From positions 62,001 to 126,000 of the forward strand of contig JAKVCA010000020.1 in NCBI GenBank assembly GCA_022448315.1: a stretch of 64,000 bases of DNA, read 5' to 3'. Positions 1 to 64,000 of the stretch are shown piece after piece (positions within the stretch are counted from its first letter, which is position 1; each line of letters opens with the position of its first letter). The notes beneath the pieces were generated by a model that was not told the origin of the DNA, made no database searches, and worked only from the letters and a program-made list of their open reading frames with translations. The position numbers and the translations under genes are program-made. Source of the stretch: Pirellulaceae bacterium. GTDB lineage: Bacteria; Planctomycetota; Planctomycetia; Pirellulales; Pirellulaceae.

Positions 1-318
1 GAGCTATTTTTGCGCAAGCAACGGACGCATCGGATCGGATACTTACCGTAAGGTGCCTGAAATCCAAGTGCGAAGACATTCTGCCCTTGGGGCCGCCGCA
101 TTTCCCCCCGCCATTGACGCTCCGACGTCCGTCGGTCCATTCAAAGAATGCTCAACTAGCTTGTTTTCGAAGCATCTCATTCTTTACACTATGTGTGAAT
201 CCAAGATTCATGACTGCAACGCTCGACGATCTCATCTCAATTCCACTCGGAGTTGTAAAACCCTCGGGTCGCAGTTGCCCAAACATCTTCTCCTTCTGTC
301 CAGGTTGATCAGTCTGCC
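1..318. other. Intergenic left edge, no gene seen
   Basis: The first 318 bases hold no convincing coding region. Short open frames here lack family resemblance and a ribosome-binding site. The stretch before base 319 presumably carries the promoter and leader of the pseudokinase gene, but I see no clear promoter, hairpin or repeat. Confidence 0.5.
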
Positions 319-2844
319 ATGAGCGAAACCACGGCCAACGATTTTTTAGCGCGACTTCGTCAAGCCAACATCGCTTCCGAAACAACGATCAAAGGACTGG
401 AGGATCAAGGGCCGTTCGAAACCGGAAAAGCTGCGGCCCTGCAAGCGATTGAGCAAAAAGTGGTCACGGTGTGGCAGGCCCGCAGATTATTGAGTGGCAC
501 CCCCGAGTTGAAACTCGGGCGATTCGTCCTCTGCGATCGAATCGTCACCCCTTCAGGTTGCCAACTTTATCGAGCCCATGATACGGAATCAGACCAGCCG
601 TTCTGGATCGAGTGGGAACCGAAATCTCGAACCACGCGGGAATCCATCGAGGCAGCGCAGGGCGTCTCCGCCACGTGTTTCCTCGCCCCCATCGAAGTCG
701 TTGAATTGGGCGATGGCCGACTTATGGTCTACAAACCGGTGGAAGGATCGGCCTGCCTCAACGAAAAAAACAAAACCGTACGTCTTGATCGCCTTAAGCT
801 AAGTCGAGTTTTGCGTGACCTGGCAGAGGGCCTGCAGTCGCTTCATGCAAGCGGCCAGACTTGGGGGAGAATGCACCCCTCGCAACTCTATGAGACGGAG
901 CAGGGCTACCAGTTGGGACGATGGGGAAGTTGGAGCACTGAGGGTCTCGAAGAGGATCCATTCTACGTGGCCGATCTTGCAGCTCATCCCGACACTGCCG
1001 GCTCAGGAGACATCGCATCATTAGGCCGCATGGCCATGCTTCTGGGTTTTGGAACCGTGACCGCAGCCAAGGTCACGGCGAAATCGCGTTTAGACAAACT
1101 TATCCTACGAATGGCGGCACCCTCTGAAGAGCAACAGCGACCTTCGGCAGAACAGGTGACTCAAGCCATTGACGACTGGCTTGCGTCGAAGAGCGCGGTC
1201 GAACCATCCAACTCCGAAGCTAGCCCCACTGAAGACTCCGCGGCCCTGCTGCCCTCGGTGGTCACCGACGACTCAATTGTCTCCGTGTCGGCAGTGCCGC
1301 TCATCGAAACAGAGGAAGCGGTAGCTGCCAAAGTCAATCCCCAAGCACTGCAAATTCGAAGTCCGGAATTCCGACAGCGAAATATGTGGCTCACCTATGG
1401 GGCTTACGGGTTTTCGAGCCTTGTCGTCCTCGTTGGAACGATTGTTGCCCTGTTCTTTGTGCTGAACGCGCAAAACAAGCCCGAGGTTGCGGAAGCGGAA
1501 TCCAAGGCGAAGGTGAAAGAAGTTGTTGATGAGATCGAGGCCGAGATCGATGAAGGCGACGCTCCTGCGGCGCCCATTACCGATGAGGATCCCGCGCCGC
1601 TCATCGAACTGGACTTCCCGATCGAGGAAAACCCCGCAGATAATCCGCCGCCGATCGACCCCTTGAAACAAGGGGACAACATCGACGTCCTGATCGATCC
1701 GGTCACCGAACCTGAGGTTGTTGTCGATCCGATGCCTGAACCAGAAATGAAGGATGACCCGGAAACTGTTGCCAACAACGACACGACTCCGGCCCCCGAA
1801 GTTAAACCTGCCCCTACCACAACCGAGCCAACGGAACCCGAGAAGCCCTATGTCCCTGCGTTCAAAGATTTGCCTAAAGCGGTTACGTTGCCTGAGGTGG
1901 GACAGGGCGACTGGAAGAATGAAGTGGTGCTTGGCACCATTCATCTTCAGGCCGGCGATCTTTTGTTTACCGAACTCAAAGGGAAAGACAAGGCATTTCG
2001 AGAGAACGCCAGTTTTGAAATTTCAAATGCCGACGGAGGCACGGCGCAGTACGCCTTTGACATCGTTTCCGTTGTCGGAGGAAAACGCACTCGTATTGCA
2101 AAACTGGATGCGGAAGGGGGGACGCTCAAGTTTCGATATTACGACGAAGCTGAAGATGCCCCCGCAGCCAACTATCTGAGAAATTGTCACCTGAGAATGA
2201 GGACGGGGACCGATGTTGGCGGGATTGCGCTTCGCGTTCCGGCAAAAATTTCGCCATTAACGATCGCGGAACGAACGGTCGATGCGACATCCGACACGGT
2301 CATGAGCTACCTGCCAAATCCGGAATCGATCAAAATGCAAGTCCTTCCGCTGAGCGATAAGTTTCCCGATTACGGATTCGAGGACAATAAAAAGGTCGAC
2401 CAGGCCACCCGCGGGACGATCAACATCATTTTTGGCGGCAAATACAAGGAAGCCATGTTCCTGCAACTCAAAAGCCAGTTGCGAAACAAATTAACGCTTT
2501 CGGTCAAGGCGTTTTCACTGGTCGGCGGTCGCCCTCGGCCTTTCAAAGGCGACGAGCTTGCAAAAGGCATGGAGCAAGCCAAGGCGTTAGCAACGCAACT
2601 CACGGAAGCCACTAAAAGAATGGATAAGATACCGAAAGAACAGCGACCCAAAAACTTCAATACGCTCCGTCAGGCAAGCGAGGTGCAGAAGAAACAGGCG
2701 GAAGCGATCGTGAAACAGAGTGGAGATACGCTGAATTTCGTCGACGGCATGACAGGCCAGGTTCTCCCCGTGGGCGTTTACTACGAGGCCGAAGAGTTCA
2801 AAGTCTACCTGGCAACCCCAAGTGGACAGCCGCTCGACGATTGA
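319..2844 (+). CDS. Membrane-anchored protein with degenerate Ser/Thr kinase domain
   Basis: An 841-residue protein. Residues 35-60 carry the 'T-WQ-RRLLSG' pattern that precedes planctomycete Hanks-type kinase domains, and residues 65-290 align by eye with a kinase fold ('LGRFVL' for the first strand, 'LRDLAEGLQSLHASG' for the helix before the catalytic loop). The HRD motif is replaced by 'GRMHPSQL' and the DFG position reads 'LGRWG', so catalysis is unlikely and it is best called a pseudokinase. A single hydrophobic helix lies at about 357-384. An acidic, proline-rich linker (388-512) follows, then a C-terminal domain (513-841) that I do not recognise and that should be outside the cytoplasm if the kinase part is inside. 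It is monocistronic, about 340 bp before argC. The inferred role is a scaffold or sensor; substrate unknown. Confidence 0.75.
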   Translation: MSETTANDFLARLRQANIASETTIKGLEDQGPFETGKAAALQAIEQKVVTVWQARRLLSGTPELKLGRFVLCDRIVTPSGCQLYRAHDTESDQPFWIEWEPKSRTTRESIEAAQGVSATCFLAPIEVVELGDGRLMVYKPVEGSACLNEKNKTVRLDRLKLSRVLRDLAEGLQSLHASGQTWGRMHPSQLYETEQGYQLGRWGSWSTEGLEEDPFYVADLAAHPDTAGSGDIASLGRMAMLLGFGTVTAAKVTAKSRLDKLILRMAAPSEEQQRPSAEQVTQAIDDWLASKSAVEPSNSEASPTEDSAALLPSVVTDDSIVSVSAVPLIETEEAVAAKVNPQALQIRSPEFRQRNMWLTYGAYGFSSLVVLVGTIVALFFVLNAQNKPEVAEAESKAKVKEVVDEIEAEIDEGDAPAAPITDEDPAPLIELDFPIEENPADNPPPIDPLKQGDNIDVLIDPVTEPEVVVDPMPEPEMKDDPETVANNDTTPAPEVKPAPTTTEPTEPEKPYVPAFKDLPKAVTLPEVGQGDWKNEVVLGTIHLQAGDLLFTELKGKDKAFRENASFEISNADGGTAQYAFDIVSVVGGKRTRIAKLDAEGGTLKFRYYDEAEDAPAANYLRNCHLRMRTGTDVGGIALRVPAKISPLTIAERTVDATSDTVMSYLPNPESIKMQVLPLSDKFPDYGFEDNKKVDQATRGTINIIFGGKYKEAMFLQLKSQLRNKLTLSVKAFSLVGGRPRPFKGDELAKGMEQAKALATQLTEATKRMDKIPKEQRPKNFNTLRQASEVQKKQAEAIVKQSGDTLNFVDGMTGQVLPVGVYYEAEEFKVYLATPSGQPLDD

Positions 2845-3182
2845 CGTCTCCTACGAATCATCAGGGCGGACGAGAATTTTACAACATCCGAGGTTGCTTG
2901 AGGCCTTTTTGGTCTTTGGCCGATCACGAATTCAGGGCGTGAATGCTTCGGGTCTTCCATTGCCCACGGCCGCGAAGTGACGAGGATGCTTACGCATTTG
3001 CCCGACGGCGTGTAAACTCAACCCGTCGTCAAACTAGGCAACGGCATTCAGCGCAGCACTGACCTTGGCAAGGAGCCTCTCTCGGTTGCACCTGCGGTGA
3101 CCGTGTCTCAAAGAACATTGTATCTCGAGAGACACATTGTATCTCGAGAGACACCGTGTCTTAAGAAAGAGCGGAATGACAT
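2845..3182. other. Intergenic, with repeats ahead of argC
   Basis: This gap has no gene. Its only clear structure is the tandem repeat block at 3101-3161 just ahead of argC, listed separately. No convincing terminator for the preceding gene was found. Confidence 0.5.
3115..3152. repeat. Perfect 19-bp tandem duplication upstream of argC
   Basis: Two identical 19-bp units, 3115-3133 and 3134-3152, abut exactly. Each contains TATCTCGAGAGAC with an XhoI-like CTCGAG palindrome. The pair is framed by CCGTGTCT at 3101-3108 and again at 3154-3161. The block ends about 30 bases before the argC ATG, so it overlaps the expected promoter or leader. It could be a doubled operator; no known arginine box is recognisable. 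Confidence 0.85.
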
Positions 3183-4196
3183 ATGATTCAGGTGGGTATT
3201 CTCGGCGCCACTGGTTACACGGCGCTCGAACTGATCAAAATTCTTCTTCGACACCCCAAGGTTGAAATTATCGCAGCAACCAGCCGACAGGAGGCGGGGC
3301 GGGCAATTTCGTCGGTGCACCCGTCCCTAAGCGGTCGACTGGACCTGAGCATTGAAGAAAATGATCCCCAGGTCATTGCCTCCAAAGCCGATTGCATTTT
3401 CTGTTGCCTGCCTCACGGCGCTTCGGCCGAACAAGCGGTTGAGTACTTAAACCGGGGAAAAAAGGTCGTCGACTTCTCCGCCGATTACCGCCTTCACGAT
3501 CTTGCCACCTATGAATCCTGGTATCAGGTCGCCCATCCAGATGCTGAACGTGTCGGCCGAGTTGCCTATGGTCTCCCAGAACTTTTCGAAGATCAAATTG
3601 TCGATGCACAACTTGTAGCCAATCCCGGTTGCTTCCCCACATCCGCCATCTTGGCGTTGGCGCCGTTACTCAAAACAGGTCGTATTTCAGGGGACTCGTT
3701 GATCGTTGACTCCAAGACGGGGGTAAGCGGTGGAGGCAGAAAACCCAAGCTTCCATTCCACTATCCGGAGTGTAATGAGAACGTCAACGCGTATAACGTC
3801 GGCCAGCATCGACACATGCCCGAAATTGACGAAATCCTGAGTCGCTTTTCAGGAGCAGAGGTCAAGTCCATCTTTACGCCCCATCTGATTCCGATGGACC
3901 GTGGGATTCTGTCGACCATTTATGCGGAACCTGTGGGAACCCTTGAAGAAGACGAAGCGATGTCCATTTTGAAAGAGTTCTATCAAAATGCGCCATTCGT
4001 TCATGTCGTTGACCACCTGCCGGCCACCAAACATGTCAGCGGGACCAATCATTGTCACATCACAGCCAGAATGGTTCGCGGTCGTCTAGTCCTTGTTAGT
4101 TGCATTGATAACCTGATCAAGGGCGCTTCGGGAGCCGCAGTTCAAAACATGAACTGCATGTACGGTTGGGATCAAACGATGGCTCTTCTCGACTGA
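3183..4196 (+). CDS. argC: N-acetyl-gamma-glutamyl-phosphate reductase
   Basis: This cytoplasmic enzyme reduces N-acetyl-glutamyl-5-phosphate to the semialdehyde with NADPH, the third step of arginine (ornithine) synthesis. The 337-residue length is normal for the family. An N-terminal Rossmann motif 'GILGATGYTALEL' binds NADP. The catalytic cysteine is C150 in 'NPGCFPTS', and the family motifs 'KTGVSGGGR' and 'NVGQHRHMPEI' follow, with 'TPHLIPMDRGIL' later. The ATG at 3183 starts directly on the Rossmann strand, as usual. argJ lies 200 bp downstream on the same strand, so the two are functionally linked, though a weak hairpin lies between them. The 19-bp tandem repeat just upstream may regulate it. 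Confidence 0.96.
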   Translation: MIQVGILGATGYTALELIKILLRHPKVEIIAATSRQEAGRAISSVHPSLSGRLDLSIEENDPQVIASKADCIFCCLPHGASAEQAVEYLNRGKKVVDFSADYRLHDLATYESWYQVAHPDAERVGRVAYGLPELFEDQIVDAQLVANPGCFPTSAILALAPLLKTGRISGDSLIVDSKTGVSGGGRKPKLPFHYPECNENVNAYNVGQHRHMPEIDEILSRFSGAEVKSIFTPHLIPMDRGILSTIYAEPVGTLEEDEAMSILKEFYQNAPFVHVVDHLPATKHVSGTNHCHITARMVRGRLVLVSCIDNLIKGASGAAVQNMNCMYGWDQTMALLD

Positions 4197-4209
4197 TTTG
4201 AAAATAGTC

Positions 4210-4226
4210 CCCGAAAAACTCGGGGC
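4210..4226 (+). terminator. Weak hairpin after argC
   Basis: The 6-bp stem CCCCGA/TCGGGG with loop AAAAC starts 14 bases after the argC stop. There is no T-run after it, so termination would be partial at best. It may only mark the 3' end of the argC message. Confidence 0.35.
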
Positions 4227-4332
4227 CGAACGCCTCGATGGTTATCTGTCTCGAAAGGTCTCCTGATGATGATCTGGTTTCAAGGATGAGCTTTCGCGAG
4301 GCAGTTCAAGTCGAACGGAATATCAGGGACGG

Positions 4333-4359
4333 AAATTTGCCCCATCAAATTTGCCCCAT
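4333..4359. repeat. Direct repeat of AAATTTGCCCCAT ahead of argJ
   Basis: AAATTTGCCCCAT occurs at 4333-4345 and 4347-4359, a 13-bp unit repeated with a 14-bp period. It ends 35 bases before the argJ ATG. The core TTGCCCCAT pair with the same 14-bp period recurs upstream of lpxD at 8444-8466, which argues for a shared binding site rather than chance. Confidence 0.8.
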
Positions 4360-4394
4360 GAAGATCGCGTAGAACTTTCAGGAACTTTGAATCG

Positions 4395-5576
4395 ATGTCA
4401 CACCCTCTCCCCTCGGGATTTCAGTATTCAGGCATTGCCTGTGGAATCAAGAATTCTGGGAAGCCCGACCTTGCCATGATCGTTGGTGATCAGCCGGTCG
4501 TTGCCGCAGGCGTCTACACGCAAAATGTCGTTCACGCGGCCTCGATTGACTGGAATCGTGCTCGAACCCCGGGGGCGCAAATTCGCGGAGTTGTGATCAA
4601 TTCCGGGAATGCGAACGCCTGCACGGGGGAACAGGGGGTCGCGGACAATGAGGAATTTGCCCGACTCGCGGCGACTGAGCTTGGTTCTGAACCGGACCAG
4701 ATTCTCGTCCTGTCGACAGGCATCATCGGAGAACCATTGCCGATGGACAAAATTTCTGTCGGCGCACAGCAGGGGGGTGCAGATCTTGGGGCGGACGACG
4801 CAGCATTTGATCGAGCGGCACTTGCAATCACCACCACGGATCAATTCGTGAAGACCGCTTCGAGGCAGATTTCCACGCCACAGGGAACCATCACATTGAC
4901 AGGCATGGCGAAAGGGGCAGGGATGATCGGCCCCAACATGGCCACCATGCTCAGCATCATCACGACCGACGCCCTCGTCGCTCCTGCCGATCTGGACATG
5001 ATCCTTCGCGAGGCTGTCGATGATTCATTCAATTGCATCAGTGTGGATGGTCATACGAGCACCAATGACGCGGTGATCGTCATGGCCAGCGGTAAGATTC
5101 CCATCGAGGGTAGTCCAGCGAACACCCTGCAGCAACCGATGAGAGAGATCTGCATTGAACTTGCAAAGCAGATTCCAGCCGATGGGGAAGGGGCGAGCCA
5201 CTTGATCGAGGTCGTCGTCACGGGCACTCAACTTGACTCCGAAGCCACCGCGATCGCCAAGACCATCGCAAGTAGCCCACTGGTCAAAACGGCCATTACC
5301 GGCGCGGATCCCAACTGGGGGCGAATTGTCTCCGCCGCTGGCTATGCCGGGATTGACTTCTCTCCAGAGTCAACGACCCTGCGTCTCAATGGCACGCTGC
5401 TGTACTCCAAGGGAACTCCCTGTGCGTTTGACCCAGCCATTGTCAGTCAAACCATTGTGGACAAGCGTGAGGTGGAAATTGAATTGAGTGTGGGTGAAGG
5501 TCCAGGCAATGCACAGTTCTGGACGAGCGACCTGACAGTTGAATACGTCAAATTCAATGCGGACTATCACACGTAG
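4395..5576 (+). CDS. argJ: Bifunctional ornithine acetyltransferase / N-acetylglutamate synthase
   Basis: ArgJ moves the acetyl group from N-acetylornithine to glutamate and, in bifunctional forms, also makes N-acetylglutamate from acetyl-CoA, giving a cyclic arginine pathway. The 393-residue product carries the hallmark 'GMAKGAGMIGPNMATML', where the precursor cuts itself between A183 and T184 to release the catalytic N-terminal threonine. 'NSGNANACTGEQG' and 'GADPNWGRI' are further family signatures. The ATG at 4395 has AGGAAC about ten bases ahead. It follows argC on the same strand. Whether the second (acetyl-CoA) activity is present cannot be told from sequence alone. Confidence 0.96.
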   Translation: MSHPLPSGFQYSGIACGIKNSGKPDLAMIVGDQPVVAAGVYTQNVVHAASIDWNRARTPGAQIRGVVINSGNANACTGEQGVADNEEFARLAATELGSEPDQILVLSTGIIGEPLPMDKISVGAQQGGADLGADDAAFDRAALAITTTDQFVKTASRQISTPQGTITLTGMAKGAGMIGPNMATMLSIITTDALVAPADLDMILREAVDDSFNCISVDGHTSTNDAVIVMASGKIPIEGSPANTLQQPMREICIELAKQIPADGEGASHLIEVVVTGTQLDSEATAIAKTIASSPLVKTAITGADPNWGRIVSAAGYAGIDFSPESTTLRLNGTLLYSKGTPCAFDPAIVSQTIVDKREVEIELSVGEGPGNAQFWTSDLTVEYVKFNADYHT

Positions 5577-5642
5577 TCGCTTGTATTCCATTCAGGCCAG
5601 CCTGAAAAACGAACATCGGGGCTCGTCCTAATTTTTGAGTTG

Positions 5643-5683
5643 TTGTTCGTGAACGCGCCATAGAGGTTCACGAGGTCGAACAA
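5643..5683. terminator. Hairpin between convergent argJ and desulfurase genes
   Basis: TCGTGAAC (5647-5654) pairs with GTTCACGA (5666-5673), and an outer TTGT/ACAA can extend it. It lies in the 118-bp gap between two converging genes, where a bidirectional terminator is expected. There is no T-run on either side, so the assignment is tentative. Confidence 0.35.
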
Positions 5684-5694
5684 GCACGGCAATC

Positions 5695-6858
5695 TTAAAC
5701 GCCCAGAATTGACTTCATCGCTTCGACCAAGCGGTCAAGCGCGTGCTCGGTCGTCATAGGCCCGGGACTGACTCTTACGGTGCCCCCCGTTTTTTCCGTT
5801 TCAAGCGCCTTGTGGATCTCTGCGGCACAATGAAATCCGGCTCGGAGCTGAAGACCAAAACTTCCATCAAGGATCGCTGAAAACTCGCGGGAATCGAATC
5901 CATCCACCGTAAAACTGGTCGGCCCAACATGAGCCTCAGCCGCCGTGGGACTTTTGAGTTGCACTCCAGGCAGAATCGAAAGCCGCTCAGCAAGTTTGGA
6001 ACTCCACTGCGCCTGGAATGTTCGAATGGAATCGAGTCCGTTCTCTTCAAGGTACCTCAACCCCGCTCCGAGTCCCGCGATGGCCGGCACATTCAGGTTT
6101 CCTGCTTCGTATTTGGTCGGCATGTCGTTCGGCTGAATCGCTTCGTCGCTCGATGACCCCGTTCCACCGTAACGGAGTGGCGGCACCTCGTTCTCAAGCC
6201 CTTCTCGAATGTATGCGACCCCGGTACCCAGCGGGCCCAACAGGCCTTTGTGTCCCGATGTCGCCAAAAAGTCGATCGGCAATTGTCCAAGATCCAACGG
6301 AAGATGACCGGCAGACTGCGAGGCATCAACGAGCAAAGCCGCACGATGAGTTCCCAGGATTCGCGCGATTTCCTCAACCGGCTCAATGGCCCCTGTCACA
6401 TTGCTGACATGAGTCAAGATCACGAGTCGGGTTTCGTCCTTGACCTCTCCCATGATGTCTTCAGCTTGAACCTGCCCAAGCTCATCGCATGAGACGCAAG
6501 AGACCTTGAGTTGCCGATTCACGACAAGGTCATGAATCGGCCGCAGGACCGAGTTGTGCCCTGCCTGAGTCACCACGACATGATCGCCCGGGTTCAGATA
6601 ACCGAGCAAAACGAGATTCAACGCGTCTGTCCCACTCTGGCAAAAGATAAACCGGCTTGAATCGACGAGAAAAAGACGGCCCAACTGCTCCCGAGTCTCT
6701 GCAACAACTCGATCTGCCTGTTCGGCTAGTCGATGACTCCCTCGACCGGCAGCCGCAAGTTGCAGCATCGCGTGCTGGACGGCCTCCACAACCGATTTGG
6801 GTTTTGGAAAACTGGTCGCAGCATTATCCAAATAGATGAGGTCGCCGGCCCGAGTCAT
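5695..6858 (-). CDS. Cysteine desulfurase-family PLP enzyme (class V aminotransferase)
   Basis: A 387-residue cytoplasmic protein of the SufS/IscS-like class V fold. It begins with 'YLDNAATSFPKP', a family N-terminus. H101 lies in the PLP-stacking position, 'VDASQSAGH' holds the PLP-binding Asp, and K204 in 'SGHKGLLGPLGTG' is the Schiff-base lysine. C344 in 'RAGFHCAAEIH' sits where the sulfur-accepting cysteine is expected. The pattern fits the subgroup annotated simply as 'cysteine desulfurase family protein' (TIGR01977-like) better than housekeeping IscS. No Suf or Isc partners are nearby. It converges with argJ and is monocistronic. Sulfur donation from cysteine is the likely reaction; the acceptor is unknown. 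Confidence 0.88.
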   Translation of the reverse strand: MTRAGDLIYLDNAATSFPKPKSVVEAVQHAMLQLAAAGRGSHRLAEQADRVVAETREQLGRLFLVDSSRFIFCQSGTDALNLVLLGYLNPGDHVVVTQAGHNSVLRPIHDLVVNRQLKVSCVSCDELGQVQAEDIMGEVKDETRLVILTHVSNVTGAIEPVEEIARILGTHRAALLVDASQSAGHLPLDLGQLPIDFLATSGHKGLLGPLGTGVAYIREGLENEVPPLRYGGTGSSSDEAIQPNDMPTKYEAGNLNVPAIAGLGAGLRYLEENGLDSIRTFQAQWSSKLAERLSILPGVQLKSPTAAEAHVGPTSFTVDGFDSREFSAILDGSFGLQLRAGFHCAAEIHKALETEKTGGTVRVSPGPMTTEHALDRLVEAMKSILGV

Positions 6859-7214
6859 CGAGCTCCCTTTCGTACGCGGATTACCCGTCCTACCACAGTT
6901 TGATCACCCCTTCAGGCTGTTTGAGCCACCGACCCTATTTTTGAGTCGAACTTGCTGATTTCGAAGCCCCTCAACCTGCTCTCCCGCGCAATCTTCCTTG
7001 AAATCTGTCCATTCACGCCGGAAGGAACCCTATTTTTCGGAAAAATGAGCCTCCGACCGCTCACCGCTGGCGGAAAGCTGCCGCGAATACTGGATCAAGC
7101 TTGCTTCCGGAGTATCATAAAGGACGTAGGAGCGGCCCACGAGGGGCAAGCTTCCGGGGCCTGCGGGCCGTGCGTTTTGTCAAAGAGTTTCCTTCTTGCG
7201 GATACGATCTGAAT
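6859..7214. other. Divergent intergenic region, nothing definite
   Basis: The 356 bp between divergent genes should hold two promoters. I see only a repeated ACCCTATTTTT (near 6932 and 7027), too simple to call a site, and no hairpin with a T-run. Confidence 0.4.
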
Positions 7215-8216
7215 ATGATGCCTAAGCTCAAAAGTCGAATCATCGGTGCTCTCGTGGCAGTGATCCCGACCTTCATCAGCGGGCCGGTTCCCACATTGGG
7301 CCTCGCGACCGAGGCGGTCGATCGCATCGACTATCGAGCACAAGGAGAATATGAGGGACGAGTCCGTAGCTTTGCTGGCTATACGGGCCGTCTTGGCATG
7401 CAGGTCATCGCCCAAGGCGAACAGAAATACGAGGCCATTGTTTTTCCTGGCGGTCTTCCGGCAAACGGCTGGAACCGGTCGACTCCGTGGCGTTTTTCTG
7501 GTGGGAAAACGGAGGAAGGCGTGATTCTTGATCAGACCAACGGCCCGGGTTCTTTGGTTTTCTCCGATGATGGAAATGGATTCTGGTACCTGAGGGATGC
7601 TTCAAAACGGCTCGCTGCCGGCTTGATCAACGTGACTCGACAGAGTCCTACTTTGGGCGCACAGCCGCCTGAAGGTGCCGATATTCTTTTCGATGGAGAA
7701 ACGATTCGTGGCCTGCTTCAGGCAAAACGTAAAGATAATGGAACACTGCACGTCGGTTTCCTCACTGAAAAATCGGTTGAAGATTTCGATCTGCATCTTG
7801 AATTTCGAACACCCTTTGAACCAGAGAAGCGTGGGCAAGGCCGGGGCAACAGCGGAGTCTATATCCAGCGTCGGTACGAAGTGCAGATTCTGGACTCTTT
7901 TGGCCTCGAGGGACTGATCAACGAATGTGGTGCCCTGTACAGACAGCGTCGCCCCGACATGAACATGTGCCTTCCCCCCCTGGTCTGGCAAACTTACGAC
8001 ATCAACTTCACCGCCGCCCGATTCAATGAGGCTGGGGAAAAAACGGCCCCTGCAAAAATCACCGTCATGCTTAACGGACGTAAGGTGCATGATGATGTCG
8101 AATTGGTCAACAAAACGGGAGCGGGACAACCCGAGGGCCCCAATCCACTTCCGATCCTTTTCCAAGACCACAGTAACCCGGTCGAGTATCGGAATCTCTG
8201 GATCGTTCATCGGTAG
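7215..8216 (+). CDS. Secreted DUF1080 (3-keto-disaccharide hydrolase-like) protein
   Basis: A 333-residue protein when started at the ATG at 7215 (a second ATG follows at once). That start gives a signal peptide with a basic n-region ('KLKSR') and hydrophobic core; the frame is open further upstream but that stretch has no secretion signal. Residues about 157-333 form a DUF1080 domain, a concanavalin-like beta-sandwich: 'GADILFDGETIRG', then the hallmark 'RGNSGVYIQRRYEVQILDS' at about 210 onward, and a C-terminal 'HSNPVEYRNLWI'. Members act on or bind sugars, and some are 3-keto-glycoside hydrolases. The N-terminal 150 residues ('GYTGRLGMQVIAQGEQKYEA...') form a second module often seen ahead of DUF1080 in planctomycetes. 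It is monocistronic; the substrate is not deducible. Confidence 0.85.
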   Translation: MMPKLKSRIIGALVAVIPTFISGPVPTLGLATEAVDRIDYRAQGEYEGRVRSFAGYTGRLGMQVIAQGEQKYEAIVFPGGLPANGWNRSTPWRFSGGKTEEGVILDQTNGPGSLVFSDDGNGFWYLRDASKRLAAGLINVTRQSPTLGAQPPEGADILFDGETIRGLLQAKRKDNGTLHVGFLTEKSVEDFDLHLEFRTPFEPEKRGQGRGNSGVYIQRRYEVQILDSFGLEGLINECGALYRQRRPDMNMCLPPLVWQTYDINFTAARFNEAGEKTAPAKITVMLNGRKVHDDVELVNKTGAGQPEGPNPLPILFQDHSNPVEYRNLWIVHR

Positions 8217-8596
8217 CGTCGCTGGACGAGTCAATGTCCTTGGCGATCCTCCGCGAACCGAGCTCTCGAGTGACCCGGGAGAATGTTCGCAGGCGGGTGG
8301 AGCCAAAGCATCCGACGCTTGGGTACACACCCCGCTAGCACCGCAAGATCGCTCTTGGATGACTCCTGTATCTTGAGATATCATTCTTCGACATAGCGAG
8401 GATTCCGAAGCCCGAAGACGATGTCGGGTGATCCGACCGGTTATTGCCCCATGAACATTGCCCCATGGATGGTGTATCGGTTCGTTGACAGGAACCCATC
8501 GCCCGACATCCATCCACCATGATTGCTAGAACAGTGACCGGTTGAGGCGACGCAAGCTTGGACTGGTGACACTTTTCCTGGGAAAGGACTCCCGCC
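8217..8596. other. Intergenic region ahead of lpxD
   Basis: The 380-bp gap holds the TTGCCCCAT direct-repeat pair (listed separately) and a small palindrome TATCTTGAGATA near 8370. No coding region or strong terminator is visible. Confidence 0.45.
8443..8468. repeat. TTGCCCCAT direct repeat ahead of lpxD
   Basis: ATTGCCCCATG occurs at 8443-8453 and again at 8457-8467, a 14-bp period. This is the same core and spacing as the pair ahead of argJ, with different spacer bases (GAACA here, CAAAT there). It lies about 130 bp upstream of the lpxD start. Confidence 0.8.
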
Positions 8597-9652
8597 ATGT
8601 CATTTACACTCGGTGAAATCACTCGTCTGGTCCGTGGCACATGCCATGGTGATCCAAGCTTGATTATCGAAAATGCGGACATCATCCGCGACGCGTCGAG
8701 CGGTTGCATTACCTTGGCTGATAAAGCCGAAATCCTCAACCACCTGCAAGGATCGGAAGCCTCCGCGGTCATTGTGCCTGAAGGCTTGGATGTCCCTGAC
8801 CTCGCGTCCATTGAAGTCAAAGACGTCCATCAAGCATTCGCCCGAGTTGTCGACCTGTTCTATCCGCGCGAATCGGAAGGCGTCTCCGGAATCTCAACAG
8901 CAGCCCAGATCCATCCCTCCGCCCAAATCGGGGATGACGTCACGATTTTTCCCAACGTCTACATCGGCCCGAATGTCACTCTCGGCAACCAAGTGACCTT
9001 GTATCCGGGCGTGAGCGTCATGGAAGGGTGTTCCATTGGCGCCAACACGACCATCTATTCGAATTCGGTCCTTTATGAACTGACAGAAGTTGGATCGAAT
9101 TGCATCATTCACGCAAACGCGACGATTGGGGCATTCGGATTTGGGTACGACAGCAGTCGTGGCCATCACGTCCTGAGTGCTCAATGTGGCTTTGTCCGAG
9201 TCGAGGATCATGTGGATGTCGGTGCCGGGACGACGATTGACCGCGGCACCTATGGCCCCACGGTGATCGGCGAGGGCTCGAAGCTGGACAACCAGGTGAT
9301 GGTGGCTCACAACTGTCGAATTGGAAAACATAATTTACTCTGCTCGCAGGTTGGCATCGCTGGCAGCTGTACCACGGGCGACTACGTCGTCATGGCAGGG
9401 CAGGTGGGCATTGGTGACCATCTCAATATTGGCAGCAAAACGATGCTCGGCGCCAAAGCGGGCGTGATGGCCGATGTTCCCGAAGAGACGATCTTTGTTG
9501 GCATTCCGGCGACGCCCCACCGCGAGCAGATGCAGAAACAAGCGGCGTTGGCGAAGCTACCCGAAATGCGCAAAGAATTTAAACGTCTCCAAAAAGAACT
9601 GAATGACGTTCTGAGTCGCATGCAATCCGCTCCACAAAATGAGGCTGCTTGA
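8597..9652 (+). CDS. lpxD: UDP-3-O-acylglucosamine N-acyltransferase
   Basis: LpxD adds the second acyl chain (from acyl-ACP) to UDP-3-O-acyl-glucosamine in lipid A synthesis. The 351-residue protein has the usual N-terminal uridine-binding domain (1-100), then left-handed beta-helix hexapeptide repeats from about 103 to 315 ('IGDDVTIFPNVYIGPNV' and similar). 'IGAFGFGYD' and 'AGTTIDRGTYG' are family signatures, and H238 in 'VAHNCRIG' is the predicted catalytic base. A helical tail follows (about 320-345, 'MRKEFKRLQKELND'). The ATG at 8597 has GGAAAGGA well placed. lpxI overlaps or abuts its stop codon, so the two are co-transcribed. It indicates that this planctomycete makes lipid A or a relative. 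Confidence 0.96.
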   Translation: MSFTLGEITRLVRGTCHGDPSLIIENADIIRDASSGCITLADKAEILNHLQGSEASAVIVPEGLDVPDLASIEVKDVHQAFARVVDLFYPRESEGVSGISTAAQIHPSAQIGDDVTIFPNVYIGPNVTLGNQVTLYPGVSVMEGCSIGANTTIYSNSVLYELTEVGSNCIIHANATIGAFGFGYDSSRGHHVLSAQCGFVRVEDHVDVGAGTTIDRGTYGPTVIGEGSKLDNQVMVAHNCRIGKHNLLCSQVGIAGSCTTGDYVVMAGQVGIGDHLNIGSKTMLGAKAGVMADVPEETIFVGIPATPHREQMQKQAALAKLPEMRKEFKRLQKELNDVLSRMQSAPQNEAA

Positions 9653-10545
9653 GGCGACTTATGGTGCGAGACGATCCCAACCGAATAGGCCTGGTGGCTG
9701 GATGGGGGCGATTTCCCATCGTCCTTGCAGAGACGCTACGTGCTCAGGGCTACCACGTCACGTGCCTTGGCATCAAAGGCCACGCCGATCCAGTCCTTGC
9801 GGAGATCTGTGATGAATTTGTGCCGGTGGGAATTGCAAAACTTGGCCGTCAGATCCGGCTACTTCGCAATCGCGGCGTAACAAAAGCCACCATGGCAGGC
9901 AAGCTTTTCAAAACCATCCTGTTCAAGAGATTTGCATGGCTGAAACATTCTCCTGACTGGACCTGTGTTCGATATTTTTACCCACTTTTCATTACCAAAA
10001 CACGCACTCGAACCGATGACAGTCTTCTTTTGACCGTGGTTCAAGCGTACGCTGACGCCGGCATTTGTTTCGCCCCCGCCACCGACTTTGCTCCGGAGCT
10101 ACTCGTGAAAACAGGGACACTCAGTCAACGCAAGTTGACCAACTACGAAGCCAAGGACATTTCCTTCGCATGGGATCTCGCCAAGGAAATGGGGCGGATG
10201 GACATCGGTCAAAGCGTGGTGGTCAAAGGGCGAGCCGTCTTGGCAGTCGAGGCGGTGGAAGGGACCGACGAGTGTATTCGACGTGCCGGTCGACTTTGCC
10301 CCTCGGGGGGATTCACCATCGTCAAAGTCGCAAAGCCTCAGCAGGACATGCGTTTCGATGTACCGACAATCGGCCTGGGTACACTTCAAACCATGCATGC
10401 GGCCGGAGGGAGAGTCCTTGCGGTGGAGGCCGACCAGACGATCCTGATTGACCAACAAGAGGTCATGAACTACGCCGACCAGCATGGCCTCACCGTCGTC
10501 GCGATCGATGCTGCGGAGTCTCAGCAGATGAGCCGAGTCGCCTGA
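9649..10545 (+). CDS. lpxI: UDP-2,3-diacylglucosamine pyrophosphatase LpxI
   Basis: LpxI hydrolyses UDP-2,3-diacylglucosamine to lipid X and UMP, replacing LpxH in many bacteria. The product (298 residues from TTG 9649, 294 from ATG 9661) begins with 'RIGLVAGWGRFPIVLAETLRAQGY', the classic DUF1009/LpxI opening. It shows 'TMAGKLFKT', 'DDSLLLTVVQAYADAGI' and a C-terminal domain with 'DVPTIGLGTLQTMHAAGGRVLAVEA'. The TTG start would overlap the lpxD stop in a TTGA junction, while the ATG lies nine bases after that stop; I favour ATG 9661 slightly on codon grounds. It is the second gene of lpxD-lpxI-MEKHLA; its stop overlaps the next ATG (TGATG). Confidence 0.93.
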   Translation: MRRLMVRDDPNRIGLVAGWGRFPIVLAETLRAQGYHVTCLGIKGHADPVLAEICDEFVPVGIAKLGRQIRLLRNRGVTKATMAGKLFKTILFKRFAWLKHSPDWTCVRYFYPLFITKTRTRTDDSLLLTVVQAYADAGICFAPATDFAPELLVKTGTLSQRKLTNYEAKDISFAWDLAKEMGRMDIGQSVVVKGRAVLAVEAVEGTDECIRRAGRLCPSGGFTIVKVAKPQQDMRFDVPTIGLGTLQTMHAAGGRVLAVEADQTILIDQQEVMNYADQHGLTVVAIDAAESQQMSRVA

Positions 10546-11027
10546 TGGACTTCGCCTGTCCCTGGTCAGACCCGACTTGGACCCGCAATACGCAATATCT
10601 GCTCAACTCGTTCAAACACTGGCTCGGTACTGAATTGATCGAGCGTCAGGGCTCACCGCAGCAGCAGGCTGAAACGCTCTTCAAAGCCTCTTCCATTGTA
10701 GTCGCCCATGGCCTGCAGCAAGATCCGATCTTTTTCTATGGAAATCTGGCTGCCCTGCAACTCTGGCACGTCGACTTGCCCTCGTTGCTTGAAATGCCAA
10801 GTCGTAAGACGGCTGAACCCGTACATCGCGATGAGCGTGCACGCCTCTTGAAACTCACCCAAGAGCAGGGATTCGTGGATGACTACCAGGGGATTCGAAT
10901 TGCAACCACGGGCGAGCGATTTTTAATTGAACGGGCGATCGTCTGGAACGTCATGAATGACCAAGATCAACAGGTGGGACAGGCGGCGACTTTCGACCAC
11001 TGGCAGCGATTGGTGGACCGAGCATGA
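10545..11027 (+). CDS. MEKHLA-domain protein
   Basis: A 160-residue cytoplasmic protein that matches the MEKHLA domain over most of its length: 'LFKASSIVVAHGLQQDPIFFYGNLAALQLW', then 'LPSR..AEPVHRDERARLL', then 'YQGIRIATTGERFLIERAIVWNV' with a closing 'GQAATFDHW'. MEKHLA is a PAS-like domain also found at the end of plant HD-ZIP III factors and in many bacterial stand-alone proteins; a sensory role for light, redox or ligand is proposed but unproven. The ATG at 10545 shares a base with the lpxI stop, so it is translationally coupled to lipid A genes. It ends 17 bp before the convergent minus-strand gene. Confidence 0.85.
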   Translation: MDFACPWSDPTWTRNTQYLLNSFKHWLGTELIERQGSPQQQAETLFKASSIVVAHGLQQDPIFFYGNLAALQLWHVDLPSLLEMPSRKTAEPVHRDERARLLKLTQEQGFVDDYQGIRIATTGERFLIERAIVWNVMNDQDQQVGQAATFDHWQRLVDRA

Positions 11028-11043
11028 AGAACCTTGAACAGCG

Positions 11044-11505
11044 TCAAAGTTCTGCCTGCGGCGAACTGGGGTCAATCGACACCAGATCGATCGCAGAATG
11101 CGGCACGAGGTAGAGACCCTCGGTGACCCACTGGATCGCAAGTCCCTGCCCCGGCCAGCCAAGGAGATCGAATAGGGTCGTGAGTTCCGGTAGCGGGCCG
11201 TGGAGTTTGATTTCAACATTCTGCAGACCCTGACGACCATCGATGGCATTTCCCTCCAACCAGTTCCCTGATGCACCATGCGGACGCCAGGTGAAAGAAC
11301 CGTCCCACTCGACGAAGCTTCCTGGCAATTTTTCGACCGCGTTGATGAAGTCTTCGAAAGTCACTGCAAGTTCACAAGCCTGGTCGGCAGGTTCAAGTCG
11401 CCAGCGACTTAACGAATACCCTCGATGCTCGAGATTCTCCACGGGACGAGACTCAGCGGGGGCTGCATGTAAACATAGATGCAGTGGAAAGATGGACGGA
11501 CGCAT
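11044..11505 (-). CDS. Conserved hypothetical protein
   Basis: A 153-residue product from the ATG at 11505 (further in-frame ATGs at 11514 and 11535 are possible, none with a good Shine-Dalgarno). The sequence has 'LHLCLHAAP' near the start, then 'HRGYSLSRWRLEPADQA', 'VEWDGSFTWRP', and a C-terminal 'LLGWPGQGLAIQW'. I do not recognise a named domain, but the pattern (small, Trp-rich, no signal peptide or membrane helix) resembles a short conserved family seen in planctomycetes. It follows cutA on the same strand with a gap of about 175 bp. Function unknown. Confidence 0.65.
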   Translation of the reverse strand: MRPSIFPLHLCLHAAPAESRPVENLEHRGYSLSRWRLEPADQACELAVTFEDFINAVEKLPGSFVEWDGSFTWRPHGASGNWLEGNAIDGRQGLQNVEIKLHGPLPELTTLFDLLGWPGQGLAIQWVTEGLYLVPHSAIDLVSIDPSSPQAEL

Positions 11506-11679
11506 GTTACCCATTTTTCTGTTGTGGAAAGACACCTTGCCTCCCGTGAAGGTCTGGCAGACTTGATCTTGTGCGTTACCGGTGAAATTGCAGGAACGCG
11601 CAACTATCGACCTCTGGGTGCCCGAATTCTCGGAAGCGGCTTAACCGTTTGTGTCCGAAACAGGCCAGACCCCGAAATC

Positions 11680-12024
11680 TTAATCCAACAATTGATCGTT
11701 CAACCAGGATTCGAAGGACGGCGCGACCCTGACAAGGGGCAGGGCAATGAGCTGTGGACATTCATAGGGATGGTTCTCATCGATCCACGTCGCGAGGTCC
11801 GACCACAGCCTTACATGAGATTTTGCAACAAGACTCCACTCACGTCCCTGTTCGATCTGTCCGTTCCAGCGGTAGATGCTTTCAATTTCCGCTTGAATCT
11901 GAACACACGCCGCCAGACGCGTTTCGACCAGCCCCCGTGCGATTTGTCGCGCATCTTTCAAGTGCTCGACCGTAGTTTGGACATGAATCCAAGGGCTTGA
12001 ATGGGAGTCAGGTTCAGCGATCAC
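11680..12024 (-). CDS. cutA: CutA-like divalent-cation tolerance protein
   Basis: A 114-residue member of the CutA family, small trimeric proteins with a ferredoxin-like fold. Family landmarks are 'ARGLVETRLAACVQI', 'IESIYRWNGQIEQGREWSLVAKS', 'IDENHPYECPQLIALPL' and a closing 'FESWLND'. CutA was linked to copper tolerance in E. coli but its molecular role is still unclear. The start is a GTG at 12024 with a strong GGAGG seven bases ahead, which decides the choice. The downstream hypothetical gene is on the same strand. Confidence 0.92.
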   Translation of the reverse strand: MIAEPDSHSSPWIHVQTTVEHLKDARQIARGLVETRLAACVQIQAEIESIYRWNGQIEQGREWSLVAKSHVRLWSDLATWIDENHPYECPQLIALPLVRVAPSFESWLNDQLLD

Positions 12025-12081
12025 ACCAAGGCCTCCGGTTGACTGCTCTCCGGTCTACTTTCTTGCATCCGCGACAGACGA

Positions 12082-13371
12082 CTAGAACGTCAGGCCGCAC
12101 CGAAGCATGAAGGAATCTTCCAGACCAAGTTGGCCGGGTGGCTGGTAGCGATACTCCAGCTGACGATTGAAAACGTACCCAACCTCAAAGAAGCCTCTCA
12201 GTTTCTGCAGTGTCGTCCAGTCAACCCCTGCGTAAATTCGAATGTCGTTGATATCCACCTGATCCGTGAAGCCGCTGACGCGTTTGACCGTCCAGGTTCC
12301 GCCGCCATATTCCCCGCCCAAGTAGACCCACAGGTCAGTGTTCCCATACTGAGTCCACCGCCGCGCGAGTCGTGGTCTTGGGAAATACAGCTCCAAATTC
12401 ACATCCGTATTGGGTTGCCAGAAAAGCCCAAATGCGGGCAGCACCTTGACATTGACCCGATCGAGATACTCCACCCCTAGCTTGGCAGTCATCGTTGGCG
12501 TCAGGGCAAACCGACCGAGACCGGTCCCGGTAAAACGCCAACTGTCCGTGGTGATCGTCGAGAAATCGGAGTAGAGCCCGAAGCGAAAATTGATTTCCCC
12601 TCCGATAGGCCTTTCGGGTGCCGTGGTCCAATCGAAATCCAGAAATGCGCCGTAAGCATTGCCAGGCATGTCCGCAACAAGCTGGGGCGGCGAGGGCCCC
12701 TGCCACAGGGAAAAAATGAATCCGGGTGAGACTTTCAGCGGACGACCACTCGCGAGGAAGTCCGGGTAATTCATCGTCACACCCGTCTCAAAGTCATTGA
12801 TCGCAATATCATTACCCCCACCGCCATTGATCCATGTGTATTTGAATTTCAAATCCTGGAACAAGCTGAGGTAAGGCCCCTCTTCGAATCCGGACAGCGC
12901 GTTGTTGGGCCAATTCCCTACCGTCGGCTGCCAGTTTGGAAACATGGACGGGGGCGTTTGTGGGTAACCCGGGTAACCGGGAGGTGCCGCGTTGGGCGGA
13001 AAAATGGTGGCAGGTGCGGCCCCCGGAAACCCGGTGGAGGGAGGAGGCGATAACACCGAACCGGCGTTGGCAGCTTGCGAAGAAAAGGGATCAAATGCCG
13101 GCTGGGCCGGCGGCGCGATTGTCGGCGTGGTCTGTAAAGTTGTCGTTGACGGAGGTTGCAGGAGATAACCGTTGGTTGACGGTGGGGCCAAAGGCGTCGT
13201 GGTCGTTACCCCATTCTGACTGACAGTCGTAACCGGAGTTGCGGTGGTCGGTGGCATCGGTCCGCCGCCGCTCGCCCCAAAACGGACACGCTGCCCGTAG
13301 ACTGGAGCCGCAATGACCATGAGCGTCACCGCTAGCATTAACATTCGCGGATGAAATTTTATCACCACCAC
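12082..13371 (-). CDS. Secreted proline-rich protein with predicted outer-membrane barrel
   Basis: A 429-residue protein that I cannot assign to a characterised family; it resembles the planctomycete barrel proteins called DUF6268-like. I favour the GTG at 13371 (a second GTG follows) because it supplies the basic n-region before the hydrophobic core; ATG 13344 would give a signal with no charge. Residues 30-150 are low-complexity Pro/Thr/Gln ('PPTTATPVTTV', 'PGYPGYPQTPP'). From about 165 to the end there are alternating amphipathic strands rich in Trp, Tyr and Phe, and the last residue is Phe, typical of a beta-barrel inserted by Bam. Monocistronic and divergent from the FG-GAP gene. Likely location is the outer membrane. 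Confidence 0.7.
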   Translation of the reverse strand: MVVIKFHPRMLMLAVTLMVIAAPVYGQRVRFGASGGGPMPPTTATPVTTVSQNGVTTTTPLAPPSTNGYLLQPPSTTTLQTTPTIAPPAQPAFDPFSSQAANAGSVLSPPPSTGFPGAAPATIFPPNAAPPGYPGYPQTPPSMFPNWQPTVGNWPNNALSGFEEGPYLSLFQDLKFKYTWINGGGGNDIAINDFETGVTMNYPDFLASGRPLKVSPGFIFSLWQGPSPPQLVADMPGNAYGAFLDFDWTTAPERPIGGEINFRFGLYSDFSTITTDSWRFTGTGLGRFALTPTMTAKLGVEYLDRVNVKVLPAFGLFWQPNTDVNLELYFPRPRLARRWTQYGNTDLWVYLGGEYGGGTWTVKRVSGFTDQVDINDIRIYAGVDWTTLQKLRGFFEVGYVFNRQLEYRYQPPGQLGLEDSFMLRCGLTF

Positions 13372-13776
13372 TCAAGACCTCTGTCAAAGACCGCCGATGC
13401 AAATCGATTCCTTGTACGAGTCAATATCAAACCCAATCCATGGGGTCAAGTTCGCCTCGCATCACGCTATCACCGCAGGTATGGCTTACCGGTCATGACC
13501 GCGAGTTTTTCAATCGTAAAGCGAGGCAGGAAGTGGTTTCCCAGCCGACAGGGATATTCGTCGCCAAATGGGCAGGGATGAGTTAACATGGCCGAACGCT
13601 GTTCGGGTCGATGAACGTGAGTGGACACCCCGTCCGCAGGCTCCGACAGCCAAATGAAGTCGTCCACTCGGACTCCACTGAAATCGGGATCTCCTCCCTG
13701 TTCGGTATCCGCGAGTGCGACCATTTTTCTAATCGAAGAGTCGATGCGAGCCACCGACTCTGCTGGAGTCACTCCC
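13372..13776. other. Divergent intergenic region
   Basis: This 405-bp gap separates divergent genes and should hold both promoters. A minus-strand frame covers 13470-13724 (84 codons from an ATG) but has no recognised motif or ribosome-binding site, so I do not call it. No repeats or strong hairpins were seen. Confidence 0.4.
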
Positions 13777-15054
13777 ATGAACCGTAGTCGCACCACCATT
13801 TCGCTTGTTGCGATGGGCGTTTTCGCCGTTCACCACCTCGGCACTTTTGCCGCGGATGACTTTCATCTTCACCGTTTTCACCGTCTGGTACTTACAGACA
13901 CCTATTACTCGGAAGGGATCGGAGCTGGGGATCTCGATGGGGATGGGCAATCTGACATCGTGCATGGACCTTACTGGTTCGCCGCTCCCGATTACGACAT
14001 TCCCAGAGAGATTTATCGAGCGAAGGCACAGCCAAGACAGGCGTATGCAGACAACTTTTTCAGCTGGGTGCATGACTTCAATGGGGACGGCCTCGGCGAT
14101 GTGCTCGTGGTTGGTTTCCCAGGGACACCCGGCTTCATCTATGAGAATCCGGGGCCTGAAGGCTGGGAGCAGCCTTGGCCTAAGCATCAGGTTTTAGATT
14201 CCGTCGCCAATGAGTCACCTCAATTTGTCAATCTCGTTGGAGATCCGCGGCCGGAACTGGTTTTCACCCAGGGAGGCCACTACGGTTTCGCACGCATTCC
14301 TGATCAAGATCCACTCAAACCTTGGACGTTTGAAAAGATCTCTGACCCCATTGCTCCGAATCCGTTTGGCCATGGCTTGGGGATTGGGGACGTCGATAGC
14401 GATGGCCGCGCGGATATTCTGTGCAAAGACGGCTGGTACCAACAGCCCAAGACAGAAGGGGGTGAATGGGAATTTTTCGCCGTCCCATTTGCCGGCCCTG
14501 GCGGGGCAGACATGCACACCTACGACGTCGATGGGGATGGAGACCAGGACGTCATCACAAGTCTCGCGGCTCATGAGTATGGGCTCGCTTGGTATGAGCA
14601 AGTCGAGACGGCGGGTGAACGACGTTTTGTCCAACATCTGATCATGGGCAAACAACCGAATGAGAATGAATACGGGCTGGTGTTCACGGAAATGCACTCG
14701 CTCAAGCTCGCAGATATCGATGGTGACGGCCTGAAGGACATTGTGACAGGGAAGACCTATGGGTCGCATCACAGAGCCAGCCCACTTTGGGATGCCGGTG
14801 CTGTGGTGTACTGGTTCAAACTGCAACGTGACGAAGACGGCATTCACTGGCTTCCCATGTTGGCCGATGAGAACAGCGGGGTCGGTCGTCAACTTGCCGT
14901 TCATGATCTCAACCAGGATGGCTTACCGGACCTGCTGGCGGGTGGCATGAAAGGTGCAAGTGTGCTGATTCATCGTCGTGAATCGGTCGACGAAGCCACC
15001 TATCGAGCAGCCTTGCCCCAGCCAATAAAGGCTTCGGGTGATGACTCGCAATGA
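13777..15054 (+). CDS. Secreted FG-GAP/VCBS repeat protein
   Basis: A 425-residue exported protein. The ATG at 13777 is chosen because a signal peptide ('RSRTTISLVAMGVFAVHH') follows directly; the frame is open further upstream without any signal. At least six FG-GAP-type repeats with calcium-binding D-x-D-x-D-G loops are visible: 'GDLDGDGQSD', 'DFNGDGLGD', 'GDVDSDGRAD', 'YDVDGDGDQD', 'ADIDGDGLKD' and 'HDLNQDGLPD'. These fold as a beta-propeller like the integrin alpha head. Such proteins are common in planctomycetes and usually serve in binding or as non-catalytic propellers; no catalytic residues are evident. It is monocistronic. Confidence 0.88.
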   Translation: MNRSRTTISLVAMGVFAVHHLGTFAADDFHLHRFHRLVLTDTYYSEGIGAGDLDGDGQSDIVHGPYWFAAPDYDIPREIYRAKAQPRQAYADNFFSWVHDFNGDGLGDVLVVGFPGTPGFIYENPGPEGWEQPWPKHQVLDSVANESPQFVNLVGDPRPELVFTQGGHYGFARIPDQDPLKPWTFEKISDPIAPNPFGHGLGIGDVDSDGRADILCKDGWYQQPKTEGGEWEFFAVPFAGPGGADMHTYDVDGDGDQDVITSLAAHEYGLAWYEQVETAGERRFVQHLIMGKQPNENEYGLVFTEMHSLKLADIDGDGLKDIVTGKTYGSHHRASPLWDAGAVVYWFKLQRDEDGIHWLPMLADENSGVGRQLAVHDLNQDGLPDLLAGGMKGASVLIHRRESVDEATYRAALPQPIKASGDDSQ

Positions 15055-15153
15055 AACTTTGATGAACCGCCAAGCTGCCTCACTGAGTGCGGCATGTCGA
15101 TCGGTTCCGCCGAGCTTCAAAACTTCGGACAAATAACCTCTTGCGCTTGTGCC

Positions 15154-15196
15154 ACGAGAGGTCTCGTTCTCAAAGGTTGATTGTTGTGCAACAACC
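15154..15196. promoter_or_regulatory. Two small palindromes upstream of the MotA-like gene
   Basis: ACGAGA-GG-TCTCGT (15154-15167) and TTGTTG-TG-CAACAA (15181-15194) are perfect inverted repeats 13 bp apart, about 125-165 bp before the ATG at 15320. They could be operators or leader hairpins. There is no direct evidence for either. Confidence 0.35.
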
Positions 15197-15319
15197 TCCA
15201 GCATTTGGTATGCTGCCTGTCGATGGGGTTGGTTTTTTATGTCAAACCACGGCGTTCTTGCTTTGCAACATCGTTAAGTTGCGAGCACGTTGCCAAAATG
15301 CTTTGGAGGCTGAGCACCC

Positions 15320-15874
15320 ATGAAGTTTTCGCCCTATCACACGATTGCCACGATCGGCTCGCTATTTATTTTAGCCTACGTGACCGAATTCCGAGCACAT
15401 GCCCTTTTCGATGTAACGGGTAGTCTATGGGTCATCGGGTTAACTTCGCTTTTCCTGCTGTCGGTCTACAAGAAGGATTTTCTATCCTTCATTCCCTACT
15501 CGCTCCTTTGCCTGTTCTGCGCTCCCACATCACCTCAACCGAGGCATGCATCCATCGCGAAAACGGCCGTTCGGACAACCGCTGCCGTCGGGGCGATCGG
15601 CTTAATCGTGGGGATGATTTTTATGTTGGGTGCCCTGAGTGACAACCCCGACGGCGTCGGCGCAGGCATGGCCGTCGCCCTGCTTACGGTCCTTTACGGG
15701 CTGGTCCTTGGTGAATTGTTTTTTGGAATGGTGTACTACGTGAGCTCCCAAGACCCCCCTGCGGGCGATTCTAAGACGAACCTACCGGTGGCTGGATTGT
15801 TGATGGGGTTCCTGAGTTCGATGGCCGGAATCTTAATGCTTTCCTTTGTTCTCTATGCGATCTCAGAAGTTTGA
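15320..15874 (+). CDS. Short membrane protein with a MotA/TolQ/ExbB-like core
   Basis: A 184-residue integral membrane protein with about five or six hydrophobic helices (near 10-26, 34-50, 54-68, 86-106, 114-142 and 155-182). Residues 88-140, 'AVGAIGLIVGMIFMLGAL' then 'LSDNPDGVGAGMAVALLTVLYGLVLGE', closely follow the third and fourth helices of MotA/PomA ('G..G...G....L..L.DP..LG..MAVALLTTLYG'). MotA and ExbB/TolQ form proton-driven motor complexes in the inner membrane. This protein is shorter than MotA (about 250-290 residues), lacks its long cytoplasmic loop, and has no MotB/ExbD partner beside it. It may be a divergent channel component or an orphan paralogue. Start ATG 15320. Confidence 0.55.
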   Translation: MKFSPYHTIATIGSLFILAYVTEFRAHALFDVTGSLWVIGLTSLFLLSVYKKDFLSFIPYSLLCLFCAPTSPQPRHASIAKTAVRTTAAVGAIGLIVGMIFMLGALSDNPDGVGAGMAVALLTVLYGLVLGELFFGMVYYVSSQDPPAGDSKTNLPVAGLLMGFLSSMAGILMLSFVLYAISEV

Positions 15875-16180
15875 GATGGCGTGATATTTCAAGCTTTGAC
15901 TTTGGTTGGATAACCCTTAAGTTGCCGTGGTGCGTCGTGCTCTCGAGTAATGAGACGGCTCACGGACTGAAAACGATGATGGGACGGGGCTGGACTCCGA
16001 GCCCTCATTCAAGGGGCCGATTTTCGCAGGAATTCGACGAAGAATTTGCAATCCCACACTACGTCTCATTACTCGACTCAATTATTGCAAACTTCTTCGA
16101 AGCCGAAAGCGTTCCGAGGATGATAGCGACCTGTCTGGGCAAATCGAATATAATTGAGGAGTCGTGTTCATCGCTGCCTC
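15875..16180. other. Intergenic region carrying an inverted-repeat element
   Basis: The gap contains the 15943-16076 element listed separately and no open frame of note. The end of it must hold the promoter of the DUF1592-DUF1552 operon. Confidence 0.5.
15943..16076. mobile_element. 134-bp element with perfect 15-bp terminal inverted repeats (possible MITE or ncRNA)
   Basis: TCGAGTAATGAGACG (15943-15957) and its exact reverse complement CGTCTCATTACTCGA (16062-16076) bound a 104-bp core with no gene. The trinucleotide CTC lies on both flanks (15940-15942 and 16077-16079) and could be a target duplication. Inside, GGGCT (15987-15991) pairs with AGCCC (16000-16004). Such a layout fits a miniature inverted-repeat element, or a long-stem structured RNA. 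Only one copy was seen in this window. Confidence 0.5.
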
Positions 16181-18261
16181 ATGGAACCTGCCATGCCGCC
16201 AAAGCTTTCCGAATTCAAAATCCTGCCATGGATGGCAATCTTGAGCGTTGCGACGGTCTCCGTCACTCTTGCCAATGAGTTTCCTGCGGCAGGGGATGCC
16301 TCCGATCGCTTGCCAAGCTTCCTCGAAAAACATTGCGTTCGTTGCCACGGCCAAGATGCAACGGAAGGGGACGTCGATCTGACCTCGATCGACCGCGAGT
16401 CCCTCACCCAGAACGCCGATTTAACCCAGCAACTGACGCACGTTCTGGACAACCGCGAAATGCCCCCGGAAGAGGAGCCTCAGCCGACCCCCGAGGCAAG
16501 GGCTGCATTGCTTGAGCTGTTGAATCCGATCCTTCACGAGGCGGTGAGAAACAGTTCCGAACATGCACGCAGTCCCATTCGGCGCATGAACCGATTCCAA
16601 TACAACAACGCGGTCACGGACCTGTTCGATCTGCGTTGCATCGTATTCACATTACCCGAACGCACCATGCGGATTCACAAAGGGTATTTCCAACCGGAAA
16701 CTGGAAAAATGCCGGAAACGGTCACGGTTGGAAATCGCCCGCTCGGCAAATCACAAATGATCGAGCCCCGGTTGGCCGGGGTCGCGGCGTTCCCTCAAGA
16801 CCTGCGTGCCGAGCATGGCTTCGACAACCGAGGGGATCACCTATCGCTTTCCCCACTCCTGATGGATGAGTTCTTGAAATTGGGACAATCCATCACGGAA
16901 AGTCCAGACTTCAATCGCAAGCGTGTTGGGATTTGGCCCACTTTTTTCGCCCCTCCCGCAGACACGTCCAACATCGAAGGGGTGATTGAGCAACGTTTGC
17001 GTCCTTTTCTTGAAAAGGCGTTTCGACAACCGGTGGAAGAGGAACTGTTGGACCGGTACGTCGACTTCACGTTCGGCCACATCAAACGAGGCCATGATTT
17101 CTCGACCGCTATGAAATCGGTTGCGTCCGCGACGATCTCTTCACCCCGGTTTCTTTACCTTTACGATCGTCGATCCGACGCGGCGGACTCTCCGGGCCCG
17201 GAAGAGGTGAGTGACATCGAGTTGGCCTCAAGACTCTCCTTCTTCCTATGGGGAAGCCTGCCGGACCAGGAACTGATGTCGCTCGCAAAGGCAGACCGAC
17301 TCAACTCGCCAGAGACGCTCAGACAACAAGCGGACCGTATGCTGCACGATCGAAAGTTGAAGCGCTTTTGCGACAGTTTTCCGACGCAATGGCTCCAGCT
17401 TGATCGCATCCTTTCTTCCGTTCCGAACCGCGAGCAATTCCCCCGGTTTTATTACTCGAAATATCGAACCAGCATGCACATGATGCTGGAACCACTGCTT
17501 CTGTTCGAAACGGTGCTGATCGAAGATCTTCCGATCACTCAACTGATTGACCCCGACTTCACGTATCGATCTCCCAAACTCGAGTTCGCTTATGGTCCCA
17601 CGGGCTCATGGCCCGAGGGCAAACCGATGCCCGGAGGAGGGGTCGGGGTTTTGAATTTCAAACGAGCTCCAATCACGGACCGTCGGGTCGGCGGTATCAT
17701 TACCAATGCGGCGGTCATGACCATGACCTCGGGCCCCGACAGGACCCAACCCATTACTCGTGGAGCCTGGGTGGCCGGTGTGATTTTTAACGACCCTCCC
17801 GACCCGCCACCAGCCGATGTCCCGACGCTCCCCGAAACCCCCGGAGAGAAGGAAGAAGCATTGACGCTTCGACAACGTTTGGCGGCACATCGCAAACGGG
17901 CCGATTGTCGGGGATGCCACGAGCAGATCGATCCGCTTGGTTTCGCGCTGGAGAATTTTGACCCGGTGGGCCAATGGCGAGAGCAATACAATAATGGGGC
18001 AAGCATCGACTCATCGGGGACCCTTTTCCGTCAGCATTCATTTTCGAGTGTGATCGAATTCAAAGAAGCCATCCTCGCCGACAAAAATCGATTTTGTCGA
18101 GCTTTAGCCGGGCACCTGCTGTCGTTTGCCCTAGGTCGGGAATTGGGGCCGGCAGACGAACTGAGCCTTGATGCGATTGTTCAAGCGGTGGGTCAAGAAG
18201 ATTACAAGATGCAGACCTTGATTCGGGAAATTATCCTCAGCGAGAGTTTCAGGACAAAATC

Positions 18262-18265
<4 letters not shown>
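16181..18265 (+). CDS. PVC-type haem-c protein with DUF1587/1592/1588/1585-type domains
   Basis: About 694 residues from ATG 16181 (ATG 16193 and TTG 16154 are alternatives; both ATGs give a signal peptide ending near 'TLANE'). An N-terminal PSCyt-type haem motif CVRCH follows the signal. Then 'PIRRMNRFQYNNAVTDLF' marks the DUF1587 region, the middle matches DUF1595/DUF1592 ('IELASRLSFFLWGSLPDQEL'), 'GGIITNAAVMTMTS' marks DUF1588, and 'RADCRGCHEQIDPLGFALENFDPVG' with 'ALGRELGPADE' marks DUF1585. A second CxxCH (CRGCH) lies in the DUF1588-1585 join. These planctomycete proteins are exported and presumed to carry electrons in polymer degradation; no activity is proven. Its stop overlaps the DUF1552 start, so the two are translationally coupled. 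Confidence 0.9.
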
Positions 18266-19611
<1,346 letters not shown>

Positions 19612-19631
19612 GACAACCCAAGGATTACTTG

Positions 19632-20123
19632 ATGACCGACCCGGTAGCGGATCGCGACACCAATTCCTCATTGAAGGGGTTTCGCTGTCGCAAACCTTTG
19701 GTCAGTCGAGGGCATCTGCAGTGGACCATGGAGGGCTGGGTCGGCTCCGTACTGGGTGCCACGGTTTGGATGCTACTGTTCGCCGTCACCTTGGCTCTCG
19801 ACGGCCGATTTGGACTCGCCTGCGTGCCCGCGACTGCTGCCGTGTCCATTGGGACTCTATCTCGGATCCTCTGGAATCGTCGCTGCCACGTGTTCCCATT
19901 CACGGCCTACATGATCCTTTTGAGTTGGATTGCGTTCATGAATCCGGTCGTGCTCGCCTGCCTGCTCTTCAACTCAGATCCTCCGGCTGGCAGCAACCTA
20001 TCCGGCGATCCCATCCGAATCGTGGTGGTCGGGTCAATCGTGGCTCCGAGCCTCATCCTCCTTTTTCACTATCTTGAGCGACGAAGCTTGTCGCACAGGT
20101 CCAGCGGTAGGGAGGGCCATTGA
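19632..20123 (+). CDS. Hypothetical four-helix membrane protein
   Basis: A 163-residue protein from ATG 19632 (a TTG directly precedes it). Hydrophobic segments lie at roughly 35-57, 63-80, 86-108 and 127-145 ('GSVLGATVWMLLFAVTLAL', 'FTAYMILLSWIAFMNPVVLACLLF', 'RIVVVGSIVAPSLILLFHYL'). No motif is recognised. It starts 20 bp after the DUF1552 gene and could be the third gene of that transcript. The bidirectional terminator at 20168-20200 follows. Function unknown; it may simply be a planctomycete-specific inner-membrane protein. Confidence 0.6.
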   Translation: MTDPVADRDTNSSLKGFRCRKPLVSRGHLQWTMEGWVGSVLGATVWMLLFAVTLALDGRFGLACVPATAAVSIGTLSRILWNRRCHVFPFTAYMILLSWIAFMNPVVLACLLFNSDPPAGSNLSGDPIRIVVVGSIVAPSLILLFHYLERRSLSHRSSGREGH

Positions 20124-20167
20124 AACAGGCGGGTCCGAAAGAAATTTGTTCGGCAGCAACGTGGACG

Positions 20168-20200
20168 AAAAAAACCCGTGCCAATGGACACGGGTTTTTT
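20168..20200. terminator. Bidirectional rho-independent terminator
   Basis: CCCGTG (20175-20180) pairs with CACGGG (20189-20194) around an 8-base loop, flanked by A7 on the left and T6 on the right, so the stem extends by A-T pairs and works on both strands. It separates the plus-strand membrane protein from the minus-strand Cys-rich gene, ideal for two convergent transcripts. Confidence 0.9.
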
Positions 20201-20225
20201 CGATTGGGATACTTGAAAGCACGTC

Positions 20226-20714
20226 TTACCGGGCGGCCTCATCGCTCACGTAACGATAATTTGCCACGGGTGGGGTCGGCACTTTCATTTTGGCGGCCTG
20301 CGTTTTCTCAGGCATCTCCGAACCGCCCTCGGCACAGCCATCATCACAATCCACGACGGTCCATTTGTACTCGCACTTGGGACATTCATAAGAGTGCTTT
20401 TTCAGTACTTTCACCGTCTTGGTCTTCGCACATCGCGGCTCGCTGCAACTCTGCCATGGGAGCCGGATTCGCGGAATGCAAATCGTTTTACATTCCGGCT
20501 TGAAACACGTTTTTTTCTCAGTTCCTTTTGTAACTTCAAGTTTGCAACCGGTCTTGCCTTGAGTGGTGTCTGCACAGCCATCGCTATCGCATTCGCTGCT
20601 GTCTGATCCCAGTGAGATGCGGAGGATTTCAGCCTGTACTTCGGAAGTCACGAGGCACATGGAAAGTATGACCATGGCCACACCGATCATGCGTCGTCTT
20701 TTAAAAATCTTCAT
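20226..20714 (-). CDS. Secreted cysteine-rich protein
   Basis: A 162-residue protein with a clear signal peptide ('KIFKRRRMIGVAMVILSMCLVTSEVQA'-type, cleavage near residue 28) and an AGGA-type ribosome site close to the ATG at 20714. The mature part has twelve cysteines in about 105 residues, arranged as CxxxxC, CxxxxCxxxC and CxxxxC pairs plus a CPKC knuckle ('YECPKCEYKW') and a late CDDGC. The CxxC followed by an aromatic stretch looks like half a zinc ribbon. It may bind metal or be held by disulfides in the periplasm or on the surface. No named family is recognised. It lies downstream of the porin gene on the same strand (62 bp), so co-transcription is possible. Confidence 0.7.
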   Translation of the reverse strand: MKIFKRRRMIGVAMVILSMCLVTSEVQAEILRISLGSDSSECDSDGCADTTQGKTGCKLEVTKGTEKKTCFKPECKTICIPRIRLPWQSCSEPRCAKTKTVKVLKKHSYECPKCEYKWTVVDCDDGCAEGGSEMPEKTQAAKMKVPTPPVANYRYVSDEAAR

Positions 20715-20776
20715 TTTGATCCTCTCGAGGATAAGTGTAATGATTCAGGTCAGAATCGCGGTCCCGGCGATCCGGT

Positions 20777-22222
20777 TTAGAAATCAACCATGAACCGAGT
20801 TCCGATGATTTGGTAATCGCCACCGGTCTGACCTGCGACACTTCGCTCGTCGATCGAGCCGTAAATGTAGTTGAACTGCATTCGAGCATTGGGATTCCAG
20901 TACCAGTTCAACCCCGCGGTGAAGCTGCTCCCAACTCCGCCAAGGATGTTCTCATCCGTAAAGTCGGCGTAGGAGTATCGGGCCGCCAACTGCCATGCTC
21001 CCAGACCACGCTGGATATTTCCGTCGCAGTCACGTACTCGCCAGAAATTTTCGAAAGGCTTGATTCGCCCAAGAGTTCCGCTTTCACGACTCCAAGGCAT
21101 GTGTTCGCCCGTCAGAAAATAGGACAAGTAGACGTAGCCACCATCGAATCGCAGCGTGTCATCAAAGCCAGCACCCCGGCTCAAGCTTGACGCTTGATAC
21201 TCGCCGACGACTTGGAGGGGGCCAAGGTTGACCACACCTTCAAATCCAAGCAATGTGTAATCCTCAGCGCCAACGATGGACTTGGTGTCGATCCATCGAT
21301 TTGACGAGCGGGCCTCAGGGCGTGTCCTAAATCTAGCGGTGGAAGAGTCGGTGGAATCAGGATCCGCGTACGAACCCGAAACCGCCCAGTGGGCGTAGCC
21401 ACGACCACCCGAGGCTTCGTCATACCAGATGGTATTCGCGAAACGCGCGGCCAACTCACTCTGATACGCATCACCCACGTAGTTGCCCGCCTTGGCGACA
21501 TCTTGCTGATTGAAAACACCGAATCGCCAGTTGTATCGAAGGTCATCGCTGATGCCATACGAACAGATACCAAGACGTCGAGCATCCTGGTTGTAGGCTT
21601 CGATCACGTAAGGTCTTTCAAGGAAGACGTTGTATCTCGAACTGTTCAGGTGATCCAAACCATAAGGTCGCTTCTGGTTACCGATCAGCAGTGTCTGCAA
21701 GAAGGGGAGATCGTTGAACCCGAGATAAGCGTCTTTGAATGCAAGATTGTTGGGGCTCGCGAATTCCATCTCAATCTTGTATTCCATGTTGTCCTGAATA
21801 TCACCCTTGACGCCAAATCGAAGACGTCGAAACCCAAAACGATCCTGAGGATTCTGGTTTGGGCTACCCGTCTCGAAAGCGTTGCTCGCGGGCGAAGATT
21901 GAGAAAACGCCCAATAGTCGGTATGGACCCGACCAGAGACCTTCATCGTCGACTTGGAAGTCCCGCTGGAAGCCTTTCCAGAAAGGTCTCCCTTGAGATC
22001 CTCCAACGCTTCCGAATTCGCCTCGACTTGAGCACTTAGATCGCCAAGCTCGTCAAGGATCGAACCACCATTGAGAAAATTCAAACTGGAAGTGCTTGAA
22101 GCCGTTTGAATGTGTCCGTCTTTCGAATCTCCATCATCCCCTTCCGTCTGTGCGGAGGCGAAACCCGAAGCCCCGATAAGGACGGCTGTGGCGATCGTAA
22201 AGAACCGTCTCGTAACCATCAT
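20777..22222 (-). CDS. OprO/OprP-type phosphate-selective porin
   Basis: A 481-residue outer-membrane protein. A signal peptide ('RFFTIATAVLIGASGFASAQ') is followed by a short coiled-coil segment near 55-80 ('LGDLSAQVEANSEALEDLKGDL') and then a barrel. 'RFGFRRLRFGVKGDIQDNMEYKIEMEFA', 'FKDAYLGFNDLPFLQTLLIGNQKRPYGLDHLNSSR' and a terminal 'GTRFMVDF' are typical of the porin O/P family (Pfam Porin_O_P). In Pseudomonas these channels carry phosphate or polyphosphate; substrate selectivity here cannot be read off. The N-terminal coiled coil may contact peptidoglycan or another subunit. GAGG lies just ahead of the ATG at 22222. No Pho-box-like pattern was spotted upstream. Confidence 0.88.
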   Translation of the reverse strand: MMVTRRFFTIATAVLIGASGFASAQTEGDDGDSKDGHIQTASSTSSLNFLNGGSILDELGDLSAQVEANSEALEDLKGDLSGKASSGTSKSTMKVSGRVHTDYWAFSQSSPASNAFETGSPNQNPQDRFGFRRLRFGVKGDIQDNMEYKIEMEFASPNNLAFKDAYLGFNDLPFLQTLLIGNQKRPYGLDHLNSSRYNVFLERPYVIEAYNQDARRLGICSYGISDDLRYNWRFGVFNQQDVAKAGNYVGDAYQSELAARFANTIWYDEASGGRGYAHWAVSGSYADPDSTDSSTARFRTRPEARSSNRWIDTKSIVGAEDYTLLGFEGVVNLGPLQVVGEYQASSLSRGAGFDDTLRFDGGYVYLSYFLTGEHMPWSRESGTLGRIKPFENFWRVRDCDGNIQRGLGAWQLAARYSYADFTDENILGGVGSSFTAGLNWYWNPNARMQFNYIYGSIDERSVAGQTGGDYQIIGTRFMVDF

Positions 22223-22534
22223 AAAACCTCGAACTCCGTTTCTGAGGAAATATTACTTTGTCCTGCTTTTAATTCGTCTCCTAGTTTGATGCAAAAAAGT
22301 AGAAATGGTTTATAAGACACTTTTCCAACCGAAATATGTTCAGGTGGTATGAATTGCAACACATTTTTGAAGCTAAAATGAAGAAACAATGAACCTCCCT
22401 CCGCCACACACCCCCCAATTGTGTGGATCTGCAACGGATGTTCTCTTCGCCGCCAATTCGACACCTCACAAACAGGATGTGGACAAACACCGGTTTCCCG
22501 GTGTTATCCGCATCAACAAGAGCATTGAGCGCAT
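22223..22534. other. Porin promoter region with two hairpins
   Basis: The 312 bp between the porin start and the tsf terminator are AT-rich near the porin. CCACACA (22404-22410) pairs with TGTGTGG (22420-22426), and AACACCGG (22486-22493) pairs with CCGGTGTT (22498-22505) around a 4-base loop. Either could be a leader structure of porin mRNA or a second terminator-like stem for tsf. No gene is seen. Confidence 0.45.
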
Positions 22535-22558
22535 AAAAAAGCCCCCGAATCGGGGGCT
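22535..22558 (-). terminator. Rho-independent terminator after tsf
   Basis: On the minus strand a G/C-rich stem (AGCCCCC with GGGGGCT) is followed by six T residues (A run at 22535-22540 on the plus strand). It starts 37 bases after the tsf stop and ends the rpsB-tsf transcript before the porin promoter. Confidence 0.9.
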
Positions 22559-22594
22559 GGAGTTCCATCTTCGATCGAACGGTTCGCTTGACGC

Positions 22595-23425
22595 TTACTC
22601 ACCAAGTTCCCAATGAACAAATTGGGTCACCTTCATCCCATTAGACTCGGCGAACTTACCCACGGAATTCTTGTCATCCTTCACGAAGGGCTGTTCGAGG
22701 AGAACACGCTCGGCATAGTAGTTTCGCATACGCCCGTCGACCATTTTCTCAACGATGTTTTCAGGCTTCCCTTCCTCCAGAGCGGCCGCTTTGAGAATCT
22801 CCCGCTCTTTAGCGACCTCATCGGCGGGCAGGTCACTCACATTGAGGACGGCGGGTCGCATCGCTGCGACATGCATGCTGACATCGCGGGCCAGTTCGTC
22901 ACTGCCTCCCTCAACACCCACAATCACCCCTGAAACCGTCCCTGAATTATGGCTGTAGCCTCCCGTGGTTCCTTCAATGATGACCATTCGCCCTACATTG
23001 AAGACCTCACGGATCCGATTGAAAAGATCGTCTTTCTGCTGGCGAAGTGTCATTCCATCTTTGCTGGGGCTCTGCTGATCGAGCAACTCTTCGGCAGTCG
23101 CGGCGCCCGGTCCTGTCGCCAGTTGCTCGGCAAGATCATTGGCGAGTTGGACGAATTCTTCGTTGGAGGTCACGGGTGCGCTTTCGCACATCAGTTCTAC
23201 CATGGCACCTTTTGGCTTATCGGAACCACAGTAGAGACCAAAACGCCCGAAGCTTGTCTCCCGGTCACTCCGTTTCGCCAAAACCTGAGCGCCACGCTTA
23301 CGCAACAACTCGATAGCCTTATCCTCGTCTCCACCCGCTTCAGCCAGTGCCGATTTACAGTCCATCATGGGCAGGCCCGTCTTTTTTCGCAGAGCCATAA
23401 CGGCGGCGGCAGTTATTTCGGCCAT
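22595..23425 (-). CDS. tsf: Translation elongation factor Ts
   Basis: EF-Ts recycles EF-Tu by exchanging GDP for GTP. The 276-residue product starts with 'AEITAAAVMALRKKTGLPMMDCKSALAEAGGDEDKAIELLRKRG', a UBA-like N-terminal domain with the expected core. The following 'VELMCESAPVTSNEEFVQLANDLA' is the canonical NT-core segment, and the C-terminal module keeps 'LLEQPFVKD'. It starts 222 bp downstream of rpsB, the universal order. The intercistronic region holds a strong hairpin (23547-23574), and a rho-independent terminator follows tsf. Essential and housekeeping; nothing unusual in the protein. Confidence 0.97.
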   Translation of the reverse strand: MAEITAAAVMALRKKTGLPMMDCKSALAEAGGDEDKAIELLRKRGAQVLAKRSDRETSFGRFGLYCGSDKPKGAMVELMCESAPVTSNEEFVQLANDLAEQLATGPGAATAEELLDQQSPSKDGMTLRQQKDDLFNRIREVFNVGRMVIIEGTTGGYSHNSGTVSGVIVGVEGGSDELARDVSMHVAAMRPAVLNVSDLPADEVAKEREILKAAALEEGKPENIVEKMVDGRMRNYYAERVLLEQPFVKDDKNSVGKFAESNGMKVTQFVHWELGE

Positions 23426-23546
23426 CTCTACCTATTCTCCTTAATTGGATCGTAACGAACGTGTTGTTTTACAAGATGTAAGCGCCGGACCGAGATTCAA
23501 TTTTGGCCTTCACCACGCAGCAACGCGATTCAAGCCAAAGCTCTTT

Positions 23547-23574
23547 CCGACAGCGGGTGGTTCCCTACTGTCGG
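23547..23574 (-). promoter_or_regulatory. Intercistronic hairpin between rpsB and tsf
   Basis: CCGACAG (23547-23553) pairs with CTGTCGG (23568-23574), and inside it GGG (23555-23557) can pair with CCC (23563-23565). There is no T-run, so it looks less like a terminator and more like a processing, pausing or attenuation element controlling the ratio of S2 to EF-Ts. Confidence 0.55.
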
Positions 23575-23647
23575 GAGGGCCTGAAAAACATTTCGTTCCG
23601 ACGCCTATTAAATTCGATTTCAAACCGAATTCGACGACTGTTCCTGA

Positions 23648-24385
23648 CTACTCAGCGGCCGCGGCAACGGCAGCCTCTTCATCACCTTCTTTTTTCGCCG
23701 TAAGCTGCTTCGAGCCCTCAACGATCGAATCAGACAGATGCTTCAAGATCAGTTCAATCGATCGAATCCCGTCATCGTTGCCGGGGATGGGAAGATCCAC
23801 GATATCTGGGTCACAATCCGTGTCGATCAATGCCACCGTGGTGATCCCCAAGGCTTTGGCTTCGCGGATGGCATTCCGTTCTTTATTTGGATCGACAATG
23901 ACCAGACACTCGGGGATCCGGTTCATTTTTCGAAGCCCATTGAGGTTTCGATAGATCTTTCGGTACTCTCGATTCAAAGCAGACTGCATCTTTTTCGAGT
24001 ACTGGCTCAACTCATCGCTCTCGCGAATACGCTCCAGTTCCTCAAGACGACTCATCCGACTTCGGATCGTTCGGAAATTGGTCAGGGCGCCACCCAACCA
24101 TCGCTCACTCACAAAGGGCATGCCCGCACGCTGTGCTTCGCGCTCAATGGGTCCGTGAGCTTGTCGCTTGGTCCCAACAAACAAAACCAGACTGCCGCCC
24201 TCGGAAACCTGTTTCAAGTATTTTCGAGCTCGGAGTAGACCACGGATCGTCTCTCGGATATCGATCACGTGAATCAGGTTCTTTCGACCGTAGATGAACT
24301 GAGCCATCTTCGGATTCCATCGACTGGCTCGGTGGCCAAAATGAACACCCGCTTCGATCAGTTCCTGAACTAAATTCGCTGACAT
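23648..24385 (-). CDS. rpsB: 30S ribosomal protein S2
   Basis: S2 of the small ribosomal subunit, 245 residues from the ATG at 24385. That start gives '[26 protein letters not shown]', which is where other S2 proteins begin. An ATG at 24427 in the same frame has a better-placed AAAGG and would add 14 residues; it cannot be excluded. '[13 protein letters not shown]', 'FVGTKRQA', '[13 protein letters not shown]' and '[17 protein letters not shown]' are family signatures, and the C-terminus is an acidic, alanine-rich tail. It precedes tsf. Two hairpins in the leader (24431-24452, 24570-24599) may mediate S2 autoregulation, as is known in principle for rpsB in E. coli. Confidence 0.96.
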
Positions 24386-24430
24386 TTTCAATCCATCGCT
24401 TTCTTCCCCTTCGCGGCACAACGCCATGGT

Positions 24431-24452
24431 CCAACCTTTCAGTCGAGGTTGG
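24431..24452 (-). promoter_or_regulatory. Leader hairpin overlapping a possible rpsB ribosome-binding site
   Basis: On the minus strand CCAACCT pairs with AGGTTGG around an 8-base loop; the 3' arm contains the AAAGG that would serve the ATG at 24427. Folding could hide this site, so it is a candidate switch for rpsB translation. Confidence 0.5.
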
Positions 24453-24569
24453 CATCGAAGGTGGGAGGATTCGGGCTGGACGCGGAGGAAACGAGAAACG
24501 CTTCTCGTACTTCCTTGCGACACGGATTTAATCCGGCAGTTTAAACGTCTTTCCCCAAAGGGTCAATCG

Positions 24570-24599
24570 CGGCCTGAGCCCCGCTGACGGTTCAGGCCG
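24570..24599. promoter_or_regulatory. Strong 11-bp stem-loop between rpsB and cysH
   Basis: CGGCCTGAGCC (24570-24580) pairs with GGTTCAGGCCG (24589-24599) over 11 positions with one G-T pair and an 8-base loop. It lies in the divergent gap, about 185 bases before the rpsB start and about 115 before cysH. It may belong to the rpsB leader. Confidence 0.5.
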
Positions 24600-24690
24600 T
24601 TGAAACTCCTTGACGGAAAGATTCAACGCGGATCAAGCCACTTGCCGATGGGAGTTACAGCCGCTACAATCGAATCACGACTTTTTTGAT

Positions 24691-24706
24691 AATGTTTGTG
24701 AACATT
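24691..24706 (+). promoter_or_regulatory. Palindrome AATGTT-TGTG-AACATT before cysH
   Basis: A perfect 6-4-6 inverted repeat lies six bases before the preferred cysH ATG (24713). It is AT-rich and operator-like. The Rrf2 regulator encoded just downstream of cysH is one candidate binder, although its own promoter has a different palindrome. Confidence 0.45.
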
Positions 24707-24712
24707 AAAGCC

Positions 24713-25549
24713 ATGTCTCTCACTCCGCAGCCGATGCCAAACGAGGAAAACCACCCGAAAGTGGTGCATCTACGGGTATTGCGGCCCGAGTTTCAGGAGA
24801 CAGGAAGCGAGAACCAAGAGGCGCGGACAGATCAGTGGCATGGTCTGGAGCCGACAACCGATCTGCTTAAAGAGGTCGCCCAAGTCAGTGAGAGGATGGA
24901 ATCCGCCTCCGCTCACGAAATTCTCAGGTGGTCTCTCGATCGGTTCGACAACCGATTCACCATGGCCACGGCGTTTGGGCCGGAAGGCATGGTTTTGATT
25001 CACATGCTGAGTGAATTGGATCGGCCCATCTCGATTTTTAATCTTGAGACCGGATACCAGTTTCCGGAAACGTTGGAGTTACGCGACGAGGTTGCAAGAA
25101 GGTATGGCATCGAGGTCGAACTGAAGAAGCCCGAATTGTCTGTCGAGGAATACGAGGCTAAGAACAACGGACCGGTCTACAAAGAACGACCGGACCAATG
25201 TTGCTTCGATCGAAAGCTCAGATTGCTTCGCCCTGCGTTGGACGGAAAGCACGCCTGGGCGTCAGCCATCCGGAGAGACCAGAGCCCGGATCGTGCTCAG
25301 GCACCGATCGTCGCTTGGGACGAGAAGTTTCACCTCATTAAAGTCAGCCCACTCGCGAACTGGACGAGAGGGCAAGTCTGGAAATTCATTACCGACAACG
25401 ATATCCCCTACAATCCTCTGCACGATCAAGGCTATCCGAGCATCGGTTGCCAACCGTGCACGCGAGCCATTCTGCTGGGTGAAGACGAACGTGCCGGAAG
25501 ATGGAGTGGCTTTGCAAAAACAGAATGTGGTTTGCATAGTCGCAATTGA
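24713..25549 (+). CDS. cysH: Assimilatory adenylylsulfate (APS/PAPS) reductase
   Basis: This cytoplasmic enzyme reduces activated sulfate (APS or PAPS) to sulfite with thioredoxin. The 278-residue product (from ATG 24713; an in-frame ATG at 24692 lies inside the palindrome) has the PAPS-reductase fold: 'TAFGPEGMVLIHML', 'FNLETGYQFPETLEL', 'RPDQCCFDRK'. Cysteines at 163-164 (CC) and 246/249 (CxxC) are the four ligands of a [4Fe-4S] cluster, which marks the APS-using, cluster-bearing type rather than the E. coli PAPS type. C272 in 'TECGLH' is the catalytic cysteine that carries sulfite. The Rrf2-family regulator follows on the same strand. Confidence 0.95.
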   Translation: MSLTPQPMPNEENHPKVVHLRVLRPEFQETGSENQEARTDQWHGLEPTTDLLKEVAQVSERMESASAHEILRWSLDRFDNRFTMATAFGPEGMVLIHMLSELDRPISIFNLETGYQFPETLELRDEVARRYGIEVELKKPELSVEEYEAKNNGPVYKERPDQCCFDRKLRLLRPALDGKHAWASAIRRDQSPDRAQAPIVAWDEKFHLIKVSPLANWTRGQVWKFITDNDIPYNPLHDQGYPSIGCQPCTRAILLGEDERAGRWSGFAKTECGLHSRN

Positions 25550-25590
25550 CTATGGGCTGGGGCGTTATCCGATCACTCGCCAAATTCATT

Positions 25591-25632
25591 TCCGACAAAG
25601 TCGGACGATGATTTGTCGGCGGATATTCCGAC
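25591..25632 (+). promoter_or_regulatory. TCCGAC palindrome cluster before the Rrf2 gene
   Basis: TCCGAC-AAA-GTCGGA (25591-25605) is a perfect inverted repeat. Its arm reappears as TTTGTCGGCGGA (25612-25623, inverted) and ATTCCGAC (25625-25632, direct). The cluster sits 40-80 bases before the GTG start of the Rrf2-type regulator, the right place for autoregulation. Confidence 0.55.
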
Positions 25633-25672
25633 TTCGATTCCAACGTTGAGCAAGAGTGACTGGATAACCACC

Positions 25673-26098
25673 GTGAACCTATCTGCAAAAACGGAATATG
25701 CTTGCATCGCAGTTCTCGATCTGGCGTTGCATCATGAGCAAGGCGATCCGGTTCGCATTCGTTCGATTGCCGATAACCACGGCATTCCCTCAAGATTTCT
25801 GGTTCAGATCCTATTGCAACTGAAGGCAGCCGGCATTGTATCGAGCATCCGAGGTGCTTCTGGCGGTTATCGCCTCGCGAAAGATCCACAAGACATCTCA
25901 CTTGCGGAAGTCATGACGGCCATCGACGGTCGGGGGGCAGGCTCCCAATGCAATACGGGCGACACCCCGGTGACGCGAACTCTCCACCGCGTGTGGATGG
26001 AAGCAGAGGCTGCTGAACAGGCCAAACTCGAATGCACCAGCTTTGCGGAAATGGCCAAAGCGATCGGGGAAAACGTCGACGGCATGTATTACATCTAG
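25673..26098 (+). CDS. Rrf2-family transcriptional regulator
   Basis: A 141-residue DNA-binding protein. The GTG at 25673 is chosen because 'NLSAKTEYACIAVLDLALHH' follows, the standard Rrf2 opening; the longer open frame has no support. The winged-helix part includes 'IRSIADNHGIPSRFLVQILLQLKAAGIVSSIRGASGGYRLA' and 'ISLAEVMTAIDG'. IscR-type regulators use three cysteines and a histidine for an Fe-S cluster; here only two cysteines lie in the C-terminal half ('SQCNTG', 'LECTS'), so a classic IscR cluster is unlikely. The family also contains CymR, the cysteine-metabolism repressor. Being next to cysH, it probably controls sulfur assimilation and itself. Confidence 0.88.
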   Translation: MNLSAKTEYACIAVLDLALHHEQGDPVRIRSIADNHGIPSRFLVQILLQLKAAGIVSSIRGASGGYRLAKDPQDISLAEVMTAIDGRGAGSQCNTGDTPVTRTLHRVWMEAEAAEQAKLECTSFAEMAKAIGENVDGMYYI

Positions 26099-26416
26099 GA
26101 CCGCATCAAACGGCCCAATCTTCCAACCGACCGGCCTCCGGCGAATCCAGCGGCAGGCTCTGAGTCCTTGGGCAATGCCACCATGAAATCCCAAGCTGCC
26201 ACGGTTCAAAATGCCCGGCATATTCACCTTGCATCACCACCCGGATTTATCCTAAACTCCAGCGAGTTTTTGGTTTACAGGTTCGCGCCAGCAAACACCA
26301 ATCCCGCAAGACGACAACCTGATGCCGCATGGCATCCGCCGTCGAAATTTCGTGGAACTCCCCACCTGGGACGTGACTCAGCTGGCATATCATGCTTTGT
26401 GGTCAAAGGACGTGGC
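26099..26416. other. Intergenic, nothing definite
   Basis: A 318-bp gap. The glycosyltransferase frame extends upstream into it without family resemblance, so I treat it as noncoding. No strong repeat or terminator was seen. Confidence 0.4.
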
Positions 26417-27412
26417 ATGGACAAGCCGCAAGTTTCGCTGGTCATTCCCATCTTCAACGAACTTGAAAACATTGAGCCCCTGCAACAGCAGCTCTGCCAC
26501 ATGATGGACGCATGGGACCGAACCACTGAAGTGGTCTTGGTCGATGACGGATCAACGGACGGGACGCGAGAGAAAATCGAATTGCTGGCGACTGCGGATA
26601 CACGCTTTAAACTCGTCCTGTTGCGACGAAACTTTGGCCAAACCGCGGCCATGCAGGCAGGCATCGACCACGCACAGGGTGAAGTGATCGTGACACTTGA
26701 TGGTGACCTGCAAAATGATCCGGCGGATATTCCCATGATGTTGGATCACATCGACGAAGGCTACGACCTCGTCCACGGCTGGCGCAAGAATCGCCAAGAC
26801 GCGTGGCTCAACAGAAAACTCCCCTCCAAAATCGCCAACCGACTCATTTCCAAAGTCACGGGATTCCCGATCCACGATCTTGGCTGCACGCTGAAGGCCA
26901 TTCGTGCAGACATTGCCAAAGAGCTGGAACTCTACGGCGAAATGCACCGGTTCATTCCCATTCTGGCTCACCGTGATGGGGCCAAATGCCTCGAAGTCGT
27001 GACGCGACATCGGCCACGGATTCACGGGGAAACGAAATACGGCATCGGCAGGACGACCCGAGTCCTACTCGACTTGATGACGGTGAAGTACCTGCTTCAG
27101 TATTTTGCCAGTCCGATGAAACTCTTCGGCAACATTGGTTTCATGTGCGCGGCCCTTTCTGCCACCTTCGGTTTGGGAGCCCTCACTCTGAAATGGATGG
27201 GAGGCATGGATATGACGGGCAATCCATTGATGCTGTTTGCTTTGGTCTCCGGACTTGCCTCAATCCAGTTCTTCAGCCTAGGGCTACTGGGTGAAGTCAA
27301 CGCAAGGGTTTACTACGCACAGCACGGCCAAAGAAACTATAAGGTCCGCTCGGTGGTGAACTTTCAGGAAGTCGACCAGGACCAGAACTTCTCCGTTCGG
27401 CGAGCGGCCTGA
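26417..27412 (+). CDS. Family 2 glycosyltransferase with C-terminal membrane helices (DPM1/GtrB/ArnC-like)
   Basis: A 331-residue enzyme. ATG 26417 has AAAGGA at the right distance and is followed by '[20 protein letters not shown]', the usual GT-A start. The nucleotide site is '[15 protein letters not shown]', the metal motif is 'DGDLQNDP', and '[10 protein letters not shown]' and '[13 protein letters not shown]' are characteristic of transferases that move a sugar onto polyprenyl phosphate. Two C-terminal transmembrane helices (about 235-262 and 272-298) anchor it. The likely reaction is sugar transfer from a nucleotide sugar to undecaprenyl phosphate at the cytoplasmic face, for envelope polysaccharide or lipid A decoration. 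The sugar is unknown; no flippase lies nearby. Confidence 0.88.
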
Positions 27413-27778
27413 CGACGGCTCCATAGATTGGAGTCCCAAGGCCGTTCCGTAAAATCTCGCAGGGCGACGGCAAACTCAGATTCTCTCAATCTTGCCCCGC
27501 AGATCTTTTTGTAGCTGCCCCTCGGCTGACAAGTTGCGCCCGAAGACTCATCGCAGCCATTCCGATCCAAGATTCAGGACGCGGCTCTTCGGTCACTCGC
27601 CTAAAACTTCACGACACCCGTCGTATCTAAACCAAGGCCGATCCAGGCTTTCTGCTTCGCTTCTTAAACGCCAACGCAAAGAAGTACGGAAACGGCAGAC
27701 GGACTTTCAACATCGTCAGCCCCGCATCTGCTATTCTTTAAACCTTAACAAGATCTTAATCTCTTATTGGGCAATACT
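27413..27778. other. Intergenic, nothing definite
   Basis: A 366-bp gap with no supported gene, repeat or hairpin. A TTG in frame at 27767 precedes the chosen CotH start. Confidence 0.4.
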
Positions 27779-29497
27779 ATGCGCGAAAAGCAGCAGGCCA
27801 CCTTCGGGCTCTTGTTATTCATGATCATCTTCCCAGCATGGACGATTGGACAAGAGCCAGATGGCGAACGGCCTGCCGTTCTGAGTGCAGAGACGCTGTT
27901 TGCACCGGACAAGGTGGTCAATGTTGAAATTGAGGTCCAAGATGAGGACTGGGATTTACTTCGGAAGCAAGGCCGCTCGATGACTCTAGCTCTTGGAAAA
28001 GAACTACCCGAGAAGCCATTCACTTACGTCCCAGCGAATATCACCGTCAACGGCCAACGGATCGAGCAGGTTGGAATCCGAAAGAAAGGTTTTCTAGGGA
28101 GCCTGAGCGAAAACCGACCTTCACTCAAGATCAAATTCTCTGAATTCCGAAAGCAATCTCCCATCGAGGGACTGAGTCGCTTAACACTCAACAATAACAA
28201 ACAGGACCCTTCTCGGCTGAACCAGTATCTTTCTTACCGCCTGTTCAATGAAGCGGGGGTCATCGCTCCACGTTGCAATTTTGCCAAGGTCACGGTGAAC
28301 GGAAAATATCTCGGCATCTACTCGAATGTCGAGTCCGTCAAAAAGCCATTTCTAGCGCGTTTCGGGGATGATGATGGAGCCCTTTACGAGGGCACCGTTG
28401 TCGATTTTTTCGAGGATCGACTCCGTCGCTTTGAGTCAAAGAACACGAATGCGGATTACAAGGACCTCCAGAAAGTTGCTCGCATCCTGTCGGAAAAACC
28501 CATCGACCTCGATCAACTTGAGGGCATGGTGGACCTCGAAGCATTTTTAAAGTTTTGGGCGATTGAGAGCTTGATCGGTTTTTGGGACGGCTATACCAAC
28601 AATCAAAACAACTTCTTTATCTACCGGAATCCAGTCAACAAAAAATTCAACTTTATCCCATGGGGCCTGGATTCTTCGTTCACCTATCAGATGCCTATCC
28701 CGCCTTTCAAGATTTCTCATCAAACTGTCCATAGTCAGGCGATCCTCGCCAATGAGCTTTACAAAATTCCTGCTATCCAAACTCGCTACCACAAGACGTT
28801 CCAGAACATCTTAAACGAGCACTGGGACGAGACAGCCTTGCTCCGACAGGTTGAACAGGCCGAAAACCTCATTGAGAACGACATCATGGAGGGTCACGAG
28901 GGATTCGCTGAGGATGTCAAGCGGGTTCAAGACTTCATTCGTTCCCGCCGCACGGCACTTTCACGAGAAATCGAGGCTTGGCCCGTTAAAATCACGACGC
29001 CGCCACGACGCCCTTTCTATTTTGAAAAAGTTGGCGAGGCTCAAGCTGATTTTTCGACGAACTGGTTCGAAAAGACGCCCAGAACGGATCCGCCTGTAGG
29101 AACGACAGACATGATGCTCACGATGAACGGAGAGCCCGTTGCTCTCACCGAGGTGAGTGTTTACGTGGAACCCGACAAAAACCGCCCTGAAGTGAATGGA
29201 AAGAGGCCACCCTCGCTTGTGTTCACCGGGAAGCGGAAGCGTGACGGGAAACCCATTCTGATTGGTGTGGGTCTGAATGATCAGGATTTTCGACCATCAA
29301 AAGAGGGTGAGATCCGAGTGGAAGGGATCTATATCGAGGGAAATCCTCTCTTTTTTTTCGCCGCAATGGCGATGGGGCGCGCCCAGTTTGTTTTGACCAG
29401 TGGTAAAGTCCGTTTTCGAAAGGCTGAGAGGGCAGTGGGTGGTGAAGTCGAGGGGACCATTCAGCTCGATATTCTGAGAACGTCTGAACCGAATTGA
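27779..29497 (+). CDS. Secreted CotH-family (kinase-like) protein
   Basis: A 572-residue exported protein; ATG 27779 is followed by a signal peptide ('REKQQATFGLLLFMIIFPAW'). It matches the CotH family, secreted kinase-like proteins first known from Bacillus spore coats: 'IRKKGFLGSLSENRPSLKIKF', 'RLTLNNNKQDPSRLNQYLSYRLF', 'YLGIYSNVESVKKPFLARF', and 'NQNNFFIYRNPVNKKFNFIPWGLDSSF', whose Asp is the expected metal ligand. In Bacillus, CotH phosphorylates coat proteins; in planctomycetes such proteins are common and unstudied. The C-terminal 130 residues are an added domain without clear homology. Followed by a rho-independent terminator; monocistronic. Confidence 0.85.
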   Translation: MREKQQATFGLLLFMIIFPAWTIGQEPDGERPAVLSAETLFAPDKVVNVEIEVQDEDWDLLRKQGRSMTLALGKELPEKPFTYVPANITVNGQRIEQVGIRKKGFLGSLSENRPSLKIKFSEFRKQSPIEGLSRLTLNNNKQDPSRLNQYLSYRLFNEAGVIAPRCNFAKVTVNGKYLGIYSNVESVKKPFLARFGDDDGALYEGTVVDFFEDRLRRFESKNTNADYKDLQKVARILSEKPIDLDQLEGMVDLEAFLKFWAIESLIGFWDGYTNNQNNFFIYRNPVNKKFNFIPWGLDSSFTYQMPIPPFKISHQTVHSQAILANELYKIPAIQTRYHKTFQNILNEHWDETALLRQVEQAENLIENDIMEGHEGFAEDVKRVQDFIRSRRTALSREIEAWPVKITTPPRRPFYFEKVGEAQADFSTNWFEKTPRTDPPVGTTDMMLTMNGEPVALTEVSVYVEPDKNRPEVNGKRPPSLVFTGKRKRDGKPILIGVGLNDQDFRPSKEGEIRVEGIYIEGNPLFFFAAMAMGRAQFVLTSGKVRFRKAERAVGGEVEGTIQLDILRTSEPN

Positions 29498-29887
29498 CCT
29501 TGTCGTGCGAGGGCGTGAAGAGCATTTGGGAGTCGCTTTGGATTCCCCTGTCCTCAAGTGACGCGAGGACAAATTCGGCGAATGCGTCTGTTGCTGTTTC
29601 TTTGGAACTTGGCAGGAAACCTGTCGTCTCAAGCCTCCGATGAAGGTTCAGCAAGGCGGCTTTGTCTCGCGCCGCCTTTTGTTGCTTTGTTTTGCGTTAC
29701 TCGTTGAAGGGTGGGGATCCTTGCGCGCGGGTGCTGTGAGGTTGATCCTATGGAATTAACGACGCCGGGGCATGCGTCGGTACAACCCCGCGACTACAAT
29801 ATGGGATCGGCCTGTGGCCAAGGCGATTGCCATACCTCAGGCCCTTGACCGGGCCCAAATTCCAATACTGAAATCTGGAAGAGATGC
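29498..29887. other. Intergenic region between CotH and RND adaptor
   Basis: Apart from the terminator at 29653-29682, it has a small hairpin CGACGC/GCGTCG (29760-29779) and a GGCCC/GGGCC stem (29840-29855) close to the adaptor start. The latter two may be regulatory for the efflux operon. No gene is seen. Confidence 0.45.
29653..29682 (+). terminator. Rho-independent terminator downstream of the CotH gene
   Basis: AAGGCGGC (29653-29660) pairs with GCCGCCTT (29671-29678), followed by TTTTGTTGC. It lies about 155 bases after the CotH stop and about 205 before the RND adaptor gene. Confidence 0.75.
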
Positions 29888-31240
29888 ATGTGGAATCGTC
29901 TGATCGTCACGAGTTGCTCCTTTTTCATGTTGCTCACCCCCGTCGCATGGGGACAATCCCCGCCAAGTGGTGAGCAACTTTCGCCCGTGGTGGTCTATCC
30001 GGTCGTCGAGTTCCAGCAGCCTCTTGGAAAGTCGTTCTACGGAACGACCGAACCCATTCGGCGAACTTCGATTGGCAGCGCGGTGGAAGGGCGAATCGAG
30101 TCCGTTTACTTCGAGGAAGGGGAAGAGTTGACGCACACCGCCAACGCGGCAGATTCAAGCCAAACGTCGGAGGAAAACGGTTTTGATCTCGTGAAACTAA
30201 AGACCGAGACGATCACGCAGGAACTCCTGGCGGCTCAAGCCGAATTGCAGTACCGAAAACTCGCCCACGAGGAATTGCTTCTTTCGATCGATTTGGAAAT
30301 CACCCATGCCGAACAAAGTCGGTTGGCGGCAGAGCAGGCCCAGCAACTTGCGGAGAAGAAGTTTGGTAGGGCACAGTCGCTGTTCGAGCGACAAAATGGC
30401 GTTACCAAAGACGAATTTGATGAAGCGGAATCCGCTCGAGCCATTGCCATCGCAACGGTGCTGCAGGCCCAAGCGACAAGCAAGCGTCTGAAAGACACCA
30501 AACAGGTTCGACTCGCGCAAGCCAAGGCCCAGGTGGAGATCCAAGAAGCGGTCGTTCAGCGACTGGAGGATCAGTTGCGGAAACATACCATCCGCAGTCC
30601 CTTTGAAGGCTACGTGGTCAGTCAGAAAGCGGACGTTGGAGATTGGGTAAGCCGTGGTGATGTGGTGGCAGAAGTCATCCAAATTGATCCGATTCAGTTA
30701 CGCGTTTTTGTCCCTGAATCCGATCTCTATAGTTTGAAGGTTGCCTTAAAATTAGCCCCGGAAGAGAAACTGGACGTCTGGGTCCGTTTCGATGCCATCA
30801 AAGACCAGCGATTCAATGGCCGTGTTGAACGCATCATCCCCCAGGCCGATGTGCGATCAAGAACGTTCCCGATATTGATCCGCGTTGATAATCCCAAAGA
30901 TTCTCGACTTGGAAGGCGACTAGGGTCCGGCATGTTGGCGGAAGTGGCGTTGCCGATTGGCACGGCACAAAAACGCCTCCTCGTTCCTAAAGATGCGATC
31001 AACCTGGAAGATGAATCGGCGTCGGTGATTGCTGCACGGTCCAACGGCGAATCTTTTGGCTACCGCGCCGAAAAAATTCCCGTCAGGCTAGGGCTCTCCA
31101 TGGGGAATTTTGTCGCGGTCACCGGTGAATTGAGTGTCACGGATCGGGTCGTCGTGGAAGGCAACGAACGCATCCGTGCCGGTCAGATTCTCGACGTCGT
31201 TTCGGAAGGAGAGTATGACCTGCCCGGAACCGTCCCCTAA
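29888..31240 (+). CDS. RND efflux periplasmic adaptor subunit (MFP/HlyD family)
   Basis: A 450-residue periplasmic adaptor that links an inner-membrane RND pump to an outer-membrane channel. The signal peptide ends near 'PVAWGQ'. Then a split biotinyl/lipoyl half ('GSAVEGRIESVYFEEGEELT'), a coiled-coil hairpin (about 95-220, 'AQAELQYRKLAHEELL', 'DEAESARAIAIATVLQAQATSKRL'), the second lipoyl half ('IRSPFEGYVVSQKADVGDWVSRGDVV') and a beta-barrel ('RFNGRVERIIPQADVRSRTFPILIRV'). No lipobox cysteine is present at the signal end. Start ATG 29888. The permease follows 62 bp later. Confidence 0.93.
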   Translation: MWNRLIVTSCSFFMLLTPVAWGQSPPSGEQLSPVVVYPVVEFQQPLGKSFYGTTEPIRRTSIGSAVEGRIESVYFEEGEELTHTANAADSSQTSEENGFDLVKLKTETITQELLAAQAELQYRKLAHEELLLSIDLEITHAEQSRLAAEQAQQLAEKKFGRAQSLFERQNGVTKDEFDEAESARAIAIATVLQAQATSKRLKDTKQVRLAQAKAQVEIQEAVVQRLEDQLRKHTIRSPFEGYVVSQKADVGDWVSRGDVVAEVIQIDPIQLRVFVPESDLYSLKVALKLAPEEKLDVWVRFDAIKDQRFNGRVERIIPQADVRSRTFPILIRVDNPKDSRLGRRLGSGMLAEVALPIGTAQKRLLVPKDAINLEDESASVIAARSNGESFGYRAEKIPVRLGLSMGNFVAVTGELSVTDRVVVEGNERIRAGQILDVVSEGEYDLPGTVP

Positions 31241-31302
31241 ACCCCAAGGTCATTCTTTTTCCTCACCGAACCCACTTGCATCCCCTAGTCTTGCGAACGT
31301 CC

Positions 31303-34300
31303 ATGCACCCGATTCAATCATTCATTGCGCATCCGGTCAAAGTCTCGGTGTGCGTTCTCCTGGTTTCACTATTTGGCGGGCTTTCGATCCTGCGAATGCC
31401 CATGCAGTTGACCCCAGAAGTTGAACGTCCCACCATCTCCATACGCACCAACTGGCCGGGCCGAAGTCCTCAGGAAGTTGAAAAAGAAATTGTTCAGAAG
31501 CAAGAAGAGCAACTGCAAAGTGTCGAAGGCGTCGTCAAGCTAAGTTCCGAAAGCTCCAACTCAAGAGGGCAGGTCCGGCTGGAGTTTAATGTTGGAACTG
31601 ACATGCAAGAGGCGATCCTGAAGGTCAACAGTCGCCTCCAGCAGGTCGGTGACTACCCCGTCGATGCCGATGAACCGATCATCAGCACGTCCAATTCGGC
31701 CGATTCACCGGTCGCGTGGGTGATCCTCAGCGCTCGACCTGCATCCCGGGAGAAGATCTCCGGGTTCCAACAAAAGTATCCGGAACATCGTGAGGGCCTC
31801 GAACAGGTCCTGACTGCCCAGAGTCCGGGGCTCGCCATGTTGAGAATTCGTCAGCTCGCCAAACTTCACCCTGAACTGGAGCCTCTTCTACCGGCGGACA
31901 TCGACATCCCGACCCTTCGAAAGTTTGCGAAGGACCAGATCGCGTCTCGCTTCGAGCGGGTGGACGGGGTTTCCGCGGTGGATTTATATGGTGGAAGGGA
32001 GCCAGAATTACAGGTCATTGTTGACCCCCAGAAACTCGCGGCGCGGGGCCTGACATTGACCGATGTCAGAGATCGCCTGCGGAGCCAGAATGTTGACACG
32101 TCGGGCGGGGACCTTTGGGAACTCAAACGCCGATACGTCGTGCGAACTCTCGGACAATACAACTCCCCTACCGATGTTGAGCAGGTCGTCTTGGCCATCC
32201 CAAACGGCCAACCCGTTTTGGTGAAAGATGTCGCCACGGTCCGGCTGGACTATCGGAAGCCCGAAGGCTACGTCCGTCGATTCGGTACCAACAACCTGTC
32301 GGTAGGCATCCGAAGAGAAGGGGGGGCAAACGTTCTTGAGGTGATGGAAGGGGTCAGAAGAGTCACGGCCCAACTGAATGAAGGTGTCTTGAAAAATGAA
32401 AATCTGACCCTCACCCAAGTTTACGACGAGACGGTCTACATTCAATCGTCCATGAAACTGGTCAACCAGAACATCATCTTGGGAAGTGCTCTGACCGTCA
32501 TCATCCTCGTTTTGTTTTTACATCTGGATGCTCGGACGATCTTGCTCGTCCCGTTGCTGTCAGGCTCCGCCCTGGTCGCTCTCTTGGTATCGCCCTGGTT
32601 TTTTCTGGTCACCTTGCTCCTGATTTTCATCGCAGGTTTTTGGTATGCCCGAGGCGCTCTGGTCGTGTCGCTGGCAATCCCCATCAGCATCGTGGGAACG
32701 TTTTTGATTCTGAATAGCCTTGGACGATCCCTCAACGTGATCAGCTTGGCGGGACTGGCTTTCGCGGTTGGCATGCTTGTGGATAACGCGGTCGTCGTTC
32801 TTGAAAACATTTACCGGTACTACCAACGGGGTTACCGCCCCGCGGAAGCGGCATTGAAAGGGACGAAGGAAGTTTGGGGAGCAGTGCTGGCCTCAACATT
32901 AACGACCCTGTTTGTTTTTGTTCCCGTGCTATTTCTTCAAGGTGAGGTCGGTCAACTGTTCGCGGATATCGCTTTGGCCATCAGCAGTGCTGTGGCTCTA
33001 TCTCTTTTGGTAAGCGTGATCGTGATCCCAATGGCCTCTGCGAAAATCCTCGGGCAATCCCACTCGGAGGAACCCACTTCGGTTCAAACCACTTCGTTGA
33101 CACTGAAAGGCTCGGCCCTCGCGTCTTCGGTGGCAAGCGGCGTCTTGGCCATCAACCGATTCGCGCAAACTTCACCGCTCCGGCAACTCGGGATTGTGAT
33201 CGTGTTGACCCTCATCGCGACGGTTGGAAGTTATTTCCTGTTTCCTGCGGTTGAGTATCTCCCGACAGGCAATCGAAACATGGTGCGATGCGCGATTTCG
33301 CCTCCTCCGGGTTACAACCTGGACAAAATGCTCGACATGGGCGCATTTATCGAAGAGGAACTTCAACCTTATTGGGACGTTCAACCGGGGCAAACTGAGC
33401 ACGACGGCGCTCCGACGATCAAAGATTTTTTTTACGTCGCCTACGGAAACGGCATGTTCATGGGTCTTCAAGCAAGCGACCCACTGCAAGCGCGAAGTCT
33501 TGTGGAACTGATTCGGTCAAGGCTGAGTAACAAGTTTCCCGGATCTTTCGTATTCGTCTCTCAATCCAGCCTTTTCGAACGACGTGGTTCTGGCGGGAGG
33601 ACCATTGAAATTGAAATCAGCGGCCCCGAACTCAGAACATTGATCGACCTGGGCCGACGAATTATGGGCGATATGAAAGCGGCGGCTTCGGAAGAAGCAG
33701 ATTCTCCGGTCGCCCAAGTCGGCAAAAGGTCGCCGTTGCTACCCGAATCGACACAAATGCGACCGGAACCCAGTCTGGATTTGAATACCCCTGAGCTTCA
33801 CGTGGTCGCCAAGCCAATCCCGGCAAGCGAAGTTGGCATCAGTAACGAAGAACTTGGCTACGCGATCAACACCATTGTTGACGGTGCGTACGTGACAGAC
33901 TATTTCCTCGGTGGCGACAAAATCGACCTCGTCCTCTGGGGCAGTGAAGAACTTCTCTCGAATTCGATGGCCGAAAAAAGTGGTTACACGGGCCAAACCC
34001 AAGATCTTGAATCAAAGTACATCGCAACCCGAAATTCAGAATTTCCCGTGCGTTTGAGCAGCATTGCGAACATCGACCTCGGGGCAGGTCCTCAGCAGAT
34101 TAATCATCGGGAACGGCAGAGGTCCATTTCAATCACCGTCACGCCTCCGCCAGAATTGCCCCTCGAGACCGCGATCAACGTCATTCAAACGGAAGTCTTG
34201 GCCCCGCTCAGTAAAGATCCTAGATACTCCAACGATTACACGTTTAACTTAAGTGGCACGGCCAACAAACTTCGAGACACCTGGCTTGAATTGCGTTGGA

Positions 34301-34896
34301 ATGTCCTCATCGCACTGCTGGTCACGTACCTGCTGATGGCGGCGCTTTTTGAATCCTGGGTTTATCCTCTGGTCATCATTTTCAGTGTACCGCTGGGTGC
34401 CGTTGGTGGTCTTCTGGGCCTGCAGCTTCTATCGGTCTATCTGAGCTGGCAGGGTGCCCCCCCCCAGCCCCTGGACGTGTTGACCATGCTTGGATTTGTG
34501 ATTCTGATTGGAACAGTCGTCAACAATGCCATTTTGATTGTCCATCAAACGCTTAACCTGATTCGCGATGATCACCTGGAGCCTCATGATGCTGTCCTCG
34601 AAAGTGTCCGAACACGCGTTCGACCGATTTGCATGACCACTGCAACCACGGTGTGCGGCCTTGCTCCATTGGTCTTTTTTCCTGGGGCTGGCAGCGAACT
34701 TTACCGCGGTATCGGTGCCGTGGTGCTTGGAGGACTGGTTGTATCAACCATTTTCACACTCGTGTTGGTACCCAACCTTTTTACGCTCGTCATGCGTTTG
34801 CGACAACGATTTGGGAATATTACCAAACCGATCATCCAGTCCACGTCCACCATGGACTCAGGGCAGGACGCAAAAAAGATTGGCGGAAAAATTTAG
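31303..34896 (+). CDS. RND-family efflux permease (AcrB-like, with extra hydrophobic insert)
   Basis: A 1197-residue inner-membrane proton-driven pump, longer than AcrB (1049). ATG 31303 is preferred to an in-frame TTG at 31276. The first helix is 'PVKVSVCVLLVSLFGGLSI'; 'MPMQLTPEVERPTISI' and the porter subdomains follow. The proton-relay helix reads 'GMLVDNAVVVLENIY', so only one of the two AcrB aspartates is present (D494). Between 'LFLHLDART' and 'RGALVVSLAIPISIVGT' there is an added hydrophobic stretch (about 411-450), and another insert of about 45 residues lies in the first porter domain (about 150-200). The substrate is unknown. Co-transcribed with the adaptor; no outer-membrane channel gene is adjacent. 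Confidence 0.9.
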   Translation: MHPIQSFIAHPVKVSVCVLLVSLFGGLSILRMPMQLTPEVERPTISIRTNWPGRSPQEVEKEIVQKQEEQLQSVEGVVKLSSESSNSRGQVRLEFNVGTDMQEAILKVNSRLQQVGDYPVDADEPIISTSNSADSPVAWVILSARPASREKISGFQQKYPEHREGLEQVLTAQSPGLAMLRIRQLAKLHPELEPLLPADIDIPTLRKFAKDQIASRFERVDGVSAVDLYGGREPELQVIVDPQKLAARGLTLTDVRDRLRSQNVDTSGGDLWELKRRYVVRTLGQYNSPTDVEQVVLAIPNGQPVLVKDVATVRLDYRKPEGYVRRFGTNNLSVGIRREGGANVLEVMEGVRRVTAQLNEGVLKNENLTLTQVYDETVYIQSSMKLVNQNIILGSALTVIILVLFLHLDARTILLVPLLSGSALVALLVSPWFFLVTLLLIFIAGFWYARGALVVSLAIPISIVGTFLILNSLGRSLNVISLAGLAFAVGMLVDNAVVVLENIYRYYQRGYRPAEAALKGTKEVWGAVLASTLTTLFVFVPVLFLQGEVGQLFADIALAISSAVALSLLVSVIVIPMASAKILGQSHSEEPTSVQTTSLTLKGSALASSVASGVLAINRFAQTSPLRQLGIVIVLTLIATVGSYFLFPAVEYLPTGNRNMVRCAISPPPGYNLDKMLDMGAFIEEELQPYWDVQPGQTEHDGAPTIKDFFYVAYGNGMFMGLQASDPLQARSLVELIRSRLSNKFPGSFVFVSQSSLFERRGSGGRTIEIEISGPELRTLIDLGRRIMGDMKAAASEEADSPVAQVGKRSPLLPESTQMRPEPSLDLNTPELHVVAKPIPASEVGISNEELGYAINTIVDGAYVTDYFLGGDKIDLVLWGSEELLSNSMAEKSGYTGQTQDLESKYIATRNSEFPVRLSSIANIDLGAGPQQINHRERQRSISITVTPPPELPLETAINVIQTEVLAPLSKDPRYSNDYTFNLSGTANKLRDTWLELRWNVLIALLVTYLLMAALFESWVYPLVIIFSVPLGAVGGLLGLQLLSVYLSWQGAPPQPLDVLTMLGFVILIGTVVNNAILIVHQTLNLIRDDHLEPHDAVLESVRTRVRPICMTTATTVCGLAPLVFFPGAGSELYRGIGAVVLGGLVVSTIFTLVLVPNLFTLVMRLRQRFGNITKPIIQSTSTMDSGQDAKKIGGKI

Positions 34897-34921
34897 TCGG
34901 GCAGATCTAAACGGAAAAATT

Positions 34922-34951
34922 AAAAAAGCGACGGTTTCGCAACCGTCGCTT
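34922..34951 (-). terminator. Rho-independent terminator for the secretin-module gene
   Basis: AAGCGACGGTT (34926-34936) pairs with AACCGTCGCTT (34941-34951) around a TCGC loop; on the minus strand it runs into T6. It lies 35 bases after the stop at 34986 and also limits the converging RND transcript. Confidence 0.92.
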
Positions 34952-34985
34952 CCAAATGATCTTGAAGTTTTGAGAGGGCAGTCGG

Positions 34986-37900
34986 CTAACGACCGCCTCG
35001 ACCTCCTGGGCCACCGGAGCTTCCGCCTCGGCCTCCCGGTCCACCAGTGCTTCCGCCTCGGCCTCCGGATTGCGGCGTGCTACCGCGAGAGCCAAAGCCG
35101 CCTTGCATGGCTCGCTGTTGGAACCACTGCTGAATCGCCTGTCGACGAGCATCGTCTGATGCACTCGAGGAGCTTCCTCCTGTCGACGGACGACTCGGAC
35201 TTGATGGGCTGCTGCTGTTGCTGGTGGGCTCGGCGGAAAATGCGGCTTCGAGCCCAGCTCGTAGCAGTTCCGGATTGATCTTTCCGCCGATCGGAATGAC
35301 TTGGATAAACTGCTTCTCTTGGAGTTCAGGAAGGTCGAGTTGCTGGACAATCTCGATCACTTTGTCTTGCAAATAAGCGGGCCCTGTCAGCACCAGCGAA
35401 TTGGTGTTCGCCTCCACTGAAACTGCGAGTTTCACAGGTTCGATGTCGGCACCACCACCTCCGCCGCCCCCGCGTCCACCGCGACCATTTCGTCCCATCA
35501 GGGCCTCGATAATCTTCTGCTGTGCCTGCGCCTGAGCATTCTGACCGCCACCACCACCTTGGTTGTTACTTCCTTTGATAAAATCGGCAAGTTGCTCCTT
35601 CACAATCGTCGCGACTTGACTTGCATCCTGATAACGAATTGGAACCACCTTGGTCGTTCCTTCAAGTTCGGGAGGTACGGGCGGCTCCTCTTGGTCGATG
35701 AACTCCAACAATTCTTCAATCAGTCCCAAATCTTCTTCGTTTGCCTGAACAACCAGTGCATTAAGTTTCGGGTCTGCGACCATTCCCACATCACCGGTGG
35801 TTTCAAGAAACATGCCGGAGCTTCCGCCCCCCATCATGGAACCGCCACCACCCAGCATGCCGCCAACGATATCGCCAGCAGCGCCGCCGATCATGTTTCC
35901 GGCCAGGCCACCGAGCATCCCAAGTCCGCCACCACCGCCGGAACTTGAACTGCTGAGTCCAAGCATTTCACCGAGCAGGTCTTGAGCCTCCTGAGCACCA
36001 CGATTTCTAAGATAGAAAACGGTAGGAATGGGAATGCCAGATTCGAGTCCCACGGTATCTCGGATCAAATCCTCCAAGGCATCCAACGCATCGAGATCAT
36101 CACTTCGGATGATCAGACCGTAAGGGGTTTTTTCGACGAAGACGTCGGGATTATCCTCTCCGATTTGCTGCGTGGCAGAAGCCTGCTTCGTCGCAAGTTC
36201 GCTGGATACCCGCGTAAATTTCCATGAGGGCTTTTCGATGGATGCTGACGGGTCTCCGGCAGTATCAGGTTTCTCAGGAGCCGGCTCGATTTCCGGTTTC
36301 AGTTCGGGCGTCTCTAGATAACCCTCAGGGATATCTCGTTGTCGAATTCGCGGATTATCTTCACCAACCACCTTGAATTGCAACCGGTTGGACCTTTCGG
36401 TAGTTTGCCACAACGTTTCAATCCGTCGCATGGCCTGACTTGCTTCGTCCCCGGTGATGGGAATCAAACGGGCAGAAGATCGCTCCGCGCCTTCCGTGCT
36501 CCGAGGCGGATCAATCCCCTCGACGAACCGAGTGATTTCTTCAACCTGAGCTTTCGTGCCTCGGATCAAGAGACGATTTCGGAGTGGGTCAACCACGACT
36601 TTCGCAAGGTATTCGGTTGAATCGTCCTCAAGCAGCGGATCCGCAATCAATCCAGCGGAAACTAGAATTTCAGTCACCCCCTCCGGATCATAATCGCGGA
36701 GATCAACTACACCAAAGTCGACCGAATTGCCTTGAAGTTGCTCAATCGTCTCCTCGGCACGCAAGTGGTCAGATTCGCGTCCGTAGAGCACCACAGAGCG
36801 GGTTTCCGGTGCAACCTCAACTCGAATGTCGGGGTGCAAGTTAGCAAGTAGCGTCTGCAAGACTTTGAGAACCATTTCCGGGTTGGCACGGACACTATAG
36901 GCCCGCAAACTGAACTCATCTTCATCGATGGTCAGATCACCTGAGGGCTGCCGGTCTGCTTCGCCGAGTAATTGCAACAACTGCTCCACGCGATCCTCTT
37001 CGCCCCGGTAAAACAACCGCATTCCTAAAGAGTCGGGTTGAACCCAAATGGTCTCATCATCATCACTCGAGTCATCATCATCAATGTTGAAGAGCGAGCG
37101 TACCAGCAGCATGGCTTCCTCAGTGGTGATGTACTGCAGATCCAACGTTTGGACCGGTCGCTTTTGAGCTTCTGCCCGCTTTTCTGCATCTTCAACGATC
37201 GCTCGAATGGATCGAAGGTTCCCCACGGTCTCTCGAATCACCAGCTGATTGGAGAGCGGGATCGAAACCGTGCTGCCGTAATTCTCATTCACAAGATCGC
37301 TGATTTCAGGCTCCAGATCACCCGCACGGGCGAATTCCAGCGAAAAGACACAGCTGACAATTTCGTATCGCCCTCGCTTGTCCAACTCTTGCGGTTCCAC
37401 GACGGGAATCAATTGCTCTGGAATTTCTTCGAGATCAACGACCATCAACTGTTGGTCGTTTCGCACCAGCGTGACGCCCTTGAGCATCAAGACGTTGTTC
37501 AATAGATCGATGGATTCCGCAACCGTGTATTCTCGTTTGTCCTTATAGCTGAAGGTTCCATCAGGGAGTGGCGTCTCCAGTTGTAACGACAATTCCGCCT
37601 GCTCCGCAAACCACTCAATCAAAGGTTCCCAGTCCATTTGGCCGAAAGAGAACGTGATCTTGATCGAATCGGCTTCGGCCACCGCTTTGGGAGTGTCGTC
37701 TGCAGGTGCGGCAGCCACCTCAGCTTCGACCGCAATTTTAGGCATTTCCCCCGCGACCTCCAACGTCATGACACGCCAGGCAGCGAGTTGAGTCGGCTGG
37801 AAAATCCGCTTGATCATCAACTCATATTTTCCGTTGATGGCATCCTCGTTGACGTCCGAGTCAGCATCAAATTCGGCTTGTCGCTTGTCTAGGAGTTCGA

Positions 37901-38324
37901 CGATTTCTTTTTTCTGTTTCTCCGATAACTGCAGAGCCGCCGTCACGGAATCGATTCGCAAGGCAGGAAAGCCGGCGGATGCCTCGTAAACGAGCTCAAC
38001 CAGTTCCTGCTGACGAGGATCCAGCACCCCTTGAAGCTGGCTTTCCGACTCGTCGATAAATGCGAGTCCAGCCACTTTCCCAGCATCAGTCTCCAAATCC
38101 GCTTCAGCCAGGAAATTCGCCGCCTGCTCCAAACGGGCATCAACCCACTCGGTGGTCTTCGCCTGCTGATCTTCATCGAGTTTCAGCAGCGTTGCGGCAT
38201 TGGGATGCTGCATTAAGGCCCCACTACCAAGAAGGTCGGCGGCTTCCTGCCCCCAAGCAAAGTTGGAAAAACAACCGGTTAAAGTCGTGAGCAGAACGAC
38301 CAAATGACATGATGTCGATTTCAT
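34986..38324 (-). CDS. Secreted Spy-like/secretin N-domain protein without a barrel
   Basis: A 1112-residue exported protein (signal peptide 1-25). Residues 45-190 hold repeated LTxxQ-like helices ('LLKLDEDQQ', 'VLDPRQQELV', 'LQLSEKQKKEI', 'IFQPTQLAAW'), as in the periplasmic chaperone Spy/CpxP. Residues about 220-300 resemble a secretin N0/STN domain. From 320 to 1000 there are at least six NolW-type secretin N modules, each with a 'VDPLRNRLLIRGT'-like strand-turn ('ADPKLNALVVQAN', 'VEANTNSLVLTGP'). Two glycine-rich inserts (793-838, 922-958) and a Gly/Ser-rich tail (1040-1112) interrupt and end it. The secretin C-terminal barrel is absent, so it cannot form a GspD-type pore alone. The function is unknown, perhaps an envelope scaffold. 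Monocistronic with its own terminator. Confidence 0.8.
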   Translation of the reverse strand: MKSTSCHLVVLLTTLTGCFSNFAWGQEAADLLGSGALMQHPNAATLLKLDEDQQAKTTEWVDARLEQAANFLAEADLETDAGKVAGLAFIDESESQLQGVLDPRQQELVELVYEASAGFPALRIDSVTAALQLSEKQKKEIVELLDKRQAEFDADSDVNEDAINGKYELMIKRIFQPTQLAAWRVMTLEVAGEMPKIAVEAEVAAAPADDTPKAVAEADSIKITFSFGQMDWEPLIEWFAEQAELSLQLETPLPDGTFSYKDKREYTVAESIDLLNNVLMLKGVTLVRNDQQLMVVDLEEIPEQLIPVVEPQELDKRGRYEIVSCVFSLEFARAGDLEPEISDLVNENYGSTVSIPLSNQLVIRETVGNLRSIRAIVEDAEKRAEAQKRPVQTLDLQYITTEEAMLLVRSLFNIDDDDSSDDDETIWVQPDSLGMRLFYRGEEDRVEQLLQLLGEADRQPSGDLTIDEDEFSLRAYSVRANPEMVLKVLQTLLANLHPDIRVEVAPETRSVVLYGRESDHLRAEETIEQLQGNSVDFGVVDLRDYDPEGVTEILVSAGLIADPLLEDDSTEYLAKVVVDPLRNRLLIRGTKAQVEEITRFVEGIDPPRSTEGAERSSARLIPITGDEASQAMRRIETLWQTTERSNRLQFKVVGEDNPRIRQRDIPEGYLETPELKPEIEPAPEKPDTAGDPSASIEKPSWKFTRVSSELATKQASATQQIGEDNPDVFVEKTPYGLIIRSDDLDALDALEDLIRDTVGLESGIPIPTVFYLRNRGAQEAQDLLGEMLGLSSSSSGGGGGLGMLGGLAGNMIGGAAGDIVGGMLGGGGSMMGGGSSGMFLETTGDVGMVADPKLNALVVQANEEDLGLIEELLEFIDQEEPPVPPELEGTTKVVPIRYQDASQVATIVKEQLADFIKGSNNQGGGGGQNAQAQAQQKIIEALMGRNGRGGRGGGGGGGADIEPVKLAVSVEANTNSLVLTGPAYLQDKVIEIVQQLDLPELQEKQFIQVIPIGGKINPELLRAGLEAAFSAEPTSNSSSPSSPSRPSTGGSSSSASDDARRQAIQQWFQQRAMQGGFGSRGSTPQSGGRGGSTGGPGGRGGSSGGPGGRGGR

Positions 38325-38738
38325 AGGTTTGGAGAACTCACTGTTTCATGAACTGGCAATGGAGCCATTTCGGGCTTTGATTTGGCAAAGGATCGCGTGA
38401 CTTAATCAGGTAGTCAGCAGCAGTCAAACCACCCACACGAGGGAATGTCGATAAACTCCGCCTAAAATACTCTGTCTCAATATTAGTCAAGGTTCGACAA
38501 AAACACCGACTCGTTCACTGAATTATCGAAGTTTCAACAGGATTTTCTCCGGAAGCTTCGGTGTTTGCGGAGCAAACCAGCCCGTCACGTCGAATTCCAG
38601 ATGCGTATTTAACTCATCTATATTACTCAGGTTCCGGCAGCCTCCTTTGGTCGGCGGCGGATTTATCCAAAACTGACCTGACCGGCAAAACCCCACCGCT
38701 TTTGAATGCGAGAACCATCGCATCATGCATTTGGCCAC
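38325..38738. other. Intergenic, nothing definite
   Basis: The 414 bp between two minus-strand genes hold the promoter of the secretin-module gene. No terminator after the sulfatase, no gene and no repeat could be supported. Confidence 0.4.
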
Positions 38739-40220
38739 TTAAAATCTGATGATACCATCTCCGGGCTCCGGCTGAACACGACGATTGCTCCCACGTGGCG
38801 ACCAGTTGGGATGCCGCCGGTGAGCTTCATCAAATATCTTTCCTGCCTGTTCCACGAGGTCAGGACGTTCCTTCGCGAGATTCCGCGATTCTCCAAGATC
38901 CATACGGAGGTTATAGATCTCGATCGGACCGGTGTGCATGGGCATACGGATGGCCTTCCAGTCACCCAACCGAGCTGCCTGCTTCCCACCTTGTTCATAG
39001 AACTCCCAGTACAGGTAGTCATGCTTCGCCTGCGAAGCGGTATCCCCCTTGAGAGAAGGCAGAAAGCTGACGGAATCGAGCCCTTCAGGCACCGGTTGCC
39101 GACTGAGCTCGGCAGCGGTGGCCATCAGGTCACCGAAGTAACCGATGTGGTCAGAAATTGAATTTTGGGGAACCATCCCGGGCCACCACGCGAGCATCGG
39201 AACTCGAATACCCCCTTCATATAAATCCCGTTTCATCCCTCGAAGAGGCCCGGCGGGTCCAAAACGCTTTGTCGAATGTCCACCTTCGTCATGAGGACCA
39301 TTGTCGCTTGTAAAGATGACCAGCGTGTTCTCTGCGATTCCCAGATCTCGAAGCAAATCCAGCAGACGTCCGATACCTGCATCCATCCGCGTAATCATGG
39401 CCGCCTGTCCCTTGTCCTGCTCCGACCACTTCTCGTCCTCGTAGGGTTGCAAGGAGGGAACCTCTTGTCCGTTTCCTGTCCCGCGTGTTCCCTCGTTATT
39501 CGCATGGGGAATGGTCAGCGGCAGATACAAAAAGAAAGGTGTTTCCTGATGATCGCGAATGAATGCCAACGCCTGATTCATGATCAGGTCATGACTGTAA
39601 TCCACTCGCTCTGTCGCGTACCCCCCCTGAAACCCTGCACTGACGCGTCCAAATGGCATGACTTCATTTTCGAGTTCAACCTTATCCTCGTTCCGCCAGA
39701 GGAATTCGGGATAGTAGTTGTGGGCGTGTAACTGATTCAAGTAGCCGTAAAAAAAGTCAAACCCTTGACGTCGAGGCAGACCGGTCCTGCCGCCTTCCAC
39801 TTCATCGCCCAAACCCCACTTGCCACACAAGGCTGTTCGATAGCCTGCCGCTTTGAGTAACTCCGCTACCGTGAAGTCGCTGTCCCGCAGACTTTGAATC
39901 GACATGTCACCACCCGCATTCCCTCGAACGTGAGCGTGCCCCATATGCAGTCCAGTCATTAAAACACAGCGTGAGGGAGCACAAACCGTGTTGCCCGCAT
40001 AGAACTGCCGAAACCTCATGCCTTCTTTGGCCATTTGGTCGAGTCGGGGGGTTTTGATCGCTTTTTGACCATAGCAACCGAGATCGCCGTAGCCCAAGTC
40101 ATCGGCCATGATGAAAATGACATTCGGCAGAGGTTCACCCACCCGCGCCGACACGGCCGCGAAAACTCCAGTGCCGATAAAAACCCACAACGTGAAAAAC
40201 AGCTGAAACAAAATCTTCAT
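38739..40220 (-). CDS. Secreted arylsulfatase (family S1)
   Basis: A 493-residue sulfatase from ATG 40220, with a signal peptide ('[20 protein letters not shown]'). It keeps the metal aspartates in '[19 protein letters not shown]' and the formylglycine signature CAPSR (C80, '[13 protein letters not shown]'), which a formylglycine-generating enzyme must convert. 'GKWGLGDE', '[16 protein letters not shown]' and '[15 protein letters not shown]' complete the active site. Sulfatases of this group remove sulfate from polysaccharides or aryl esters in the periplasm or outside. It is divergent from the alkaline phosphatase gene. No sulfatase-maturing enzyme lies in the window. The substrate cannot be told from sequence. 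Confidence 0.93.
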
Positions 40221-40595
40221 CGATGAGGTCCTTGAAAAGAGGTTCACTCACGAAGGAGCTCGTGTGTCAAACCCGAAAGAATGCCGCAAACCGAGCGGAA
40301 GCACCGCGGGATTCCTCTCCGTCTCGTTGAGCAGAACCCAAAACACGCGACTATCCTAGACCGAAACGAAGGGCCAAACCACAGTTGTGGGACGATGCGA
40401 ATCAATCGCCCCGGCGTGCTTTCGAGTCCGCAAGTTCCGCCACTTGAGATTGGATCCCCTCGCCAAAGGCGACGTGTTGTGATTTTTTGAAGAAGTTCCC
40501 GATGAGAGTGTCGCGCGGATATACTAGCGAAATTGACAGGGCGTGAAAGCCCGTTAGTGAGCACCTTCCTTCTTGGATCAAGGAAATTTATTGCC
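40221..40595. other. Divergent intergenic region
   Basis: The 375 bp between the sulfatase and the alkaline phosphatase should contain both promoters. No repeat, hairpin with T-run or gene was supported. Confidence 0.4.
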
Positions 40596-42251
40596 GTGGT
40601 TCGTTTCGCGATCGTGTTTTCACTTTGTTCGCTTGTCCTGCAATACAACTCTCAATTCGGCCGGTGCCAGGATGCGCTTTTTCAAATGCAGACGACGGCA
40701 ATCGCCGAAAACCACTCCCCCGTGGCGTATTGGGGGTGGCAACCCGAAAATTACACCCAGTGGGACACGCACAGCAATCGTCTCATCCCCGTCTATACCT
40801 ATGGAACTCGAGGCTACGGCTCAGGGGTCGATCTCAGGTCGTACGACGAAAGCAACAGCCTCTATCGGAACGCGGCGAAACTGGCCGATCTCTACGGCCA
40901 GCGACCCCGAGACACTTTGAATCCAGCAGCAAACTATCTCGATCAAACCGATATTTACCGCTTGCAACTTGCTGCTTCGCAAGCGGGAAAGAAATATATC
41001 TTTCTATTCGTTTTTGATGGAATGGACTGGCAAACGACTCAAGCTGCCGCCACATACAATCTCGGGCAAGTGGCTTATGAGACAGGTCGTGGGACAGGCA
41101 CCTGGTTTCAGGAATATGATGCCTCACAGACCACCCAATTCAGCTTCATGGTGACGAGCCCACACAACTCTGGCACCAAGGTCAACGTCGATGATCAGAC
41201 CGTCGACAATCCCGGGGGCACTCAGACGGGCGGCTACCGTGCATCAATGGGCGGTAACGCACCGTGGGAGACTGCTACAAGTCTCCCTTATCTCGCAGGT
41301 GAGAGGGACATCGCGGGACCGAATCACGCCTACACGGATTCGGCCAGTTCCGCCACAAGCTTGATGGCCGGAATCAAAACCTATAACGCGGCCATCAACA
41401 TGGATCCTCGAGGCCAAAAAGTTGAGACGATTGCTCAGCAGCTTCAAGCCCGGGGGTGGTCCGTTGGCGCGGTGACCAGCGTTCCCGTAAGCCATGCGAC
41501 ACCGGCGGCTTCCTACGCGCACAACGTGCACCGCTCGGACTATCAAGATCTCACCCGCGATTTACTTGGACTTCCCTCGGTGACACATCCCGATCGACCT
41601 CTTTCGGGGCTGGATGTTCTTATAGGAACGGGCGCGGGCTCAGAAACTCAAGAGTCCAGCGATCAGGGCGCAAACTTTGTTCCCGGCAACATCTACCTGA
41701 CCCAGAAAGACCTTGAGGCGATCGATGTTCGAAAGGGCGGGCGTTATGTCGTGGCCGCACGTTCAAAAAATCAGGAGGGATGGGAAAGTCTTCGTAACGC
41801 GGCAGCTACCGCGGTAACCCAACACCAGCGACTGTTCGGTTTTTTCGGTGTGCCGAGTACCAAGCACCTCCCTTTCGAGACCGCAAATGGGGATTATCTT
41901 CCCGCGACAGACAATTCGAAAAACAGTGAAACTTACACCTCCGAAGATCTCAAGGAGAACCCCACTCTTGCCCAGATGACCGAGGCGGCAATTCAAGTCC
42001 TTTCAACCAACCCGAAGGGGTTCTGGTTGCTGGTTGAACCCGGGGATGTTGACTGGGCCAGCCACGATAACAATCTGGACAATGCGATTGGCGCTATAAA
42101 CAGTGGAGACGCGGCGTTTCGCACAGTCACCGAATGGGTCGAAAAAAACAGCAATTGGGACGAATCACTGATCATTCTCACCGCGGACCACGGCCACTTG
42201 CTGAACATCGATGACTTGGAAGCATTGGCCAGCATGAAAAAGACTCGGTAG
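40596..42251 (+). CDS. Alkaline phosphatase (PhoA superfamily), short C-terminus
   Basis: About 551 residues from a GTG at 40596, chosen because AAGGAA precedes it and a signal peptide follows ('RFAIVFSLCSLVLQYNS'); TTG 40533 and GTG 40557 are alternatives. Metal and nucleophile motifs are 'LFVFDGMDW' (first Asp), 'YTDSASSATSLMAG' (catalytic Ser about 249), 'EPGDVDWASHDNN' and 'ILTADHGH'. It therefore hydrolyses phosphomonoesters outside the cytoplasm. The protein ends 19 residues after the ADH motif, so the region where E. coli PhoA carries its last zinc histidine is missing; subfamilies with a short end may supply the ligand otherwise. It converges with maf, 26 bp away. Confidence 0.88.
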   Translation: MVRFAIVFSLCSLVLQYNSQFGRCQDALFQMQTTAIAENHSPVAYWGWQPENYTQWDTHSNRLIPVYTYGTRGYGSGVDLRSYDESNSLYRNAAKLADLYGQRPRDTLNPAANYLDQTDIYRLQLAASQAGKKYIFLFVFDGMDWQTTQAAATYNLGQVAYETGRGTGTWFQEYDASQTTQFSFMVTSPHNSGTKVNVDDQTVDNPGGTQTGGYRASMGGNAPWETATSLPYLAGERDIAGPNHAYTDSASSATSLMAGIKTYNAAINMDPRGQKVETIAQQLQARGWSVGAVTSVPVSHATPAASYAHNVHRSDYQDLTRDLLGLPSVTHPDRPLSGLDVLIGTGAGSETQESSDQGANFVPGNIYLTQKDLEAIDVRKGGRYVVAARSKNQEGWESLRNAAATAVTQHQRLFGFFGVPSTKHLPFETANGDYLPATDNSKNSETYTSEDLKENPTLAQMTEAAIQVLSTNPKGFWLLVEPGDVDWASHDNNLDNAIGAINSGDAAFRTVTEWVEKNSNWDESLIILTADHGHLLNIDDLEALASMKKTR

Positions 42252-42277
42252 AAATTCCAAGGCAAACTCCTATTTTC

Positions 42278-42895
42278 TCACCGGTTTCCGTCTGATGCGA
42301 CTTCGGGTGCGAATTCGGCAACCATCGTCTCAAGCAGTTCCATGGGAAGTCCAACAACGTTGGTCTCGCTCCCTTCGGTAATCTGTAACCAATCATGCTC
42401 ATCCTGATAGCCGAAGGCGCCTGCTTTCCCTTCCCATAGTCCTGTCTCTAGATAATCTTCCAATTGCTCGTCACTGAAATCATCCATTTTCAAAGTGGTC
42501 CGATCGACTCGAACGTGGGTTTCATCGCCAGGTCTTTTCCAGAGACAGACCCCACTGTAAACCTCATGCCGCCGACCTCGCAGCAATAGCAAAGTGCGTC
42601 GAGCATCTTCCTCGTCTCGTGGTTTTCCCAAGATCGTCCCGCAACACTCGACGATCGTATCCGCGCCGAGATAGAGGCCACTCGCAAAACGCTGTGCCAC
42701 ATCACGCGCTTTTTGAAATGCTAGACGCGCGACCATTTCGGGAGGCGTTTCCCCCGAACACATGCCGCACTCGGCGCTATCGTCTGGAGGAATGACTTCA
42801 AAATCGTACCCGTACTGCGCCAGCAGTTGCCGTCTTCGCGGCGAACCACTCGCCAAAATCAAGGCCTTCTCTGGTTTTCCTGACGGATTTTGCAT
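42278..42895 (-). CDS. maf: Maf-family nucleotide pyrophosphatase
   Basis: A 205-residue cytoplasmic house-cleaning enzyme that hydrolyses dTTP/UTP or modified nucleotides to monophosphates. ATG 42895 is used; an upstream ATG at 42961 would add unrelated residues. 'LILASGSPRRRQLLAQYGYDF' is the Maf signature; 'GADTIVECCGTILGKPRDEEDARRTLLLLRGRRHEVYSGV' and 'GKAGAFGYQD' complete the active site. In the dTTP-type Maf, 'GADTIV' and 'GKAGAYAIQ' motifs are typical, so the exact subgroup is uncertain. It converges with the alkaline phosphatase gene. Confidence 0.93.
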   Translation of the reverse strand: MQNPSGKPEKALILASGSPRRRQLLAQYGYDFEVIPPDDSAECGMCSGETPPEMVARLAFQKARDVAQRFASGLYLGADTIVECCGTILGKPRDEEDARRTLLLLRGRRHEVYSGVCLWKRPGDETHVRVDRTTLKMDDFSDEQLEDYLETGLWEGKAGAFGYQDEHDWLQITEGSETNVVGLPMELLETMVAEFAPEVASDGNR

Positions 42896-43375
42896 CACCG
42901 ATTTTCCATAACGTTGGTTAAGTTTCCCAGCTCTGTCAGAACAGGAGATCGAGGCAAGCAACCCTCAAGTCATCATCAAAGGGTGATCTCTTTGGAGGAC
43001 GTCCTGTGAACAGGTACCACCTGAACATTTTGTCCTTCGCCCCTAGTGTGGCGGAATCCACAACCACCATGCAACCCTTCTCGATACGTTTGAGGACCCA
43101 TGAAATGATCGCGATCGACCCATGAGGAAAGCGAGGTCGCTTCGCAAGGGCCAATCGGCCCAGCCGCAGACATCAAGGGTGAAATCAGGTTCGACAGACG
43201 GCCCGTTTTCATGTAAAGGGTTAAACTTAGTCCACAGCAGAGCCGACATGATGGTCAGAATACCCGTTCCGGAAAGTGGGCGATCGTAAGCCCCTGACAA
43301 GAGGCGAGCCGCATGGCGTGACCGTCGTCCGGCAACCTCTTATGATGCGATTTGGACCCCTCAAGGATTGTCAAA
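42896..43375. other. Intergenic, possible gene remnant
   Basis: A 480-bp gap between divergent maf and the TPR gene. Several minus-strand frames of 70-85 codons overlap here, and no single frame is long enough or motif-bearing. A decayed gene cannot be excluded, but none can be named. Confidence 0.35.
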
Positions 43376-44335
43376 TTGCGAAAATGCTTCACTCAAAATC
43401 TCACGCTGATCTCGTTGGCCACAGGCCTTCTGGTGCTAGCAAACACCGGATGCTTGTCCACGAAGAACTCTGCGGTGACTCCTTTAGGTCAACCTTTGAG
43501 GAATCAGAAGAGTGGAGGGTTCGGCTCGCCGCAGAACTCAAACACGGTCATCGAACTCTTGGAACAAAAAAATCAGGAGCAAGAGGGCGGATGGCTTGCG
43601 TGGACCCGCCCGGTCTCCGACCGATTGAAACGGACAACAGAAGCGTTAATGGTGACCAAGGGTAAGCCGAAACGTCCCCACGATCGACTGAGTTTGGATG
43701 TCAACACGCCACCCACCCCGGAACTGTACCTAGGAGCAGCCGAATATGCCGCCTCAACGGGACAGCTTGAGCAAGCTCGGGACATGCTGGAAAAGGGGCT
43801 CGCTGTTGAACCGAGAGATGATCTAAAGATCTCTCTCGCCAGAATCCTGGCTCGGCAGGGTGAGTTCAATGACGCAGAGCAACGTTATCGGAAACTTTTG
43901 GCAGCCACACCAAACTCTGCACTTATCCACAATGATCTCGGAATGCTTTATCACCAGATGGAGCAAAACGACCGAAGCGAATACCATTTTGATCAAGCGT
44001 GTCTCCACGATCCGGGGAATCGCCGCTATCAGACCAATCTCGCAACCCGATTGATTCAAGACGACCGTTTTGATGAAGCCCGTCAGAGGCTGATGAAGGG
44101 GGTCGACGCTCAAACGGCTGACCTGACGATTTATTCTCTTCTTCGGCAGCAGGGTCGGATCGATGCAGCCACTCAATACTGGCAATCGGCTCGAAGACAG
44201 ATTCTTTCGATGCCAAGCAGATACCCTCTTTCAGGAAACTCTGAGCCCCAAAAATCTGTGGATCCTCCCGTTTCCCAACCCCAAGCGGCGGGCGCATCGG
44301 GTTCGTTTCAAAGCGGACGATCGAGCATGCGATAG
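43376..44335 (+). CDS. TPR-repeat protein, probably a lipoprotein
   Basis: About 319 residues from a TTG at 43376 (AAGG about ten bases ahead; a TTG at 43352 is also in frame). The N-terminus 'RKCFTQNLTLISLATGLLVLANTGC' looks like a lipoprotein signal, although the lipobox is imperfect at position -3. The middle has about four TPR units ('AEYAASTGQLEQARDMLEKGLAVEP', 'ILARQGEFNDAEQRYRKLLAATP', 'IHNDLGMLYHQMEQNDRSEYHFDQA', 'LATRLIQDDRFDEARQRLMKG'). The rest is a Pro/Gln/Ser-rich tail. It is probably a periplasmic scaffold. Its last 28 bases overlap the convergent comM/yifB 3' end. Confidence 0.78.
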   Translation: MRKCFTQNLTLISLATGLLVLANTGCLSTKNSAVTPLGQPLRNQKSGGFGSPQNSNTVIELLEQKNQEQEGGWLAWTRPVSDRLKRTTEALMVTKGKPKRPHDRLSLDVNTPPTPELYLGAAEYAASTGQLEQARDMLEKGLAVEPRDDLKISLARILARQGEFNDAEQRYRKLLAATPNSALIHNDLGMLYHQMEQNDRSEYHFDQACLHDPGNRRYQTNLATRLIQDDRFDEARQRLMKGVDAQTADLTIYSLLRQQGRIDAATQYWQSARRQILSMPSRYPLSGNSEPQKSVDPPVSQPQAAGASGSFQSGRSSMR

Positions 44336-45840
44336 TGAGTCGCCTCTCGAATGTGATCGCACTTAAGGACGTCTTGATTTTCGAGGTCGGCGATCGTACG
44401 TGCCACCTTCAGAATTTTGTCATGCGCGCGAACAGACAGGCCAAACCTCTCGATCGTGGTGGCCAGAAGACGGCGGCATTCCGGATCGAGCCGGCAATGT
44501 TCTCGAAGATCCGAACTCGACATTTGCGCGTTCAGCTGGGTCCAGTCACCCTGGAATCGTTCACTTTGCTTTTGTCGCGCACCCAAGACCCTCTCACGCA
44601 TCTTCCGACTCGGAGTGCCTGGTTTGAAATGCTCCAGTTCTTCAACCTGGACGGCAGGGACCTCAATATGAAGATCAATACGGTCCAGTAAGGGCCCGCT
44701 GACCTTGCTCATGTAGCGTTCAATTTGCGGCGATGTGCACTGACACGGCCGCCGCGGATCGGACCGATAGCCACAAGGACAAGGATTCAGTGCTGCGATC
44801 AAGATGAAGTCTGCAGGCAAAGTACTACTTCGGAGCGCGCGGCTGATGGTCACACGGCCTTCTTCGAGGGGCTGTCGCATGACTTCGAGGGTACGTCGAT
44901 TGAACTCTGGCAACTCGTCCAGAAATAGGACGCCGTTATGGGCGAGACTGATCTCACCGGGCGTCGGTACTCGCCCGCCTCCCACCAGTCCAACGTCACT
45001 GATGGTATGGTGGGGCGCACGGAAAGGACGACGGACCATCAAAGGCTGGCCCGTTTTGAGTCGCCCCATCGCACTGTAAATCCTGGTCGTTTCAATGGAT
45101 TCCTCAGGCCTCAGGTCGGGCAGTACGGTTCGCACCCGTTTGGCCAACATGGTTTTACCGCTCCCTGGGGGTCCCACCATGAGCAGGTTGTGCCCCCCCG
45201 CCGCGGCAATGGTCACCGCTCGCTTTGCCATGTCCTGCCCGCGGACATCGGCAAAATCAAGTCCGTCACGACCGTAGGTGTCGTACCAGTGCTTGAGTTG
45301 GGCAGGTTTCGGCGAAATCTCGAGCTGACCTTTTAACCATTGAACGGCCTCCGACAGGCTTCGGATGGGCAATGCCTGAATCGATTCGACGACGGCCGCC
45401 TCCTCAGCATTTTCCGCAGGCAACAAAAAACAGGTCTGTGAGCCATCTGTCGCCGCTTGCATGGCCATCGACAGTGCGCCCCGGATCGGTCGAAGTTGCC
45501 CCTCAAGACTGAGTTCACCGACAAAAACGTATTGGGAGGGGTGATCGCATTGCAACTGGCCACTAGCAAGCAACAATCCAAGGGAAATGGGCAAGTCGAA
45601 AGAGGCCGCCTGTTTCGGCAATTCCGCAGGTGCCAGATTGATCACCACGCGATCCTCGGGCGAACGAAAACCGGAGTTTGCAATCGCCCGTTCAACCCGA
45701 TGGAGACTCTCTCGGACCGCTGCCTCGGGAAGCCCCACGAGTGTGACCTGGTTGGAAACCGACGGCGACACATCCACTTCAACTTCGACTCGATGGGCCT
45801 CAATTCCCACCAAGGTATACGTGGTCAGTTTTGCGAGCAT
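44308..45840 (-). CDS. comM: YifB/ComM-family AAA+ ATPase (Mg-chelatase-like)
   Basis: A 510-residue cytoplasmic AAA+ protein. Residues 1-170 form the Lon-like fold domain typical of YifB ('VVINLAPAELPKQAASFDLPISLGLLLASGQL'). The ATPase has Walker A 'GPPGSGKT' (about 223-230) and Walker B 'VLFLDEL' (about 304-310), with 'RPFRAPHHTISDVGLVGG' between them. A cysteine group 'NPCPCGY..' and 'PCQC' follows, then 'LLDRIDLHIEVP', and a C-terminal domain. ComM promotes branch migration in natural transformation of Vibrio and Haemophilus; in most bacteria YifB is uncharacterised. No other competence gene is visible. Starts at ATG 45840. Confidence 0.92.
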   Translation of the reverse strand: MLAKLTTYTLVGIEAHRVEVEVDVSPSVSNQVTLVGLPEAAVRESLHRVERAIANSGFRSPEDRVVINLAPAELPKQAASFDLPISLGLLLASGQLQCDHPSQYVFVGELSLEGQLRPIRGALSMAMQAATDGSQTCFLLPAENAEEAAVVESIQALPIRSLSEAVQWLKGQLEISPKPAQLKHWYDTYGRDGLDFADVRGQDMAKRAVTIAAAGGHNLLMVGPPGSGKTMLAKRVRTVLPDLRPEESIETTRIYSAMGRLKTGQPLMVRRPFRAPHHTISDVGLVGGGRVPTPGEISLAHNGVLFLDELPEFNRRTLEVMRQPLEEGRVTISRALRSSTLPADFILIAALNPCPCGYRSDPRRPCQCTSPQIERYMSKVSGPLLDRIDLHIEVPAVQVEELEHFKPGTPSRKMRERVLGARQKQSERFQGDWTQLNAQMSSSDLREHCRLDPECRRLLATTIERFGLSVRAHDKILKVARTIADLENQDVLKCDHIREATHYRMLDRPL

Positions 45841-46294
45841 CTATCTTATCCTGACATCCGCTTTCAAACGTGGGCGGGACCTTCACTCAACCTCTCGACA
45901 CGCTTTCCGTGGCGATTCCGATTTTCAGCCAGCCCCCGATCCTTGAAATTCACTTTCCACCTGCCGAAAATTCAGAGACCCACGAGCGCGAAACTCGATC
46001 GCTTTGAACTAGAGGTACCCAGTCTCAAGGCGAGGGGAGCATGAAAGAGCAAAACTTGCTCCAAGAAATGGCAACTCCGACTTCAGGGGATCAGAATCTT
46101 CACCAAGAGTAGGTTGATCTCCTGTCCAAATCGGCCGACGAGATTCTCTCACGCTGATGGGAAAGGAATCGGCATGTCCCGTGGCAACGCGCGGGGCGCA
46201 ATAAAAAACCGCGTTGCGAGAACAACGCGGCGAAAAACAAATCTTCGGGTTCAATTTACGGGCGAACCTACGTCGCCTAGATCGTCATCCCAGA
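45841..46294. other. Intergenic with terminator
   Basis: The 454-bp gap contains the minus-strand terminator at 46203-46230 and presumably the comM promoter. No gene is supported; a minus-strand frame of 81 codons (46009-46254) runs through the terminator and is rejected. Confidence 0.45.
46203..46230 (-). terminator. Rho-independent terminator after the alpha/beta hydrolase gene
   Basis: CCGCGTTG (46209-46216) pairs with CAACGCGG (46223-46230); read on the minus strand the stem is followed by T6. It lies 65 bases after the stop at 46295. Confidence 0.9.
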
Positions 46295-47272
46295 CTACTT
46301 ACGACTGCGATCCCTCCAGATCATCGCATCTTTATTGCTGAGTAATCGGTAATAGAGAAAACCACCGATCTTTTCGGGCAGCCCCAAATTCGCGCGAGGA
46401 TCGACAAGCAAGACACCCTGGTAATCGACGGGTAACTCTTCGATGAACAAATCCTGCTTTTCCAGAACCTGTTGTTGACGCTCAGCCGGAGTCCCCGTGA
46501 GTTCCAACTCAGGGCGTTTCTTTTGGAAATTACTGTACAAAGTCTTGGCTTCACGAGCCGACCTTGCATTTCTTGCCCCCACGGCCACCATGATAGAAAG
46601 CGGCATTCTAGGTCCACCACCGGCGAGAAGGTCGGTTCGCATCACCGAATTCAGGGTCAATCCCTTAAATGTTTTTTCCGGCGAAAGTAACACGAGGGCT
46701 TTCACATCCTGCCCCTGCTTTCGCCCAGCAACCACTGGCCAGCTCCAATCTTTCACGGCCCATTGGGAGGCGAGAACGGCGCTCTGTCCGGCGGCAACCA
46801 CCGTCAAGAATTCGATGTTCAACTCGCCGCCGTTGTTCTTTTTCAGAAGAAATCGCTTGCAAGCTTCGATGTCTTCACCCATCGCAGCAATGGCGTTCCG
46901 ATTGAACTTTTCCCGGTCAAGGGTCATGTCGCTTGCCTTCACCCGAAGACTTTCTCCATGCCCTCGCAGATCCGGCACAATAATCGAATGTCCAATCGAT
47001 TGAAGGTAAGTTGCAAGGCCGGAAAACTGTTTTCGATTCCCGTCCCAGTCATGGAGCATGATCACGGGAATCGACTCTTTTTTGTTGACACCCGCGTACC
47101 AGGTCGCGGAAAGCTGGACACCATCTTTGGTCTCCAACGCGACCTGTTCGGGGGCAGGGGGGGTCTCCTGCGGGTTATTCTGAGCGAAGGCCTGCCCGGT
47201 TCCTAATCCGATCAACAGTCCGATTACTGACAAGCCAAATTTCAGGTTCATCGTCGCTAAATCTTTCATCAT
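46295..47272 (-). CDS. Exported alpha/beta hydrolase
   Basis: A 325-residue protein. The ATG at 47272 has GAGG six bases ahead, and a hydrophobic signal ('KFGLSVIGLLIGLGTGQAFAQ') follows. The fold is alpha/beta hydrolase: 'VIMLHDWDGNRKQFSGLATYLQSIGHSIIVPDLRGHGES' gives the oxyanion strand and the usual early motifs, and 'VVAAGQSAVLASQWA' places a Ser at the nucleophile elbow (GxS-type, with Q before the Ser). The C-terminal half is less typical, and I could not find a confident catalytic Asp and His. The enzyme may be an esterase or a related protein with partial loss. A tandem 16-bp repeat lies just upstream (47324-47359). Terminator 46203-46230. Confidence 0.8.
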   Translation of the reverse strand: MMKDLATMNLKFGLSVIGLLIGLGTGQAFAQNNPQETPPAPEQVALETKDGVQLSATWYAGVNKKESIPVIMLHDWDGNRKQFSGLATYLQSIGHSIIVPDLRGHGESLRVKASDMTLDREKFNRNAIAAMGEDIEACKRFLLKKNNGGELNIEFLTVVAAGQSAVLASQWAVKDWSWPVVAGRKQGQDVKALVLLSPEKTFKGLTLNSVMRTDLLAGGGPRMPLSIMVAVGARNARSAREAKTLYSNFQKKRPELELTGTPAERQQQVLEKQDLFIEELPVDYQGVLLVDPRANLGLPEKIGGFLYYRLLSNKDAMIWRDRSRK

Positions 47273-47659
47273 GAGTGACCTCAGTCCATCACGGTACGCA
47301 TCAACGTGTGTACAAACTTGAACACCGCAGTTCGATTCCCGAGACCGCAGTTCGATTCCTTGGCATGATTCCGCATCATTACTTTGAGAGAGTGGGCCTC
47401 AAAGGGGTGCTATGAGAGACGGGCACACGTGGAATTTTGGCCAAGTCAAGCAATCTGGCCGATCCGAGAACATTATTACCTAGTGTAATCTACATCACCC
47501 GAAATGACCAAATGCATTGCTTCAACAATTTTAGACACCGAACCTGAAATGCGCGTCCGCAACAGCGAAGTGGACTTGATACTCCTCCTCCTCGTCGTCC
47601 CCGCTTCTTTTGGGCGCCCTGATCACGCCCAAGGAGGGACAAAATCGCGGAACCGATCC
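47273..47659. other. Intergenic with a tandem repeat
   Basis: The gap between zwf and the alpha/beta hydrolase has the 16-bp repeat listed separately and a stem TTGGGCG/CGCCCAA (47610-47632) after zwf without a T-run. No gene is seen. Confidence 0.45.
47324..47359. repeat. 16-bp tandem repeat ACCGCAGTTCGATTCC ahead of the hydrolase
   Basis: ACCGCAGTTCGATTCC occurs at 47324-47339 and 47344-47359, a 20-bp period. GTTCGATTCC resembles a tRNA T-loop, but no paired arms or tRNA body fit. It lies about 52-87 bp upstream of the hydrolase start, in the promoter zone. Confidence 0.8.
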
Positions 47660-49138
47660 TCAATGCAAGATGGGGCATACATCGAACCAGCGACGACCGT
47701 CTTGCCCAATCCACTCATCGCTTTCCTGCGGCCCCCATTGGCCAACGGGATATCGGAAGATCTCCGGTTGGTTCATTTGTTGCCAAAACTGAGTGATCGG
47801 GTCAATGATCCCCCAAGCGAGTTCCACTTCATCACTGCGGGCAAACAGGCTGGCATCACCATTCAAAGCATCCAGCAGCAGGCGTTGGTAAGCGTCCGGC
47901 ATCGCCCCCGAAAACTCTCTTGAAAAACTGAAATCCAGATTGGTCATCCGCAGTTGCATCCCCGCATCAGGAACCTTGGTATGAAATTGCAGTTGAATTC
48001 CTTCGGCGGGCTGGATCTGAATCACGAGTTGATTTGCATCCCACGATCCGCGACGGTCCTCGTTGAATAGAAGATGCGGTGGCTCACGAAACTGAATGAC
48101 GATTTGGGTCGTTCGGCATGACATCGCTTTGCCGCTACGCAGATAGAACGGGACACCATTCCAACGCCAATTGTCTACATGAAGCTTGATCGCAGAAAAC
48201 GTTGGAGTGCGACTCTCGGCAGGGACGCCGTCTTCCTGTAAGTACCCCTCGTATTGCCCTCGAAAGGTATTCTGGACAAAGTCGTCCCCATGGTATTTGC
48301 GAATCGCCTGCAGAACCTTGACCTTCTCATCCCTGACCATGTCGGCCGTAAAACGGGCCGGTGCTTCCATGGCGGTGATCATCAGCAATTGAAGCAGATG
48401 GTTCTGGAACATATCGCGCAGAACACCCGCTTTGTCGTAGTATCCTCCGCGTCGCCCCACCATCACCTCTTCGGCAACCGTGATTTGAACGTGATCGATG
48501 TAATTACGATTCCAGATCGGTTCGAAGATGCTGTTGGCGAAACGCAGCACCAACATATTTTGAACCGTTTCTTTCCCCAAATAATGGTCGATTCGGTAAA
48601 CCTGATTCTCGGCAAACACCCCATGCAGCTGGGCATTCAACTGCTGGGCCGTTTCAAGGTCGGTGCCAAAGGGCTTCTCAACCACAAGTCGTCGGCGATC
48701 ATTTCCCAAAAGCGGCGGCTCGACACTTCCGTCTAGTGCAACCGCGTGCGCCTCGCCCAAATGACGAATCGCCGCAGGGTAAAGGGTAGGAGAGGTCGAC
48801 AGATAGTAGACTCGCGTGCTCTCCTGACCACCCTCCAGCCGATCCAACTCTCGACGGAGTCGCACAAAGTCTTCGGTCTTCGCAATATCGCCAGGGACAT
48901 AATGGACGCGTTTCTCGAAATCAGCCCAAACTTGTTCGTCGAAGCCGTTGGAAAACTTACGGGTCGAGCCCTTCAGCGCTTCACGCCAACTTTCACTGCT
49001 GAAGGGACTGCGGGATACACCAACCACTCGCGTATCTTGAGGCAAGTAGCCTTTCTGGTGCAGAGAATAAAGTGCGGGGATAAGCTTGCGACTCGTCAAG
49101 TCACCGGACGCACCAAATATGATGATCGTGTGAACCAT
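47660..49138 (-). CDS. zwf: Glucose-6-phosphate dehydrogenase
   Basis: Oxidises glucose-6-phosphate to 6-phosphogluconolactone with NADP, the first step of the oxidative pentose phosphate pathway. The 492-residue size is normal. 'IIFGASGDLTSRKLIPALY' is the nucleotide-binding motif (GASGDL 9-14), 'EKPFG' (about 154-158) and 'RIDHYLGKE' (about 182-190) are active-site signatures with the catalytic His in the latter. 'RFANSIFEPIWNRNYIDHVQI', 'RSGKAM' and 'PDAYQRLLLDALNGD' follow. Starts at ATG 49138. It lies downstream of gnd in the same direction, so the two pathway enzymes are neighbours; the lactonase gene is not in the window. Confidence 0.97.
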   Translation of the reverse strand: MVHTIIIFGASGDLTSRKLIPALYSLHQKGYLPQDTRVVGVSRSPFSSESWREALKGSTRKFSNGFDEQVWADFEKRVHYVPGDIAKTEDFVRLRRELDRLEGGQESTRVYYLSTSPTLYPAAIRHLGEAHAVALDGSVEPPLLGNDRRRLVVEKPFGTDLETAQQLNAQLHGVFAENQVYRIDHYLGKETVQNMLVLRFANSIFEPIWNRNYIDHVQITVAEEVMVGRRGGYYDKAGVLRDMFQNHLLQLLMITAMEAPARFTADMVRDEKVKVLQAIRKYHGDDFVQNTFRGQYEGYLQEDGVPAESRTPTFSAIKLHVDNWRWNGVPFYLRSGKAMSCRTTQIVIQFREPPHLLFNEDRRGSWDANQLVIQIQPAEGIQLQFHTKVPDAGMQLRMTNLDFSFSREFSGAMPDAYQRLLLDALNGDASLFARSDEVELAWGIIDPITQFWQQMNQPEIFRYPVGQWGPQESDEWIGQDGRRWFDVCPILH

Positions 49139-49473
49139 CGGTCCCGACGCCTCCTTTTTCGCCTGAAATGCAATCGCTGCAAGATCCGTGAATACAAGAC
49201 CTGTGAGTACGAAGCTGGTGCGACTCGCTCGCTCTCTGGTGTTGCCCTGGACAATCGTGAATGGGACCAGAAGAGAAACGCAGGCCGCCGATCACCAAGG
49301 ACACAGAGCCCTTCTCGCCTCGCTCATCGGACGAAGATCAAACGTTTACCCCCAAAAAGAGACCGGCAACTTGCATGCTGCCAGACTCAGCTCCAAGGAC
49401 GCCCCCCCCGACCGATCTCACCTGCGACTTCACACGAGGTTTCCACGAACGATGTTAACGCACGAGGAAACAC
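49139..49473. other. Intergenic between gnd and zwf
   Basis: The 335-bp gap has no gene or confident terminator. It may contain a separate zwf promoter; no clear palindrome was found. Confidence 0.4.
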
Positions 49474-50928
49474 TCAGTCTTTCGGTTCCTTGCGCAAATC
49501 CAACCATTCCGTATGGAAAGTCCCTTCGCGGTCATTCCGAAGGTAGGTATGTGCACCGAAATAATCGCGTTGAGCCTGCAGCAAATTGGCGGGCAAAAAG
49601 GCCCTTCGATAACTGTCGTAATACGCCAAAGCCGTACTGAACGCCGGCACAGGAATGCCCATGGCGGTAGCTACGGTCAACACCTTCCTCCAAGCGTCTT
49701 GCCCCGCTTCAATCGCGGCCTTGAAGTATGGATTCAGCAATAAGTTCTCGAGACCGGGATCCTCATCGAAGGCTTCCTTGATGCGATCAAGGAATTGGGC
49801 TCGAATGATGCATCCACCTCTCCAGAGCAGGGCACAGTCCCCAAAATTGAGTGGCCAGTCGTGTTCCTCGGCGGCGGCCTGCAATTGAACAAAGCCTTGA
49901 GCGTAGGAACAGATTTTACTGGCGTACAAGGCTTGCCTTACGGCCTCGATCATTGCCGTTTTATCGCCGATCAATGCCTCGACATCGACCGAAGCAGGCG
50001 TCGGCAAAACACCACTCGCCCGCACTCGAGCCTCTTTCTGAGCCGAGAGACTTCGAGCGTAAACGGCCGTTGTCACCAACGTGCTGGGGACACCCAGGTC
50101 GAGAGCCAATTGGCTCATCCATTTCCCTGTCCCTTTGGCTCCAGCCACATCCAGGATTTTGTCGACCAGTTCACCGTCACCTTCAGAATCTTTCACGCTG
50201 AAGATATCCCGGCTGATTTCGATCAGGTAACTCTGCAGTTCGCCCCGATTCCAGTCGTCGAAAACCTCGTACATCTCTTCGTTGGATAGGCCGACCGCTT
50301 CTTTCAGCATGAGATAAGCTTCGCAGATGAGCTGCATATCCCCATATTCGATCCCATTGTGGACCATCTTGACATAATGGCCAGCACCACGAGGACCTAC
50401 CCATTCGCAACAGGGAATATCTTCTGCGTCGCCAACCTTGGCGGCGATGGACTGGAAAATGGGCTTGAGGATGGGCCAACTCGCCTCACTGCCTCCGGGC
50501 ATCAGGCTCGGGCCCTTCAACGCGCCCTCTTCGCCTCCGGAAACTCCGGTGCCGGAGTACAACAACCCCTTTTCTTCGACGTACCGGGTTCGGCGTTCCG
50601 TATCCGCATAGTGCGTGTTGCCCCCGTCGATGATGACGTCGCCAGGTGAGAGCAAAGGGATCAACTGGTCAATCAGGTTGTCAACGGCAGGCCCAGCTTT
50701 CACAAGCATCATGACCTTTCGCGGCGCTTTCAGGTTTGAGACAAGGTCCTCAAGCGAGTGACAACCCACAAATTGTTTTCCAGAGGCACGACCTTGTACA
50801 AAGGCATCCACTTTGTCCGTGGTGCGGTTGTAGACCGCGACTTTGTTACCGCGACTTTCGACATTGAGGGCCAAATTCTCGCCCATGACCGCCAAACCGA
50901 TCAGACCAAAATCACACTCTCCACTCAT
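49474..50928 (-). CDS. gnd: 6-phosphogluconate dehydrogenase (decarboxylating)
   Basis: Converts 6-phosphogluconate to ribulose-5-phosphate and CO2 with reduction of NADP. ATG 50928 is used (GGAAGG seven bases ahead); the longer frame to 51006 has no support. The 484-residue protein opens with 'CDFGLIGLAVMGENLALNVESRG', the usual Rossmann start. 'GTGVSGGEEGALKGPSLMPGG', 'HYVKMVHNGIEYGDMQLI', 'KGTGKWMSQLALDLGVPSTLV' and 'GGCIIRAQFLDRIKEA' are all family signatures and include the catalytic lysine-containing helix. It belongs to the long, non-archaeal type. Zwf follows on the same strand. A perfect palindrome lies upstream at 50996-51010. Confidence 0.97.
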   Translation of the reverse strand: MSGECDFGLIGLAVMGENLALNVESRGNKVAVYNRTTDKVDAFVQGRASGKQFVGCHSLEDLVSNLKAPRKVMMLVKAGPAVDNLIDQLIPLLSPGDVIIDGGNTHYADTERRTRYVEEKGLLYSGTGVSGGEEGALKGPSLMPGGSEASWPILKPIFQSIAAKVGDAEDIPCCEWVGPRGAGHYVKMVHNGIEYGDMQLICEAYLMLKEAVGLSNEEMYEVFDDWNRGELQSYLIEISRDIFSVKDSEGDGELVDKILDVAGAKGTGKWMSQLALDLGVPSTLVTTAVYARSLSAQKEARVRASGVLPTPASVDVEALIGDKTAMIEAVRQALYASKICSYAQGFVQLQAAAEEHDWPLNFGDCALLWRGGCIIRAQFLDRIKEAFDEDPGLENLLLNPYFKAAIEAGQDAWRKVLTVATAMGIPVPAFSTALAYYDSYRRAFLPANLLQAQRDYFGAHTYLRNDREGTFHTEWLDLRKEPKD

Positions 50929-51281
50929 GGTGCCTTCCCAAAACGCAAAAGTCAGAAAACATTGCAACGCCCCGAATCGCCCGGGCAGATTAAAACAATG
51001 TGCCACATTGCCTCACCGGGTTCATGCCCATCAAGACGAAGGGGCGTTCGTCGATGCATCACAGATCTCAAGCAATAACCCAAGAGTTTACCTTCGCCCC
51101 CTTAAGGGCGATAGTAGGCCCATTCGCTCTGCCCACAATGAGCACGTGGACTCAACGTCTGCTTCTTGATTGAGCGTTGAATTTCAATTCCGGGATCTCA
51201 CCAACTCAACAAAACCCGCAAAAATGACGCCAAATCGATTTTTCGCACTGAGGTATCGATGACTCGCCAAAAAGGCATGGG
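50929..51281. other. Intergenic ahead of gnd
   Basis: The 353 bp between mscS and gnd hold the CAATGTG palindrome listed separately. No terminator after mscS was seen and no coding frame is supported. Confidence 0.4.
50996..51010 (-). promoter_or_regulatory. Palindrome CAATGTG-C-CACATTG ahead of gnd
   Basis: A perfect 7-1-7 inverted repeat about 68 bp upstream of the gnd ATG. The length and position suit an operator for a dimeric regulator. No regulator gene is adjacent. Confidence 0.5.
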
Positions 51282-52223
51282 TCAAGAAGCCTCTTGACGC
51301 AAATGAACCCCCATCTGTGGAAAGGGGATTCCAATTCCGGCGGCGTCCAGACCTTGTTTCAAATCGGTCAACAGTTGCTCCTTGACCGACCAGAAATCAT
51401 CCTGAGTCGTCCAGAACCGAACGGTCCAAATGACGGCGGAGTCTCCAAGATCACTTAAGACCACTTGAGACTCTCGACCTTCCCCCTTGACCATCTTGTC
51501 TCGTTGAACCTCAGTCGCTTCCCGTAAGACACGGCGAGTCTCATTCAGATCCGCCTCGTAATCGACTCCGATGGTCACGTCGACCCGACGTTCCTTGTGG
51601 AACGAAATATTTTCGATGGTGGCCCCAGTGATCTGGCTATTTGGAACGATGAACCTTCGATTGTCTGGAGTATTGAATGTGGTGACAAACAGGTCGATTT
51701 CATCAACCTTGGCCGTCACCCCGCCCGCAGAAATGACATCCCCCACCTTGAAAGGTCGAAAGACGAGCAGCAATACCCCCGCGCTGAAATTACTCAACGT
51801 GCCCTGAAAGGCAAGACCTATCGCAAATCCTGCGGCTCCAATAACCGCCGCAAAACTGGTGACGCTGACACCAAACATGCCAAGCACACCCAATACGGTG
51901 AACAGCATGATCGAATAGAACACCAGTTTTCCGGTGAACCGACCAAGGGTTTCATCGACTTTGCTGCGAACAGGCCTCGAAGCGATCCGAGAGATCAGTT
52001 TGGCTGCGAAGTAGCCGATCATGAGGATGAGGAGTGCCGTTAAGACTGGAACTGCATAAGCCTCAACGAGTTTCCAGAGCGCCCAAAAGTCGCCCTGCAT
52101 CGCGTCGTTGGTGGCCTTGCCCACATCCTGCATCGCCTGCTGAGCTGAACGGGAAAGCTGCTCCTCGGCAGTCAGTCCCTCTGCAGAACCTGATTCAATA
52201 TCCGTCGTATCCTGAAACGGCAT
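51282..52223 (-). CDS. MscS-family small mechanosensitive channel
   Basis: A 313-residue inner-membrane channel that opens under membrane tension on osmotic downshock. An N-terminal acidic, helical segment (1-55) precedes three transmembrane helices; the third, near 130-160, has the pore-helix pattern of glycines and alanines ('GAAGFAIGLAFQGTLSNFSAGVLLLVFRPFKVGD', where 'LSNFSAG' is a hallmark). The cytoplasmic beta domain follows ('GVTAKVDEIDLFVTTFNTPDNRRFIVPNSQITGATIEN'). Starts at ATG 52223. The PLC-like/DUF4332 gene lies 98 bp upstream on the same strand, so co-transcription is possible. Confidence 0.93.
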   Translation of the reverse strand: MPFQDTTDIESGSAEGLTAEEQLSRSAQQAMQDVGKATNDAMQGDFWALWKLVEAYAVPVLTALLILMIGYFAAKLISRIASRPVRSKVDETLGRFTGKLVFYSIMLFTVLGVLGMFGVSVTSFAAVIGAAGFAIGLAFQGTLSNFSAGVLLLVFRPFKVGDVISAGGVTAKVDEIDLFVTTFNTPDNRRFIVPNSQITGATIENISFHKERRVDVTIGVDYEADLNETRRVLREATEVQRDKMVKGEGRESQVVLSDLGDSAVIWTVRFWTTQDDFWSVKEQLLTDLKQGLDAAGIGIPFPQMGVHLRQEAS

Positions 52224-52321
52224 CGTTTACTCCTATCCATCCATGGCCAAGGTCGATCCCACGGCCGAACTCATCCATTGGCGTGTCGAGTTGAGTCAAA
52301 TTTCGAATATCAAACTCAGGC

Positions 52322-54472
52322 CTAACCCGCTTTCGCCCGCTTGGCATTTTCAATCCATTGATTCACTGCTCGGAATTCGAGTGGTGGGTGGTTTCCCAGC
52401 AAATGCAAGCCCTCTCCCGTCCTCGAGAACCCGTCGAGCTCGTCGAAAAGTTTCCTGGGATCGCATCCCGCGAGATCGCGGATCGTTCGATAATCCAGAG
52501 CAATCAACAATTGGGCGGCAACTCCTATCAACTCAGGAACATCACACATCAGCCTCGCTTGGTCTTGCCATGTCCGAATCAAATCTGCGTCGATGTACTT
52601 GGCCGATATTGAAGACGCAAGTTCGGAAGGATCCGCCGCAAGTAAATCTGCAACCATACGAATTTTCACGGAGCCAAGTCTTTTGGCAGACTTACCGCCG
52701 AGACCGGGGACTTTACTGAGTTCATCCACTTCCCGAAGCAGGTAATGGGCTTCGGAAGAAGCGGCCTCTCCCATCCCCAAAGAAGCGTCTAGATTCTCTT
52801 GACGTTGCCATTCTTTTTCGACTGAGACCTCCAGGTTCGTCAATTCTTCCTGCAGTGTCTCTTGGACCTGATCGCTAAGACGAAGTGCTCGTTCCCCCAC
52901 TTCATTTTCCATCTTGCCAGACCGCATATTCGCGTCGTTACCCATCGGAAAACCCGGCTGAGAACATTCTTCTGTTTTCGAGTGGGCATCTGAGCAACGT
53001 TCATTGGATTTGAAGTCGTTCGACAAGTTTCCTTTCGACAAAGGATTGATGTCTGAGGGCTCGCCAAGCCTGATCGATTTTGCAACCTCTGAATCATTGG
53101 AGAAACGTCGTTGAGGCGGGTCTTTCCTCCAGATTTTGTTTCCCACATTTCTGGATGTGGGTGGCGCGGTCTTCGCAACTGGAGCAGGCTTTTGCGACAC
53201 CCCCTCGGCAAGCCCCATCATGCTCTCCGGAGGTACTTCAATCGAGGAGCTCCGATCCAGCTTTGTCTCTGCTGAAGCTTGGCCTTCGGGGCGAGTCTCT
53301 AGAGAATCATCCGGGCGACGCAAGTTCATGGTTTTCAGGAGGCTCCCAAGGCGTACCCACTGCCCCATTGCCTGCCCCATTGCCTGCCCGGAAGCCGAGA
53401 CCTCGAGCCGATTTTGCTTTTTGAGCTGAGGTTGCTGGGCGACAGGTGTGGCGTTCGATTCCTGTTTTTCCTGAGGCAAGTCCTTGGCGATCCGCAGATT
53501 CGGCAACGGATTCTTCAAACGTGAGTGACCCGTCTTTGCTCTCAGCTCACATTGTTCTGACCAGCGACCACTCAACACCTCTTTCTTGTACAGCTCATCA
53601 ATGGTTTTCTCGTCGAGTGGCTGTGTTTCCTCAACTTTTCCCGTCTGCTTCCACTCACGATGCATTTTCCGAATCAACTCACGGTCCTGTGCGGATGCAA
53701 TATTCCTAACGAGGTAGCGTCTCGGGGCTTGCAGGACTGCGGTCACACCAGGGTAGGCCATCTGGATTTCGGGAGGAGCAACTCCCGATTCACGCACCAA
53801 CTGACTCAGGATCAAAGCCCAGTGCTCGACCGTGTAGACCAACAATGTGCCGACGATTTCTCGGCAGCGGCGATCCAAACCTGAAACCGGGTGTTTTACG
53901 GCCTGATCAAAGTTGTAACGGGTGACCAGTTCGTCATAAAACTGCTGGCCATAATTAGCACCCGAAACCAACATTTTCGACAACCAATCGTCGGCTTCGG
54001 GGATCTGCAACTCAGAAAATCTTTTGCCTTGTTTTGATCGAAACAGCTCATCATAAGAGTGAAAAATGCTCCACTCGCAAGCTCGATGAATATTGTTTTC
54101 CTCATCATTTTGCGCTGAATGGAATGGCATCAGCGGGTCGGTCACGTAATGGCTTAGCACTCCACTGGCATAAACGCCATGGGCCCAGTCTTCTTCACGA
54201 AATGCCTGAGTCGCAATTCGATACCACTTCGTACTCGCCTCAATGGCGCCCCCCCAACAATCCTCGTAAACGTGGAGCACATGATTCTTGAAATCACGAA
54301 AACGGGTATCCGGATCTTTCGCGCCTCGAAGGTAGTCCGCATGGTGATACAAAAAGAGACGCCGCCAGGCACTCGGCGAAGATGAAGAGATTCGCGAAAG
54401 TCCATCCAGAGCAAACTTATGATGGGTGCTACTGGAGCAACTGCGATAAATGAGAGAGTAAAGCAGGTCCAT
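52322..54472 (-). CDS. Zinc phospholipase C-like domain fused to DUF4332 helix-hairpin domain
   Basis: A 716-residue protein with no signal peptide. Residues 1-230 resemble the zinc-dependent phospholipase C fold, with many conserved His/Asp/Glu: HH 17-18, HH 43-44, 'NHVLH' (64-67), H98, 'GVLSHYVTDPLMPFHSAQNDEE' (104-125), H129 and 'FHSYDE'. A low-complexity linker runs from about 310 to 520, including a 'GQAM' micro-repeat (362-370). A coiled-coil stretch (about 525-565) leads into a C-terminal DUF4332-type region (580-712) with two helix-hairpin-helix segments ('LSKVPGLGGKSAKRLGSVKI', 'YRTIRDLAGCDPRKL'). The reaction and substrate are unknown; HhH domains usually bind DNA or proteins. Lies 98 bp before mscS. 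Confidence 0.7.
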   Translation of the reverse strand: MDLLYSLIYRSCSSSTHHKFALDGLSRISSSSPSAWRRLFLYHHADYLRGAKDPDTRFRDFKNHVLHVYEDCWGGAIEASTKWYRIATQAFREEDWAHGVYASGVLSHYVTDPLMPFHSAQNDEENNIHRACEWSIFHSYDELFRSKQGKRFSELQIPEADDWLSKMLVSGANYGQQFYDELVTRYNFDQAVKHPVSGLDRRCREIVGTLLVYTVEHWALILSQLVRESGVAPPEIQMAYPGVTAVLQAPRRYLVRNIASAQDRELIRKMHREWKQTGKVEETQPLDEKTIDELYKKEVLSGRWSEQCELRAKTGHSRLKNPLPNLRIAKDLPQEKQESNATPVAQQPQLKKQNRLEVSASGQAMGQAMGQWVRLGSLLKTMNLRRPDDSLETRPEGQASAETKLDRSSSIEVPPESMMGLAEGVSQKPAPVAKTAPPTSRNVGNKIWRKDPPQRRFSNDSEVAKSIRLGEPSDINPLSKGNLSNDFKSNERCSDAHSKTEECSQPGFPMGNDANMRSGKMENEVGERALRLSDQVQETLQEELTNLEVSVEKEWQRQENLDASLGMGEAASSEAHYLLREVDELSKVPGLGGKSAKRLGSVKIRMVADLLAADPSELASSISAKYIDADLIRTWQDQARLMCDVPELIGVAAQLLIALDYRTIRDLAGCDPRKLFDELDGFSRTGEGLHLLGNHPPLEFRAVNQWIENAKRAKAG

Positions 54473-54746
54473 CCGTGAACCTCGGTAAGACCGTGGAAAT
54501 CAGGCCTTCCGCGATGGAAGGTATTTCAGCCCTCATCGTCCACAACTCCCGATTTTTCACAAGGTCGATCCGGCGCCCGCCTATCATGCCCCCCCAAAAA
54601 AGAGATTCGCAGTCCTCGGGGACGACGAAGCTCCTGACAGATTTGCGTTAAGCTTGCTCAACGCTAGCAAGCATTGGCCATCGTATGTTGGGTCGATGGG
54701 GGGCAGGTCTGACCTCCACCTCTCCACCCACGTCGATGCGAAGTGT
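54473..54746. other. Intergenic, nothing definite
   Basis: A 274-bp gap with no supported gene, terminator or repeat. Confidence 0.35.
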
Positions 54747-57700
54747 TTAAGGATCGAGGACGATCTGGCAGGTGGCCGAATTACTGCTAGCGTCAACAAG
54801 TTCGATCCGCAGCGGTTCTCGGCGTTCGTTCCGATTGATTGCCAACACAAACTCATGAATCCCCTCTCCCAAATCGCCTTCCCATTGCTCGCCAATCGGC
54901 GTGGGCTGACCGTCGATCCACAAACTCAAGCCGGCCGTGTCACCAAACTCCAGTTTAACCTTGCCCTCGGTCGTCACCTGAATCTTGAATCGCAAGAAGG
55001 TGGCCGGATCACTTCCGCGACGAACCACAAACTCGTCGAGGCCTACCACAGGCATCGTTCCAGCAACCTCGCTGTAATGACGTGCCCAAGTCAGATCAGA
55101 ATCATCAGAGGCCGCGATATCATAGCTGGTACGATTCAACCTTCGATTAGCTTCCGGGGTCCAAACCAGACTGTTCCAACTGCGGATCCATTGGCGGTTG
55201 CCCAATGAATATTCCCCGACTTTCCCAAGCCGGCTGAGGAACGCTACCAAATCGACCAGCTCATCCCGCGTAAAGACATCTGCAGCTCCATCAGGCATCA
55301 GACTTCGACCATCGGTCATGTCCGCAACCTCTTCGTCGGGAATTCGAATCAGCTGATCGTTCGCCTGCCTCAAGGTCCAGAGGCCATCGGCGTTACTGAC
55401 CACGACCCCGGTGAAGAGTTCGCCGGATTCGGTTTGAATGACTTTTGAGTGGTAACCCTCCTTGACCTTCGCATTCGGTGCGAGCATGGACTCGATGAGA
55501 TAATCCACCGGAGCACTTGCCCCGATGCTCACGAGATCGGGGCCCACCTTGCCACCCGCACCGCCAATGGCATGGCAATTCAGGCACTGGGAGTCCGCAC
55601 GTCGATAGATGGCCTCACCACGCTTCGGGTCTCCTCTCTCCGCAACCTCGGCGACCAACGCGTCAGAAAGTTCGGCCGACCATTGCCATCCTGCATTCGC
55701 GAGGTCTCCCGCGTTCCGGAGCGATTCCAACAGGGCATCATTTGGCCTCGGACTCCCCTGAACCAACCGAACCGCCGCTTTCGCCGCATCCGAGTTCATC
55801 TTTTTGCCCTTGATGGCGTTGGCGAGTTTCGCTGGGGCACCTTGCTGGCTCAAAATCGGATTCAGAATCGAAGCCAGGTCGGTCTCCATGTCGGCGTTGG
55901 CAAGCATTTCGGAAACCGCTCCTAACGCGGCAGGGAGATCGACCCTCGAAATTTCGCCAATCAGAATCGCCTGCCTCGATGAATCCTCGATCTTCTCGCG
56001 AAGACCCACGAGGCCCTGCGTTGCTGTTGCATTTCCAATCTGCCCAAGAGACTTCAAAGCCGCACGATACAGACTGTCATCTGGCGTCGTTTCGGCAATT
56101 TTTAATATTTCGGGAACACCTTCGGGGACCTGCCAGAGTCCGCAGACTTCCACGGCAGCCTGCACACTCTCCCGCGTTTCGGAGCCGAGCAACTCCACCA
56201 TGGCCTCCCTTCCTGAAGAAGGAATGACCCGCCGATCGCTCGAAGCTCGGGCGATCTGCAAAACCAAAGTCGCGAACTCCGCCTGCGATGTGCCGGCCTG
56301 CTCCTTCGCCAATTGGATGACTGAAGACAGTTGCTGCGGATTTGAAAGCGACGCTGCAAGTGCCAACATGCCATTTCGACGTGCGGGCTCCACTTTGCCT
56401 TGGCGTAGTAGGGTGAGTATCGGCTTGACCACCTCCGGCGCCTCAACGGCTCGCAACGCGTAACTTAATTTGGCAACATCTCCTTCGAAGTCCAGTCGTC
56501 CCGCCTGAACCGCAGGTAACCACCGATCCCTGAGGTCTCGCATCGTCGCCCACAATGCGAATTCGAGAAAGTCGTCCATGGGTTGCTCAAGTGACTTCAT
56601 TGCCTCAACAGCTGCCGTCTGCGTCCCGACCGTCGACAAACCACGTATCGCTTCAAGTCGAACCCTTGGATGCTCATCTCGCACGCCTCGCGTCATCAAC
56701 CCCATGCCACCGTCCGGCAACATGGACGACCACTGATCTGCAACGCGGAGTGCCGCGGCTCTCGCGCGGTGGTCAGGCGACTTCGCAATCTGGCCCAGTA
56801 ATGTGGTATTGAGCACGTTGAGGTTCTGGTAAACCCAAAGGCCCTCCACTCTCAGCTTTTCATAATTGTCTGAACTCGGATCAAGTGAACTCAGCCACGC
56901 TTCCAGTTTTGGCAGAACCTCAGCTGGGCCACGCTGCTTGAGTTGCAATTTGGCGTGAAGACGAACCCACTCTTCGGGGACAGCAAGATACTCAAGCAAC
57001 TGCTCGACCGCCGCGCCGATCAGGTCGGGATGGTCAAGCAGAGGACGATCCTTTGCGGTGATGCGCCAAATTCGCCCGTGGACATGATCCCGACGCGGAT
57101 CCCTGAAGTCCACTTCCCCGTGCTGGATGATCGGGTTGTACCAGTCGGCGATGTAGATCGCACCATCCGGACCCATTTTGACATCGATTGGACGAAAGGC
57201 GACATGATCGGTTTTGATCAGTTCGACTTCCTGTCGCGAACTGTAGGCCGATCGATCCTCACTCACGACGAACCGGCAAACCCGGTTGGCGCGGAAATCA
57301 TTGGTGACCATGGAGCCTTGCCATTCCGGTGGCAGATGTCGACCACTCAAGATCTCAAGCCCGCAATGTTTTGGACTGCCCGGATTCAAACCGCGCAAGA
57401 TACGCTTGGCTCCTGGGGCGGTGACAAAGACGGAACCCGGGAAAACGTAGTTGATTCCCTCACCATACGCACCATCGGTTGCGAAGGACTGGCCCCATTC
57501 ATCGAAGTGATGCCCCCACGGATTGACGAAGCCTTCGCATAGAACGTCAAGCTGCATCGTCTCCGGTCGAAACCTCCAGATTCCACCACCATTGAGGTGT
57601 TTCACCCCGTAAGGCGTTTCGATATGACTGTGGATATAGATCGATTGATTCATATACAGCTGGCCGTCGTGCCCCCAGCGAAGAGTATGCAGCAGGTGGT

Positions 57701-58229
57701 GGGTGTCTTCGGTTCCGAAACCGGAAAGGATGATTCGCCGCTGGTCCGCCCGACCATCGCCATCGGTGTCTTTAAGATGAATCAACTCGGTACTGTTCAC
57801 GACATAACATCCGCCATCCCCTGGCACCACACCGGTAGGAATCAATAGACCGTCCGCGAAAACCGTGGTGGTATCGACTTGACCATCACCATTCGTATCT
57901 TCACAAACGAGGATCTTGTCCGTTGCTTCCTGGCCCGGTTTGAGATGGGGATAAACTTCGCTGCTCGCAATCCACAATCGCCCCTGCTCGTCAAAGTTCA
58001 TCTGGATCGGTTTCGCAATTTGAGGGTCACCAGCGAAGAGATTCACCTCAAACCCATCCACGACCTGAAAACTTTGACGTTCGATTTCGGGATCGGGATC
58101 CGGAATGTTTGCCAGATTGCGTTGGCCATTCGATACCGTTGTTGAAGTGATCAACAGAACCCAACCGAGACACAAGGAACTCCATTTTCTCAGGCTGCGT
58201 TGACGCAAATCAGAGGTCACACCTCTCAT
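54747..58229 (-). CDS. PVC-type propeller/HEAT/haem-c protein (membrane-bound dehydrogenase-like)
   Basis: An 1160-residue exported protein (signal peptide ends near 'TVSNGQ'). Residues 35-390 form the PVC dehydrogenase-type beta-propeller ('PIQMNFDEQGRLWIASSEVYP', 'DTNGDGQVDTTTVFADGL', 'PIDVKMGPDGAIYIADWYNP', ending 'HGRIWRI'). Residues 400-830 are HEAT-like helical repeats. A single haem-c site CLNCH lies at about 882-886 ('GGAGGKVGPDLVSIG' after it). A last domain of about 155 residues is a beta-sandwich of carbohydrate-binding type. Such proteins are thought to be periplasmic sugar dehydrogenases or electron carriers; activity is unproven. The SGNH hydrolase gene precedes it by 120 bp on the same strand. 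Confidence 0.9.
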   Translation of the reverse strand: MRGVTSDLRQRSLRKWSSLCLGWVLLITSTTVSNGQRNLANIPDPDPEIERQSFQVVDGFEVNLFAGDPQIAKPIQMNFDEQGRLWIASSEVYPHLKPGQEATDKILVCEDTNGDGQVDTTTVFADGLLIPTGVVPGDGGCYVVNSTELIHLKDTDGDGRADQRRIILSGFGTEDTHHLLHTLRWGHDGQLYMNQSIYIHSHIETPYGVKHLNGGGIWRFRPETMQLDVLCEGFVNPWGHHFDEWGQSFATDGAYGEGINYVFPGSVFVTAPGAKRILRGLNPGSPKHCGLEILSGRHLPPEWQGSMVTNDFRANRVCRFVVSEDRSAYSSRQEVELIKTDHVAFRPIDVKMGPDGAIYIADWYNPIIQHGEVDFRDPRRDHVHGRIWRITAKDRPLLDHPDLIGAAVEQLLEYLAVPEEWVRLHAKLQLKQRGPAEVLPKLEAWLSSLDPSSDNYEKLRVEGLWVYQNLNVLNTTLLGQIAKSPDHRARAAALRVADQWSSMLPDGGMGLMTRGVRDEHPRVRLEAIRGLSTVGTQTAAVEAMKSLEQPMDDFLEFALWATMRDLRDRWLPAVQAGRLDFEGDVAKLSYALRAVEAPEVVKPILTLLRQGKVEPARRNGMLALAASLSNPQQLSSVIQLAKEQAGTSQAEFATLVLQIARASSDRRVIPSSGREAMVELLGSETRESVQAAVEVCGLWQVPEGVPEILKIAETTPDDSLYRAALKSLGQIGNATATQGLVGLREKIEDSSRQAILIGEISRVDLPAALGAVSEMLANADMETDLASILNPILSQQGAPAKLANAIKGKKMNSDAAKAAVRLVQGSPRPNDALLESLRNAGDLANAGWQWSAELSDALVAEVAERGDPKRGEAIYRRADSQCLNCHAIGGAGGKVGPDLVSIGASAPVDYLIESMLAPNAKVKEGYHSKVIQTESGELFTGVVVSNADGLWTLRQANDQLIRIPDEEVADMTDGRSLMPDGAADVFTRDELVDLVAFLSRLGKVGEYSLGNRQWIRSWNSLVWTPEANRRLNRTSYDIAASDDSDLTWARHYSEVAGTMPVVGLDEFVVRRGSDPATFLRFKIQVTTEGKVKLEFGDTAGLSLWIDGQPTPIGEQWEGDLGEGIHEFVLAINRNERREPLRIELVDASSNSATCQIVLDP

Positions 58230-58349
58230 GGATATAACTCCGTCGTATTGACTTTGGTTCTCAGGATGATTTTGAATTCACAGGCCCGCCGCTTCATGGC
58301 CATTCGACCTGTGTGCTGCTCACATTTCACCGCGAAAAACGGATCTCGT

Positions 58350-60137
58350 TCACTCGTTGGTCGCCTCGATACGAATCAACTCGTACTTCACCGGTTGTGC
58401 GATTTTCAATTGACGAATTCTTTTTTCCTGCTCGGCGACGAGCGCCTCGAATTGAGGCACCTCAACCGCATTGTTCCCCTGCTCGTGTTTACGGAACAGA
58501 AACAGGTAAGTTTCGTTTTGCGGACGATACCGGTGAAAATACAACTCGTTCTTCTTCACGATCGCCTGTCGTAAATCATCAATTTGCGGGATCGCCTGAC
58601 CACGATCCAGCGTGATACCGTTCGCCCATTGTTCATGGGACGCCATGACTGTCGGTTGGCCATTGATATTCAGGCCGTAATTCCCCTCAGGCAAATCCTT
58701 GATCGTGAAATGGCTTCGCCTTGCGGACAATTCCCCACCCTGAGGTGAAGTGGAAGGCGCGGAGGCGAAGGGCAGATGGTGATCCTGAATGGTGAATTCA
58801 ATCTTGGCTTGCTTGAAGGAAGAAAACTTCCCTGTCCCTCCTTCAACCGAAAACTCGGGACCCACCATGCGGATATCAACCGCCCACCGCTGAGTTGGGA
58901 CGTTCAGTTTCTCGGCAAGAAGAGGGGCAGTCCGCCAGTATCCATAGTCGTTGAAGTGCATTCCGTTATCGGTCAGGCGATTCCGGATCGCTGGAACAAA
59001 TTTTGAAGCCGATGCCGAGTCTCCAATTGGTGTCCGAAAATCAACGAAATGGTAATTTTGCTCTCCCGACCATGACTTTAGCGCCTCGGAATAGAGGTCA
59101 ATGCTCTGATTGACTCCCGAATGATCCGGTAGGGGAGGGCCAAGGTTTTCCAGATAATGCGGCCCAATCACAACGACTTCGGCTCCCGTAGAATTCAGAA
59201 GTCGAGTCAATCTTCCCCATTGCTCTTCGAATGCCGCCAAGCCTGCCTCGCCCTGAAACGCCTCATTCGAACCGTAACCCACGATGATGACGTTGGGGGC
59301 AGTTCGCAAAAGATCATCTCTGAGACGTTTGAACCCATCTTCCTGACTCCCAAATACGGCCCGCGCAATTCCAGTGACATCGTCGCCACTCCAACCGAGA
59401 TTGCGGAACTGAATCTCGCGTTTCGGATAAGCCGACGTTACGAGCGTTTCAAAATAATTGTACGCCTGCTGCCGCTCGACCCAGGTTCCACCGATCCACG
59501 TCACTCGATCCCCATCAAGAAACTCAAATCTTGCCTGTTTGGGTCGCAAAGATCTTTCAATTTCAATCGTTTCCGGTTGGTCCCAGGCAACCTGATTTCC
59601 CCAAGGCGAAGTGACTCGAATACCTCCCAGCGCGATCGCCGGTTTCCACTGCGTGTCGTCACCTGCGACCCACCAGAGATCATTGTCATTGGACGTATCT
59701 TTACGACATTGCCAAACGGCATCAGTTCCCAGAGTCACGGTTCCGTCCCCATGCTCATAACTCAACCATGCGGCCAGTGCTCCGGGGCCATCGTCGTCGT
59801 TTTTCGCCCGGATCACGACCTGATTTTGCCCCGACTGCAAGAGACCTTCGAGAACGTAATGCTGAGGAAGCTGCCAGTTCTCCCCTCGTCCGACAAGAAT
59901 ACTGTTGACGACAACCTCATAGCGATTATCTGCGGAGATCCAAAGATTCGCCGTCTTCACCTCGCCTTCGACTTCGAAGGACCTTCGAAAGACGAGAGGC
60001 TCTTGGGTCGCTTTTTCGTTGGCTTTCGCATCGTCCCAAATCCATTGCGGTGTGGATTGGCACCTCGCGGGTGTGGCTCCTGAAAGAATGCTGCCCATCA
60101 CGCCGAGTGCCACAGCAAAGCTCACTAAGCATCGCAT
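58350..60137 (-). CDS. Exported SGNH/GDSL-type protein lacking the canonical serine
   Basis: A 595-residue protein from the ATG at 60137 (another ATG directly precedes it), with a signal peptide ('RCLVSFAVALGVMGSIL'). Residues about 40-170 look like a carbohydrate-binding beta-sandwich ('NLWISADNRYEVVVNSILVG'). The SGNH-like part begins near 205: block I reads 'VTWIGGTWVERQQAYNYFETL', with GGT in place of the GDS that carries the catalytic serine; block II is 'RNLGWSGDD', block III 'GYGSNEAF', and block V 'DNGMHFNDYGYW'. It may use another residue or be a binding protein. Its neighbours, a haem-c protein and a sulfatase, suggest a role in glycan breakdown. Confidence 0.8.
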   Translation of the reverse strand: MRCLVSFAVALGVMGSILSGATPARCQSTPQWIWDDAKANEKATQEPLVFRRSFEVEGEVKTANLWISADNRYEVVVNSILVGRGENWQLPQHYVLEGLLQSGQNQVVIRAKNDDDGPGALAAWLSYEHGDGTVTLGTDAVWQCRKDTSNDNDLWWVAGDDTQWKPAIALGGIRVTSPWGNQVAWDQPETIEIERSLRPKQARFEFLDGDRVTWIGGTWVERQQAYNYFETLVTSAYPKREIQFRNLGWSGDDVTGIARAVFGSQEDGFKRLRDDLLRTAPNVIIVGYGSNEAFQGEAGLAAFEEQWGRLTRLLNSTGAEVVVIGPHYLENLGPPLPDHSGVNQSIDLYSEALKSWSGEQNYHFVDFRTPIGDSASASKFVPAIRNRLTDNGMHFNDYGYWRTAPLLAEKLNVPTQRWAVDIRMVGPEFSVEGGTGKFSSFKQAKIEFTIQDHHLPFASAPSTSPQGGELSARRSHFTIKDLPEGNYGLNINGQPTVMASHEQWANGITLDRGQAIPQIDDLRQAIVKKNELYFHRYRPQNETYLFLFRKHEQGNNAVEVPQFEALVAEQEKRIRQLKIAQPVKYELIRIEATNE

Positions 60138-60248
60138 CATGCTGACTCCATGCTGCCGTCTTCAGGCTGCTTAAAGGTATTGTTATGGGTACTTTTGTCT
60201 CTCGTTGGGCCTCGCCGACGACTCAATAAACCTCCGCGCGCCTTGCCC

Positions 60249-61997
60249 TCAATCGAGTCGCTCAATCGTAACATAATAGGCTCCCCGAACCGGCTTACCC
60301 TTTTCGGTGACCCACGTTTGTAATGTTGTCGGGCCTTCGAACAATTCGGTCTCAAGGGTCAAGGTCGCTTCGCCCTCAGGCAACGCCTTGTTCAGCGTCT
60401 GATCACCAATGGTGACCTTAATCGTCCCTTGGCCCCATTCGTAGCGATCCTGCGTTGGACGCATCCGGAATGTCAGACGATAAGTTCCAAATTCAGCGAC
60501 TGAGATTGCCCAAAAACCGCTCCCCGCAGTATCTCGCCGGATCATACCTTGATTCCAGGGAACCTGAGGCTGCGGCGCGTGCCAATCGTGAGCATTCAGG
60601 GTGGTTGGGTTCGCGACCGGAGAACCGACCACCAAGCGAACATATTCGTCGAAACCGACCGAAGATTCTTCCCACCATTGGTCATAAAAACTCGTCAACT
60701 CCTCCACCAGTTCCGACTGGCTTTCGCTGAGGTCTTCCAATTGCCCCGGATCTTGACTCAGGTCATAGAGTTGCTCTCCGTCGACCAATCTCCATTGCCC
60801 TCGCATCACCGATGTCTTGTGCCATTTCTTTGGCTGTTCCATTCGCTGGGAGTGCACGACCAGCGTCCGCTTCGGTCGTGTTTCCTGTTCAGTCAAAACT
60901 CTGGCGAGCGAGTCACCATCCCATTCCGTTGACACCTGGGTCTCGAGTGAGCAAAGCTCAACCAGTGTCGGAAATAGGTCGAGGTGAGCGGCGAGTTGGG
61001 AGGACTCGCCAGGCTTGATCCCACCCCCTGGCCAACACACAAAGCAGGGGACGCGATGTCCCCCGTCGTACTGCGAGCCTTTCTGCCCACGCATCCCCGC
61101 ATTGAACCCTCTCCAGCCCTCCTGTTTTTTCCCCCGCGGCAATCCAGCAGCCGTCCCGTTATCCGTCATGAAAATGAAGAGGGTATTCTCGAGGGTTCCT
61201 TTCTCCTCAAGGTATTGCCGCAATGCCCCGACATTCTCGTCAATGTTGGTGATCATGCCGTAAAAATTGGCCATCGGTTGCGGGACCCCTTTTTCCAGAT
61301 AGGGCTGCGCGTATTTGGGGTCCACGAGGTAAGGCCCATGGGGCGCATTGGTGGAAATGTAACAGAAGAAAGGCCGATCTCCCGAACTCTCGATAAACTG
61401 GCGAGCCCCCTCAAAAAACACGTCAGTGCAATAACCAAACTGCTTTTCCGCGTGTCCATTCGCGAAGTAGGAATCGTCAAAGTAGTCATTGCCCCAAAAG
61501 TCAGGGGTCTGACCTACGCCGCCCCCACCGTGAGCCAACACCTGCTCAAAACCACGGTCCTGTGGGCGAAGAGGAAACTGATCTCCAAGGTGCCATTTTC
61601 CAAACATTCCGGTCCGGTAACCATTCTCCTGAAACACGTTCGCAATGGTCTTTGCCGTCGGATTAAGCAGTGACCGACCCATGATCGTATGCCAAACCCC
61701 AACTCGACAGGAGTACTGTCCCGTCATCAAGGCCGAACGGGTCTCCGCACAGGTCGGGTCGACATGAAAATTGGTCAGCCGAAAACTCTGGCGTGCCAAG
61801 GCATCCAACTCAGGCGTTTGAATCATCTCGTTGCCATGGAAACCAATATCGCCGTACCCTTGATCGTCGGTAATGATCAACACCACATTGGGTGAACCGT
61901 TCGTTTCTTCTTGAGCCACGACTGAGCGGACGTCACCCCAGACGGTCAGGACAAAACACCAGATCACCAAAGCCCACTTCCACCGATCAAGCATCAT
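60249..61997 (-). CDS. Secreted sulfatase (S1) with altered CAETR signature
   Basis: A 582-residue protein from the ATG at 61997 (GAGG-type site ahead; the open frame extends to 62273 but has no signal and would cross the terminator). A signal peptide follows ('DRWKWALVIWCFVLTVWGDV'). 'NVVLIITDDQGYGDIG' holds the metal aspartates. The maturation motif reads CAETR (C83 in 'DPTCAETRSALMTG'), where C-x-P-S-R is usual; Pro becomes Glu. 'KWHLGDQF' and 'FMTDNGTAAG' complete the site. Residues about 470-582 are an added beta-rich domain. It probably desulfates a polysaccharide if the enzyme is matured. It is preceded by a terminator, so it has its own promoter. Confidence 0.88.
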   Translation of the reverse strand: MMLDRWKWALVIWCFVLTVWGDVRSVVAQEETNGSPNVVLIITDDQGYGDIGFHGNEMIQTPELDALARQSFRLTNFHVDPTCAETRSALMTGQYSCRVGVWHTIMGRSLLNPTAKTIANVFQENGYRTGMFGKWHLGDQFPLRPQDRGFEQVLAHGGGGVGQTPDFWGNDYFDDSYFANGHAEKQFGYCTDVFFEGARQFIESSGDRPFFCYISTNAPHGPYLVDPKYAQPYLEKGVPQPMANFYGMITNIDENVGALRQYLEEKGTLENTLFIFMTDNGTAAGLPRGKKQEGWRGFNAGMRGQKGSQYDGGHRVPCFVCWPGGGIKPGESSQLAAHLDLFPTLVELCSLETQVSTEWDGDSLARVLTEQETRPKRTLVVHSQRMEQPKKWHKTSVMRGQWRLVDGEQLYDLSQDPGQLEDLSESQSELVEELTSFYDQWWEESSVGFDEYVRLVVGSPVANPTTLNAHDWHAPQPQVPWNQGMIRRDTAGSGFWAISVAEFGTYRLTFRMRPTQDRYEWGQGTIKVTIGDQTLNKALPEGEATLTLETELFEGPTTLQTWVTEKGKPVRGAYYVTIERLD

Positions 61998-62269
61998 CAA
62001 AAGTATCTCCTCTGGGATATTCGCTGACGGTTCGAGCCGCCCATCTGTACGCAAATTCCATCTTGAAATCGCGGGTCGCTTATTGTCTACCTTGACTCGC
62101 CGCGGGTCAAACCATCCCCAAAAAACGTTAACCCGTTTTTCGCCTTCATCTCCCCTTAGACTGGAAGACAAAAAACGAGGCGTTCCCAAGATACGAAAAA
62201 AGGGACACCGCGAAGCGATATCCCTGAAAAAACGACTCCTGAAAAACTCGTTTCGGGCCGGATCGGAAA
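61998..62269. other. Promoter region of the second sulfatase
   Basis: This stretch contains the terminator of the upstream gene (62195-62225) and presumably the sulfatase promoter. The upstream extension of the sulfatase frame through it is not supported as coding. Confidence 0.5.
62195..62225 (-). terminator. Rho-independent terminator after the distal haem-c gene
   Basis: On the minus strand an 11-pair stem (with U-G pairs) around a UUC loop is followed by T6. The plus-strand arms are 62201-62211 and 62215-62225, preceded by an A run. It lies 45 bases after the stop at 62270, so the sulfatase gene is transcribed separately. Confidence 0.85.
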
Positions 62270-64000
62270 TCAATCCGAATCCGTTGCGGGAAGATCACCC
62301 TCAACCTGGACGCCGGACCTAATGTAAGCCAGCATGTCCAGGATCTCCTCTTGAGAGAAGGTATCCAGAAGACCTTCTGGCATCATCGATACGGCCGATG
62401 CCGCCATCTCTTCAACGTGCTGCCGGTTTACCGCCGTTAAGCTCCCGGGATTCAGCATGTCACTTTGGACCAGGTAGTTGTCGCCGTTGAGATTCACAAC
62501 CCTGCCTGCCACCTGCTGTCCATCATCCAGCACAAACAGCGTGGCTTGATATTGATCACTGATCACCTTGCTCGGTTCAACTAGGGACTCCAGAAGATTC
62601 TGAGTGTTGAATCGACGTCCGGCGGCAGTAAGATCGGGTCCAACCATGCCACCGCGACCTTGAAATCGGTGACACTTGAAGCATTGCGCCGTTGCGAAGA
62701 CGCGCTCACCCCGCCCCAAATCGCGATCCCCCGAAGTTTCATCGGCAACCGCCATCAGATCCTGGACGGTCCAGTTTTTCACGAAAGGACGTGCTTTCAG
62801 GTCCACAAGCGTATCAGCAGGCTCCGGCTGTTTCTCAAGGATCTCTTTCAACTGGACACGTGTTTCGTCGTCAAGCTGTTCCATCGCTTCTTTGCGAATG
62901 TTCAAAATGAATCGACTGAACGAGTTTCCTCCCCGCAAGCTCTGCGCCTGATTGAACCAGGAGAAATATCGAGTCCGCAAATCCGGATTCCAACCCTGCT
63001 CCAACGATCTCAGGCAGAGGGCATAGTGAATTTGCTCCTCCTGCGTTGGGGCGTTTTCAAGCAACTCCATGGTCTTTGTTGCCGCCGTCGCGTCGTTTGC
63101 CGCCACGAGCAGCCGGCACAATTCAAGATTGAGCCGTGTTTCGGAGTTGGGATACGCCTCACCCAGGTGGCGAATGATGGCGTCTTTCATGGTTTCTGTC
63201 GGACCGCCGAGGCGAATCATGGCGAGCCCGTAAGCCCTGATGAGCCCCAGCTTCTGTTCTGTAGAAAGGGAACCGATCTCCAATCTCGCTAGTGACTCAA
63301 TCACAAGAGGTTGATCCGACGGATCGCCGCAGCGAGCCAAGGCGATAGCTGACAGAATGATCGCTTCAACATTTTCCTGAGTGTTCAATCGCTGCCGCCA
63401 AGTGGTGACCGGCTGATGCTCCAGAGCGATCCTGGCAGCGAAACGCACGTGCCGGTCGGGGTGCGACAGATGAGACCATGCCTCTTTAACCACTTCTGCA
63501 CTCTGCTGCGAATGTAATTCCTCAAGCTTGCGTCGGAGATCGTGCGTTTCGCCAAGTGCTCGAGGAGGTGCCGCCTCCGTCGACTCATTCCCCGTGTAAG
63601 TGACCCGATACAATCCTGACTGCGTCCGACGACCCCCAATCGTGAAATAGAGGGCTCCGTCGTCGGGGCCTACGATCATGTCTGAAACCTGTAGTGCCGC
63701 CGCCGAGCAGAACTGCTCGGCCTCACCCACAAAAGATCCACCTTCCTCCTTCATGTGAACCGCGTAAATGATGCCGTAACTCCAGTCGGAGATGAACAGA
63801 GCCCGCTGATACTTTTCAGGAAACGCCGCACCGGTTCCAAAGACAATTCCAGTCGGAGAGCCAGGGCCGATATCCACCACGCTGGACAGGCTGTCGGGAT
63901 AGAAGTCGGGCCATTTTCCTGTCCCACTTCTCCATCCAAACTCCGAACCGCTGGTAACATGATTGACTCGGGTGGGCCGGTACCAGGGGGTCCCCACGTC
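62270..64000 (-). CDS. PVC-type HEAT/haem-c protein (5' part outside window)
   Basis: The 3' part of a large gene: the frame is open to the window edge and its true start lies beyond it. About 575 residues are visible. The first ~130 belong to a beta-propeller end ('PTGIVFGTGAAFPEKYQRALFISDWSYGIIYAVHM'), then HEAT-like helices (about 150-400). The haem-c motif CFKCH follows ('FATAQCFKCHRFQGRGGMVGPDL'), with 'SKVISDQYQATLFVLDDGQQVAGRVV' and 'MMPEGLLDTFSQEEILDMLAYI', the usual tail of such PVC proteins. It has its own terminator. It presumably works in periplasmic oxidation of sugars; the reaction is not known. Confidence 0.85.
   Translation of the reverse strand, partial: DVGTPWYRPTRVNHVTSGSEFGWRSGTGKWPDFYPDSLSSVVDIGPGSPTGIVFGTGAAFPEKYQRALFISDWSYGIIYAVHMKEEGGSFVGEAEQFCSAAALQVSDMIVGPDDGALYFTIGGRRTQSGLYRVTYTGNESTEAAPPRALGETHDLRRKLEELHSQQSAEVVKEAWSHLSHPDRHVRFAARIALEHQPVTTWRQRLNTQENVEAIILSAIALARCGDPSDQPLVIESLARLEIGSLSTEQKLGLIRAYGLAMIRLGGPTETMKDAIIRHLGEAYPNSETRLNLELCRLLVAANDATAATKTMELLENAPTQEEQIHYALCLRSLEQGWNPDLRTRYFSWFNQAQSLRGGNSFSRFILNIRKEAMEQLDDETRVQLKEILEKQPEPADTLVDLKARPFVKNWTVQDLMAVADETSGDRDLGRGERVFATAQCFKCHRFQGRGGMVGPDLTAAGRRFNTQNLLESLVEPSKVISDQYQATLFVLDDGQQVAGRVVNLNGDNYLVQSDMLNPGSLTAVNRQHVEEMAASAVSMMPEGLLDTFSQEEILDMLAYIRSGVQVEGDLPATDSD

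Follow-up and report, generated by a model that had tools for sequence, protein, structure and literature searches.

A barrel-less, N0-bearing secretin N-module protein of Pirellulales as a candidate partner of the outer-membrane secretin of type II secretion

The closest described counterparts of the protein studied here are the secretins of type II secretion systems (T2SS), namely GspD, PulD and XcpQ; in enterotoxigenic E. coli the N0 domain of GspD binds GspC (PMC3169554, in the part of that paper available to us). The mean length of the secretin family is given as 555 residues in the accessible portion of PMC4827864. The division of a secretin between two genes is known from rhizobial type III secretion systems (T3SS), in which the N- and C-terminal parts, RhcC1 (NolW) and RhcC2, are encoded apart (the available text of PMC3574062 and PMC3973906), and an extended stack of N-rings is found in Thermus PilQ, whose six rings belong to a complex 350 Å long that spans most of the wide periplasm (PMC5745081, again as partly available). 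In our literature search we found no T2SS secretin that is divided between two proteins. The protein described below shares with GspD, PulD and XcpQ the folds of its N0 domain and N-modules and, in relatives, a location in T2SS clusters, but it lacks the barrel (PF00263), has seven N-modules and a Spy-like front, and is encoded apart from the barrel protein. While it recalls RhcC1/RhcC2, as far as those sources describe them, in the use of two genes, the linked genes in relatives are those of a T2SS instead of a T3SS, both chains have many modules and a giant version exists in addition. Likewise, it would resemble Thermus PilQ in its extended ring stack, whereas the latter, by the same partial source, is a single chain of 757 residues with a barrel that serves a type IV pilus and DNA uptake.

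The window analysed here is a stretch of 64,000 nucleotides from a Pirellulaceae bacterium. On its minus strand, to which all coordinates below refer, positions 34986..38324 hold an intact frame of 1112 residues with an ATG start and without an internal stop. According to the frame, Pfam and an AlphaFold2 model built on 49 sequences, it encodes a Spy-like helical front, a GspD-type N0 domain, seven secretin N-modules, Gly-rich inserts and a tail. A predicted signal peptide, read from the sequence by eye, covers residues 1-25 (38250..38324); LTGC at residues 15-18 allows, also by eye, the alternative reading of a lipobox. The Spy-like bundle follows at residues 26-204 (37713..38249; pLDDT 95.8, with the helices themselves at 33-186) and the N0 domain at residues 218-300 (37425..37673), where the model has the b-a-b-b-a-b-b order of the N0 topology over residues 223-300 and where residues 218-298 align with the N0 of E. 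coli GspD (4jtm; Z 11.1, rmsd 2.4 Å, 80 residues). Seven b-a-b-b-a modules come next in the model. Module 1 lies at residues 319-388 (37161..37370; modelled core 322-387) and matches XcpQ 143-207 (Z 10.4, rmsd 2.3, 65 aligned), module 2 at 392-456 (36957..37151), module 3 at 472-531 (36732..36911; PilQ, Z 9.1, rmsd 1.7, 59 aligned) and module 4 at 535-604 (36513..36722; InvG, Z 7.5, rmsd 1.5, 58 aligned). The last three are interrupted: module 5 (618-763; 36036..36473) by a low-confidence insert near 656-723, module 6 (767-876; 35697..36026) by a Gly-rich insert at about 790-845, of low confidence near 792-838, and module 7 (890-996; 35337..35657), which is also backed by Pfam, by a Gly/Gln-rich insert at about 912-965, of low confidence near 919-962. 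In a profile alignment, the insert site of module 7 is the position of a Gly-containing loop in V. cholerae GspD. Consensus and model point with low confidence to a possible half module at residues 1005-1029 (35238..35312); by eye, a 2427-residue paralogue in the same genome ends on a segment that resembles it. From about residue 1030 the model is of low confidence, and residues 1030-1112 (34989..35237) form a disordered Gly/Ser/Arg-rich tail where the barrel would be.

Over a longer span, residues 224-533 match PulD 27-339 (6hcg) with a Z of 13.8 but an rmsd of 10.5 Å. Secretin_N (PF03958) matches the protein in six stretches (whole-protein E 6.6e-37), and the count of N-modules is thus seven by model, six by Pfam and five by a custom profile. 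No PF00263 barrel was found among Pfam matches up to an E-value of 1, nor in the PF00263 search of the own genome for this frame, nor in the AlphaFold2 model, and the NCBIfam model type_II_gspD reaches an E-value of 4.7e-31, yet its score of 108 bits stays below the cut-off, which is 351. An earlier note, made from the DNA alone, had proposed an N0-like domain, six or more NolW-like modules and no secretin channel domain, all of which are borne out; neither a C-terminal secretin domain nor unrelated folds appeared when they were looked for by Pfam, model and fold alignment. Its two glycine-rich inserts and Gly/Ser-rich tail are there as well, and the model has a further low-confidence insert near 656-723.

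The description of the front as Spy-like with LTxxQ-type repeats holds more loosely. Like the Spy chaperone, the front is helical and carries LxxxQ-like motifs: one strict L[ST]xxQ (LSEKQ at residue 133) and, by eye, the degenerate LDEDQ (49), LDPRQ (101) and FQPTQ. A family profile run against the PDB has Spy as all four of its best matches (E 5e-4 to 0.007), and some relatives have, adjoining gspE, a separate SpyL gene to which the front is homologous (hhalign 99.1%, E 1e-18). Unlike Spy, it is fused to secretin modules, Pfam LTXXQ does not match the whole protein up to an E-value of 1, and fold searches with the front gave nothing significant: Foldseek returned no match at an E-value of 0.001 or better, and the best VIA match (5io8, Z 7.5) lies within the tool's stated background range. 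Spy is absent from both lists, which does not exclude a Spy fold for the front.

In the genome of origin, Secretin_N is found in four frames. Two of them, of 1249 and 1315 residues, include a barrel; the other two, the window protein and the 2427-residue protein, do not. A partner barrel protein elsewhere, which the earlier note had named as support for a split secretin, does therefore exist. Both of these GspDs (L039, L041) consist of N-modules and PF00263, have no N0 by profile and begin their first module at residue 47. The 2427-residue gene lies 303 bases upstream of gspE on the same strand, at the head of the order gspE-F-G-H-I-J-K-L-M-D, and belongs with its own GspD to the second, sister T2SS of this genome. 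The window gene, on the other hand, is flanked by an RND efflux pair and a sulfatase with no T2SS genes adjoining, its T2SS-B cluster and GspD2 being on two other contigs. Pfam backs components E, F, H, J and K of T2SS-B and G of T2SS-A, and a GspF tree with midpoint rooting only makes T2SS-A and T2SS-B of Pirellulales sister groups (99/97).

The window gene has matches in 51 of 60 relatives, which indicates a family beyond chance; one match of 73% identity (L220) was left out because the gene calls held no intact long frame. In two relatives (G001, in which gspI was not called, and G002), the window-type gene itself heads the same T2SS gene order, ending in a barrel-bearing GspD. More generally, in 28 of 125 cases a barrel-less N0 protein is followed within 4 kb by gspE on its own strand, against 0 downstream on the opposite strand, 0 upstream on the same strand and 3 upstream on the opposite strand, although probabilities for this linkage are only indicative given the common ancestry of all genomes. 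The other 97 lack such a gspE, in some cases owing to contig ends, and one subtype has an extracellular-looking EF-hand/P-domain neighbour. In a tree of the N0-N1 region, whose base is not resolved and whose bootstrap had not settled, the giants and the EF-hand-linked type each form one clade (100/100 for both), and gspE linkage is scattered.

Together with this placement of both genes in the T2SS clusters of relatives, the division of N0 and barrel and their equal numbers in 12 genomes lead us to the reading of a two-chain T2SS secretin: we think it reasonably probable that the window protein, with N0 and without a barrel, serves as the inner partner to the T2SS-B outer-membrane secretin in Pirellulales, the two making up an extra-long secretin. 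Among 128 complete proteins with at least four N-module matches, by profiles built from the same loci that they score and at a lax module threshold, 100 have N0 only, 22 the barrel only and six both. We quote these complete proteins because the unfiltered set of 155 rows (124, 24 and 7, near-identical sequences removed) includes frames cut by locus ends (e.g., L328/L329, L333, L319, L322, L096). All 22 barrel-only proteins come from the window's order, where no complete protein has both domains, and all six proteins with both come from outside it. The first N-module begins at residue 29-74 in 16 of the 22 long GspDs, leaving no room for N0; it begins at residue 98-196 in the other six, where the absence of N0 is judged by profile only. 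As for numbers, in 12 genomes picked for contiguity from the 51 positives we counted GspDs of 7-9 modules against close partners, window-type and giant ones together; the ratio is 1:1 in nine genomes and 2:2 in the other three, at a close-partner cut of E <1e-50 that was picked after the table had been seen and that falls in a gap from 9e-54 to 2e-46. Two genomes (G011, G035) have an extra shorter secretin (845 and 899 residues) that combines four weak N-module matches with a barrel and lacks both N0 and a partner of its own; counting these in gives ratios of 3:2 and 2:1. Many genomes also carry further N0 paralogues of 900-1100 residues whose numbers do not match GspD. For other secretins of the 12 genomes, 16 frames were examined, short ones of about 500-750 residues being left out, and module matches numbered one in L213, none in L214 and none to four in 13 frames (four in L357 and L358; L359 is from the genome of origin). 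The nine relatives without the family have no secretin of 7-9 modules and at most two Secretin_N per frame.

A different order of the class (f21) has an operon headed by a barrel-less partner, yet its GspD carries an N0 itself; the partner in that case does not make up for an absent one. A simple cutting of GspD in two is accordingly rejected as the full history. Secretins of distant classes are single chains of 3575-4999 residues with up to about 50 modules (44 by Pfam vs 52 by custom profile in L332), the longest being about nine times the family mean quoted in the part of PMC4827864 available. Pfam N0 was found neither in the scanned single-chain giants nor in the scanned f21 GspD. A search of the genome of origin for GspC (PF11356), a candidate docking partner for N0, found none. 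A GspC/PilP-like HR domain, suspected by eye at the C-terminus of a GspM-like protein, matched neither GspC nor PilP significantly; profile searches returned mainly cadherin/Ig matches for the whole protein and, for the HR stretch, unrelated chains, designed Ig-like proteins among them.

These findings bear differently on the alternatives. The window protein could be a duplicated, barrel-less GspD that surrounds or tethers GspD or, in the manner of GspB, assists in its assembly, while forming no part of the channel wall, and the f21 pair, in which both proteins carry N0 and N-modules, is what one would expect of such an added ring. The long disordered inserts and tail of the AlphaFold2 model would also suit it, and anchoring of secretins by GspB is known (PMC9239104, as partly available). 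We nevertheless regard this accessory ring or scaffold as rather unlikely, since the long Pirellulales GspDs without N0 (22/22 complete) suggest a division of labour and since the numbers match in the 12 genomes. That the window-type protein and GspD join into one channel is something we infer, and a straight stack of their rings would be very long, which counts against the two-chain channel.

The main reading of the earlier note, a periplasmic ring or adhesive scaffold with borrowed secretin modules, would make the protein a scaffold or adhesin of the periplasm or cell surface that stands on its own and has no part in secretion. Such a protein might well be encoded away from T2SS genes, as the window gene is, or beside the EF-hand/P-domain gene of one subtype, but it is improbable in view of the gspE linkage with its orientation controls, the co-occurrence with long GspDs and the GspD-type N0. 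Its adhesive part finds no adhesin domain in the Pfam scan and a family that goes with the T2SS, and the borrowing of secretin modules is probably the wrong picture for what looks like a T2SS component. It is harder still to believe in a decayed GspD that lost its barrel and whose gene is on its way out: a half module and low-complexity tail do stand at the expected barrel position, but 100 complete barrel-less frames with conserved positions across many genera, and the well-supported single clade of giants, argue against it.

In the two-chain secretin that we prefer, the window protein would enter the periplasm and, through N0, pile up N-rings on the platform of the inner membrane; the N-rings of GspD would then carry the tube on as far as the barrel in the outer membrane and so lengthen the periplasmic channel. 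More speculatively, the Spy-like front would sit at the inner mouth, where it might act as a holdase for exoproteins. A bolder idea, which we consider a long shot, is that planctomycetes build giant trans-periplasmic secretion tubes, either from a single chain, with up to about 50 N-rings, or from two chains, with about 16 to over 30; at lengths of tens of nanometres and perhaps above 100 nm, these tubes would fasten the inner to the outer membrane and make up the core of crateriform structures. In Planctopirus, such structures touch the cell membrane and bear pili-like fibres (the accessible part of PMC5394234), and the literature searched, as far as its text was available, names no protein of theirs. 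If the two-chain reading is right, it would provide concrete genes for enzyme export across the variable, sometimes greatly enlarged planctomycete periplasm, as well as a molecular candidate for the structures that link the two planctomycete membranes.

The frame of the window protein (34986-38324, minus strand) is unbroken and, in a Pfam scan, contains six Secretin_N stretches and no secretin barrel. Its AlphaFold2 model, computed from an alignment to which the named collection contributed 48 relatives, consists of a helical front, an N0-type domain and seven b-a-b-b-a modules, with low confidence in the inserts and tail (mean pLDDT 75, pTM 0.35). PulD is the top PDB match (Z 13.8, model residues 224-533 onto PulD 27-339), at an rmsd of 10.5 A over this multi-domain alignment, which makes the placement of domains relative to one another untrustworthy; the N0 itself aligns with that of E. 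coli GspD at Z 11.1 and 2.4 A over 80 residues. The helical front is Spy-like by profile (top PDB match Spy, E 5e-4) and homologous (hhalign 99.1%, E 1e-18) to SpyL, encoded by separate genes which some relatives have next to gspE; a fold search with the front alone gave no significant match. A convergent RND efflux pair (HlyD-type and AcrB-type; 29888-34896, plus strand) ends 89 bases from the gene end and, among the loci compared, is kept beside the barrel-less gene only in the nearest relative, G017.

Barrel-less protein and GspD divide N0 and barrel between them, occur together and are genetically linked. Using N0, N-module and barrel profiles built from the same loci, we counted 128 complete proteins in which four or more N-modules are hit; N0 occurs without a barrel in 100, a barrel without N0 in 22, and both in six. 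All 22 N0-less proteins come from the window's order, Pirellulales judging by how its relatives are named; their first N-module starts at residue 29-74 in 16 GspDs, leaving no space for an N0, and at 98-196 in the other six, perhaps because of wrong start calls. The six proteins with both domains lie outside the order, namely the single-chain giants L330-L332 and three GspDs (L321, L324, L326) of f21, another order of the same class. The numbers of the two chains also agree: in a set of 12 contiguous genomes, the ratio of GspDs carrying 7-9 modules to close partners (window type plus giant) is 1:1 in nine and 2:2 in three. The other long secretins in these genomes, one per genome and 1115-1416 aa long, have zero N-modules, and G011 and G035 each have a shorter secretin (L358, 845 aa, and L357, 899 aa, respectively) that carries a barrel, lacks N0, gives four weak module hits and is without a barrel-less partner. 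Nine relatives lacking the family have at most two Secretin_N per secretin frame.

A match to the window protein is present in 51 of 60 relatives, and in 40 loci chosen from the list of matching relatives the barrel-less gene often lies upstream of gspE-gspF-gspG. Of 125 different barrel-less N0 proteins, 28 have a same-strand gspE no more than 4 kb downstream, against 0, 0 and 3 at three control positions around the same proteins. The order in G001 and G002, pieced together from two loci per genome, is barrel-less protein, E, F, G, H, I, J, K, L, M, barrel-bearing GspD and next gene; in G001 there is no gene call for gspI, and a SpyL gene precedes gspE. The named collection yielded 134 candidate stretches, 123 of which encode relatives; among the best 80 of these 123, which were retained, 78 bear a planctomycete name, L252 is labelled bacterium, and L259, a contig under the label Candidatus Nealsonbacteria whose gene is of the Pirellulales type, is probably mis-binned.

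Several other neighbours were observed. Of the 125 barrel-less loci, 13 (L073, L074, L075, L076, L080, L081, L084, L244, L248, L252, L275, L297 and L298) have a divergent DUF1570 (metallopeptidase-like) gene at most 1.5 kb upstream. A barrel-less subtype of 879-994 aa, forming a single clade (100/100; L103-L108, L111), adjoins a gene cluster whose scanned member combines EF-hands with a proprotein-convertase P-domain. In T2SS-B-type clusters, the GspM-like proteins contain a cadherin/Ig-like insert (L129 14547-15878, minus strand; L199, L128, L127). Finally, one gene family (L039 4482-5510 and L041 7314-8270, both minus strand), with a lipoprotein-like start by eye and no significant Pfam match, has a profile match in 20 of 21 loci with long GspD and adjoins GspD where visible, and is a candidate pilotin.

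The own genome has four frames with Secretin_N, two of them with a barrel (the 1249-aa GspD on contig C37 and the 1315-aa GspD2 on C83) and two without: the window protein and, on C37, a protein of 2427 aa. In this longer one Pfam finds 14 Secretin_N stretches and a GspD-N0 match below the cut-off, and our own profile 24 modules; gspE and the remaining T2SS-A genes lie downstream of its gene on the same strand. A second T2SS cluster, on C50, spans gspE through a GspM-like gene; its E, F, H, J and K have Pfam support, its L and M weak support or none, and the gene finder called no gspG. Its GspF groups with those of clusters bearing window-type genes, and the cluster is taken as T2SS-B, with the window gene and GspD2 as its other pieces. 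As all three are interior to long contigs, their separation is not a contig-end artefact.

A split secretin is known from the rhizobial T3SS (RhcC1/NolW plus RhcC2; accessible portions of PMC3574062, PMC3973906). Our literature search, which covered few subscription papers, turned up neither a two-chain T2SS secretin nor secretins of 3500-5000 residues; the accessible portions of PMC8567305 and PMC3422733 mention planctomycete pilins and secretins and no two-chain or giant ones.

GspD of enterotoxigenic E. coli uses its N0 to bind the HR domain of GspC, an inner-membrane protein (PMC3169554, in part). If this docking applies here, the chain with N0 would make up the inner channel segment and the chain with the barrel the outer one; ring stacking, chain order and docking are what we infer. 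Thermus PilQ has six N-rings and a total length of 350 A (PMC5745081, in part). At ~4 nm per ring, our own estimate that allots ~10 nm to the barrel region, a stack of N0, seven modules and another 8-9 from GspD2 would measure ~75 nm, and that of the 2427-aa pair well above 100 nm. Lengths of ~75 nm or more exceed an ordinary periplasm. The planctomycete periplasm is described as variable and sometimes much enlarged, with the inner membrane kept near the wall at crateriform structures (PMC5394234, in part), which counts against a straight tube of great length at these sites; some modules may form no ring of their own. A link between channel and crateriform structures is speculative, as is a holdase role for the Spy-like front.

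Across the phylum, the N0-N1 model has some match, often weak, in 72 of 195 sampled genomes. Distant planctomycete families have single-chain giants with 36-52 N-module hits by our own profile, the only one to detect their N0: L330 (2890-17889, minus strand; 4999 aa, ~49 modules, C-terminal barrel), L331 (247-10974, minus strand; 3575 aa, 35 Secretin_N stretches and PF00263 by Pfam) and L332 (125-14617, minus strand; 4830 aa, 44 stretches and PF00263 by Pfam). The giant genes of L331, L332 and L333 (cut by the locus end) stand after GspK and its neighbours, the usual gspD position. A further single-chain giant was read across the overlapping loci L328/L329, and L092 (9037-19901, plus strand) and L286 have 46-47 N-module hits over more than 3600 residues, with no barrel in the part seen before locus or contig ends. 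In f21 the barrel-less protein is first in the T2SS operon and GspD retains a divergent N0; outside the window's class, at L334, a barrel-less giant of 2095 aa also lies upstream of gspE. Together with the single-chain giants, these cases extend barrel-less partners and long N-stacks beyond Pirellulales, and, given the N0s of f21 and the single-chain proteins, absence of N0 from long GspD tracks Pirellulales in this sample.
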